Below are positions 1-42,502 of a stretch of 42,502 nt of DNA, piece by piece. The notes under the pieces are model-generated. The model was given only the letters and a program-made list of their open reading frames with translations. It did no database searches and was not told where the DNA came from. Position numbers and translations under genes: made by a program. Where the stretch lies: assembly GCF_011058165.1 (NCBI RefSeq), contig NZ_JAALEG010000054.1:1-42502 (forward strand). Reading direction: 5' to 3'. How positions within the stretch are numbered: position 1 is the stretch's first letter; each line of letters opens with the position of its first letter. This DNA is from Rhodococcus aetherivorans. GTDB lineage: Bacteria; Actinomycetota; Actinomycetes; Mycobacteriales; Mycobacteriaceae.

Positions 1-21
1 GCGGCGTGACCCCCAACGCCC

Positions 22-133
22 GGCTAGACGACGGCCTCGAAGGACCATAGTGGCACGGCGTCGACGGGCGACCACCACACCATTTTCACCCCGGAACGGG
101 CGTCCCGACAGGGACATATTGGCTAGACGACGG
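22..133. repeat. 13-bp direct repeat downstream of rpsT
   Basis: GGCTAGACGACGG occurs at 22-34 and again at 121-133. Between the copies lies a small inverted repeat, GTCCC-GACA-GGGAC (102-115). Apart from this, bases 1-130 hold nothing I recognise; they are probably the 3' flank shared with a gene that ended just left of the window. Confidence 0.6.
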
Positions 134-167
134 AAGCCGCCCGGTCCGAGGGACGGGGCGGCTTCCG
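131..167 (-). terminator. Probable rpsT terminator hairpin
   Basis: A perfect 12-bp stem (131-142 with 156-167) is extended by a 4-bp inner stem (144-147 with 151-154) after one mismatch. It starts about 20 bases beyond the rpsT stop codon. No clear U-tract follows on the minus strand, which is common for actinobacterial terminators. Confidence 0.6.
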
Positions 168-188
168 GAGCAGAGCTTGCGTTCTACC

Positions 189-449
189 TCAGAGTCCGTT
201 GGCGACCTTGGCCAGGGCGGACTTCTTGTTGGCGGCCTGGTTGGCGTGGATCACGCCCTTGCTGGCAGCCTTGTCGAGCTTGCGGCTGGTGGAGACGAGG
301 AGCTCGGTGGCCTTGTCCTTGTCACCGGCGGCCGCGGCCTCGCGGAAGGAACGGATCGCCGTGCGCAGCGAGGACTTGACCGACTGGTTGCGGAGTCGGT
401 TGCGCTCGTTGGTGCGGATCCGCTTCACCTGGGACTTGATGTTGGCCAC
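189..449 (-). CDS. rpsT: 30S ribosomal protein S20
   Basis: An 86-residue, lysine- and arginine-rich protein beginning [17 protein letters not shown], the typical S20 N-terminus. S20 binds 16S rRNA early in 30S assembly. The full length fits the family. The start is GTG at 449, with AGGA about eight bases upstream. The gene is divergent from the ATP-grasp operon across about 190 bases, the same arrangement as rpsT and Rv2411c in M. tuberculosis. It is a single-gene unit ending at a strong hairpin. Confidence 0.97.
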
Positions 450-639
450 GCGTAAAATCCTGTCGTCTTGCTGGTAGTTGGTCGGAAAGCTCTGGGCGCA
501 CTACGGCACCGACGGACCACGATACCAGCGGCCTGTCGCAAACCCCAAACCGGGCGCCGGAACCGCCGGTGGTGACGGGCAGGTGACAAGCGGGTTTCCG
601 GCACTGCACAGCCCGGCATCCTGTAGCAGGATTTCGGGC

Positions 640-2289
640 ATGAGCAGCCGAACAACCGTCGCCCGACCCCCCGACCGCTCCCGCTCGCGCAGGCGTTCCG
701 ACGGGGTGTTCGACGGCTATCGCGACGTGCCCGGCTACACGCTCGCGTTCGACGAGATGTTCGACGAGACCGGTGGGGTGCGAGCCCCCTACCGGCGGCT
801 GCACCAACGGTTCGTCTCCACCGGCGCCGACGAGCTCGCGGCGCGCACCGAGGCCCTCGGCCGCGCCTTCACCGACCAGGGCGTCACCTTCTCCCTGTCC
901 GGACAGGAGCGGCCCTTCCCGCTCGACCTGATGCCCCGGGTCATCGCGGCGGCGGAGTGGGCCCGCCTCGAACGGGGCATCACCCAGCGGGTGAAGGCGC
1001 TCGAGATGTTCCTCGACGATGTCTACCGCGAGCAGCACATCCTCCGCGACCGCGTCATCCCCAAGCGGCTGGTGACCTCGTGCGAGCACTTCCACCGCGA
1101 GGCCGTCGGCATCGTCCCGCCCAACGGCGTCCGGATCCACGTCGCGGGCATCGACCTGATCCGCGACGAGAACGGCACGTTCCGGGTCCTCGAGGACAAT
1201 CTGCGCTCGCCGTCCGGGGTGTCGTACGTCATGGAGAACCGGCGGGTGATGGCCCGGATCGCCCCGGACCTGTTCCGCGAGCACCGGGTGCGTCCCGTCG
1301 GCGACTACGCCTCGCACCTGCTGCGGGCGCTGCGGGCGGCCGCCGCGCTCAACGCCGCCGACCCGACCGTGGTGGTGCTGACCCCCGGCGTGGCCAACTC
1401 CGCGTATTTCGAGCACTCCCTGCTGGCCCGGCAGATGGGTGTCGAACTCGTCGAGGGCCGGGACCTGTTCTGTCGTGACAACGCGGTCTACATGCGCACC
1501 ACCGAAGGCGAACGGCAGGTCGACGTGATCTACCGCCGGATCGACGACGCCTTCCTCGATCCGATGCAGTTCCGTCCCGACTCCGTGCTCGGCGTCGCCG
1601 GCATCCTCAACGCCGCCCGCGCCGGCAACGTCGTGATCTCGAGCGCCGTCGGCAACGGTGTCGGCGACGACAAGCTCGTCTACACCTACGTCCCCGAGAT
1701 CATCGACTACTACCTCGGCGAGAAGCCGCTGTTGCCCAACGTCGACACGCTGCGCTGCTGGCTGGACGAGGAATGCGAGGAGGTGCTCGACCGTCTCGAC
1801 GAACTCGTGATCAAGCCGGTGGAAGGCTCCGGCGGGTACGGCATCGTGTTCGGTCCCGACGCCTCGCCCGCCGAGCTGAAGACCATGACCCGCAAGATCC
1901 GCAACGACCCGCGCAGCTGGATCGCCCAGCCCGTCGTGCAGTTGTCCACCGTTCCCACCCGGGTGGGGGACCGGCTCGCGCCGCGTCACGTGGACCTGCG
2001 GCCCTTCGCCGTCAACGACGGGGAGGAGGTGTGGGTGCTGCCCGGCGGTCTCACGCGCGTCGCGCTGCCCGAAGGGTCGCTCGTGGTGAACTCGAGCCAG
2101 GGCGGCGGCAGCAAGGACACGTGGGTGCTCGCCGCGCGCAGTTCCGGGGAGGAACGAGAACTCGGCGGCGCCCAGGTGGTCGACCGGCCGGCGCACGGCG
2201 CGCAGGTCGAGCACGGACCCGACATCGGCGGCCCACAACAGCAACAGCAACAACAGCAGCAGCAGAGCGGGCTCGGGGGTGGGCGCTGA
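640..2289 (+). CDS. Circularly permuted ATP-grasp type 2 protein with poly-Gln C-terminus
   Basis: A 549-residue protein of the DUF404/DUF407 (circularly permuted ATP-grasp type 2) family, equivalent to Rv2411c. Conserved stretches include RVLEDNLRSPSGVSYVMENR (about 183-202) and the nucleotide-binding VKPVEGSGGYG (about 391-401). The family is predicted to ligate amines to carboxylates with ATP, possibly modifying peptides, but its substrate is unknown. I chose ATG 640 because AGGA lies eight bases upstream and homology begins soon after; the frame stays open upstream to 478 without family similarity. The C-terminus carries ten consecutive glutamines (533-542) followed by a Gly-rich end. The stop overlaps the next start (TGATG), so translation is probably coupled to the alpha-E gene. 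Confidence 0.93.
   Translation: MSSRTTVARPPDRSRSRRRSDGVFDGYRDVPGYTLAFDEMFDETGGVRAPYRRLHQRFVSTGADELAARTEALGRAFTDQGVTFSLSGQERPFPLDLMPRVIAAAEWARLERGITQRVKALEMFLDDVYREQHILRDRVIPKRLVTSCEHFHREAVGIVPPNGVRIHVAGIDLIRDENGTFRVLEDNLRSPSGVSYVMENRRVMARIAPDLFREHRVRPVGDYASHLLRALRAAAALNAADPTVVVLTPGVANSAYFEHSLLARQMGVELVEGRDLFCRDNAVYMRTTEGERQVDVIYRRIDDAFLDPMQFRPDSVLGVAGILNAARAGNVVISSAVGNGVGDDKLVYTYVPEIIDYYLGEKPLLPNVDTLRCWLDEECEEVLDRLDELVIKPVEGSGGYGIVFGPDASPAELKTMTRKIRNDPRSWIAQPVVQLSTVPTRVGDRLAPRHVDLRPFAVNDGEEVWVLPGGLTRVALPEGSLVVNSSQGGGSKDTWVLAARSSGEERELGGAQVVDRPAHGAQVEHGPDIGGPQQQQQQQQQQSGLGGGR
2236..2265 (+). repeat. CAA/CAG run encoding ten glutamines
   Basis: Ten consecutive glutamine codons, mixed CAA and CAG, stand just before the stop codon of the ATP-grasp gene. 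They lie after the last residues I can match to the family. Such a triplet run can change length by slippage. Confidence 0.9.
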
Positions 2290-3260
2290 TGCTGGCCCGC
2301 AATGCCGAGTCCCTGTTCTGGATCGGCCGCTACGTCGAACGCGCCGACGACACCGCCCGCATCATGGACGTCGCGGTGCACCAGCTGCTCGAGGACTCCA
2401 CGGTCGACCCCGACCGCACCTGCCGGCAGCTGCTGCGGGTACTCGGATTCGCCGAGCCGCCGGGCGTGCTGGACGTGTCCACCGTGGTCGACCTGATCGC
2501 GTTCGACCGGCAGGGGCAGGGGTCGATCGTCGATTCCGTCGCGCACGCGCGCGAGAACGCCCGCGGCGCCCGCGAGGTCACCTCCAGCGAGATGTGGGAG
2601 TGCCTGAACGCCACCTACAACGGTCTCGCCGAGCGCAAGCGGGCCGCCCAGCGGCTCGGACCGCACGAGTTCTTCCGGTACGTCGAGGAGCGTGCGGCGA
2701 TGTTCGCGGGCCTGGCGGACTCGACGCTCAGCCGCGACGACGGCTATCGCTTCCTGCTGCTGGGCCGGTCCATCGAACGCGTCGACATGGTGGTACGGCT
2801 GCTGCTCTCCCGGGCGGGCGACCGCCCGGGCTCGCCGACGTGGGCGACGGTCCTGCGGTCGGTCGGTGGTCACGACACCTACCTGCGCACCTACCGCGGT
2901 GCCCTCGACGCGAGCCTGGTGCTCGAATTCATGCTGCTGGACCGGCTGTTCCCGCGGTCGGTGTTCTTCGCCATCAGCGAGGCCGAGCGGTGCCTCGGTG
3001 CGCTCGACCGGCATCCGCACAGCCGGATCGGTGCCCGGGACGAGGCGCAACGTCTGCTCGGCCGTGCCCGCAGCGAACTCGAGTTCCTCGCCCCCGGACG
3101 GCTGCTCGAGGATCTGCAGACGCGCCTGCAGTCGCTGCAGGAGATGTGCCGGCAGGTCGGCGAGGCGATCGCGCTGCAGTACTTCCACGCAGCGCCGTGG
3201 GTGGCCTGGACCGATGCCGGCGCGGCACAGGGGGAGACGATCGTGGAGGGTGAGTTGTGA
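2289..3260 (+). CDS. Alpha-E domain protein
   Basis: A 323-residue protein beginning LARNAESLFWIGRYVERAD, the signature opening of the alpha-E family (Rv2410c-like). It is predicted to be an all-helical protein that partners the circularly permuted ATP-grasp protein; no activity has been shown that I know of. The ATG shares one base with the stop of the upstream gene, and its own end overlaps the next gene by four bases (GTGA), so the three are translated as a unit. Length and conserved tracts such as RDDGYRFLLLGRSIERVDM indicate an intact gene. Confidence 0.93.
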   Translation: MLARNAESLFWIGRYVERADDTARIMDVAVHQLLEDSTVDPDRTCRQLLRVLGFAEPPGVLDVSTVVDLIAFDRQGQGSIVDSVAHARENARGAREVTSSEMWECLNATYNGLAERKRAAQRLGPHEFFRYVEERAAMFAGLADSTLSRDDGYRFLLLGRSIERVDMVVRLLLSRAGDRPGSPTWATVLRSVGGHDTYLRTYRGALDASLVLEFMLLDRLFPRSVFFAISEAERCLGALDRHPHSRIGARDEAQRLLGRARSELEFLAPGRLLEDLQTRLQSLQEMCRQVGEAIALQYFHAAPWVAWTDAGAAQGETIVEGEL

Positions 3261-4099
3261 CCTGGCGGATGCGAGTGGTCCACAAGACGGGGTACGCGTA
3301 CGACGCGCCGGTCACCTCGTCGTACAACGAGGTACGGCTCACGCCCCGCGCGGACAGCCGGCAGACCGTCGTGCTCAACCGGGTCGAGACCACCCCGGCG
3401 ACACGGTCGTACCGGTACGTCGACTACTGGGGCACGGCGGTGACCGCGTTCGACCTGCACGCGCCGCACACCTCGCTGGAGGTGACCGGACTGTCGGTGG
3501 TGGAGACCGAGGAGACCGCGGTGCCCGACGAGGCGATCGGATGGGACGAACTGCGCAGCGAGGAGAACCGGGACCGCTACGACGAGGTGCTGCTGCCGTC
3601 GCGGTACGTGCCGGCCGATCGCGGTCTCGCCAGGGTCGCCCGGCAGATCGCCAAGGGTGCCGATCCGGTGGCCGCGGTGCTGGCCGCGGCGCAGTGGGTG
3701 CACGACGAGATGTCCTACGTCCCCGGCACGACGGGGGTGCACACCTCGGCCGTGCAGGCCTTCGAGGAACGCGAGGGGGTCTGCCAGGACTATGCGCACC
3801 TGACGCTGCTCCTGCTGCGCGGCATGGGAATTCCCAGCCGGTACGTGTCGGGTTACCTGCATCCGACGGCCGCTGCCCCCGTCGGGGCGACCGTCGCGGG
3901 GGAGTCGCACGCGTGGGTCGAGGCCTGGACCGGTTCGTGGTGGGGTTACGACCCGACCAACGCCACGGTCGTCGGTGAACAGCACGTGTCCGTCGGTACC
4001 GGCCGGGACTACGCGGACGTGCCGCCGCTGAAGGGCATCTACTCCGGCGGCGGTTCGACGGCACTCGACGTTGTTGTGGAGGTCACCCGGCTTGCGTAG
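3257..4099 (+). CDS. Transglutaminase-like (bacterial transglutaminase/protease) protein
   Basis: A 280-residue protein with an N-terminal beta domain (about 1-80, Bact_transglu_N type) and a transglutaminase core. The papain-like triad is visible as Cys176 (EGVCQDYAHL), His218 (SHAWVEAW) and Asp232 (GYDPTN). It is the Rv2409c type. No signal peptide is seen, so a cytoplasmic role is likely. These proteins are more often thought to cleave amide bonds than to cross-link. The GTG start overlaps the alpha-E stop. Together with the ATP-grasp enzyme it suggests a ligase/peptidase pair acting on an unknown peptide or conjugate. Confidence 0.92.
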   Translation: MTWRMRVVHKTGYAYDAPVTSSYNEVRLTPRADSRQTVVLNRVETTPATRSYRYVDYWGTAVTAFDLHAPHTSLEVTGLSVVETEETAVPDEAIGWDELRSEENRDRYDEVLLPSRYVPADRGLARVARQIAKGADPVAAVLAAAQWVHDEMSYVPGTTGVHTSAVQAFEEREGVCQDYAHLTLLLLRGMGIPSRYVSGYLHPTAAAPVGATVAGESHAWVEAWTGSWWGYDPTNATVVGEQHVSVGTGRDYADVPPLKGIYSGGGSTALDVVVEVTRLA

Positions 4100-4194
4100 T
4101 GTCCGCTGTGTCTTGTTGCGGTAGTGCTGTGCGGCCTGTGAGCCCGTCTTCGACCCGCGGTGCTCGCCAGTGCCGAAGTTCGACACATCGGATC

Positions 4195-4210
4195 CGGTCC
4201 CGCGGGACCG
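4195..4210. promoter_or_regulatory. 16-bp perfect palindrome upstream of the aquaporin
   Basis: CGGTCCCG-CGGGACCG is a perfect palindrome ending 19 bases before the aquaporin ATG. It could be an operator or a hairpin near the ribosome binding site. The rest of the 130-base gap (4100-4229) shows no clear promoter. Confidence 0.4.
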
Positions 4211-4229
4211 CACGACGCGAGGTGGGCGC

Positions 4230-5111
4230 ATGACGAACGAACGCGAGACGGGCCACGAGGGCCGGGCGGCGGACCGGGCACCCGGGGCCGCCGAGCACGA
4301 GACCGAGCACGAGACCGCGCTCGAGGCCGTGGAGAAGGACGAATTCTCGGACGCCAAGAAGTACGCCGCGGAGGCGATCGGCACGTTCGTGCTGGTCTTC
4401 TCCGCGGTCGGCACGGCGGTGTTCGCCGGGGACAAGGTCGGCAATCTCGGCGTCGCGCTGGCGTTCGGGCTGACCCTGCTGTTCCTCGTCTACGCCATCG
4501 GGCCGATCTCCGGATGCCATGTGAACCCGGCGGTGACGGTCGGCCAGCTCGCGATCGGCCAGGTCACCCTCAAGCGGGCGGTGTTCTACGTCGTGGCCCA
4601 GGTCCTCGGCGGCCTCGTCGCGGGCGTGACGATCTACTCGGTGGCGCAGTCGCTGCCCACCTACGACCGGGCCGCGCAGGGGCTCGGCGCCAACGGCTGG
4701 GGCCCGCACAGCCCGTCGGCGGTGGAGGGCCCGCTCGGCGGTGTGCTCGTCGAGGGTTACGGGATCGGGGCGACCATGGTCGTCGAGGTGCTGCTGACCG
4801 CGCTGCTGGTGTTCGTGGTGCTCGCCGCGACGGACCAGGCCTCGGACGTCCTGCTGGCCGGGGTGTCGATCGGATTCACCCTGGCGGTGATCCACCTGGT
4901 CTCGATCCCGATCGACAACACCTCGGTCAATCCGGCGCGGAGCATCGCGGTCGCGCCGTACCAGGACGGCGCGCTCGGACAGCTCTGGCTGTTCATCCTG
5001 TTCCCGCTGATCGGCGGCGCCCTCGGGGCGCTGGTCTACCGGTCGCTGTTCGGGCGGTTCGCCGGATTGCGGCCGTCCACGGCGCGGGTGGCGGGCGCCC
5101 GCCGGCGGTAA
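4230..5111 (+). CDS. aqpZ: Aquaporin Z-type water channel
   Basis: A 293-residue MIP-family channel. Both NPA motifs are present, HVNPAVTVG (Asn99) and SVNPARSIAVA (Asn234). Residues expected for the narrow water-selective filter of AqpZ appear in the right places: Phe in LAFGLTLL, His in AVIHLVSIP, Thr in DNTSVN, and Arg237. Six membrane spans fit. The N-terminus carries about 45 extra, acidic, cytoplasmic residues with an EHETEHET repeat, longer than in E. coli AqpZ. ATG 4230 has GAGGTGG about seven bases upstream and is preferred to GTG 4170. The gene follows the transglutaminase by about 130 bases and is probably separate. Confidence 0.9.
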   Translation: MTNERETGHEGRAADRAPGAAEHETEHETALEAVEKDEFSDAKKYAAEAIGTFVLVFSAVGTAVFAGDKVGNLGVALAFGLTLLFLVYAIGPISGCHVNPAVTVGQLAIGQVTLKRAVFYVVAQVLGGLVAGVTIYSVAQSLPTYDRAAQGLGANGWGPHSPSAVEGPLGGVLVEGYGIGATMVVEVLLTALLVFVVLAATDQASDVLLAGVSIGFTLAVIHLVSIPIDNTSVNPARSIAVAPYQDGALGQLWLFILFPLIGGALGALVYRSLFGRFAGLRPSTARVAGARRR

Positions 5112-5123
5112 GGCGAGGGCCGG

Positions 5124-5693
5124 CTACTGCCAGCCGTACTCGGCGCGAAGGCGCGTGGCGACCTGCTCGAACCGGGCCCGGTCGAGCACCGCGCCTTCGC
5201 GCCGGATGCCTTCCTCGGGCACGTCCAGCACGCGGTCCAGGCGGACCCAGCTGGGCCGGCTGCCCGCGTCCCAGCTGCCGTTGCCCAGGGCCAGCCAGTC
5301 GCGGTGACCGTCCCGGTCGTTGTTCGACGACAGCATCAGGCCGAGCAGGGTGCCACCGTTGCGTCCGACGACGAGCACGGGCCGGTCCTTGCCCTGGGTC
5401 GCGTCCTCCTCGTAGGCCACCCACGTCCACACGATCTCGCCGGGGTCCGCGCGGCCGTCGAGGTCGGGGGCGTAGGCGATCCGCCGGGCGCGCTGCGCGG
5501 TGGGAGCGGTGTGGGAGGTCACCGGGCGGCCGGGCTTCGGGACCGGCCGGGCGGTGTCGGCGGCACCGGAGCCGAGCGCGGTCCGGGCCCGGTCGAGGGC
5601 GCCGGAGCGCTGCACCTGCTCGAGCAATCGCGGTCCCTGCTCGACCGCGAGCCGTCCCAGTTGCCTGCCCAGTTTCTTCCATGTGCCAGCCAC
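5124..5693 (-). CDS. PemK/MazF-like protein with long N-terminal extension
   Basis: A 189-residue protein. Residues about 85-189 match the PemK/MazF toxin fold: GEIVWTWVAYEE followed by the conserved KDRPVLVVGR and LMLSSNN. MazF-family toxins are mRNA endoribonucleases; the conserved Arg and the Ser/Thr after strand 3 are present here. The first 80 residues are a basic, low-complexity extension not usual in MazF. No antitoxin frame adjoins it: the neighbours are aquaporin (convergent) and lepA (divergent). The start is GTG 5693. It is the positional match of Rv2405, whose function is unknown to me. A housekeeping rather than toxin role is plausible. Confidence 0.75.
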   Translation of the reverse strand: MAGTWKKLGRQLGRLAVEQGPRLLEQVQRSGALDRARTALGSGAADTARPVPKPGRPVTSHTAPTAQRARRIAYAPDLDGRADPGEIVWTWVAYEEDATQGKDRPVLVVGRNGGTLLGLMLSSNNDRDGHRDWLALGNGSWDAGSRPSWVRLDRVLDVPEEGIRREGAVLDRARFEQVATRLRAEYGWQ

Positions 5694-5762
5694 GTCGGCG
5701 AGCTTAGCGGCGTGCGGGGCCGCGCAGGTGCGGCCGCGGGACCGGACCCGCCGCGACTTGGA

Positions 5763-5768
5763 TATTCT
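5763..5768 (+). promoter_or_regulatory. Possible -10 element (TATTCT) for lepA
   Basis: TATTCT lies six bases before a GTG at 5775, so transcription could begin at about 5775. No good -35 is visible at 17 bases upstream. The resulting leader to the lepA AUC would be about 49 bases and would contain AGGAG at 5813-5817. Confidence 0.4.
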
Positions 5769-5823
5769 GCAGGGGTGACCGCGTCCCGCCAGGGCCGCTG
5801 CCCGTCCGAGTCAGGAGCCCGAC

Positions 5824-7668
<1,845 letters not shown>

Positions 7669-7674
7669 CCCACC

Positions 7675-8607
7675 GTGCTCGAGACCTGGCTCACGCGCAC
7701 CCTGGGCATCACCGTCCCGCTGCTCGGCGCCCCGATGGGAGGCCGCGCCGGCGGCCGGCTGGCCGGCGAGGTGACCCGCGCGGGGGGCCTCGGTCTGATC
7801 GGAGCCGCGCGTTACAACACCCCGCAATGGCTGGCGGCCGAGTCGGCGGTGGCCCGCGAACTCGGCGGCGGGCTGCTCGGTTTCGGCCTGATGACGTGGT
7901 CGCTGGCCGCCGACGACAGTCTTCTCGACGCGGTGCTGGCCGAACGGCCCCGGGTGGTGTCGCTGTCCTTCGGCGATCCGGCGCCCTATGTGCCGCGCGT
8001 GCACGCGGCGGGCGCCCTGGCGATCTCCCAGATCAACACGATCGAGGACCTGCGGATCGTCGAGGCCGCCGGGGTCGACGCGGTCGTCGCGCAGGGACAC
8101 GAGGCCGGCGGGCACACCGGCCGCATCGGGACGCTGCCGCTCCTGCAGGAGGTGCTCGAATCGACGTCGCTGCCGGTGCTCGCCGCCGGCGGCATCGCGT
8201 CCGGACGGGGACTGGCCGCGGTGCTCGCGGCCGGCGCCGAGGGCGCGCTCGTCGGCACCGCGTTGCTGGCGAGCCCCGAGACGGTCGGCCCGGAGTATGC
8301 CCGGGACAGGCTCGTCGCGGCGAGCAGCACCGACACCGTCTACACCGACGTCTTCGACCGGGCCCGGCACCAGCCGTGGCCGGCGCGGTGGGGCGGCCGG
8401 GCCCTGACGAACGACTACACCGCCGAGTGGCACGGGCGCGGCGCCGACGAGGAGACCCTCGCCGCCGCGTACGACGGCAACGACCCCCGGCTCGGCGTGG
8501 TCTACGCGGGCGAGGCGGCCGGACTCGTGCGGGAACAGCGGCCCGCCGGCGAGATCGTCCGCGACATCGCGACCCGCGCGGAGGAACTGCTGCGCCGCTT
8601 CGGGTAG
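7675..8607 (+). CDS. Nitronate monooxygenase / NAD(P)H-dependent flavin oxidoreductase family
   Basis: A 310-residue TIM-barrel flavoprotein. The family signature QGHEAGGHTG starts near residue 140, and AAGGIASGRG and GALVGTALLAS form the FMN phosphate-binding end. The N-terminus LGITVPLLGAPMGG is typical. Members oxidise alkyl nitronates or reduce quinones with FMN; which applies here cannot be told. The GTG start is six bases after the lepA stop, so the two are probably cotranscribed. It converges with the trehalase gene, whose stop is four bases away. It occupies the slot of lppR in M. tuberculosis, so the order differs there. Confidence 0.85.
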   Translation: MLETWLTRTLGITVPLLGAPMGGRAGGRLAGEVTRAGGLGLIGAARYNTPQWLAAESAVARELGGGLLGFGLMTWSLAADDSLLDAVLAERPRVVSLSFGDPAPYVPRVHAAGALAISQINTIEDLRIVEAAGVDAVVAQGHEAGGHTGRIGTLPLLQEVLESTSLPVLAAGGIASGRGLAAVLAAGAEGALVGTALLASPETVGPEYARDRLVAASSTDTVYTDVFDRARHQPWPARWGGRALTNDYTAEWHGRGADEETLAAAYDGNDPRLGVVYAGEAAGLVREQRPAGEIVRDIATRAEELLRRFG

Positions 8608-8611
8608 CGGG

Positions 8612-10570
8612 TCAGGGCGCCGGACGCGCGGGCAGGAACTCCCCGGCCGCGATCTGTTCCTCCGCCCGGATCACGTGCACGACCGCGTTGATCTGCGCCA
8701 GGTGGGTGAAGGCCTGGGGGAAGTTGCCCAGGTGCCGGCCCGAGCGCGGGTCGATCTCCTCGGCGTAGAGCTTGAGCGGGCTGGCGTAGCCGAGGAGTCG
8801 TTCGCACAGGGTGCGGGCCCGTTCCACCTCGCCGATCTCCACCAGGGCGGAGACCAGCCAGAACGAGCAGATCGTGAAGCTGCCCTCCTCGCCGGTCAAT
8901 CCGTCGTCGGTGGAGTCCACCCGGTACCGCAGGACCAGGCCGTCCTCGGTCAGTTCGTCCTCGATCGCCAGGACCGTCGCCCGCACCCGCGGGTCGTCGG
9001 CCGGCAGGAACCGCAGCAGCACGACCAGCAGCGCGGACGCGTCCAGGGAGGGATGACCGTAGCGCTGGGTGAACACCCCGCGCTCGTCGACGCCGTGGGC
9101 GAGAATGTCCGCCTTGATCTCGTCGGCGACGGCGTCCCACCGCGCGGCGTGGTCCGGGCGGCCCTGCATGCGCGCCAGTCGCGCGCCGCGATCGAGGGCG
9201 ACCCAGCACATCACCTTGGACGAGGTGAAATGCTGCGGCTCTCCCCGGACCTCCCAGATGCCGCGATCGGGCAGGCGCCAGTGGTCCTCGGCCTGGCCGA
9301 CGAGCCGCTGCACGGCCGGCCAGAAGGTCTGGGGCATGTGCCGGCGGGTCCTCGCGTGCAGGTACACCGAGTCGAGCATGGCGCCCCAGATGTCGTGCTG
9401 CGTTTGGTGATAAGCATCGTTGCCGATCCGCACCGGACGGGCCCCGTCGTAGCCGCACAGGTGGTCGAGCTGCGATTCGGTGAGCACGCGCTCCCCACCC
9501 ACGCCGTACATCACCTGCAGCGGCTGCAACCGGCCGTCCTCGCTGCGGGAGGCGTCGGAGATGAACGCGAAGAACGCGTCGGCCTCCCGGTCGAGGCCGA
9601 GGGTGTACAGGCCCCACAGTGCGAACGTGGAATCCCGCACCCACGCGTAGCGGTAGTCCCAGTTCCGTTCTCCGCCAGGCGTTTCCGGAAGAGACGTGGT
9701 GGCCGCCGCGAGCAGGGCGCCGGTCGGTGCGTAGGTCAGGCCCTTGAGGGTCAGGGCGCTGGCCTGCAGGTAACTCCGCCAGGGGTGATCGGGGAAACGG
9801 CCCGTGGTGATCCACTCGCGCCAGAAGTCGGCCGTCTCCGCCATTTTCGCGGCGGCTTCCTCGAACGTGGCGGGACACTGCACATCCGACCACGACAGCG
9901 CGACGAACGCCTTGTCGCCCTTGACCATCCGGGTGCGTGCCCGAGCCTCGCCGCCCTCGAGCCCGAGCCGGAGGTCGGTGGTGAGCCGTAGTTCGGGATG
10001 CTCGCCGGGTTCGCCGCCGGTGCAGAACGCGGTGGCCTCCTCGTACACCTTGCCCGTGTACTCCCAGCGCACCGGGGCGCGGTGGTAGTCGAACGCCGGC
10101 GCGCAACTGACGTCGAGTTCCACCGTCCCGCTCACGCAGCGGACGGTGCGCAGCAGAATGTGCTCGGCGTCCCAGTCCGTCGGCGTCCGGGTGTGAGTGC
10201 GCGATCGTTCCTGGACGGCGTGCCAGGGCCCCATCACCAGCGCGTCCCGCACCACCATCCATCCCGTCTCGGTCTGCCACGTGGTCTCGAGGATCAGTCC
10301 GCCGGGCAGATACCGGCGTGCAGCGGGCACGGTGCGGTCGTGCGGTCCGACACGGAAGTACCCGGCGCTGCGGTCGAGAATCGCCCCGAACACGCTGGGC
10401 GAGTCGGGCCGGGGCAGGCACATCCATTCCACCGCCCCGTTGCGCGCGATGAGGCATGTCGTTTCGCAGTCCGACAGGAACGCGTAGTCGTCGATCGGCG
10501 GGTACGGGCTGCGGTGTGGCGGGTGGGAATGCGCGGAGGAGATCCCGGACCCCGGAAACGTCTGTGCCAT
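8612..10570 (-). CDS. GH15 family trehalase / glucoamylase-like hydrolase
   Basis: A 652-residue protein: an N-terminal beta domain (about 25-270, opening PIDDYAFLSDCETTCLI) and an (alpha/alpha)6 catalytic domain containing NWDYRYAWVRD, GIWEVRG with the likely general-acid Glu, and GNFPQAFTHL. It corresponds to Rv2402, reported as a mycobacterial GH15 trehalase that cleaves trehalose to glucose, so that activity is the best guess; sequence alone does not exclude other alpha-glucosides. No signal peptide is seen, so it is cytoplasmic. I chose ATG 10570; GTG 10573 is also possible. GATCAT ends six bases before this ATG, consistent with a leaderless transcript. Confidence 0.88.
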   Translation of the reverse strand: MAQTFPGSGISSAHSHPPHRSPYPPIDDYAFLSDCETTCLIARNGAVEWMCLPRPDSPSVFGAILDRSAGYFRVGPHDRTVPAARRYLPGGLILETTWQTETGWMVVRDALVMGPWHAVQERSRTHTRTPTDWDAEHILLRTVRCVSGTVELDVSCAPAFDYHRAPVRWEYTGKVYEEATAFCTGGEPGEHPELRLTTDLRLGLEGGEARARTRMVKGDKAFVALSWSDVQCPATFEEAAAKMAETADFWREWITTGRFPDHPWRSYLQASALTLKGLTYAPTGALLAAATTSLPETPGGERNWDYRYAWVRDSTFALWGLYTLGLDREADAFFAFISDASRSEDGRLQPLQVMYGVGGERVLTESQLDHLCGYDGARPVRIGNDAYHQTQHDIWGAMLDSVYLHARTRRHMPQTFWPAVQRLVGQAEDHWRLPDRGIWEVRGEPQHFTSSKVMCWVALDRGARLARMQGRPDHAARWDAVADEIKADILAHGVDERGVFTQRYGHPSLDASALLVVLLRFLPADDPRVRATVLAIEDELTEDGLVLRYRVDSTDDGLTGEEGSFTICSFWLVSALVEIGEVERARTLCERLLGYASPLKLYAEEIDPRSGRHLGNFPQAFTHLAQINAVVHVIRAEEQIAAGEFLPARPAP

Positions 10571-10622
10571 CACCTCATGATCCCGGCACCCGGCCGTCGG
10601 CGTCCACCGAAACGGCGACGAC

Positions 10623-10628
10623 TAGGGT
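10623..10628 (+). promoter_or_regulatory. -10 element (TAGGGT) for leaderless transcript
   Basis: TAGGGT is followed by six bases and then the GTG at 10635. The same spacing recurs before several other genes here, suggesting transcription starts on the GTG itself. No convincing -35 is seen. Confidence 0.45.
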
Positions 10629-10634
10629 GGGGGC

Positions 10635-10841
10635 GTGGATCGGGTGGCATCGTGGTGGGACGGCTTCGAGTTGTGGCTGGCCGGCCTTCCCTTCGTCCCG
10701 CAGGTCGCGCTGGTGCTGGTCGTCATGGTGCCGTTGTGCGCCGGCGTGGCCTGGCTGCTCGACCGCGCCCTCGCGGGCGTGCTCGCGGCCGTCGGACGCA
10801 GAGAGCCGGCCGCGTCCGAACGGAAGACGGAGGATCGCTGA
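10635..10841 (+). CDS. Small single-pass membrane protein (Rv2401-like position)
   Basis: A 68-residue protein with one strong hydrophobic segment (about 18-46, rich in Val, Leu and Ala) and a charged C-terminal tail. Function is unknown. It stands between trehalase and subI, as Rv2401 does in M. tuberculosis. The start is GTG with a possible leaderless promoter. The next, even smaller gene begins one base after its stop (10843), so both and subI probably form one operon. Confidence 0.65.
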   Translation: MDRVASWWDGFELWLAGLPFVPQVALVLVVMVPLCAGVAWLLDRALAGVLAAVGRREPAASERKTEDR

Positions 10842-10842
10842 C

Positions 10843-10920
10843 ATGCCACGCTCGCGCGTGACCCTGGCCCTGCTGGCCCTGCTCGTTCTCGTCGTCGTGG
10901 CCTGGCTGCTGACCCGCTGA
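10843..10920 (+). CDS. 25-residue membrane microprotein
   Basis: Reads MPRSRVTLALLALLVLVVVA followed by WLLTR: a basic N-terminus, one transmembrane helix and a short end. GGAGG lies nine bases before the ATG (10829-10833), and subI follows 20 bases after the stop with its own GGAGG. The position and size match Rv2401A. Function is unknown; single-helix proteins next to transporters often serve as small subunits or regulators, but nothing here proves it. Confidence 0.6.
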   Translation: MPRSRVTLALLALLVLVVVAWLLTR

Positions 10921-10940
10921 CCCTGCGCCGGAGGTACGTC

Positions 10941-11963
10941 GTGAAATCTCGTCCGGGCCGGCGCGTCGCGGCGCTCGCCTCGATCGCGGCCGTCGTGCTC
11001 ACCGCGTGTTCGGCCGGCTCCGGCGATCGCGGCGACGCGGCCGAGGCCGCCTCCGGGCCCACCGTCGACCTGTACGCCCACGAGGGTGCCCGGGCGGCGC
11101 TGGACACGGTGATCGCCGCGTTCGGCGCCACCGAGGCCGGCGAGGACGTCCGGTTCGACGTCGCGTCCGGTCCGTCCGCGCAGCAGGCCGTCGCCGTCGT
11201 GGACGGCGCCTCGGCCGATTTCGTCACCTTCGCATCGGTGCCGGACCTGACCGGCCTCGTCGACGCGGGACTCGTCGACCCGGACTGGAACGCGGGAGCG
11301 TACCGGGGAGTCCCGTACGGGTCCGTCGTCACGATGGTCGTGCGGGAGGGCAATCCGCGGGGTGTGGCGGGCTGGGACGATCTGCTCGCGCCCGGTCTCG
11401 AGGTGATCACCCCCGACCCGTCGGCCTCCGGTGCGGCGAAGCTGAACCTGCTCGCCGCGTACGCCGCGACGAGCGACGGCGGTGCCGATCCGCAGGCGGG
11501 GCTGGACTACCTCGCCGCGCTCGTCGGTGACCACGTCGAAACCTCGCCCGCGAGCGGCGAAGAGGCCGTGGAGGCGTTCGTGCAGGGTGCCGGCGACGTG
11601 CTGCTCCTCTCGGAACAGGAGGCGTTGCGGCTCGAGCGCGACGGCGCCGCCGTCCGGCGTGTCCCCCTGACCACCACTCTCCGGATCGACAGCCCCGCCG
11701 CGGTGATCGACAACGCACCCGACGTGCGGGCGGCCCAGGAGTTCAACGACTTCCTCTACACCGGGGAGGCGCAACGGCTGTGGGCGGCGGCCGGATTCCG
11801 GCCCGCCGACCCGGGTGCCGCACGCGAGTTCGCCGACGACTTCCCGGCTCCCGAAAGACTGTGGACCGTCGAGGATCTCGGTGGCTGGAGCACGGTCGAC
11901 GCCGAGCTGTTCCGGCCCGGTACCGGCAGCATCGCCGTGATCTACGCCGGCGCGGCGAACTAG
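10941..11963 (+). CDS. subI: Sulfate-binding lipoprotein of the Sbp/CysP type
   Basis: A 340-residue solute-binding protein. A signal peptide with lipobox LTAC places the lipidated residue at Cys23. Family blocks are recognisable: GWDDLLAPGLEVITPDPSAS, GAGDVLLLSEQEA, LRIDSPAAVIDNA and the C-terminal LWTVEDLGGWSTVDAELF. These correspond to Sbp blocks such as LLxPGVxVITPNPKTSGG and LFTxDEVxGGW. The usual TSGG ligand segment reads SASGA, so affinity or ligand may differ. It should present sulfate or thiosulfate to an ABC transporter, but no cysT, cysW or cysA follows, unlike Rv2400c-Rv2397c. GTG start with GGAGG six bases upstream. Confidence 0.85.
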   Translation: MKSRPGRRVAALASIAAVVLTACSAGSGDRGDAAEAASGPTVDLYAHEGARAALDTVIAAFGATEAGEDVRFDVASGPSAQQAVAVVDGASADFVTFASVPDLTGLVDAGLVDPDWNAGAYRGVPYGSVVTMVVREGNPRGVAGWDDLLAPGLEVITPDPSASGAAKLNLLAAYAATSDGGADPQAGLDYLAALVGDHVETSPASGEEAVEAFVQGAGDVLLLSEQEALRLERDGAAVRRVPLTTTLRIDSPAAVIDNAPDVRAAQEFNDFLYTGEAQRLWAAAGFRPADPGAAREFADDFPAPERLWTVEDLGGWSTVDAELFRPGTGSIAVIYAGAAN

Positions 11964-12046
11964 GGCGACGGAGCCGGGGATCCGCGCGCCCTGCGGACTG
12001 CTGCGCTCGAAATTCCTTGCGCGACCGGAGGTCACGGCCGCATGCG

Positions 12047-12931
12047 TCACTCGCGGCAGATGAGTACCGGGCAGCGGGAGTGATGGAGCAGGCCCTGGCC
12101 GGTGGAGCCGAGCAGAGCCGACGCGATCGTGCTGCGACCGTGGCTGCCCACCGCGACGAGTTGCGCGTCGATGGAACGCTCGATGAGGGCCACCATCGCG
12201 CCGCGGCGCTCGAGCTCCGTCCGCAGCTCGACGTCGGGATACCGCTCGCGCCAGCCGGCCAGGCTCTCCGCGAGGTCGGCGACCTTCTGCTCCGCGTACG
12301 TCGTCCAGTCGACGAAGCGGGCGGACTCGTCGTAGCCCCGCAGGGTCGACTGCTCGGTCCATGCGTGCACGGCGATCAGCGGTACGCCGAGGAACGACGC
12401 GAACTCGAACGCATGCTCGATGGCAGCGTTGCTCAACGCGCTGCCGTCGACGCCGACGACGACCGGCCGGGTGTCCACCTCCTCGTGATCGCCCTCGCCC
12501 CGCCACGCCACGACCGGGCAACGGGCGTGGTTGGCGACGCGGACGACGTCGGAGCCGGCGAACATCGAGCGCAGTTCGCCGGTCGTGGTCCGGCCCACCA
12601 CCAGCAGGCGGGCGGTCTTCGACAGTTCGACGAGGGTCTTCGCCGGCGGTCCCGGCCGGCTGCTGCATTCGACCGTCACGTCCGTGCGGCCGTCGAGCGC
12701 CGCCCGGCGGGCGCGTTCGAGCAGCCGTTCGCTGTCGGCCTGCAGGAGCTTGGCGAACTCCTCCTTGGATCTGCCGCCGGTCGCGCTCGGCGCATCGGGC
12801 AGCACGTTGACGAGGTGCAGCGGCTCGCGGAAGATCCGGGCGGCAGATGCGGCCCAGTGGGCCGCGGAGAACGAGCCGTCCGAACCGTCGATGCCGACTA
12901 CGATCCCGTGCCGAATCGGTGCTGTGGCCAT
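12047..12931 (-). CDS. Universal stress protein, two tandem USP domains
   Basis: A 294-residue protein with two UspA domains (about 8-145 and 155-293). The second carries an intact ATP-binding pattern GSHGRSTIASALLGST (G-x2-G-x9-G-S/T); the first has a degenerate version around GRTTTGELRSMFAGS. Tandem USPs of this size are frequent in mycobacteria and rhodococci and are linked to hypoxia or stationary phase. AAGGAGG precedes the ATG by eight bases. The gene stands alone, convergent with subI and upstream of nothing obvious. No convincing DosR box was found in its 72-base upstream gap. Confidence 0.93.
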   Translation of the reverse strand: MATAPIRHGIVVGIDGSDGSFSAAHWAASAARIFREPLHLVNVLPDAPSATGGRSKEEFAKLLQADSERLLERARRAALDGRTDVTVECSSRPGPPAKTLVELSKTARLLVVGRTTTGELRSMFAGSDVVRVANHARCPVVAWRGEGDHEEVDTRPVVVGVDGSALSNAAIEHAFEFASFLGVPLIAVHAWTEQSTLRGYDESARFVDWTTYAEQKVADLAESLAGWRERYPDVELRTELERRGAMVALIERSIDAQLVAVGSHGRSTIASALLGSTGQGLLHHSRCPVLICRE

Positions 12932-13003
12932 GACGATGCCTCCTTGCCTCGACTCCAGTCTGTCCCGATAGGACCGGCGTGCGCCAGAGGCAATCGGTGG
13001 TTG

Positions 13004-13759
13004 TCAGGCGATGTGGCGCGCGGCGGTCCCGGCGTGCACGAGCGACTGCCGGTAGCGCTCGTCGATCACGAGCCCGACGGAATCGGAGGCCGCGAGGGTG
13101 GTGGCGCAGCTGACCTCGGGGAACGCCGCCCGGGCGGCGGCGACGGCGCGGTCCCACAGCAGGCCGGGGGCGAGCATCCACGGCGCGAGCACGAGGGTGG
13201 TGGCGCCGGCGGCGCGCAGGGCCGCCAGGGCGTCGACGACGGTCGGTGCCGCGGCGGTGGCGAAGCACGTCCGGCCCCACGCCCACGACGTGCCCCGCAG
13301 CAGGCGCGGGGTGATCGCGTCGGTGGCGGCGTTGGCGTCGTGGCGGCGGGATCCGACCGCGCACAGCGCGACGCCCACCGTCGGGTCGGTCCGGGAGACA
13401 CCGGTGGCGGCGATCGCCTCGCGGGCCGCCGCGACGAGACGGTCGTCGGCGCCGAGGACGTCCGCCTGGATCACGTCGAGAAGCGGGTGCCGGGCGCGGG
13501 CCTCGGCGAGCAGCGCGGGCAGATCCACGCGGGCGTGGAAGGCGCTGCCCAGCAGCAACGGGACCACCACCACGCGGCGGTGTCCCTCGGCGGCGACGGC
13601 GTCGACGACCTGCCCCACCGACGGGGTGTTCAGGTCCAGGAACGCAAGCCGCACGTCCCGGCCCGGGTGGCGTTCCCGCAGCGCCGCGAGCACGGCAGCC
13701 ATGGCGCGCGCCGAGCGCGGGTCACGGCTGCCGTGCGCGACGGCGACGAGCGGGATCAT
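13004..13759 (-). CDS. sirB: Sirohydrochlorin ferrochelatase, CbiX/SirB type
   Basis: A 251-residue protein with two CbiX-like halves. The first has VAVAHGSRD (His9) and GSAFHARVDLP, the two histidines expected to hold the metal and substrate; the second half is more divergent (ALCAVGSRR). It inserts Fe2+ into sirohydrochlorin to give siroheme, the cofactor of SirA encoded in the same operon. The ATG overlaps the cysN stop by four bases (ATGA), so it is the last cotranslated gene of the sulfur cluster. In M. tuberculosis the equivalent gene (Rv2393) directly follows cysH; here cysD and cysN lie between them. Confidence 0.88.
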   Translation of the reverse strand: MIPLVAVAHGSRDPRSARAMAAVLAALRERHPGRDVRLAFLDLNTPSVGQVVDAVAAEGHRRVVVVPLLLGSAFHARVDLPALLAEARARHPLLDVIQADVLGADDRLVAAAREAIAATGVSRTDPTVGVALCAVGSRRHDANAATDAITPRLLRGTSWAWGRTCFATAAAPTVVDALAALRAAGATTLVLAPWMLAPGLLWDRAVAAARAAFPEVSCATTLAASDSVGLVIDERYRQSLVHAGTAARHIA

Positions 13760-15057
13760 GCGGGGACGCGGTCCCCGAGTTCGATCTCGGCGAGGCTGTT
13801 GCCCACCAGGCCCGCCGCGAGGGTGTTGCCGCCCGCGGGATCGATGAGCAGGAAGCTGCCCGTGCGCCGGTTGACCTTGTAGTCGTCGGCCGCGATGGGC
13901 TCGGCAACCCGGACGGTGATGCGGGCGATCTCGTTGAGCTCGAGCGACTCGGGGGTGGGAACCGAGGTCAGGGTCTGCTCGTCGAAGCGCTCCTCGAGCG
14001 TCCCGACGATCGCCTGCGTCGTGCGGGTGCCGTGCTTGAGCAGCAGCCGGGCACCGGGCCGCAGCGGCTTCTCCGCCAGCCAGCACACCGTCGCCTCGAA
14101 CTGGCCGATCGGTTCCGGGGCGGCGGCCGGGGCGGCGATGACGTCGCCGCGGGAGACGTCCACGTCATCCGCGAGGATCAGCGTGACGCTGCGGCCGGCG
14201 TGCGCGACGTCGAGCTCGCCGTCGGCGGTGTCGATCCGCTCGATCGTGGTCCGGGTGCCCGCGGGCAGGATCACGACCTCGTCGCCGGGACGGACACTGC
14301 CCGCCGCGACCTGTCCGGCGTAGCCGCGGTAGTCCGGGAACTCGGCGGTGCGGGGCCGGATCACGTACTGGACCGGGAACCGCAGCCCGATCTCGTGACG
14401 GCCGTGGACGTCGGCGTCGACCGGGACGGACTCGAGGTGCTCGATGAGCGTCGGACCGTCGTAGTATGGCGTGTTCTCCGAACGGACCGCGACGTTGTCC
14501 CCGTGCAGGGCGGAGACCGGGATCTCCTGCACGTCCTCCGGGGACCAGCCGAGCGACCGGGTCAGGGCGTTGAACTGGTCGCAGATGTCGGCGAACACGC
14601 GCGCCGGGTCGTCGACCAGGTCGATCTTGTTGACCGCCAGGACGAGCTTGGGCACGCCGAGCAGCGCGAGGACGGCGGCGTGCTTGCGGGTCTGCGCGAT
14701 CACGCCCTTGCGGGCGTCGACGAGCAGCACCACGAGCTGGGCGGTGGACGCACCCGAGACGGTGTTGCGGGTGTACTGCACGTGTCCCGGGGTGTCCGCG
14801 AGCACGAAGCTGCGCCGGGGTGTGGCGAAGTAGCGGTACGCGACGTCGATGGTGATGCCCTGTTCGCGCTCGGCGCGCAGGCCGTCGACGAGCAGGGACA
14901 GGTCGGGGGTGTCGAGACCCTTGTCGACCGAGGCGCGGGTGACCGCGTCGATCTGGTCGGCCAGCACGGACTTGGTGTCGTACAGCAGCCGGCCCACGAG
15001 GGTGGACTTGCCGTCGTCGACGCTACCGGCGGTGGCGAGTCGAAGGAGGTCGCTCAT
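13756..15057 (-). CDS. cysN: Sulfate adenylyltransferase subunit 1 (GTPase)
   Basis: A 433-residue regulatory GTPase of ATP sulfurylase. P-loop GSVDDGKST (11-19), EREQGITIDVAYR, DTPGHVQYTRN and NKIDLVDD mark the G domain, followed by two EF-Tu-like barrels. With CysD it makes adenosine 5'-phosphosulfate, coupling GTP hydrolysis to sulfate activation. The protein ends at the barrels and has no CysC (APS kinase) domain, unlike mycobacterial CysNC of over 600 residues. APS therefore seems meant for direct reduction by CysH. The ATG is two bases after the cysD stop. Confidence 0.96.
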   Translation of the reverse strand: MSDLLRLATAGSVDDGKSTLVGRLLYDTKSVLADQIDAVTRASVDKGLDTPDLSLLVDGLRAEREQGITIDVAYRYFATPRRSFVLADTPGHVQYTRNTVSGASTAQLVVLLVDARKGVIAQTRKHAAVLALLGVPKLVLAVNKIDLVDDPARVFADICDQFNALTRSLGWSPEDVQEIPVSALHGDNVAVRSENTPYYDGPTLIEHLESVPVDADVHGRHEIGLRFPVQYVIRPRTAEFPDYRGYAGQVAAGSVRPGDEVVILPAGTRTTIERIDTADGELDVAHAGRSVTLILADDVDVSRGDVIAAPAAAPEPIGQFEATVCWLAEKPLRPGARLLLKHGTRTTQAIVGTLEERFDEQTLTSVPTPESLELNEIARITVRVAEPIAADDYKVNRRTGSFLLIDPAGGNTLAAGLVGNSLAEIELGDRVPA

Positions 15058-15059
15058 GA

Positions 15060-16004
15060 TCAGAAATATCCCTCTCGCTTGCGGTCCTCCATGGCCGCTT
15101 CGGAAACGCGGTCGTCGCCGCGGGTCGCCCCGCGCTCGGTGAGCCGCGACGCGGCGACCTCGGCGAGGATCGCCTCGTTGTCGGCGGCCTCGGACAGGAT
15201 CGCGCCGGTGGTGGAGCCGTCGCCGACCGTGCGGTAGCGCACCGACCGGACCTCGAGTTCCTCACCCTCGGCCGGGCCGCCCCAGACGCCGGGCGTCATC
15301 CACATGCCGTCGCGCCGGTACACCGGGCGCTGGTGGGCGTAGTAGATGCCGGCGAGTTCGACGTTGTCCCGGGCGATGTACCGCCAGATGTCGAGCTCGG
15401 TGAAGTTGCTCAGCGGGAAGACCCGCACGTGCTCGCCGGGGGCGTGCCGGCCGTTGTACAGGTTCCACAGCTCGGGCCGCTGCCGCTTGGGATCCCACTG
15501 GCCGAAGGCGTTGCGCAGCGAGAAGATCCGCTCCTTGGCGCGGGAGCGCTCCTCGTCGCGGCGGCCGCCGCCGAACACCGCGTCGAAGCGGTTCTCGGCG
15601 ATGGCGTCGAGCAGCGGCACCGTCTGCAGCGGATTGCGGATCCCGTCGGGCCGCTCGGTGAGGCGGCCGTCGGCGAGGTAGTCCTCGACCTTCGCCACGT
15701 GCAGCCGCAGCCCGTACTTCTCGACGACGTGGTCGCGGAACTCGAGGACCTCGGGAAGGTTGTGCCCGGTGTCGACGTGCAGCAGCGCGAACGGCAGCGG
15801 CGCGGGCCAGAAGGCCTTGAGCGCCAGATGCAGCAGGACCGTCGAGTCCTTGCCGCCCGAGAACAGGATCACCGGGCGCTCGAATTCGCCGGCGACCTCG
15901 CGGAAGACGTGGATCGCTTCGGACTCGAGCGCGTCGAGGGTGTCGAACCTGTCGCCGTCCGACTTGCGCCGGGATTCGGAGAAATTCGTGTCGATGAGTG
16001 TCAT
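15060..16004 (-). CDS. cysD: Sulfate adenylyltransferase subunit 2
   Basis: A 314-residue catalytic subunit of ATP sulfurylase. The PP-loop FSGGKDSTVLLHLALKAF near the N-terminus binds ATP; FGGGRRDEERSRAKERIFS and the C-terminal AAMEDRKREGYF are diagnostic of CysD. It forms APS and pyrophosphate from sulfate and ATP with CysN. The ATG overlaps the cysH stop by four bases (ATGA, 16001-16004), so it is the third enzyme read from the sulfur operon. Confidence 0.97.
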   Translation of the reverse strand: MTLIDTNFSESRRKSDGDRFDTLDALESEAIHVFREVAGEFERPVILFSGGKDSTVLLHLALKAFWPAPLPFALLHVDTGHNLPEVLEFRDHVVEKYGLRLHVAKVEDYLADGRLTERPDGIRNPLQTVPLLDAIAENRFDAVFGGGRRDEERSRAKERIFSLRNAFGQWDPKRQRPELWNLYNGRHAPGEHVRVFPLSNFTELDIWRYIARDNVELAGIYYAHQRPVYRRDGMWMTPGVWGGPAEGEELEVRSVRYRTVGDGSTTGAILSEAADNEAILAEVAASRLTERGATRGDDRVSEAAMEDRKREGYF

Positions 16005-16738
16005 GAGGCGTGCAACCCGCATTCGATCTTGGCTCGGCCGGCCCACCGTCCGCTGCGCGGATCGGCTCCGGGTAGTGGTTTGGCGGTGCAGGGGGCGCAC
16101 CCGATGGACGGATAGCCCTCGTCGACCAGGGGATTGACGAGGATCCCGTGCTCGTCGATGTAGTTCTGCATGTCCTCGTCGGACCACGCGGCGATCGGGT
16201 TGATCTTCACCAGCCCGAAGGCATCGTCGAAGGAGATCAGCGGGGCGTTGGCCCGGGTGGGGGCCTCCACCCGGCGGATGCCGGTGACCCACGCCTGATA
16301 GCCCTTCAGGGTCTCCTTCAGCGGCACCACCTTCCGCAGGCGGCAGCACTCGTTGGGGTCCCGCGCGAACAGATCCTTGCCGAGCAGTGCGTCCTGCTCG
16401 GCCACCGTCTGCTGCGCCTTGGCCTCGACCAGGTTGACGCCGTACACCTGCGCCACGGCGTCACCGGTGCCGAGGGTCTCCGCGAAGTGGTAACCGGTGT
16501 CGAGGAACAGCACGTCCACGCCGGGATGCACCTGCGCCGCGAGGTGCACGAGCACCCCGTCCTGCATGTTCGACGCCACGATGTACGAGTCGCCGAAGTT
16601 CTCCTCGGTCCACTGCAGCAGTTCCCGCGCCGAGGCGCCGTCGAGAGTGGCCGCCCCCTGCGCGGCCAGCTCCCTCAGTTCCTCCGTTGTCCGTGTCGTG
16701 GTCACGTTCCGTCCTTCGATCGTCTGCTCCCCGGTCAT
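16001..16738 (-). CDS. cysH: APS reductase with [4Fe-4S] cluster
   Basis: A 245-residue thioredoxin-dependent reductase. Four cluster cysteines are present as ECCRLRK (Cys131, Cys132) and GCAPC (Cys214, Cys217), which marks the APS-using rather than PAPS-using class. The catalytic Cys240 lies in the C-terminal KIECGLH motif. It converts APS to sulfite and AMP. This fits the absence of an APS kinase domain in CysN. The ATG overlaps the sirA stop by four bases. An in-frame downstream Val codon could also serve as a start, but ATG 16738 gives the coupled arrangement. Confidence 0.95.
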   Translation of the reverse strand: MTGEQTIEGRNVTTTRTTEELRELAAQGAATLDGASARELLQWTEENFGDSYIVASNMQDGVLVHLAAQVHPGVDVLFLDTGYHFAETLGTGDAVAQVYGVNLVEAKAQQTVAEQDALLGKDLFARDPNECCRLRKVVPLKETLKGYQAWVTGIRRVEAPTRANAPLISFDDAFGLVKINPIAAWSDEDMQNYIDEHGILVNPLVDEGYPSIGCAPCTAKPLPGADPRSGRWAGRAKIECGLHAS

Positions 16739-18462
16739 CGCAAATCGGCCTCGTCCGCGCGCAGCACCCACTGCGAGAAGCGTTCTCCCGCAGTGCGGTG
16801 CTTGACGAAGTTGCGCACCACGCGCTCGATGTAGTCGCCCATCTCGGCGCTGGTCACCTTGTGCTGGCGCAGCTTGCGGCCGAACGCGGCATCCATGCCG
16901 AGCGTCCCGCCGAGGTGCACCTGGAAACCCTCCACCTGGTTGCCGTCCCCGTCGTCGACGAGCTGGCCCTTGAAGCCGATGTCGGCGACCTGGGAACGCG
17001 CGCACGAGTTGGGGCAGCCGTTGATGTTGATCGTCACCGGAACGTCCAGCTGGGCGTTGATGTCGGCGAGGCGCTGCTCGAGCTCGGGCACCAGCGCCTG
17101 CGAACGCTTGCGGGTCTCGACGAACGAGAGCTTGCAGAACTCGATGCCCGTGCAGGCCATCAGGTTCTTGCGCCACGGCGTCGGGTTCGCGGGCAGGCCC
17201 AGTTCGCCGAGGTCGGCGATCAGCTGATCTACCTTCTCGTCGGCGACGTCGAGCACGATGAGCTTCTGGTACGGCGTGAAGCGGATGCGATCGGATCCGG
17301 CCTTCTCGGCCGCGTCGGCGACGGCGGCGAGGATCGTGCCGGAGACCCGGCCCGCGATGGGGGCGACGCCGACCGCGTTGAGCCCGTTGCGCAGCTTCTG
17401 CACGCCCACGTGGTCGATCGGGCGCGCCGGCTTCTCCGGCGCGGGTCCGTCCAGCAGCGGCCGCTTCAGGTATTCCGTTTCGAGAACGTCCCGGAACTTC
17501 TCGACGCCCCAGTCCTTGATCAGGAACTTCAGCCGCGCCTTCGAGCGCAGGCGGCGGTAGCCGTAGTCGCGGAAGACCGACACGACGGCCTCCCACACGT
17601 CGGGCACCTCGGCGAGCGGGATCCACGCGCCGACCCGTTGCGCCAGCATCGGATTCGTCGACAGGCCGCCGCCGACCCACAGGTCGAAGCCGGGGCCGTG
17701 CTCGGGGTGGTTCACGCCGACGAACGCGACGTCGTTGATCTCGTGCACCACGTCCTGCTGACCGGAGATCGCGGTCTTGAACTTGCGCGGCAGGTTCGAG
17801 TACTTCGGGTCGCCGATGTAGCGGCGGACGATCTCCTCGACCGCCGGTGTGCCGTCGATGATCTCGTCGAGGGACTCGCCGGCGAGGGGGGAACCGAGCA
17901 CCACGCGGGGGCAGTCGCCGCACGCCTCGGTGGTCTTCAGGCCGACGGATTCGAGACGGCGCCAGATCTCCGGGACGTTCTCGACCTCGATCCAGTGGTA
18001 CTGGACGTTCTCGCGGTCCGACAGGTCGGCGGTGTCGCGAGCGAACTCGGTCGAGATCCCCGCGATCGTGCGCAACTGCGCGAGGTTCAGGGCGCCGCCG
18101 TCGCAGCGCACCCGCATCATGAAGTACTTCGCCTCGAGCAGATCGATGTTCTCGTCGCCGGTGTAGGTGCCGTCGTAGCCCTGTTCGCGCTGCGTGTACA
18201 GGCCCCACCAGCGGAAGCGGTTGCGCAGGTCGCTCCGGTCGATTCCGTCGAATCCCGTGTGCGCGTAGATGTCTTCGATGCGCCGGCGCACGTTGAGCGG
18301 GTTGTCGTCCTTCTTGACCTGCTCGTTGGGGTTGAGCGGCTCACGGTAGCCGAGGGCCCACTGGCCCTCCGCGCGCTGCTTGGCGGGCCGGGCCGGGCGG
18401 CGGCGGGCCGCGGCGGTTTCGGTCGTATCGCCGGCGGGGGAGACGTCGGTGGTCGACGACAT
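16735..18462 (-). CDS. sirA: Ferredoxin-dependent sulfite reductase
   Basis: A 575-residue siroheme/[4Fe-4S] enzyme reducing sulfite to sulfide by six electrons. The cluster motif is C-x5-C (Cys437, Cys443 in ACTGIEFC) followed by C-x3-C (Cys483, Cys487 in NGCPNSC). The stretch TTEACGDCPR (Cys181, Cys184) corresponds to the region that in mycobacterial SirA forms a Cys-Tyr link near siroheme. The closely related nitrite reductases share the fold, but cotranscription with cysH, cysD and cysN supports sulfite. CCAGGAG lies seven bases before the ATG. A 114-base region with hairpins separates it from the cysteine leader peptide. Confidence 0.94.
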   Translation of the reverse strand: MSSTTDVSPAGDTTETAAARRRPARPAKQRAEGQWALGYREPLNPNEQVKKDDNPLNVRRRIEDIYAHTGFDGIDRSDLRNRFRWWGLYTQREQGYDGTYTGDENIDLLEAKYFMMRVRCDGGALNLAQLRTIAGISTEFARDTADLSDRENVQYHWIEVENVPEIWRRLESVGLKTTEACGDCPRVVLGSPLAGESLDEIIDGTPAVEEIVRRYIGDPKYSNLPRKFKTAISGQQDVVHEINDVAFVGVNHPEHGPGFDLWVGGGLSTNPMLAQRVGAWIPLAEVPDVWEAVVSVFRDYGYRRLRSKARLKFLIKDWGVEKFRDVLETEYLKRPLLDGPAPEKPARPIDHVGVQKLRNGLNAVGVAPIAGRVSGTILAAVADAAEKAGSDRIRFTPYQKLIVLDVADEKVDQLIADLGELGLPANPTPWRKNLMACTGIEFCKLSFVETRKRSQALVPELEQRLADINAQLDVPVTININGCPNSCARSQVADIGFKGQLVDDGDGNQVEGFQVHLGGTLGMDAAFGRKLRQHKVTSAEMGDYIERVVRNFVKHRTAGERFSQWVLRADEADLR

Positions 18463-18539
18463 ACGGGTACTCCTGGAGTTCGCGAGGGACCGGATCGGGA
18501 TCGGCAGGGCGGGCTGAGCCCGGCGCGGACATGCCTCGA

Positions 18540-18591
18540 CCCGGCGGGAAGCGGGGGCTGCCGGGGGTGGGGCCGACTATCGACAGTCGGC
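18540..18591 (-). promoter_or_regulatory. Candidate attenuator hairpins between leader peptide and sirA
   Basis: Two stems follow one another on the minus strand. The first, GCCGACT-GTCGAT-AGTCGGC (18591-18572), covers the last cysteine codon and the stop of the leader frame. The second, CCCGGC...GCCGGG (18565-18540), lies just downstream. A ribosome paused on the Cys codons would block the first stem. The sirA Shine-Dalgarno is at 18470-18476. Confidence 0.55.
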
Positions 18592-18687
18592 GCAGAAACC
18601 GGCGGTGCAGGACAGACACCGCGATGCACAGACACGCTTGAGGTCGACGTGGCGTCGCGCCACGAGTCGCACTCCGGGTCCGGTCAT
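18577..18687 (-). CDS. Cysteine-rich leader peptide (attenuation ORF) of the sulfur operon
   Basis: A 36-codon frame with the peptide opening MTGPGVRLVARRHVDLKR and ending VCASRCLSCTAGFCADCR. Five of the last 17 codons are cysteine (20, 24, 27, 32, 35). Peptides with an ARRHVDL-type core followed by Cys codons are known upstream of sulfur and cysteine genes in actinobacteria; in mycobacteria, leaderless polycysteine frames act as cysteine-responsive attenuators. No Shine-Dalgarno precedes this ATG. A -10-like CACAAT ends seven bases upstream, so the message probably starts at the ATG. A hairpin overlaps its stop codon. I infer that low Cys-tRNA stalls the ribosome and raises sirA-cysHDN-sirB expression. 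Confidence 0.8.
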   Translation of the reverse strand: MTGPGVRLVARRHVDLKRVCASRCLSCTAGFCADCR

Positions 18688-18694
18688 GCGGACC

Positions 18695-18700
18695 ATTGTG
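18695..18700 (-). promoter_or_regulatory. Possible -10 element (CACAAT) of the sulfur operon
   Basis: On the minus strand CACAAT is followed by seven bases and the ATG of the leader peptide, consistent with a leaderless transcript. The -35 region is not recognisable. Confidence 0.45.
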
Positions 18701-18745
18701 CCATGTCACGGGCCTGTTCTCGAAACGTGGCGGTATTTACGCCGA

Positions 18746-18758
18746 ATTTCGGGGAAAT
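18746..18758. promoter_or_regulatory. Inverted repeat in AT-rich patch between sirA leader and hemW
   Basis: ATTTC-GGG-GAAAT sits in a locally AT-rich stretch (about 18733-18758) of the divergent intergenic region. It lies about 60 bases upstream of the leader ATG and about 90 bases upstream of hemW, so it could be an operator for either. No known box is recognised. Confidence 0.3.
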
Positions 18759-18845
18759 GCCGAGGTGACAGCGCCGGGCCGGGGTGGCGTGTCCGGGCCG
18801 TGTCCGGGCGGCGGGCTCCGGTCGGCCTTCTGGAACACTGGGGGA

Positions 18846-20048
18846 GTGAGTGGAACCAATGTCGGAGTCGGAGCAGGGTTCGAATTGCCGGCCTCGGCCC
18901 TCGCCGGTGTCGGTTCCCGCCCGTTCGGCGTGTACGTGCACGTCCCGTTCTGCGCGAGCCGCTGCGGCTATTGCGACTTCAACACCTACACCGCCGGAGA
19001 GCTCGGCACGTCCGCGTCTCCGCAGTCGTGGCTCGAGGGGTTGCGCAGCGAGCTCGACATCGCGGCGCGACTGCTCGGCGCCCCGGCGGCGCAGACCGTC
19101 TTCGTCGGCGGTGGCACCCCGTCGCTGCTCGGTGCCGACGGCCTGTCGCAGGTGCTCGCGGCGGTCCGGTCGAGCTTCGGCCTCGCCCCGGGCGCGGAGG
19201 TGACGACGGAGTCCAACCCGGAATCGACGTCGCCGGAGTTCTTCGACGGCATCCGCGGGGCCGGTTACACCCGCGTGTCGCTGGGCATGCAGTCCGCCGC
19301 TCCGCACGTGCTCGCGGTGCTCGACCGCACGCACACCCCGGGCCGGGCCGTCGCGGCCGCGGGCGAGGCGCGGGCCGCCGGATTCGACCACGTCAACCTG
19401 GACCTGATCTACGGCACCCCCGGCGAGCGGGACGAGGACCTCGACGCGTCCCTCGACGCCGTGCTCGCTGCGGACGTCGATCATGTCTCGGCGTACGCGC
19501 TGATCGTCGAGGACGGCACCGCGCTCGCCCGCCGGGTGCGCAGGGGCGAACTGCCGGCCCCCGACGACGACGTGCTCGCGGCCCGCTACGAGCGCATCGA
19601 CGCGCGGCTCGAGGCCGCCGGCCTGACCTGGTACGAGGTGTCGAACTGGGCGCGCGCCGGCGATCCGTCGGCGCGGTGCGCCCACAACCTCGGCTACTGG
19701 GACGGCGGCGACTGGTGGGGGGCCGGGCCGGGCGCGCACAGCCACGTCGGCGGCGTCCGCTGGTGGAACGTCAAGCACCCGGCGCGCTACGCGGACGCGC
19801 TCGCCGCCGGCGGGCTCCCGGTCGGGGGCAGCGAACTGCTCACCGCCGGCGACGTCCACACCGAACGGGTGATGCTCGAGGTGCGGCTGCGCACCGGCCT
19901 GCCGCTGGACGTGCTCGCCCCCGAGGAACGACGCGCCGCCGAGACCGTCGTCGCGGACGGCCTCGCCGACCTGCGCGCCGGCCGGCTGGTGCTCACCGAT
20001 CGCGGCCGGCTCCTCGCCGACGCGGTGGTGCGCGCGATCCTGACCTGA
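18846..20048 (+). CDS. hemW: Radical SAM heme chaperone HemW (HemN-like)
   Basis: A 400-residue radical SAM protein. VPFCASRCGYCDF supplies the C-x3-C-x2-C cluster (Cys36, Cys40, Cys43), and GGGTPSLL and ESNPES bind SAM. Proteins of this branch were long annotated as oxygen-independent coproporphyrinogen oxidase but are now regarded as heme chaperones that lack that activity. The start is GTG 18846; AACACT ends six bases before it, suggesting a leaderless message, although GGGGGA also lies close upstream. Synteny matches Rv2388c. The stop codon TGA shares its A with the first unit of the downstream tandem repeat. Confidence 0.92.
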   Translation: MSGTNVGVGAGFELPASALAGVGSRPFGVYVHVPFCASRCGYCDFNTYTAGELGTSASPQSWLEGLRSELDIAARLLGAPAAQTVFVGGGTPSLLGADGLSQVLAAVRSSFGLAPGAEVTTESNPESTSPEFFDGIRGAGYTRVSLGMQSAAPHVLAVLDRTHTPGRAVAAAGEARAAGFDHVNLDLIYGTPGERDEDLDASLDAVLAADVDHVSAYALIVEDGTALARRVRRGELPAPDDDVLAARYERIDARLEAAGLTWYEVSNWARAGDPSARCAHNLGYWDGGDWWGAGPGAHSHVGGVRWWNVKHPARYADALAAGGLPVGGSELLTAGDVHTERVMLEVRLRTGLPLDVLAPEERRAAETVVADGLADLRAGRLVLTDRGRLLADAVVRAILT

Positions 20049-20188
20049 CCGCGCAGCCGCCCGGCGCCCTCACCGCGCAGCGGTGCGATGTCCTGACCGC
20101 GCAGCGGTGCGATGTCCTGACCGCGCAGCGGTGCGATGTCCCGACCGCGCAGCGGTGCGATGTCCCGGCCGCGCAGCGGTGCGATATC
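20048..20188. repeat. 24-bp tandem repeat, five copies plus a degenerate one
   Basis: Units begin at 20072, 20096, 20120, 20144 and 20168, each close to ACCGCGCAGCGGTGCGATGT plus CCTG; a decayed unit starts at 20048 inside the hemW stop codon. Each unit contains the small inverted repeat ACCGC-GCA-GCGGT. The array fills the whole gap between the convergent genes hemW and the ParB-like gene and stops at the latter's stop codon. It may serve as a bidirectional terminator. The period is a multiple of three. Confidence 0.9.
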
Positions 20189-20523
20189 TACGCCTCGGTG
20201 GTGTCGGCGTCCGGGGCGTGAGGGAACAGGGCGTCGTAGTCGAACACTCGCGCATGCAGGACGGTGCGGTTGCGCAGCGCCGAGCGCACGGCCCGGTGCA
20301 GGCCGTCCTCGAGGTACAGCACACCCTTCCACTGGACCGCGTGCGGGAAGAGGTCGCCGTAGAAGGTGGAGTCCTCCGACAGCAGCCGGTCGAGCTCGAG
20401 CACCTTCGTGGTGGTGACGATCTGGTCGAGCCGCACCTGCCGGGGCGGGATCTGCGCCCAGTCGCGCAGCGAGAGCCCGTGGTCGGGATACGGCTTGCCG
20501 TCCCGGACGCCCTTGAAAATCAT
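20188..20523 (-). CDS. Small ParB-like-fold protein, function unknown
   Basis: A 111-residue protein conserved next to hrcA in actinobacteria (Rv2375 position). The block VRLDQIVTTTKVLELDRLL, followed by VLYLEDGLHRAVRSALRN, resembles the ParB/sulfiredoxin-like layout, where a short strand-helix is followed by a G-x-H/R-R box. The usual ParB DNA-binding helices are absent. Start ATG 20523. It is divergent from hrcA across 149 bases and convergent with hemW through the tandem repeat. I do not know its function. Confidence 0.75.
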   Translation of the reverse strand: MIFKGVRDGKPYPDHGLSLRDWAQIPPRQVRLDQIVTTTKVLELDRLLSEDSTFYGDLFPHAVQWKGVLYLEDGLHRAVRSALRNRTVLHARVFDYDALFPHAPDADTTEA

Positions 20524-20584
20524 GGCACCAACTTACGACGCCTCGCCGGCGGGCGCCGTCCCGCTCGCCGTCCGGGACCGGCGA

Positions 20585-20639
20585 CTAAACTGGAGCGAAA
20601 CGGCACGCAGTGCACCGTCCTGCGGTGGTGCGTGCCGTT
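20585..20639 (+). promoter_or_regulatory. hrcA promoter (-10 TAAACT) and long inverted repeat
   Basis: TAAACT at 20585-20590 is a good -10. Starting nine bases later, AACGGCACGCA (20599-20609) is repeated inverted as TGCGTGCCGTT (20629-20639), an 11-bp perfect match. Inside the 19-base spacer a second stem, CACCG-TCCTG-CGGTG (20613-20627), can form. In the transcript this gives a long hairpin at the 5' end, before the GGAGG of hrcA. It does not resemble the CIRCE element. Confidence 0.5.
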
Positions 20640-20672
20640 CCGGGTGCGACAGCAGAGACGGAGGTGGGCGGG

Positions 20673-21716
20673 ATGTCGAGCACCGAGGAACGGCGCTTCC
20701 AGGTGTTGCGAGCGATCGTGGCCGATTACGTGTCCACCAAGGAACCCATCGGTTCGAAGACGCTCGTCGAGCGCCACAACCTGGGCGTATCCAGCGCGAC
20801 GGTCCGCAACGACATGGCCGTGCTCGAGGCCGAGGGGTACATCACCCAGCCGCACACCAGCTCCGGCCGGGTTCCCACGGACAAGGGCTACCGCCAGTTC
20901 GTCGACCGGATCGCCGACGTCAAGCCCCTCTCGGGGGCCGAGCGCCGGGCGATCCTGCAGTTCCTCGAGTCGGGTGTGGACCTCGACGACGTGCTGCGGC
21001 GCGGCGTCCGGCTGCTGGCGCAGCTGACCCGGCAGGTGGCGGTGGTGCAGTACCCCACGCTGTCGGCTTCGTCGGTCCGCCACCTCGAGGTGGTCGCGTT
21101 GACCCCCGCCCGGTTGCTGCTGGTGCTCATCACCGACTCCGGCCGGGTGGACCAGCGCATCGTCGAGCTCGGTGACGTCCTCGGCGAGGAGGACCTGTCG
21201 CGGCTGCGGGACCTGCTCGGTGCCGCGCTGACCGGTAAGCGGCTCGCCGCGGCGTCGATCGCGGTGAGCGAGCTGGCCGAGGATGCGCCCGACGAGCTGC
21301 GCGATGCGGTCATCCGCTGCGCAACCGTGCTGGTGGAAACCCTCGTCGAGCATCCCGAGGAGCGGCTCGTGCTCGGCGGCACGGCGAACCTGACGCGTAA
21401 CGTCGCCGACTTCGACCCGCACGCCGGCTTCCCCGGCTCGCTGCGTACCGTGCTCGAGGCGCTCGAGGAGCAGGTGGTGGTCCTCAAGCTGCTGGCGGCG
21501 ACGCAGGACGCCGGCCGCGTGACGGTGCGGATCGGCGAGGAAACCCAGGTCGAGCAGATGCGCGGCACGTCCGTGGTGTCCACCGGGTACGGTGCCGCGG
21601 GCACCGTCTTCGGCGGCCTCGGTGTGCTCGGCCCCACCCGGATGGACTACCCGGGGACCATTGCGTCGGTGGCTGCGGTCGCCCGCTATATCGGTGAGGT
21701 ACTCGGCGAACGCTGA
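20673..21716 (+). CDS. hrcA: Heat-inducible transcription repressor HrcA
   Basis: A 347-residue repressor with the N-terminal winged helix ([20 protein letters not shown], then [18 protein letters not shown] and [18 protein letters not shown]) and the HrcA C-terminal domain ending [20 protein letters not shown]. It represses groEL-type heat-shock genes through CIRCE elements. ATG 20673 has GGAGG eight bases upstream. dnaJ follows after 71 bases, the same pairing as Rv2374c-Rv2373c, so both probably share the promoter at 20585. Confidence 0.96.
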
Positions 21717-21787
21717 GCGCCGGGCGGCGCGGACGGACCATCCGACGACACAACATCTGTGCGAATAGAGAAGGACGAAGAACTCAC

Positions 21788-22936
21788 GTGGCACGGGACT
21801 ACTACGGGACGCTCGGCGTGTCGAAGAACGCGACCGATCAGGAGATCAAGCGGGCGTATCGCAAGCTCGCGCGCGAGCACCACCCGGATGTGAACCCGGA
21901 CGAGGCGGCGCAGAAGAGGTTCCAGGAGATCTCCACAGCGTACGAGGTGCTCTCCGACCCGGAGAAGCGGCGCATCGTCGACCTCGGCGGGGATCCGCTC
22001 GGGTCCGGGCCGGGGGCGGGCGGTGGCTTCTCCGGTGCCGGCTTCGGCGGCCTCGGCGACGTGTTCGAGGCGTTCTTCGGTGGCGGGGCCACCACGTCCC
22101 GCGGGCCCAGGGGCCGCGTCCAGCCCGGCGCGGACTCGCTGCTGCGCACCCGGCTGACGCTCGAGGAGTGCGCCACCGGTGTCAGCAAGCAGATCGCCGT
22201 GGAGACCGCGATCCTGTGCGACGGCTGCGCCGGGTCCGGTACCAACGGCGACTCCAAGCCCGTGCGCTGCGAGACGTGCGGCGGCGCCGGTGAGGTGCAG
22301 TCGGTGCAGCGCTCGTTCCTCGGCCAGGTGATGACCTCGCGGCCGTGCCCGACCTGCCGCGGCGCCGGCGAGACGATCCCGGACCCGTGCCGCAAGTGCG
22401 GCGGCGACGGCCGGGTGCGGGCCCGCCGCGAGATCACGGTCAAGGTGCCGGCCGGTGTCAGCAACGGCATGCGCATCCGGCTGGCCGCGCAGGGCGAGGT
22501 CGGCCCCGGCGGCGGCCCCGCCGGCGACCTGTACGTCGAGATCATCGAGCAGGCGCACGACGTGTTCGTGCGCGACGGCGACGACCTGCACTGCACGATC
22601 CGGATCCCGATGGTCGACGCGGCGCTGGGCACCACCGTCGTGCTCGACACCCTCATCGACGGACCCGCCGAGATCACCGTCGAACCCGGCACGCAGCCCG
22701 GGTCGGTGGCGGTGCTGCGGGGCCACGGCATGCCCAAACTGCGCTCCGGGGTGCGCGGGGATGTGCACGCCCACCTCGAGGTGGTGGTCCCGTCGAAGCT
22801 CGACGGCAAGCAGTCCAAGCTCCTCGAGGAGTTCCGTCGCAAGCGCGAGCACGAGGTGCCCGAGGTCGTCACCACCGGCTCGCAGCACGCCGGGGGCTTC
22901 TTCTCCCGGCTGCGCGACGCGTTCAGCGCGCGCTGA
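21788..22936 (+). CDS. dnaJ: Co-chaperone DnaJ (DnaJ2 type)
   Basis: A 382-residue Hsp40. The J domain (1-65) carries HHPDVNPD, followed by a Gly-rich linker, four zinc-binding repeats ([32 protein letters not shown]) and the client-binding C-terminal domain. It delivers unfolded clients to DnaK and stimulates its ATPase. The start is GTG 21788, with GAAGGACGAAG upstream. It is the hrcA-linked copy rather than the one in a dnaK operon. rsmE follows after 10 bases. Confidence 0.96.
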
Positions 22937-22946
22937 GGCTTGGGCG

Positions 22947-23708
22947 GTGGCCGCAACCCTGTTCTATCTCGATCCGCTGCCCGAGGCCGGGGCTGTCGCG
23001 GTCCTCGACGGCAAGGAGGGCCGCCATGCGGCGACGGTGCGGCGCATCGCGGTGGGTGAGCGCCTCGTCCTGTCGGACGGCCGCGGCCACGTCGCCGACG
23101 TGGAGGTGACGGCCACCGCGAAGGACCGGCTCGAGGCCCGCGTCCTGGCTCGGCGCGAGGTCCCCGCACCGCGCCCGTGGGTCACCGTGGTGCAGGCGTT
23201 GCCGAAGTCCGATCGTTCCGAACTGGCCGTGGAGCTGGCGACGGAGGCGGGTGCCGACGCGTTCGTGCCGTGGCAGGCCGCGCGGTGCGTCGCCCGCTGG
23301 GACGGGCCGAAGGCGGCCAAGGGCGTCGCGCGATGGCAGGCCGTCGCGGTGGCGGCCGCGAAACAGTCCCGGCGCGCCCACGTTCCCGAGGTGGCGCCGG
23401 TCCAGCGGACCGCGGGCGTCGCCGAGGCCGTGCGCGCGACCGTCGCCCGCGGGGGTGTCGCGGCGGTCCTGCACGAGTCGGCAACCGAACCGTTCGCCGC
23501 GCTGCCGCTGGCCGACGTCCCCGAGCTGATGCTCGTGGTCGGGCCGGAGGGCGGCGTCGACGACGCCGAGATCGCGGCGCTGACGGCCGCGGGGGCCCGG
23601 CCGGTGCTGCTCGGGCCGACGGTGCTGCGAACGTCCACCGCCGCGGCCGTCGCGCTCGGAGCGGTGGGAGTGCTCACCGCACGGTGGAGCGCCCGGCCCG
23701 TCGAATGA
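22947..23708 (+). CDS. rsmE: 16S rRNA (uracil1498-N3)-methyltransferase
   Basis: A 253-residue SPOUT methyltransferase with an N-terminal PUA-like domain (about 1-75) and the knotted domain marked by [32 protein letters not shown] and the end [17 protein letters not shown]. It methylates N3 of U1498 in 16S rRNA using S-adenosylmethionine. The GTG start is inferred from similarity beginning at AATLFYLD. It is the third gene of the hrcA operon and ends at a strong terminator. Confidence 0.94.
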
Positions 23709-23760
23709 CCCGGGAACCGGCTCCGGAACGCGTTCGGAGGCTTCCGGTTCCGGGTTTTCC
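23709..23760 (+). terminator. Rho-independent terminator after rsmE
   Basis: The arm CCCGGGAACCGG (23709-23720) pairs with CCGGTTCCGGG (23744-23754) apart from one bulged G, with a nested stem CTCC/GGAG between. TTTTCC follows directly. This is the clearest intrinsic terminator in the window and closes the hrcA-dnaJ-rsmE operon. Confidence 0.85.
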
Positions 23761-23787
23761 TGGGGATCTCGCCGCGCGGACCGCGCT

Positions 23788-24021
23788 TCACGGGGCCCGG
23801 CGGTCGAGCCGTACGGCCAGGCCGTCGAGCGGCGCACCCAGGCCTAGCTCGAACAGGTGGTCGAGGTCGAAGTCGTAGCCCTCCGCGGAGAGTGCGACGA
23901 GTGACCGGGCGAACGTCGGGTAGCTGCCGGAGCCGACGATCGCCTCCAGCGCGGGAAGCTGGTCGTCCACATGAGCCCCTGCGGCTCCCGCACGGTGCGC
24001 GGCTGCCGCTGCACTAGCGTG
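23788..24021 (-). pseudogene. C-terminal remnant of a TetR-family regulator
   Basis: The open frame after TGA 24022-24024 encodes an Ala-rich lead-in and then QLPALEAIVGSG, YDFDLDHLFELGLGAPLDGL and AVRLDRRAP, which looks like the C-terminal ligand domain of TetR regulators (dLFefGLdrlLdGLa pattern). About 60-75 residues remain. The N-terminal helix-turn-helix is missing, and the frame is broken just where the divergent hydrolase begins. The residual frame could start at GTG 23970, but I doubt it is functional. The stretch 23709-24027 holds only this remnant and the terminator. Confidence 0.6.
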
Positions 24022-24027
24022 TCACGC

Positions 24028-24819
24028 ATGTCCCGAACCCGTATCGCCTACGGTCCGCAGCCGCAGCAGTTCGGCCACCTGTACCTGCCGGACGCCGCGG
24101 ATCCGGCCGGGCCCGTGCCCGTCGTGATGGTGGTCCACGGCGGCTTCTGGAGCGGGAAGTACCACCTCAACCTCGGCACGCCGCTGTCGCTCGAACTCGC
24201 CGCGCACGGTGTGGCGGCGTGGAACGTCGAGTACCGGCGGCTCGGCGCGGGCGGGCGGTGGCCGGAGATGTCCGCCGACGTCGTCGCGGCCCTCGACGCC
24301 GTCGCCACCGCGGTGGCCGAGCGGGCCCTGGCCGCGGGTGTCGAACTCGATCCGGCCCGGGTGCGGGTCGTCGGGCACTCGGCCGGCGGTCAGCTCGCCG
24401 TGTGGCTCGCGGGTCAGCGCACGCAGGTGCGCCCCGAACTCGTCGTCTCCCAGGCGGGTGCGCTCGACCTCGCGTCCGCGGGTGAACGCGGCCGGCGGAT
24501 CGGGTACATCGAGGACCTGTTCGGTCAGCCCTACGACGCGGATCCGTAGTTGTACCGGTCGGCGTCGCCCCGGCACCGGGTGCCGATCGGTGTGCCGGTC
24601 GCTCTCGTGCACGGCACCGAGGACGCCCAGGTACCGGTGAAGGTCGCCGAGCGCTATGCCGCGGCGGCGGTCGCCGCGGGCGATCCGGTGGAACTGCACG
24701 TCGTCGACGGGGAGGACCACTTCGCGTTCCTCGACAAGCGGACCCGCAGCTGGGCACTGTCGCGCGACCTGCTGCTCGCCCCCGAACCGCTGGGCTCGGG
24801 GGCGCGCTCGGCGGGCTGA
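24028..24819 (+). pseudogene. Alpha/beta hydrolase interrupted by an in-frame amber codon
   Basis: The reading frame encodes a 263-codon alpha/beta hydrolase (esterase/acylpeptidase-like) but has TAG at 24547-24549 (codon 174). Before it are VVHGGFW (oxyanion hole) and GHSAGG with nucleophile Ser118. After it, in the same frame, come GTEDAQVP (Asp199) and GEDHFAF (His231), completing the catalytic triad. The two parts together have normal length. The 173-residue product of the first half cannot be catalytic. TTG 24550 could restart translation but lacks a ribosome binding site. The single change needed is CAG or similar to TAG. The neighbouring TetR remnant suggests the locus is decaying. Confidence 0.85.
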
Positions 24820-24823
24820 GCGC

Positions 24824-26398
24824 TCAGCCGCGGCGGGGCAGGACCGCGACGACGACGACGGCGCCGACGGCCAGGGCAAGGCCGCCGACGAGACTCGCCG
24901 ACGTGATCGCCTGCGAGAAGGCGGAGGCCGATGCGTCGAGAAGCGGCTGGGCGTAGGAGGAGACGAACGGGTTCTTCGCCAGCTCCTCGGCGACGATCGC
25001 CGCACCGCCGACCGAATCGCCCGCCGCAGCGACGGCCGCGTCGGCCTGGGCGGCCATCGGCCCGTCGAGAGTCGCGAGCGGCAGTCCCGTGAGGAATCCG
25101 GAGATCTCGCGCTGGTAGGTGGTGGCCAGCACCGAGCCCAGCACGGCGATGCCGAGGGATCCGCCGAGCTCGACCGCGGTGTCGTTCAGGCCCCCTGCGG
25201 CGCCGAGGTCGGACTCGGGGAATCCGCTCATCACGAGGTCCGTGGCCGGGGGTGCGGCCAGCCCGATGCCGAGGCCGAGGAGCACGAGCGAGACGAGGAA
25301 CAGCCCGTATCCGGAACCGTCGTCGACGAGGGCGAGAGCGAGGACGCCGGCCGCGGCGACGGCCGTTCCGGCACCGATCGCGACGCGGGCACCGAGGCGT
25401 GGGGCCAGCCGCCCGCTCACGGCCGATCCGATCGACACGGCCCCGGCCAGGGGGAGCAGGCGCAGACCGGTGTCGAGGGGGCTGTAGCCGAACACGAACT
25501 GGAAGTGCTGCGCCACGAAGTAGATCGCCCCGAACGACGCGAGGAAGAGCAGCAGCACGGACAGGCACGCGCCGCCGACGGAACGGTCGGTGACCCGCCC
25601 GAGGTCCAGCAGCGGCTGCGGGTGGCGCAGTTCCCAGGCGACGAACGCGGCACCGGCGAGGGCCGCGACCGCCACGGATCCGAGCGACGTTGCGTTCCAA
25701 CCGAAGTGGAAGCCCTCGATGATGCCGAAGACCAGGGCGCCGACGGCCGCCACGGACAGGGCGCCGCCGGCCCAGTCGATGCGGGTGAGGTGCTCGGCCC
25801 GGGACGGCGGCACCAGCGCGAGCGCCGCGACCGCGGCGAACGCCGCGATCGGCACGTTGATGAGGAAGGTCGAACCCCACGCGTGCTGTTCGAGCAGCCA
25901 GCCCGCGAGCAACGGGCCGAGCGCGATCGCCAGTCCGGAGGTCGCGGCCCAGGCGGCGATGGCGCGGGGCCGTTCCGAGGCCGGGAACATGGCGACGAGC
26001 AGGGACAGGGTCGCGGGCATGATCACCGCGGCGCCGACCCCCATGGTGATGCGGGCGACGATCACCTCGGTCGCGGTGCCGGCGAGGCTGCCGAACACGG
26101 CCCCCGCGGCGAAGACGGCCAGGCCGGCGAGGAGGGCGCGCCGCCGGCCGTAGCGGTCGCCGAGGACGCCGGCGAGCAGCATCAGCGCGGCGTAGGGGAC
26201 GGTGTAGCCGTCGATCACCCACTGCATGTCGGTGCTGGTGAGCCGCAGTTCGCGCAGCATGCTCGGCGCCGCGACGATCAGCGCGGTGTTCGCCATCACG
26301 ACGATCAGCAGGCTCAGGCAGAGCACGGCGAGGCCGGCCCACCGTCGCGGATACGGGCGGGTGGGATCTGCGGTCGAGCGGGTCAGGATCGAGGTCAT
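24824..26398 (-). CDS. MFS drug efflux transporter, DHA2 (14-TM) family
   Basis: A 524-residue proton-coupled exporter with about 14 hydrophobic spans. Motif A reads GVLGDRYGRRRALLAG after span 2, and the antiporter motif C region reads SGLAIALGPLLAGWLL in span 5. Members expel quaternary ammonium compounds, dyes or antibiotics; the substrate is not evident here. GAGGAG precedes the ATG. It diverges from a TetR gene, with two strong palindromes between, so repression lifted by a substrate is the likely control. The stop lies five bases from the end of the broken hydrolase. Confidence 0.92.
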   Translation of the reverse strand: MTSILTRSTADPTRPYPRRWAGLAVLCLSLLIVVMANTALIVAAPSMLRELRLTSTDMQWVIDGYTVPYAALMLLAGVLGDRYGRRRALLAGLAVFAAGAVFGSLAGTATEVIVARITMGVGAAVIMPATLSLLVAMFPASERPRAIAAWAATSGLAIALGPLLAGWLLEQHAWGSTFLINVPIAAFAAVAALALVPPSRAEHLTRIDWAGGALSVAAVGALVFGIIEGFHFGWNATSLGSVAVAALAGAAFVAWELRHPQPLLDLGRVTDRSVGGACLSVLLLFLASFGAIYFVAQHFQFVFGYSPLDTGLRLLPLAGAVSIGSAVSGRLAPRLGARVAIGAGTAVAAAGVLALALVDDGSGYGLFLVSLVLLGLGIGLAAPPATDLVMSGFPESDLGAAGGLNDTAVELGGSLGIAVLGSVLATTYQREISGFLTGLPLATLDGPMAAQADAAVAAAGDSVGGAAIVAEELAKNPFVSSYAQPLLDASASAFSQAITSASLVGGLALAVGAVVVVAVLPRRG

Positions 26399-26434
26399 CG
26401 GCGCTCCTCACGGGATGCGGGCATCGGCAGCAAT

Positions 26435-26452
26435 TTGCACAACACTGTGCAA
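26435..26452. promoter_or_regulatory. TetR operator 1
   Basis: TTGCACA-ACAC-TGTGCAA, 7-bp perfect arms, 37 bases upstream of the MFS start codon. It shares its arms with operator 2; the centres are 27 bp apart. Confidence 0.8.
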
Positions 26453-26461
26453 GTTAGAAAT

Positions 26462-26479
26462 TTGCACACGTGTGTGCAA
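26462..26479. promoter_or_regulatory. TetR operator 2
   Basis: TTGCACAC-GT-GTGTGCAA, 8-bp perfect arms, between the MFS and TetR genes. The AT-rich TTAGAAA separates it from operator 1. It is likely bound by the divergent TetR regulator. Confidence 0.8.
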
Positions 26480-26525
26480 GTAAAGTTGACGGACGTCACA
26501 CCCGGCGGCGGAAGAAGGTGTCAGC

Positions 26526-27200
26526 GTGGCGGAACCGGTCCGGGGGCCGCGGCGGCGGACGAGCGGGAACCGAGCCCGGATCCTCGAGGCGGCGATGGGG
26601 TGTTTCGCCGCCGACCCGGACGCCAGCATGGACGACGTCGCGCGAGCCGCCGGCGTGGTGCGCCGCACCGTCTATGCCCACTTCCCGAACCGCGAGGCGC
26701 TCGTCGACGGCATCGCCGAGGAGGCGGCTGCCGCGCTCGCCGCCGCGGTCGACCGGCCGGACCCCGAGGAGCCCGACCTGGCGCTCGCCGCCGCGGCCCT
26801 GATGACCTGGCCCGTCGGTGACCGCTTCCGCGTGCTGCTGTCCTTCGCGCGCAAGGAGGTCGGCGACGAGCGCATCGGCGAACTCATCGCCCCGCTGCGC
26901 GCCCGCACCCTCGCGATCGTGGAGCGGGGCTGCCGGTCGGGGGTGTTCTCCGCCTACCTTCCGGCCGTCGTCCTCGTCGGGATGCTCGAGGGGCTCACCA
27001 TGGCGACTCTCGAGCAGGCCAATCTCGGGGTGGTGCACGACGCCGGGGAGACCGTCGCCCTGGCCGCCCTCGTCCTCATGGGGGTCCCGCCGGAGCGGGC
27101 CGTCGACGTCGTCCAGCGGGCCCAGCGAGCGCAGCGGGATCGGCGCGCGGCGCACGGCCCGGGCGGCAATGCGGTGGGGCGCGGGGACGCCCGGCGCTAG
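26526..27200 (+). CDS. TetR-family repressor of the divergent MFS pump
   Basis: A 224-residue regulator. The N-terminal helix-turn-helix runs NRARILEAAMGCFAADPDAS, then MDDVARAAGVVRRTVYAHFPNREAL (about 17-65). The C-terminal domain is specific to its ligand and not recognised. The start is GTG 26526. Divergence from the efflux gene with twin palindromes in between is the classic arrangement of a local, autoregulated repressor. The C-terminal 25 residues are Arg-rich and probably disordered. The stop codon overlaps a -10-like TAGACT for phoH. Confidence 0.9.
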   Translation: MAEPVRGPRRRTSGNRARILEAAMGCFAADPDASMDDVARAAGVVRRTVYAHFPNREALVDGIAEEAAAALAAAVDRPDPEEPDLALAAAALMTWPVGDRFRVLLSFARKEVGDERIGELIAPLRARTLAIVERGCRSGVFSAYLPAVVLVGMLEGLTMATLEQANLGVVHDAGETVALAALVLMGVPPERAVDVVQRAQRAQRDRRAAHGPGGNAVGRGDARR

Positions 27201-27227
27201 ACTGGCATCGTCACGACGCCCGTCGTG
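27198..27227 (+). promoter_or_regulatory. Candidate phoH promoter (TAGACT) and inverted repeat
   Basis: TAGACT (27198-27203) is a good actinobacterial -10 and overlaps the tetR stop. CACGACG-CC-CGTCGTG (27212-27227) follows at the predicted start of transcription and may be an operator or 5' hairpin. phoH starts at 27263. Confidence 0.45.
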
Positions 27228-27262
27228 CGCGAGACGAACCGAAAGCAGGCCGTACCGTCCAC

Positions 27263-28330
27263 GTGAGTGAACCAGACGACACCCGAGACACCGGGAACGC
27301 CGAACGGACCACCGTCCGTTCCCACCTGGACCTGCCGCCCGAAGCTGCGGCGCCGCTGCTCGGCTCGGCCGACGAGAATCTCATCGCCCTCGAACGGGCC
27401 CTCGGTGCGGACATCCACGTACGCGGCAACTCCGTCACCCTCACCGGCGCGCCGGCGGACGTCGCGCTCGCGGAACGGGTGCTCGGGCAGCTCGTCACCC
27501 TCGTCGGACGCGGGCAGGCGGTGACCCCGGACGCGGTGCGCCGCACCGTGGGCATGCTCACGCAGGGTCTGTCCGACTCGCCGGCCGACGTCCTCAGCCT
27601 CGACATCCTGTCCCGGCGCGGCAAGACCATCCGGCCCAAGACCCTCAACCAGAAGCGCTACGTCGACGCCATCGACACCAACACGATCGTGTTCGGCATC
27701 GGGCCCGCGGGCACCGGCAAGACGTACCTCGCCATGGCCAAGGCCGTGCAGGCGCTGCAGTCGAAGCAGGTCACCCGCATCATCCTCACCCGGCCCGCCG
27801 TCGAGGCCGGGGAGCGGCTCGGCTTCCTGCCGGGCACGCTGCACGAGAAGATCGACCCGTACCTGCGCCCGCTGCACGACGCGCTGCACGACATGATGGA
27901 CCCGGAAGCCATCCCGAAGCTGATGCAGGCCGGGGTCATCGAGGTCGCGCCGCTGGCGTACATGCGCGGACGCACCCTCAACGACGCGTTCATCATCCTC
28001 GACGAGGCGCAGAACACCACCGCCGAGCAGATGAAGATGTTCCTGACGCGTCTCGGCTTCGGTTCCAAGATCGTCGTCACCGGCGACACCACGCAGGTGG
28101 ACCTGCCCGGCGGTGCCCGCTCCGGGCTGGCGGCCGCCGCCGAGATCCTCGAGGGCATCGACGGCATCCATTTCGCCGTCCTCGACAGCAGCGACGTGGT
28201 GCGACACCGGCTCGTCTCCGACATCGTCGACGCCTACGAGCGTTTCGAGGCCGATCGGCCGGCCGGCGTCGCCATGGGCAACCGGGCCCAGCGGCGGGCA
28301 GCAGCCCAGAGCCGGGTGCCGCGCCGGTGA
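27263..28330 (+). CDS. PhoH-like ATPase
   Basis: A 355-residue protein. An N-terminal KH-like region (about 20-100) precedes the P-loop ATPase with [20 protein letters not shown] (Walker A) and FIILDEAQN (Walker B); [11 protein letters not shown] is also characteristic. PhoH-like proteins resemble superfamily 1 helicases and are linked to RNA metabolism. The downstream neighbour ybeY, CNNM gene and era form a widely conserved operon concerned with rRNA maturation. The C-terminus ends in a basic tail. The start is GTG 27263. Equivalent to Rv2368c. Confidence 0.93.
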
Positions 28331-28397
28331 CCGTGACCGAGGGCCCCGCCCGTCTCGTACCCGCCGTGTCCGCATCCGCCCAGAAGGAACGCCACAG

Positions 28398-28940
28398 ATG
28401 AGCATCGAGATCTCGAACGAATCGGGGATGGACGTCGCCGAGGAGGACCTGATCGACATCGCGCGGTTCGTCATCGCCCGGATGGACGTGCATCCGGCCG
28501 CGGAACTGTCGATGGTGCTCGTCGACTCCGACACCATGGCCGATCTGCACATGCGCTGGATGGACCTGCCCGGCCCCACCGACGTGATGTCCTTCCCCAT
28601 GGACGAACTCGAGCCCGGCGGCCGCCCCGACGCCCCCGAGCCCGGCCCCTCGATGCTCGGTGACATCGTGCTGTGCCCGTCTTTCGCCGCGGAACAGGCC
28701 GAGAAGGCCGGCCATTCGCTCGCGCACGAACTCGCCGTGCTCACGGTCCACGGGATGCTGCACCTGCTCGGTTACGACCACGCCGAGCCCGACGAGGAGA
28801 AGGAGATGTTCGGTCTGCAGAACCAGCTCCTCGAGGAGTGGTACGAGGAACTGCGGCGCGCCGAGCACGAGGCCAGGCTCGCGGCCCGCGATCAGCAGCT
28901 CCTCGGCAAGGCCGGCTTCTTCGACCCGACCGAGCGGTAG
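28398..28940 (+). CDS. ybeY: Endoribonuclease YbeY
   Basis: A 180-residue UPF0054 metalloprotein. The zinc motif H-x3-H-x5-H is seen as [11 protein letters not shown] (His118, His122, His128), and [11 protein letters not shown] is the other family hallmark. It takes part in 16S rRNA 3' maturation and ribosome quality control. AAGGA stands upstream of ATG 28398. The C-terminal 30 residues extend slightly beyond the core. It lies 67 bases after phoH and 24 before the CNNM gene. Confidence 0.96.
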
Positions 28941-28964
28941 CGGCCTCGTGATCGGAGCACTGGC

Positions 28965-30275
28965 GTGAGCGCCCCCGCGCTCGTCGTCGTCGCCGTCGTG
29001 CTGGTGGCGCTCGGCGGGCTGTTCGCGGCGGTCGACTCGGCGCTGAACACCGTCTCCCCGGCCCGCGTGGAGGAACTCGCCAAGGGCGAGCGGCCCAGCG
29101 CGCAGAAGCTGCTGGTGATCCTCGAGGACCGGCCGCGGTACGTCAATCTCATGGTGCTGCTGCGCATCCTGTGCGAGATCACCGCGACGGTGGTGCTGGT
29201 GGCGGCGCTGCTCGACTGGATGGGCCACACCGGGGCGCTGGTGGCCAGCGCCGTGATCATGGTGCTCGTGGACTACATGGTGATCGGCGTGGGCCCCCGA
29301 ACCCTCGGTCGCCAGCACGCGTACCCCATCGCCCTGGCCGGGACCGTGCCGTTGCGCGTGATCGGTGTCCTGCTCGGCCCGCTGAGCCGGCTGCTGATCC
29401 TGATCGGCAACGCGATCACCCCCGGCCGGGGATTCCGGAACGGGCCGTTCGCCAACGAGATCGAACTGCGCGAGCTGGTGGACATGGCGCAGGAGCGCGG
29501 CGTCGTCGCCGCCGAGGAACGGCGAATGATCCAGTCGGTGTTCGACTTCGGTGACACCACCGCACGCGAGGTGATGGTGCCGCGCCCCGAGATGGTGTGG
29601 ATCGAGGTGGACAAGACCGCCGGCCAGGCGACGTCGCTCGCGGTGCGCAGCGGGCACTCCCGCATCCCGGTGATCGGCGAGAACGTCGACGACATCCGCG
29701 GCGTCGTGTATCTCAAGGACCTGGTGCAGCAGACCTACTATTCGCGCGACGGCGGCCGGAGCGTGACCGTCGCCGAGGTGATGCGCCCGGCGGTGTTCGT
29801 GCCGGATTCCAAGCGCCTCGACGATCTGCTGGCCGACATGCAGCGCGACCGCAACCACATGGCGCTGCTCGTCGACGAGTACGGCGGCATCGCCGGGCTG
29901 GTCACCATCGAGGACATCATCGAGGAGATCGTCGGCGAGATCGCCGACGAGTACGACACCGGAGAGATCGCGCCCGTCGAGGATCTCGGCGACGACACCT
30001 TCCGGGTCTCCGCGCGGTTGCCCGTCGAGGACCTCGGTGACCTGTTCGACGTTGCGCTCGACGACATCGAGGTCGACACAGTTGGCGGTTTGCTCGGGTT
30101 CGTGCTCGGCCGGGTACCGTTGCCGGGTTCCGAAGTGGAGACCCACGGTCTGCGGCTGCGCGGCGAGGGCGGCCGCGACGCCCGGGGCCGGGTCCGCATC
30201 AACACCGTGTACGTGCAACGGGTCCCCGCGACGGAGACGGCCGAGACCGCCGCCGAGGAATCGGTCGACGGGTGA
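28965..30275 (+). CDS. CNNM/CBS-domain transporter family protein (CorC/HlyC type)
   Basis: A 436-residue membrane protein. The order is an N-terminal DUF21/CNNM domain with three to four spans (about 1-160), a CBS pair (about 195-320, containing [13 protein letters not shown] and [20 protein letters not shown]) and a CorC_HlyC domain at the end. Relatives take part in Mg2+ or Co2+ transport and are often labelled hemolysins without good cause. It sits between ybeY and era, as Rv2366c does. GTG 28965 is preferred. The C-terminus ends in an acidic, Thr-rich tail. Confidence 0.92.
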
Positions 30276-30345
30276 CCGCGGCCGTCGACGCCACGACACC
30301 CACCGTGCCGATCCGCACCGCCGGCACCGCAGACGAGGAGCTCGT

Positions 30346-31263
30346 ATGACCGACCCCGACTTCCGTTCCGGCTTCGTGTGTTTCGTCGGACGGCCCAACA
30401 CCGGGAAGTCGACGCTGACGAATGCGCTCGTGGGCAGCAAGATTGCGATCACCTCGTCGCGTCCGCAGACCACCCGGCACACCATCCGGGGCATCGTGCA
30501 CCGTGAACACGCACAGATCATCCTCGTGGACACCCCCGGCCTGCATCGGCCGCGGACGCTGCTCGGGCAGCGGCTCAACGACCTGGTGCGCGACACCTAT
30601 TCGGAGGTCGACGCGGTCTGCGTGTGCATCCCGGCCGACGAGAAGATCGGCCCCGGCGACCGCTGGATCGTCGAACAGGTGCGGCAGGTCGCCCCGCGCA
30701 CGAAGCTGATCGGCATCGTCACGAAGATCGACAAGGTGAGCAAGGAGCGGATCGCGCCGCAGCTGCTCGCCGTCTCCGAGCTGCTCGGACCGGACGTGGA
30801 CGTCGTGCCCGTGTCCGCCACCTCGGGCGAGCAGCTCGAGGTCCTCATCGACGTCCTCGCCTCGCACATGGAACCCGGGCCGGCGTTCTATCCCGACGGC
30901 GAACTGACCGACGAGCCCGAGGAGACGCTCATGGCCGAGCTGATCCGGGAGGCCGCACTCGAGGGACTCGGCGACGAGCTGCCCCACTCGCTCGCGGTGG
31001 TGATCGAGGAGATCACCGAGCGGGAGGGTCGCACCGAGAAGCAGGGCGAGCTGCTCGACGTGCATGCGCTGCTGTACGTGGAGCGGCCGAGCCAGAAGGG
31101 CATCGTGATCGGCAAGGGCGGCGCCCGCCTGCGTGAGGTGGGCACCGCTGCCCGCTCCCAGATCGAGAAGCTGCTCGGGGTGAAGATCTACCTCGATCTG
31201 CACGTGAAGGTCGCCAAGGACTGGCAGCGCGATCCGAAGCAACTCGGCCGCCTCGGCTTCTGA
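30346..31263 (+). CDS. era: GTPase Era
   Basis: A 305-residue GTPase with an RNA-binding KH domain. G1 GRPNTGKST (15-23), G3 DTPGL, G4 TKID and the SRPQTTRHTIRG switch are present; the C-terminal KH segment includes VIGKGGARLREVGTAAR. It binds near the 3' end of 16S rRNA and checks 30S assembly. GAGGAG precedes ATG 30346 by about six bases. It is the last gene of the phoH-ybeY-CNNM-era series; the following small gene is separated by 104 bases. Confidence 0.97.
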   Translation: MTDPDFRSGFVCFVGRPNTGKSTLTNALVGSKIAITSSRPQTTRHTIRGIVHREHAQIILVDTPGLHRPRTLLGQRLNDLVRDTYSEVDAVCVCIPADEKIGPGDRWIVEQVRQVAPRTKLIGIVTKIDKVSKERIAPQLLAVSELLGPDVDVVPVSATSGEQLEVLIDVLASHMEPGPAFYPDGELTDEPEETLMAELIREAALEGLGDELPHSLAVVIEEITEREGRTEKQGELLDVHALLYVERPSQKGIVIGKGGARLREVGTAARSQIEKLLGVKIYLDLHVKVAKDWQRDPKQLGRLGF

Positions 31264-31367
31264 CCGTCGCGTGCGGTGTCGTCGGAGGGGCCCCGACAGG
31301 AAGGGATGCGCAGTGCCCTCTCCCGCATCGCTCGCGCCGACCGGTCGGGTCCGCCCGGGAGGCGGTC

Positions 31368-31673
31368 GTGGCCGGTGACCCCGGAGGCGGTCTGCGAGGC
31401 ATGATCGTGCGTCACCGCGTCGCGTTCGGTCTCCTCCTTGCGCTCGCCTCGTCGGCGTTCGCCGTGCTGTGGCTCTTCGTCGTGCCCGCGCGAGCCGACG
31501 AGACGACCGGCGTGCAGTCGGCCGCGATCCGCTACGCCCATCCGGCGTGCTGGATGCTGCTGGCCGCGGCGTCGGCCCTGTTCGCGACGCGCGCCCCGCG
31601 CCGGACCGTCGACGCCGTCGCGTGGAGTGCGCTCGTCGCGTATGCGGTCTTCGTGGTGGCGACCCTGGCCTGA
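31368..31673 (+). CDS. Small three-span membrane protein, unknown function
   Basis: A 101-residue protein with three hydrophobic segments (about 17-38, 57-72, 82-100). GGGAGG lies five bases before GTG 31368; ATG 31401 is an alternative with a poorer site. It follows era and converges with the tetR gene. I recognise no family. Confidence 0.6.
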   Translation: MAGDPGGGLRGMIVRHRVAFGLLLALASSAFAVLWLFVVPARADETTGVQSAAIRYAHPACWMLLAAASALFATRAPRRTVDAVAWSALVAYAVFVVATLA

Positions 31674-31705
31674 CCCGTGTCGGCGGCGCCGTGTGCGGCC
31701 CGCGG

Positions 31706-32272
31706 TCAGTCCGCCGCGGCGGGCACCGTGCTGCGCACCAGCTGCAGCACCGCCGCCGAGAGGTCGGGCGCGGCGCCGGTGGCCAGGCGGCGCAGCTGGA
31801 GTCCGGTGATGGTCGCGACCAGGGTCGGGGCGACCGACTCCGGTCGGGGGACACCGAGTTCGGTGAGGATGGTCACGGTCAGCGCGTCGTAGGCGGCCCA
31901 GCATCGGGCCGCCGCCTCCCGCAACTGCGGATCCCGGCCGGCCTGGACGTAGAGCTCGAACGGCGCGATCCGCTCCGCCGAGAACGACAGGTCCTCGGCG
32001 ACCTGTCCGGTGAGTGCCGCGGCGTCGGCCAGGCTCAGTCCGCGACCACGGTAGTCCTCCGCCAGATCCCGCAACCGCGTGGTCTCGTCTGCGACGAACG
32101 TCGTCAGCGCCGACCGCAGCAGGTCGGACTGGGTGGGGAAGTGGTAGGTGATCGAGCCGAGGGAGACTCCCGCCCGGGCGGCGATGCGGCGGTTGGTGAT
32201 CGCGGCGATGCCGTCCGTGCCGATCAGATGCAGGGTCGCGGCCACGATCGCGCCGCGGACGTCCGTGCCCAT
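31706..32272 (-). CDS. TetR-family regulator cotranscribed with amidase
   Basis: A 188-residue regulator with N-terminal HTH: TNRRIAARAGVSLGSITYHF followed by PTQSDLLRSAL. The C-terminal ligand domain is not assigned. ATG 32272 is chosen; GTG 32281 would overlap the amidase stop by four bases (GTGA) and is equally possible. The gene lies directly behind the amidase on the same strand. The 18-bp palindrome in front of the amidase is its probable operator, making the unit autoregulated. Confidence 0.88.
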   Translation of the reverse strand: MGTDVRGAIVAATLHLIGTDGIAAITNRRIAARAGVSLGSITYHFPTQSDLLRSALTTFVADETTRLRDLAEDYRGRGLSLADAAALTGQVAEDLSFSAERIAPFELYVQAGRDPQLREAAARCWAAYDALTVTILTELGVPRPESVAPTLVATITGLQLRRLATGAAPDLSAAVLQLVRSTVPAAAD

Positions 32273-32277
32273 CGAGG

Positions 32278-33696
32278 TCACCACCACCGCTGCGGCGTGT
32301 GACGATCCCAGCGCAGTTCCGACTCGAGCTGGGCGGCGAGGGAGATCAGCAGGGGCTCCGCGTTCTCGTGTCCCATGAGCTGGGCGCCGACCGGCAGGCC
32401 CGATCCGGTGAAGCCCGCCGGGATGTTCACGCTCGGCCAGCCCAGGACGTTCCACGGCCAGGTGTAGGGGCAGGCGGCCGTGATCACCTTGTCGGTGGCC
32501 CAGCCCCCGAGGCCGTCCATCGCCTCCACCACCGGGGGTGGGGTGGCGGTGGTGGGGGCGAGGATGACGTCGAAGCGGTCGAAGATCGTGCCGATGCGCC
32601 GGCGGATGCGTGGTTCGGCGGCGCGAGCGGCGCGCAGCGGACGGCCGCGCAGCAGCCGGCCGGTGCGGGCGTTCGCGCGGGTGCGCGGGTCGGCGAGGGC
32701 CGGGTCGGGCAGCCGCCGCACCCAGTCGTCGACGCCGGCCATCGACCGGGGCAGGAAGTTCAGGCCCAGCAGCTTTCCGTAGGCCGGGTCGGCGACGGTC
32801 ACGTCGTGGCCGAGGGCACGCAGCGTGCCGGCGAGGGCTTCGACGCGCGCGCGGATCTCGGCGTGCAGTCGGGTGCGGGTGGCGGTGTAGGGGCGCGCGA
32901 GCGAGAGCGCGATCCGCAGCCGGCCCGGATCGCGACCCACGGCGTCGGACACCGTGACGGCTTCGGCTTCGTGCAGGTCGCCGACGTGGTTGCCCGCGAC
33001 GGCGTCGAGCAGCAGTGCGGCGTCGGCGACCGTGCGTGCCAGGGTGCCGTGGGTGGTGAGGCCGTGGAAGGCCTCGGGGTCGGGCCACATCGAGATGCGG
33101 CCGCGTTGCGGCTTGATTCCCACGAGGTTGGTCCAGGCGGCCGGGATGCGGACCGATCCGGCGCCGTCGGAGCCGAGCGCCGCGGACACCAGGCCCGCCG
33201 AGACCGCGGCGGCGCTGCCCCCCGACGAACCGCCGGGGGTGTGGTCCCGGTGCCAGGGGTTGCGGGTGTGGCCGAAGGCGCTGCCGCCGGTGAACGGCCA
33301 CTGCCCCAGTTCGGGGGTGTTCGTCTTGCCGACGATCACGGCGCCGGCGGCCCGCAGCCGCCGCACCACCTCCGCGTCCTCCTCGCGGACGGCGAACTCG
33401 CCGGCGCATCCGAACGCGGTGATCTCGTGCGCGATGTCGGTGTCGTCCTTCACCGCGACCGGCACACCGAGCAGGGGGAGACGGACGCCGGCGGCGAGAC
33501 GCCGGTCGGCCTCCTCGGCCTCGGCGAGCGCCTGCTCCCGGCGGACGCCACGGAAGGCATTGAGTGCGCGATTGCCGGCCTCGATGCGTTCCAGGGCCGC
33601 GCGCGTCGCGGCGACGGACGTGGTGGCGCCGGCGGCGAGGGCGGCGGCCTCGGCGGCGAGGCCGGGCGCTCGGGTGTCTGCCCGTGGTGCGGTCAT
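32278..33696 (-). CDS. Amidase, amidase-signature family (AmiA2-like)
   Basis: A 472-residue hydrolase. The signature HTPGGSSGGSAAAVSAGL is intact; the catalytic residues appear to be Lys83 (VAVKDDTD), the serine pair 157-158 and Ser181 (GAGSVRIPA). Family members hydrolyse carboxylic amides to acid and ammonia; the true substrate cannot be told. It is not GatA-like in context, since no gatC or gatB is near. It stands between era and recO as Rv2363 (amiA2) does, but here it is linked to a TetR gene. It diverges from an alpha/beta hydrolase. Confidence 0.92.
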   Translation of the reverse strand: MTAPRADTRAPGLAAEAAALAAGATTSVAATRAALERIEAGNRALNAFRGVRREQALAEAEEADRRLAAGVRLPLLGVPVAVKDDTDIAHEITAFGCAGEFAVREEDAEVVRRLRAAGAVIVGKTNTPELGQWPFTGGSAFGHTRNPWHRDHTPGGSSGGSAAAVSAGLVSAALGSDGAGSVRIPAAWTNLVGIKPQRGRISMWPDPEAFHGLTTHGTLARTVADAALLLDAVAGNHVGDLHEAEAVTVSDAVGRDPGRLRIALSLARPYTATRTRLHAEIRARVEALAGTLRALGHDVTVADPAYGKLLGLNFLPRSMAGVDDWVRRLPDPALADPRTRANARTGRLLRGRPLRAARAAEPRIRRRIGTIFDRFDVILAPTTATPPPVVEAMDGLGGWATDKVITAACPYTWPWNVLGWPSVNIPAGFTGSGLPVGAQLMGHENAEPLLISLAAQLESELRWDRHTPQRWW

Positions 33697-33718
33697 ACGG
33701 CTGCGTCCCCCTTCGTAG

Positions 33719-33736
33719 TGTTCGTTCGAACGAACA
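33719..33736. promoter_or_regulatory. 18-bp perfect palindrome, probable TetR operator
   Basis: TGTTCGTTC-GAACGAACA has no mismatch and no spacer. It lies 22 bases upstream of the amidase start codon and is followed by AT-rich sequence. The amidase-tetR unit is the likely target. The rest of the gap 33697-33892 shows no other clear site. Confidence 0.75.
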
Positions 33737-33892
33737 ATAACGCGTTCCAGTTCGTCTCGTCGAGGGCGGGATGCGCAGAAATGTGGCGCTCGTCACATTG
33801 GCGGGAGGCGCGACAATCGGTTGGGTATGCCCCCGGGGATATCGCGGGAGCCTCCCCGGGGTGTCGTAGGGACCGGCTGTCAGGAGATACAC

Positions 33893-34930
33893 ATGGGTTC
33901 ATCGCGCACACGCAACCTCCGGCGCGTACCGGACACGGAGACGCGGATGGTCTTCCGCACCATCCACGGGTACCGTCGCGCGTTCCGGATTGCCGGCGAG
34001 GGGCCTGTGCTGCTGCTGATCCACGGGATCGGCGACAACTCCTCGACCTGGCAGGAGGTCATCCCGCACCTGGCCCGCAGGTACACGGTCATCGCACCGG
34101 ACCTGCTCGGCCACGGCCGCTCCGACAAGCCCCGCAGCGACTACTCGGTCGCCGGGTACGCCAACGGTGTGCGTGACCTGCTGTCGGTCCTGGGCATCGA
34201 GCGCGTCACCGTGGTCGGGCACTCCCTCGGCGGCGGCGTCGCGATGCAGTTCGCGTACCAGTTCCCGCAGATGGTCGACCGGCTCGTCCTGGTGGCCGCG
34301 GGTGGCGTCACCAAGGACGTTCACCCGGCGTTGCGCCTGCTGTCCCTGCCGGGGCTGAGTGAGGCGCTCAAGCTGCTGCGCCTACCGGGCGCCATGCCCG
34401 CGATGCGCATTGCCGGTGGCCTGCTGGGCCGGTGGCACGACACCCCCTTGCGTCCCGGGGTCCTGCTGCACGACACCTCGGATCTGATCCGGGTCCTGAG
34501 CGGATTGCCCGATCCCACCGCGTGCGAGGCGTTCCTGCGCACGCTGCGGGCCGTCGTGGACTGGCGTGGTCAGGTGGTGACGATGCTCGACCGCTGCTAC
34601 CTGACCGAGGACCTGCCCGTGCAGCTGATCTGGGGTGAGCACGACAGCGTGATCCCGGTGGATCACGCGCACCTGGCGCATTCGGCGATGCCTCATTCCC
34701 GGCTCGACGTCTTCCGCGGCGCCGGCCATTTCCCGTTCCGGGACGATCCCATCCGGTTCGTGCGGGTGGTCGAGGAGTTCCTCGACTCGACCGCACCCGC
34801 CGAGTTCGACGAGCAGCGCTGGGGCCGGCTGCTGATCAACGGCGTGAGCGAGAGCCGGATCACCGGCGGTCCGGCCACCCGCCGGGCCGTGCTCGGCGCG
34901 ATGGGCGCCGACGAGCGCAGCGCCACCTGA
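33893..34930 (+). CDS. Alpha/beta hydrolase (Rv2715-like)
   Basis: A 345-residue hydrolase with an intact triad: Ser111 (GHSLGG), Asp251 (GEHDSVIP) and His279 (GAGHFPF). HGIGDNSSTWQ gives the oxyanion region. The opening FRTIHGYRRAFRIAGEGP and the C-terminal ERSAT are strikingly like Rv2715 of M. tuberculosis, an uncharacterised hydrolase. AGGAG is six bases upstream of the ATG. It is monocistronic, divergent from the amidase unit and convergent with the isochorismatase-like gene. Confidence 0.9.
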   Translation: MGSSRTRNLRRVPDTETRMVFRTIHGYRRAFRIAGEGPVLLLIHGIGDNSSTWQEVIPHLARRYTVIAPDLLGHGRSDKPRSDYSVAGYANGVRDLLSVLGIERVTVVGHSLGGGVAMQFAYQFPQMVDRLVLVAAGGVTKDVHPALRLLSLPGLSEALKLLRLPGAMPAMRIAGGLLGRWHDTPLRPGVLLHDTSDLIRVLSGLPDPTACEAFLRTLRAVVDWRGQVVTMLDRCYLTEDLPVQLIWGEHDSVIPVDHAHLAHSAMPHSRLDVFRGAGHFPFRDDPIRFVRVVEEFLDSTAPAEFDEQRWGRLLINGVSESRITGGPATRRAVLGAMGADERSAT

Positions 34931-34942
34931 GCGATCCCGGCG

Positions 34943-34961
34943 CCCGCCGCCGCTAGGCGGG
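34943..34961. terminator. Possible bidirectional hairpin between convergent genes
   Basis: CCCGCC (34943-34948) pairs with GGCGGG (34956-34961), just after the hydrolase stop and overlapping the stop of the isochorismatase-like gene. It has no U-tract. Confidence 0.35.
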
Positions 34962-35585
34962 GGCCGCGCTCCACAGTGCCCGGAGTTTCTCGGCGGTCAC
35001 CACGGTGCCGAAGTTCTGGGCCACTACGGCCACCGACGCATCGTGAGCGGCCGGGCTGTAGGTCGCGGCGCAGTCCTCCACCAGGGACACCCAGTACTCG
35101 TGGAACAGGGCGCTGCGCAGGCTCGACTCGACGCACACCTCGGTGGCCACCCCGGTGAACAGCAGCGATTCGATGTTCCGTGAGCGCAGGACGTCGTCGA
35201 GGTCGGTGCCGACGAACGCGCTGAACCGGTGCTTGACGACCACCGCATCCGCGTCTTGCGGTGCGACGCCGTAGAATTCGGCGCCCGCGGTGTCCGGCCG
35301 GCAGGTGAGCCCGGTGCGGGCCGCGTCGGGTCCGTCGCCGACCCGTCCGAGCCACTGTGGCGTGTCCGTGGTCTCGTCGTGAAGGGTGCGGACGAACACG
35401 ATCTGCACGCCGGCGGCCCGCGCCGATGCGATGAGGCCGGCGAGGCGCGGTGCCATGGCGACCGCGGCCGTCACGTCGAAACCGCAGCGCGCCAAGGCGC
35501 CGTCCGGGGAGCAGAAGTCGTTCTGCATGTCGATCACGACAAGCGCGCAGCGCTGTGGGTCGTAACGGAAGGGAATCGAATCCAT
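34953..35585 (-). CDS. Isochorismatase-like cysteine hydrolase
   Basis: A 210-residue protein with the triad Asp19 (VVIDMQNDF), Lys118 (VVKHRFSAF) and Cys151 (GVATEVCVES). This pattern is shared by nicotinamidase, N-carbamoylsarcosine amidase, ureidoacrylate hydrolase and true isochorismatase; the exact reaction is unknown. GAGGA precedes ATG 35585 by seven bases. A longer form from GTG 35654 would overlap the permease stop. It is transcribed after the permease, which suggests the pair imports and cleaves a small amide or carbamoyl compound. Confidence 0.88.
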   Translation of the reverse strand: MDSIPFRYDPQRCALVVIDMQNDFCSPDGALARCGFDVTAAVAMAPRLAGLIASARAAGVQIVFVRTLHDETTDTPQWLGRVGDGPDAARTGLTCRPDTAGAEFYGVAPQDADAVVVKHRFSAFVGTDLDDVLRSRNIESLLFTGVATEVCVESSLRSALFHEYWVSLVEDCAATYSPAAHDASVAVVAQNFGTVVTAEKLRALWSAAPA

Positions 35586-35650
35586 CGTCGGGTCCTCGGG
35601 GTAGGGGATAGAAGGAAAGTCGGGGACGGGTGTGCTCACGTCGGCCGAGG

Positions 35651-37165
35651 TCACCAGATGACCACGGCGGCCAGGGTCGCGACGACGAGGCCGGTCACGA
35701 CGGGAACGGCGAGGTGGCGGACCATGTCGGTGACGGAGACCTTGCAGAAGCCGGCCACCACGACGAGGGACGACCAGATGACCAGGGTGCCCCCGCCGGT
35801 CCAGGTGGCGCCGTTCTGGGCGATGGCGGCGAGCGTCGCGGTGTCGATGCCCGACTGCGGGGCGAGGGCGGCGGCCAGGCCGCCGGTGAGCGGCAGGCCC
35901 GCCCAGCCGGACCCGTCCAGGCCCATCGCCATTCCGATCACGAGCATGCTCAGGGCGACGAAGAGTCCGTTGTCCGGGATGAAGCCCTGCACGCCCTCGA
36001 CGGCGTCGAACAGGAAGGCCGGGCCGGTACTGTCCTCGAGACCCAGGATCGCACCGGAGTAGTCGGGGATGCCCATGTACACGAATCCCGCGACGGGAAG
36101 GATGATGCCCATCGCCTTGAAGGCGTAGGACAGGCCGTCGACGAAGTGCGTCGCGCAGAACTCGAGCGCCTCCTGCCTGCGGGCGGTGACCGTCACCAGT
36201 GCCATCAGGATCATCGCCGTCCCGCCCACCAGGGACGCGCCGGCGCCGTCCGACCACGGCACGAGGTCGGTGAACCGGCCGAGCAGCATGTAGACGAGCA
36301 CCGCGGCGAACGCGGCCGGCACACCGACTGCCCACCGGCGGGCCAGGCGCGGGCGGCCGGTGATGCGGGTGCCCTCGTCGTATCCGGGAAGTTCGTCCTC
36401 GAGAACGTCGACCGCACGCTCGGGCGTGGGCTCCGCCGGCGCGGCGCTCGCCGGCACGGGGTTGCGTGCGCCGCCGCCGGCCGCGGATCCGGGGTGCCCG
36501 CTCCCGCCGCCCGTCCCCGGCGTGCCGGCGCCGCCCGTCATCCGGCGGCGCACGGTGAGGAACCAGGCCAGCACCGCGGCGACGACGCCGACGATCAGCG
36601 AGATCACCAGCGCGCGACCGGCGATGTCGTCGGCGGGCACCCCGGCGCCGCTCGCGGAGATCGACGGGGCCAGCCCGATCACGTAGTCCGAGGCGATGGA
36701 CATCCCCTGACCCGAGATCGCCAGGGCGAGCGCCGCACCCAGGGGTGGCAGCCCGGCCTTGATCGCGGCGGGCAGCAGCACGGCCCCGATCAACGCGAGG
36801 GCGGGCGTCGGCCAGAAGAACAGCGACAGGAGATAGGTGAACACGAACAGCACCACGTAGGCGACGCGGCCGTTGATCATCCACCGGCTCATCGGCCGCA
36901 CCATCATCTCGTCGGCGCCGATGCTCCGCATCGCGGCCAGCATCGAGGTGACCGCCGCGATGACGACGAAGATCTCGAACAGCGCCGAGCCCGAGGTGAG
37001 CGTCGCCCGGAACACCGCCATCACGGCGTTCGCGACGTTGCCGTCGTAGGCGAGGGCGGTGGCAAACGTCGCCACCACTGCCGGGATCATCACGTTCTTG
37101 CGCAGGGCCATGGCCACGAGGAGGGACACGAGGCCGAGCAGGAAGACGATATGGGCGGTGGTCAC
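35651..37165 (-). CDS. Polytopic permease, family not recognised
   Basis: A 504-residue membrane protein with about 11-12 hydrophobic spans. Two membrane halves are separated by a hydrophilic Gly/Pro-rich loop (about 210-270). The layout and motifs such as WPTPALALIGAVLLPAAIK and QNGATWTGGGTLV suggest an ion-transporter superfamily carrier for an organic anion, but I cannot name the family. The start is GTG 37165 with GGAGGAG upstream. The isochorismatase-like gene follows, with 65 bases between permease stop and the preferred ATG. Control may involve the inverted repeat at 37295-37325. Confidence 0.75.
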   Translation of the reverse strand: MTTAHIVFLLGLVSLLVAMALRKNVMIPAVVATFATALAYDGNVANAVMAVFRATLTSGSALFEIFVVIAAVTSMLAAMRSIGADEMMVRPMSRWMINGRVAYVVLFVFTYLLSLFFWPTPALALIGAVLLPAAIKAGLPPLGAALALAISGQGMSIASDYVIGLAPSISASGAGVPADDIAGRALVISLIVGVVAAVLAWFLTVRRRMTGGAGTPGTGGGSGHPGSAAGGGARNPVPASAAPAEPTPERAVDVLEDELPGYDEGTRITGRPRLARRWAVGVPAAFAAVLVYMLLGRFTDLVPWSDGAGASLVGGTAMILMALVTVTARRQEALEFCATHFVDGLSYAFKAMGIILPVAGFVYMGIPDYSGAILGLEDSTGPAFLFDAVEGVQGFIPDNGLFVALSMLVIGMAMGLDGSGWAGLPLTGGLAAALAPQSGIDTATLAAIAQNGATWTGGGTLVIWSSLVVVAGFCKVSVTDMVRHLAVPVVTGLVVATLAAVVIW

Positions 37166-37294
37166 GGGTGGCTCCTCCAGCGGGCTGAGGCATCGGGCCG
37201 GGGGATCGGCGCCGCCGCGGGGTGCAGGCCCGCCTGGGCCCCGCGCTACGGGCGTCGCCGCACCGGATGTCGTCCGATGGTGCTGGGTCCGGCC

Positions 37295-37325
37295 CGGTTC
37301 GGCAAGGGCGAAAATGACCGAACCG
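37295..37325. promoter_or_regulatory. Inverted repeat upstream of permease
   Basis: CGGTTCGG (37295-37302) and CCGAACCG (37318-37325) are perfect 8-bp arms with a 15-base spacer containing GCGAAAATGA. It lies in the 286-base gap between the divergent permease and recO genes, the rest of which shows no gene. Confidence 0.45.
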
Positions 37326-37451
37326 CAGGGGGTTCTGCTGTGCAGGTTGCAGGGAGGGTGACGACCGCGTTTCGGGTCGGCCGGGCCTGTGAACAACGCG
37401 AAAAATCCGCGCCGCCGCCTCGGTGTCGGCCCGGCGTGACAGACTCGCAGG

Positions 37452-38267
37452 GTGAGGTTGTACCGGGATCACGCGGTGGTGCTGCGCCAGCACAAGCTGG
37501 GCGAGGCCGACCGCATCGTCACGCTGCTCACCCGTCGCCACGGCCTCGTGCGGGCCGTCGCGAAAGGGGTGCGGCGCACCCGCTCGAAGTTCGGGGCGCG
37601 GCTCGAGCCGTTCGCGCACATCGACGTGCAGTTGCATCCGGGCCGCAGCCTCGACATCATCACCCAGGTCCAGACCGTCGATGCGTTCGGCGCCGACCTC
37701 GTCGACGACTACGGCCGCTACACCACCGCGTGCGCCGTGCTCGAGACCGCCGAACGGCTCGCCGGTGAGGAGCGCGCCCCCGCCCCGCAGCTGCACCGCC
37801 TCACCGTCGGTGCGCTCCGTGCCCTGTCCGACCAGGTCCGGCCGCCGGAACTGATCCTCGACGCCTACCTGCTGCGGGCCATGGCCTACGCCGGCTGGGC
37901 GCCGGCGATCAGCCGCTGCGCTCGCTGCGACGAGCCCGGCCCGCATCGCGCGTTCCACGTCGCGGCCGGGGGAGCGGTATGCGTGCGGTGCCGGCCGCCG
38001 GGCGCCGCGACCCCCGGCGCGGGTGTGCTGGATCTGATGGACGCGCTCTTCCACGGTCGCTGGCAGGGCACCGACACGGTGTCCGAGGCGACCCGCGGGC
38101 AGGCCAGCGGCCTGATCGCCGCCCACCTGCAGTGGCATCTGGAGCGGCAGTTGCGGACCCTGCCGCTGATCGAACGCGGCCGTCCCCATGCGGTGGCTGT
38201 GGGCGGGGAGACGGTCGGGCAGGATGGGGAGCGTGATTCGACGCCGCACCCCGCAAGCATCGCGTGA
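37452..38267 (+). CDS. recO: DNA repair protein RecO
   Basis: A 271-residue recombination mediator. The N-terminal OB fold opens [20 protein letters not shown], and the C-terminal domain has a CxxC...CxxC zinc site (Cys156, Cys159, Cys177, Cys180). RecO loads RecA on SSB-coated DNA in the RecFOR pathway. GTG 37452 is preceded by CAGACT and six bases, suggesting a leaderless message. The end overlaps uppS by 44 bases, as is common for this pair (Rv2362c-Rv2361c). Confidence 0.94.
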
Positions 38268-39030
38268 CCGCGAGATCCGGCCACCCGACCCGCACCCGTC
38301 CGGCGCCCGCCCGCCCGGTCTGCAGCCCGAACTGATCCCGCGGCACGTCGCCCTGGTCATGGACGGCAACGGCCGCTGGGCCCAGGAACGCGGTCTGCCT
38401 CGCACCGCCGGCCACGAACGCGGCGAGGCGGTGCTGATGGACACCGTGTGCGGGTGCATCGAGATGGGCGTCAAGTGGCTCTCGGCGTACGCGTTCTCCA
38501 CCGAGAACTGGAAGCGCAGCCCGGACGAGGTGCGCTTTCTCATGGGCTTCAACCGGGACGTGATCCGCCGCCGCCGCGACGAGATGCACGAGATGGGGGT
38601 ACGCGTGCGCTGGGCCGGACGCCGGCCGAAGCTGTGGCGCAGCGTCATCAAGGAACTCGAGATCGCCGAGGAACTGACCCGCGACAACGACGTGATGACC
38701 CTCACCATGTGCGTGAACTACGGAGGTCGCGCCGAGATCGCCGATGCCGCAAGGGAGATCGCGCGTCGCGTGGCCACGGGTGAGCTCGACCCGGAACGCG
38801 TCACCGAGGCCACGGTTGCGCGGTACCTCGACGAGCCCGACATGCCGGACGTGGACCTGTTCCTGCGGCCGTCCGGGGAACAACGCACCTCGAACTTCCT
38901 GCTCTGGCAGTCGGCCTACGCCGAGATGGTGTTCCAGGACAAGATGTTTCCCGACTTCGACCGTCGGGACCTGTGGGCCGCCTGCGTGGAGTACGCCTCG
39001 CGCGACCGCCGCTTCGGGGGCGTGAAGTGA
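38224..39030 (+). CDS. uppS: Long-chain polyprenyl (decaprenyl) diphosphate synthase, cis type
   Basis: A 268-residue cis-prenyltransferase. The catalytic [29 protein letters not shown] and [15 protein letters not shown] blocks are intact. By position it matches Rv2361c, which makes decaprenyl diphosphate for cell-wall synthesis; the chain length made here is inferred. ATG 38224 has GGGGAG ten bases upstream; GTG 38233 is an alternative. It overlaps recO at its start and the next gene by four bases (GTGA), so the recO-uppS-YbjN genes form one unit. Confidence 0.95.
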
Positions 39031-39500
39031 CGGGCGCCGGAACGGGACCGGAGGAGCGGAGGCCGGCCCCCGGCGGGGTGGACCCGAGCGGCCTCGGCCT
39101 GCGCGACCGGGTCGCGGCCGCGCTGGCGGAGTTCGTCGCCATGCACGAGCCCAGGACGAACGGCGACGATGCGCTGGGATTCGACTATGCGGGCGTGCCG
39201 TGCGCCGTGCGGGTGGTGACCCTCACCGAGGGTCTCGACGTGGTGTCGCTGACCGGCGTCCTCGCGTGGGACCTGCCGCTCGACGACGCGTTGCGCACGC
39301 GGGTCGCCGGGGCGGCCGACGCGCTGCAGTTCGGGTCGATACACCTCGTCGAGCGGGACGCCGAGGCGGACGTGGTGCTGCGGTACTCCTTCCCCGCCAC
39401 CGGCCTTCGGGACTCGCCCCTGACCACGATGCTGCTGCTCGTGCTCGGCGGCGCCGGCGACGCGCGCTCGGCCGTCACGGGCACGGGCGGATCCGAGTGA
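39027..39500 (+). CDS. YbjN-like small protein (Rv2360c position)
   Basis: A 157-residue soluble protein. After about 25 low-complexity residues, the order [31 protein letters not shown] and [20 protein letters not shown] resembles the YbjN / type III chaperone-like fold of alternating strands and helices. Function is unknown; the resemblance is by pattern only. GTG start overlaps the uppS stop by four bases, and its own stop overlaps the next gene likewise. Confidence 0.6.
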
Positions 39501-40012
39501 GCGAACTCGACTGGGACTCCCCGATCGCCACCGGGAACGACGACGCGCTGCGTGCCGCCGTGCTGCGTGTCTTCTCGGCGGTCCTCGCCGAGGAGATCGA
39601 ACCCGACACGGACGGCGACGTGCCGATCTGGGTCGACGATGTGCTCACCTACGCCGTCGTCGATTCGCGGGCCGGGGTGGTGGAGCTGACGACGTACCTG
39701 GTGGAGCGGATCGCCGGTCGTACCCGCGCGGCCGAGGTCCTCGTCGACCTGCAGGCGCAATGGCCGGACGCGCGGCTCGAGTTGCACCAGGACCGGGTGA
39801 CGGCGGTGCAGCGCGTCCCGGCGCGCCCGCTGGTGCCGGTGCACCTGGCGCGCGCGGTCGCGGTGGTCGCGGCGCTGGTGCCGCATGTGCCCGAACTGGC
39901 GGCGCGGCTCGGCGGCCGGGCGTGCGTGTTCGACGAGCCGGGCGACGAGACTGCCGGCGAGGTGGTCGACCTGCTGGGCGGGTGCGGCTGCGACGGCTGC
40001 GGGTGCCGCTGA
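39497..40012 (+). CDS. YbjN-like protein with Cys-rich C-terminus
   Basis: A 171-residue protein translated from GTG 39497, overlapping the previous gene by four bases. The block VPIWVDDVLTYAVVDSRAGV, then ELTTYLV and VHLARAVAVVAALVPHVPEL repeats the YbjN-like order seen in its neighbour, so the two may be diverged paralogues. The last residues read GGCGCDGCGCR: four cysteines within seven residues, a possible metal site. It ends 10 bases from the convergent zur gene. Function unknown. Confidence 0.6.
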   Translation: MSELDWDSPIATGNDDALRAAVLRVFSAVLAEEIEPDTDGDVPIWVDDVLTYAVVDSRAGVVELTTYLVERIAGRTRAAEVLVDLQAQWPDARLELHQDRVTAVQRVPARPLVPVHLARAVAVVAALVPHVPELAARLGGRACVFDEPGDETAGEVVDLLGGCGCDGCGCR

Positions 40013-40022
40013 CCGTCGTCGG

Positions 40023-40451
40023 TCAGCGCGACGTCGCCGGCGCGGCGTCCGCGCAGTCGCGGCAGGTGCCGAAGATCTCGACGGTGTGGCTCACGTCGAC
40101 GAAACCGTTGTCCTCGGCCACCTCGTGCGACCAGCGCTCGACCGCCGGCCCGTCCACCTCCACCGTGTAACCGCACGCCCGGCACACGAGGTGGTGGTGG
40201 TGACCGGACGAGCAGCGCCGGTAGACGGACTCGCCGCTGTCGGTGCGCAGCACGTCGACGGTGCCGGCTTCGGCGAGGGACTGCAGCGTGCGGTAGACGG
40301 TGGTCAGGCCGATGCCCTCGCCGCGCTTGCGCAGTTCGTCGTGCAGGTCCTGGGCGGAGCGGAACTCCTCGATCTCGTCGAGCAGCGCGGAGATGGCGCT
40401 GCGCTGCTTGGTGGAGCGGACTCCGACTACGGGTTTGTGGGCGGGCGACAC
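40023..40451 (-). CDS. zur: Zinc uptake regulator Zur (FurB)
   Basis: A 142-residue Fur-family repressor. The winged helix includes STKQRSAISALLDEIEEFRS and GLTTVYRTLQSL; metal ligands are seen in GHHHHLVCRACG and GTCRDC near the end. Zn-bound Zur represses zinc uptake genes. The start is ambiguous: GTG 40451 is chosen; TTG 40463 would overlap the smtB stop (TTGA). The smtB-zur order equals Rv2358-furB (Rv2359), in which the pair is coregulated by zinc. Confidence 0.93.
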   Translation of the reverse strand: MSPAHKPVVGVRSTKQRSAISALLDEIEEFRSAQDLHDELRKRGEGIGLTTVYRTLQSLAEAGTVDVLRTDSGESVYRRCSSGHHHHLVCRACGYTVEVDGPAVERWSHEVAEDNGFVDVSHTVEIFGTCRDCADAAPATSR

Positions 40452-40459
40452 GACTACGG

Positions 40460-40846
40460 TCAACCTTCCTCGACGTGGGCGACGGCGTCGACGACGATGT
40501 GGGCGAGATGGTCGTCGACCAGACGGTAGAGCACCTCGCGGCCGGCGCGTTCGCCGCGGACCACGCCCGCGGCCTTGAGGATGCGCAGGTGCTGGCTGAT
40601 CAGCGGCTGGGTGACGCCGAGCGCGCCGACCAGTTCGTGTACACAGCGTTCGGATTCGCGCAGTTGCAGCACGATGGCGATGCGCACCGGTGCGGCCAGC
40701 GCGCGCAGGAGCTCGCCGGCGGCGGCGAGGGTTTCCCGCGACGGGGCGGGTACGGCGGACGGCGTCGCCGATCCCGGGCGGCAGTCGTCGTGCGGACGGT
40801 CCGGGGCCGCGGCGTCGCCGCCGGGGCCGGTGTCGGCAACGCTCAA
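40460..40846 (-). CDS. smtB: ArsR/SmtB-family metalloregulator
   Basis: A 128-residue repressor. The winged helix spans ELLRALAAPVRIAIVLQLRE, RCVHELVGALGVTQPLISQH and LRILKAAGVV; His residues in the last helix (DDHLAHIVVDAVAHVEE) fit the alpha-5 zinc site of SmtB/CzrA. It dissociates from DNA when zinc binds. The start is TTG 40846 with GGAG six bases upstream; the first 30 residues are Pro/Ala-rich and poorly conserved. zur follows directly on the same transcript. Confidence 0.92.
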   Translation of the reverse strand: MSVADTGPGGDAAAPDRPHDDCRPGSATPSAVPAPSRETLAAAGELLRALAAPVRIAIVLQLRESERCVHELVGALGVTQPLISQHLRILKAAGVVRGERAGREVLYRLVDDHLAHIVVDAVAHVEEG

Positions 40847-40898
40847 CGGATCTCCTTCGTGGACTGGCGGCCGCGTTATTGCAAACCGATTCCATTTT

Positions 40899-40920
40899 GA
40901 TATGCATGAATGTGCATGTC
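40899..40920. promoter_or_regulatory. AT-rich imperfect palindrome, probable SmtB or Zur operator
   Basis: GATATGCA-TGAATG-TGCATGTC has 8-base arms with one mismatch. It lies in an AT-rich island (40875-40922) that stands out in this GC-rich DNA, 53 bases upstream of smtB and just before the glyS promoter. A binding site of an SmtB-type 12-2-12 kind is likely; Zur is an alternative. Confidence 0.6.
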
Positions 40921-40933
40921 AACCGGCGTGCAG

Positions 40934-40962
40934 TTCGACCGCCCCGCGCGGAGCGATAGGCT
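40934..40962 (+). promoter_or_regulatory. glyS promoter
   Basis: TTCGAC (-35, 40934-40939), a 17-base spacer and TAGGCT (-10, 40957-40962). The predicted start lies about 45 bases before the glyS GTG. The AT-rich palindrome at 40899-40920 is directly upstream. Confidence 0.55.
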
Positions 40963-41014
40963 TACGGGTCGACGCACGCTGCGAAACCCCGCATCGAAGA
41001 TGGAGTGAATCCGA

Positions 41015-42406
41015 GTGGCACCGAAATCCAAGATCGATACCGTCGCCAACCTGGCCAAGCGCCGGGGCCTGGTCTACCCCTGCGGTGAGATCTACGGCGG
41101 TACGAGGTCGGCCTGGGACTACGGGCCGCTCGGCGTGGAGCTCAAGGAGAACATCAAGAAGCAGTGGTGGCGCAACATGGTCACCAGCCGCGAGGACGTC
41201 GTCGGTCTGGACTCGTCGGTCATCCTGCCGCGTCAGGTGTGGGTGGCGTCGGGCCACGTCGGGGTGTTCAACGATCCGCTCGTCGAGTGCCTGAGCTGTC
41301 ACAAGCGCCACCGCCAGGATCACCTGCAGGAGGCGTACGCCGAGAAGAACAAGCTCGACGATCCCGACTCGGTTCCCATGTCGGAGATCTCCTGCCCGGA
41401 CTGCGGCACCAAGGGCCAGTGGACCGAGCCCCGTGACTTCAACATGATGCTCAAGACCTACCTCGGCCCGATCGAGAGCGAGGAGGGGCTGCACTACCTG
41501 CGCCCCGAGACCGCACAGGGCATCTTCGTGAACTTCGCGAACGTGCTCACCACGTCGCGCAAGAAGCCGCCGTTCGGAATCGGCCAGATCGGCAAGAGCT
41601 TCCGCAACGAGATCACCCCGGGCAACTTCATCTTCCGGACCCGCGAGTTCGAGCAGATGGAGATGGAGTTCTTCGTCAAGCCGGGCGAGGACGAGCAGTG
41701 GCACCAGTACTGGATCGACTACCGGATGGACTGGTACACCGGGCTCGGCATCAACAAGGACAACCTGCGCCTGTACGAGCACCCGCAGGACAAGCTGTCG
41801 CACTACTCGAAGCGCACCGTCGACATCGAGTACCGCTTCCACTTCCAGGGCAGCGAGTGGGGTGAGCTCGAGGGTGTCGCCAACCGCACCGACTTCGACC
41901 TGTCGACGCACGCGCAGCACTCGGGCGCCGACCTGAGCTTCTTCGACCAGACCACCAACGAGCGGTACACCCCGTACGTCATCGAGCCGGCAGCGGGCCT
42001 GACGCGGTCGCTCATGGCGTTCCTCGTCGACGCCTACAGCGAGGACGAGGCGCCCAACGCCAAGGGTGGTGTCGACAAGCGCACCGTGCTGCGCCTCGAC
42101 CGCCGGCTCGCCCCGGTCAAGGCGGCGGTGCTGCCGCTCTCGCGCAACGCGGACCTGAGCCCCAAGGCGAAGGACCTCGCCGCGCAGCTGCGCCAGCACT
42201 GGAACATCGAGTTCGACGACGCCGGCGCCATCGGCCGCCGCTACCGTCGCCAGGACGAGATCGGCACCCCGTTCTGCATCACGGTCGACTTCGACACCCT
42301 CGAGGACCAGGCCGTCACCGTCCGCGAGCGCGACACCATGGCGCAGGAGCGCGTCGGCCTCGACCAGGTCGAGGGCTACCTCGCCCAGCGGCTGATCGGC
42401 GCCTGA
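41015..42406 (+). CDS. glyS: Glycine--tRNA ligase (dimeric class II)
   Basis: A 463-residue alpha2-type glycyl-tRNA synthetase that charges tRNA-Gly. Motif 2 is in [20 protein letters not shown], motif 3 in [14 protein letters not shown], and the C-terminal anticodon-binding domain starts near [17 protein letters not shown] zinc-binding insertion is suggested by CLSCHKRH and CPDCG. The length fits the bacterial single-subunit type; no separate alpha/beta genes. The start is GTG 41015 with GGAG upstream. It corresponds to Rv2357c. No T-box was found upstream. Confidence 0.97.
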
Positions 42407-42419
42407 CCACAGAGCCTCC

Positions 42420-42458
42420 GTGAGAGGGTCGGCCGCCTCGCGCGACCGGCCCTCTCAC
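42420..42458. terminator. Terminator hairpin after glyS
   Basis: GTGAGAGGG (42420-42428) pairs with CCCTCTCAC (42450-42458), continued inward by a G-U pair and CGG/CCG. It lies between the glyS stop and the stop of a convergent frame, so it may serve both. Confidence 0.75.
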
Positions 42459-42474
42459 GCTGCGCGGCCGGGAC

Positions 42475-42502
42475 TAGAACCGGCCCCCGCTCGACCCCCC
42501 GA
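42475..42502 (-). CDS. 3' end of a convergent gene (partial)
   Basis: On the minus strand a frame entering from the right edge reads GGSSGGRF and stops at TAG (42477-42475). Gly/Ser-rich ends closing in RF are typical of several actinobacterial membrane or secreted proteins, but the fragment is far too short to identify. Confidence 0.35.

Follow-up and report, generated by a model that had tools for sequence, protein, structure and literature searches.

The question raised by this locus is whether a short, cysteine-rich open frame that precedes a cysteine-metabolism operon in Rhodococcus aetherivorans is a regulatory leader of the kind known from mycobacteria and, if so, which of its features evolution holds fixed. 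Polycysteine leaderless short-ORF attenuators with contiguous Cys codons were reportedly described by Canestrari and colleagues in Molecular Microbiology in 2020. For M. smegmatis, RNA-seq and ribosome profiling of a leaderless uORF before nirA/Msmeg_4527 are published (Shell et al. 2015, PMC4633059, Fig 7C), and cysteine-dependent attenuation by leaderless Cys uORFs in mycobacteria, with stalling and cysteine dependence, is set out in PMC9031893; polycysteine leaderless short-ORF attenuators are also treated in PMC9094748 and PMC13236596. For the cys leader peptides proposed in Mycobacterium and Propionibacterium, no conserved terminator-like hairpins are reported, and Rho is weakly proposed (Seliverstov et al. 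2005, PMC1262725).

The window, meaning the whole 42,502-nucleotide stretch of R. aetherivorans DNA analysed here, carries the leader ORF (uORF) on its minus strand, with the ATG at 18687, the stop at 18579-18577 and the peptide MTGPGVRLVARRHVDLKRVCASRCLSCTAGFCADCR. Direct reading of the letters bears out what a first, sequence-only reading had reported, namely a 36-codon frame with five Cys in its last 17 residues, spaced as C-x3-C-x2-C-x4-C-x2-C rather than clustered, and a CACAAT (18700-18695) seven bases 5' of the ATG without a Shine-Dalgarno (SD) sequence. A hexamer of this kind 6-7 nt before the start, with no SD-like motif, recurs in 81/81 leaders, the 81 being the window and the best 80 of 570 SirA relatives, a choice by which close relatives are over-represented; with identical sequences merged, 61, 58, 56, 54 or 48 distinct ones remain, depending on the analysis. 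A first motif search placed a leader in 57/81 sirA loci, the 24 missed loci having HVDY instead of HVD[LF], and the wider pattern RRH[VI]D[LFY]xR[VM][CG] gave exactly one leader per locus in 81/81.

The start of each leader was taken as the in-frame start having a CACAAT-like hexamer, yet 70/81 are exactly CACAAT. The CA[CG]AAT-like hexamer lies 7 nt upstream of the in-frame start in 73/81 leaders and 6 nt upstream in 8/81; start codons are ATG in 67, GTG in 13 and TTG in 1; and SD-like GGAG or GAGG, sought 4-20 nt upstream of the uORF start, occurs in 0/81. Together, the hexamer spacing and the missing SD in 81/81 predict a leaderless transcript.

Table 1. Features of the leader and operon in the window, with the basis of each assignment
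Feature	Coordinates	Strand	Basis or remark
-10-like hexamer CACAAT, predicted leaderless promoter	18695..18700	minus	CACAAT 70/81, CAGAAT 9/81
Leader ORF (uORF), 36 codons, predicted leaderless	18577..18687	minus	direct reading; NF042936 and NF042934 sub-cut-off; leader in 81/81 sirA loci
Intra-uORF hairpin CGAC-UC-GUGGCG...CGCCAC-GUCG, codons 7-15	18645..18669	minus	pair conservation, codon choice
Conserved core RRHVDLKRVC, codons 11-20, last residue the first Cys	18628..18657	minus	comparison of relatives' leaders
Predicted stall region: 17-codon tail containing five Cys	18580..18630	minus	direct reading; relatives' tails have 2-7 Cys
Stop-codon hairpin	18572..18591	minus	8 bp in window and nearest kin; chance level over 74 distinct leaders
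C-rich spacer, uORF stop to sirA, 114 nt	18463..18576	minus	C 0.48, G 0.28
Possible alternative helices	18489..18565	minus	18565-18560 CCCGGC with GCCGGG; 18545-18537 GCCGGGTCG with 18497-18489 CGATCCGGT; weak
Spacer hairpin position, CAGCCC loop motif at 18516-18511	18505..18522	minus	window copy weak, deviant; covariation in 65-row alignment
sirA Shine-Dalgarno AGGAG	18470..18474	minus	direct reading
sirA, nirA-type sulfite/nitrite reductase	16735..18462	minus	PF01077, PF03460; NirA-type NCBIfam models sub-cut-off
cysH	16001..16735	minus	NF002537 and TIGR00434, both over cut-off
cysD open frame, true start internal	15060..16349	minus	TIGR02039 over cut-off, match from near residue 134-138
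cysN	13756..15057	minus	TIGR02034 over cut-off
Open frame with sirB-like chelatase	13004..14086	minus	NF033198, E 3.3e-19, sub-cut-off, match from residue 113

The sequence-only reading had placed the leader before an operon sirA-cysH-cysD-cysN-sirB, of which sirA, cysH, cysD and cysN are upheld by family models and the last gene is only sirB-like, below its cut-off; a cysteine-metabolism operon (the first four genes) lies downstream, as in the attenuator class. On the plus strand, a divergent gene from about 18850 looks by motif like what we take to be a HemW-type radical SAM protein, in which case two operons would share one intergenic region. A HemW-like motif appears in translations of related loci, and the one plus-strand frame scanned from about 18850 in the window gave no family match.

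Against NF042936, the NCBIfam model of the Ms4527A family Cys-rich leader peptide, the window peptide scores 33.6 bits (E 2.1e-8), which is under the curated cut-off of 45, so that it is not a member by the rule of that model; against NF042934 (NCBIfam cis_reg_atten, putative leader peptide) it scores 18.9 bits, below the cut-off of 27. The position before sirA, found in 80/80 relatives' loci (best 80 of 570) and in the window, is the one expected of NF042936 leaders. On sequence grounds, the window leader corresponds to Ms4527A, the nirA/sirA leader of mycobacteria, without being filed as an NF042936 member.

At E<=0.1, NF042936 matches 18/18 genus genomes vs 1/14 control genomes, with 0/18 above the cut-off; at E<=1, a lax limit at which 5/14 control genomes match too, 267 of 301 family genomes match and 83 exceed the cut-off. 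Class-wide, NF042934 at E<=0.01 matches 151/197 genomes and 0/14 controls, with up to 15 matches per genome, and its 30 best-scoring loci have the core R[RLP][AH][VI]DLxR followed by 1 to 8 Cys.

Two further observations concern leader multiplicity. One genus group (g49) has up to 15 NF042934 matches in each genome, and the genome of the window itself holds five more RRHVDL-type leaders (L001-L005, at C22:33041, C22:53506, C59:1002, C196:24304 and C22:43669). The genes after these five resemble a flavin reductase, an ABC substrate-binding protein, an OsmC-like protein, a NAD(P)-binding oxidoreductase (presumably FprA-like) and an FMN monooxygenase, most of these matches lying below family cut-offs, as do all those to the flavin reductase, the OsmC-like protein and the FMN monooxygenase.

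Anatomy and mycobacterial precedent together make it probable that the leader is a cysteine-responsive attenuator acting in cis on the sirA-cysH-cysD-cysN operon. A 70S ribosome would start on the 5' AUG of the predicted leaderless transcript; with ample Cys-tRNA it would reach the stop, the spacer would fold or lie exposed, and sirA would be poorly expressed; with Cys-tRNA short, it would stall at the first Cys codons, some 19 residues into the peptide, and its presence would alter the RNA beyond it, in access either to the SD or, for Rho, to the C-rich spacer, such that sirA is expressed. The upper part of the exit tunnel would then be occupied by the conserved core, which would likely favour the stall, and operon expression would be raised upon cysteine shortage, as reported for similar mycobacterial leaders.

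The sequence shows the hexamer, the lack of a uORF SD, the core RRHVD[LFY]KRVC, the fluid Cys tail, the C-rich spacer with its covarying hairpin and a normal sirA SD. Cysteine-responsive attenuation is favoured by the NF042936 matches of the window and of the genus, the leader in 80/80 relatives' loci, the leaderless anatomy, the first Cys at codon 20 in 77/81, near-fixed residues with varying codons, the C excess of the spacers, the lack of an intrinsic terminator, the mycobacterial precedent and the related leaders of the same genome; no adjacent Cys codons in the window, scores under both curated cut-offs, the shuffling test of SD masking and a whole 258-nt leader that folds no better than its shuffles (z -0.65) speak against it. 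The match to polycysteine leaderless attenuators proposed from the sequence alone stands for the predicted leaderless start, the leader-peptide class and the precedent, and does not extend to contiguous Cys codons. A trp-type attenuator is not indicated, 0 intrinsic terminator hairpins with a U tract being found in 18380-18900.

One way in which a stall could reach sirA is the SD unmasking described for mycobacteria, in which ribosome stalling disrupts base pairs that keep the sirA SD hidden; for this locus it is quite possible without being the expected outcome. Folding tests covered 75 leaders, identical ones and gaps over 180 nt being left out. Covering the leader to the first Cys codon plus 30 nt cuts the cost of opening the SD by more than 0.5 kcal/mol in 34/75 and raises it in 10/75, and in the window the cost falls from 4.35 to 2.8-2.9 when the leader is covered; however, covering that ends at the first Cys codon leaves the cost unchanged overall (lower in 16/75, higher in 18/75), and the opening cost is 4.51 kcal/mol with the real uORF vs 4.78 with shuffled ones, the real value lying above the shuffled mean in just 28/75. 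In the RNAalifold consensus of 15 close leaders, part of the Cys tail is base-paired to the SD (columns 84-89 with 242-247), although one of these consensus pairs is broken in the window (U88 to G), and a cruder folding test with the ribosome at Cys1 has the SD more open in 39/80 leaders.

For SD masking by the uORF as a general rule the evidence is mixed, in that shuffling does not support it and covering gives divided results. In the mycobacterial-type leaders L014, L016, L022 and L161, inspection by eye finds the sirA SD hidden by a GGCUCC/GGAGCC-type hairpin, which is not so in leaders of Rhodococcus and Nocardia; the last step of regulation may vary from lineage to lineage.

Another route is a Rho-dependent step, in which the C-rich spacer would load Rho after the uORF ribosome leaves, and a stalled ribosome or the hairpins would block it; the idea deserves to be kept in view, with the balance leaning somewhat against it. 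Across the 80 of 81 leaders used for the spacer and SD counts (the window and 79 relatives, L120 being dropped as its sirA start was not found), C exceeds G in 80/80 spacers and in 53/80 stretches just upstream, C minus G averages 0.157 in the spacers, and 58/80 spacers rank among the highest 5% when set against sense windows drawn at random from the same locus. The lack of an intrinsic terminator also suits a Rho-dependent step, as does a like idea for mycobacterial cys leaders, the motifs of which are termed weak (PMC1262725). C/G skew by itself, however, makes no Rho site, and the spacer is not itself covered by a ribosome stalled at codon 20.

The C-rich spacer holds a predicted, covarying CAGCCC-loop hairpin that is apparently an undescribed RNA element; among open-licence papers, surveyed mostly by listing, no description of the leader in Rhodococcus or of its two RNA hairpins was found. 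The hairpin, with the loop (n)CAGCCC, is positioned 48-65 nt 5' of sirA, and a stem of at least 5 bp forms in 58% of 48 distinct flanks vs 8% of shuffled flanks and 4% of other positions, the best-pairing copy being used where several copies of the motif occur. The loop motif is missing from -70 to -40 in 18 leaders, and 10 lack CAGC between -115 and -40; in the wider range, comprising 54 distinct stretches, stems reach at least 5 bp in 31 and stay below 4 bp in 13.

Stem variants with compensation include GAGGA/UCCUC, AGCGCA/UGCGCU and GGGCGUGAG/CUCACGCCU. An alignment of the full set of 65 distinct stretches (56 of its rows being distinct) has a covariation score of 0.321 vs 0.189 +/- 0.016 in shuffles (0/500), the best slid alignment, in which relatedness is preserved, scores 0.170, and paired cells amount to 70.3% vs 59.8%. 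The same alignment shows no excess of pairs changed on both sides (7 vs 7.2 in shuffles, 404/500) or of further pair types (27 vs 23.9, 39/500). A sub-alignment of 45 of the 65 scored 0.392, the 20 omitted including the poorly pairing L051, L056, L059, L070, L082, L089 and L095. Among leaders outside the alignment, for which group labels rest on peptide reading and the match in L026 lies nearer the start than the rest, stems of at least 5 bp form in 9/10 mycobacterial-type leaders having CAGCC (of 18; shuffled 10%) and in 5/9 others having CAGCC (of 16; shuffled 8%).

The window's own copy amounts to 4 bp in register, or to CGGGC-UCA-GCCCG in the minimum-energy fold. Model R1 of the hairpin comes from 45 sequences picked out of the 65 aligned, the window among them, and its score of 27.8 bits in the window is therefore not independent. 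At E<=1, R1 matches 13/18 genus genomes (best E 0.077; 150 candidates per genome scored); among the 14 matches listed, 8 lie at the sirA leader and 6 elsewhere, the sole match in the window's genome being away from this locus, so that R1 is no sharp genome-wide marker for the hairpin. Rfam at gathering score gave 0 matches in the window and 0 in 10 related loci. In 15 close relatives, a helix GCCGGGUCG:CGAUCCGGU encloses the CAGCCC hairpin, with column pair 172-220 changed on both sides in 2/15; the alternative partner for GCCGGG would be CCCGGC just past the uORF stop, a pairing traced by eye that needs a one-column shift in L138.

The 7-bp hairpin over the last Cys codon and the stop, also pointed out in the sequence-only reading, exists in the window (GCCGACUG/UAGUCGGC, 7-8 bp) and is common only to its nearest kin. 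Of 15 close leaders, 12 keep its inner pairs, and the 3 that lack them have shorter uORFs. Around the stop, 18/74 distinct leaders have a stem of at least 6 bp vs 21% of shuffles, the mean stem length is 4.30 vs 4.44, and the stop-codon hairpin was rejected as a core element.

Within the uORF, codon choice keeps a predicted hairpin. Among 61 distinct leaders, several codons are near frozen, namely CGA at R7 (49/51), GTG at V9 (59/60), CGC at R12 (59/61), CAC at H13 (57/61) and GTC at V14 (60/60); in the sirA control (53/61 loci), 95% single-codon use is reached in 0/23 conserved Val columns and 1/39 Arg columns, CGA accounts for 186/3,056 Arg codons, and the CAC preference is ordinary, 4/7 sirA His columns also reaching 95%. 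The frozen codons build the stem CGAC-UN-GUGGC/GCCAC-GUCG, most of the free ones falling in its loop and bulge. Across 58 distinct leaders, pairing is intact in 95.8% of the cells of the nine stem pairs, a figure inflated by shared ancestry, vs a mean of 75.6% and a maximum of 79.9% under synonymous recoding (200 trials); the longer form is unevenly kept, its outer pairs being present in anything from 16 to all 58 of the leaders.

This hairpin seems to be a lineage trait superimposed on the peptide, because its energy is unremarkable (leader by leader, stability against synonymous recoding gives p<0.05 in just 1/61, median z -0.67), V19, with GTC also near-fixed (54/60), has not kept its pairing partners, and mixed other-genus leaders have the hairpin broken in many cases (e.g., one stem pair in 24/45) with the peptide core intact. 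By eye, no such hairpin was seen in the sibling leaders of the same genome.

A separate regularity is GGAG near uORF codons 5-6 (window 18675-18661, codons 5-9), 8-9 nt before codon 9, in 41/58 distinct leaders, codon 9 being an in-frame GTG in 40 of those 41. Where codon 5 encodes Gly, GGA or GGG is used in 50/50 cases of the 58-leader set and in 52/53 of the 61-leader set, compared with 17% in sirA. The GGAG could mark an internal SD-led start or a pause, and the hairpin accounts for it in part only.

At the peptide level, the core of the relatives' leaders is RRH[VI]D[LFY]xR. In 56 distinct peptides, L8 is found in 56 and each of V9, V14, V19 and C20 in 55, R11, R12, H13, D15 and R18 being invariant by the search pattern itself, which no locus failed. 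Since amino acids are near fixed while codons at L8, A10, R11, D15 and R18 vary synonymously, the peptide itself is under selection. The first Cys stands at codon 20 in 77/81 leaders and is retained in 79/80 relatives, or 80/81 with the window; the exception, L080, from a metagenome-assembled genome and included in the counts, has the frame with Gly in place of the first Cys.

Beyond that residue the tail is fluid, with 50 distinct forms among 80 leaders and a Cys number from 2 to 7. Adjacent Cys codons, of which the window has none, are frequent in relatives (e.g., CSCCCLPC), and other relatives' tails have only two Cys. Loss of Cys codons in relatives, a point raised in the sequence-only reading, is seen for individual codons, which come and go; the first is kept as stated, and every distinct peptide has at least two. 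The tails vary freely and the residues preceding the Cys run are near invariant, so that selection maintains the core and not the Cys pattern.

Such conservation bears on a reading as a nascent-peptide arrest leader, in which RRHVD[LFY]xRV holds the ribosome from the tunnel and the Cys codons merely tune the response; such a leader would answer to cysteine, a small molecule or redox state. It agrees with a related core kept class-wide though Cys falls to one or two (the 151/197 genomes and 30 best-scoring NF042934 loci above) and with core residues near fixed by freely varying codons, yet the first Cys, kept in 80/81, is what plain codon starvation predicts too, and arrest as the main principle is credible but rather unlikely. 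A function of the finished peptide, through metal binding or otherwise after translation, as entertained earlier for a window tail that is Cys-rich with regular Cys spacing, is highly improbable, since the spacing has no other case among the 81 (it recurs in sister L138, outside them), the tail varies from 2 to 7 Cys in 50 distinct forms, and some relatives have just two Cys (CSCLGPIV).

Returning to cysteine-responsive attenuation in cis, a bolder version would join its parts into a two-code switch, in which the same nucleotides serve as the arrest motif RRHVD[LFY]KRV and as a hairpin closing behind the ribosome at codon 20, acting with a CAGCCC element that travelled family-wide with the sirA leader. 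We regard this version as speculative and unlikely to hold in full.

Altogether, these results widen the range of a cysteine attenuator already known in mycobacteria, which now probably takes in Rhodococcus and Nocardia, and indicate that evolution has held fixed the peptide core, the distance from start to first Cys, the intra-ORF hairpin and the spacer hairpin, and not the name-giving Cys run. Codon starvation, nascent-chain arrest and RNA structure have thereby become separable questions. The leader class is already known; the window leader departs from it in that its Cys codons are dispersed and its score is sub-threshold, and further in its two RNA hairpins.

Set beside known systems, the window leader shares with the Ms4527A leader its place, as a predicted leaderless uORF, ahead of the matching sulfite/nitrite reductase operon and the same core by the NCBIfam model, and differs from it in Cys that are spaced rather than adjacent, in a longer tail and in a score short of the NF042936 cut-off (33.6 vs 45 bits). 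With NF042934 leaders it has in common the R-R-x-V-D-L-x-R core with terminal Cys, whereas its score is again too low (18.9 vs 27 bits). As in the cys leaders of Seliverstov et al. (2005, PMC1262725), Cys codons lie near the stop without a terminator and Rho is suggested, whereas the window-type leaders have a covarying spacer hairpin. Finally, the polycysteine leaderless attenuators likewise place a leaderless Cys uORF before cysteine genes with presumed stalling in cis, whereas their Cys codons are contiguous and the evidence for SD unmasking in window-type leaders is mixed.
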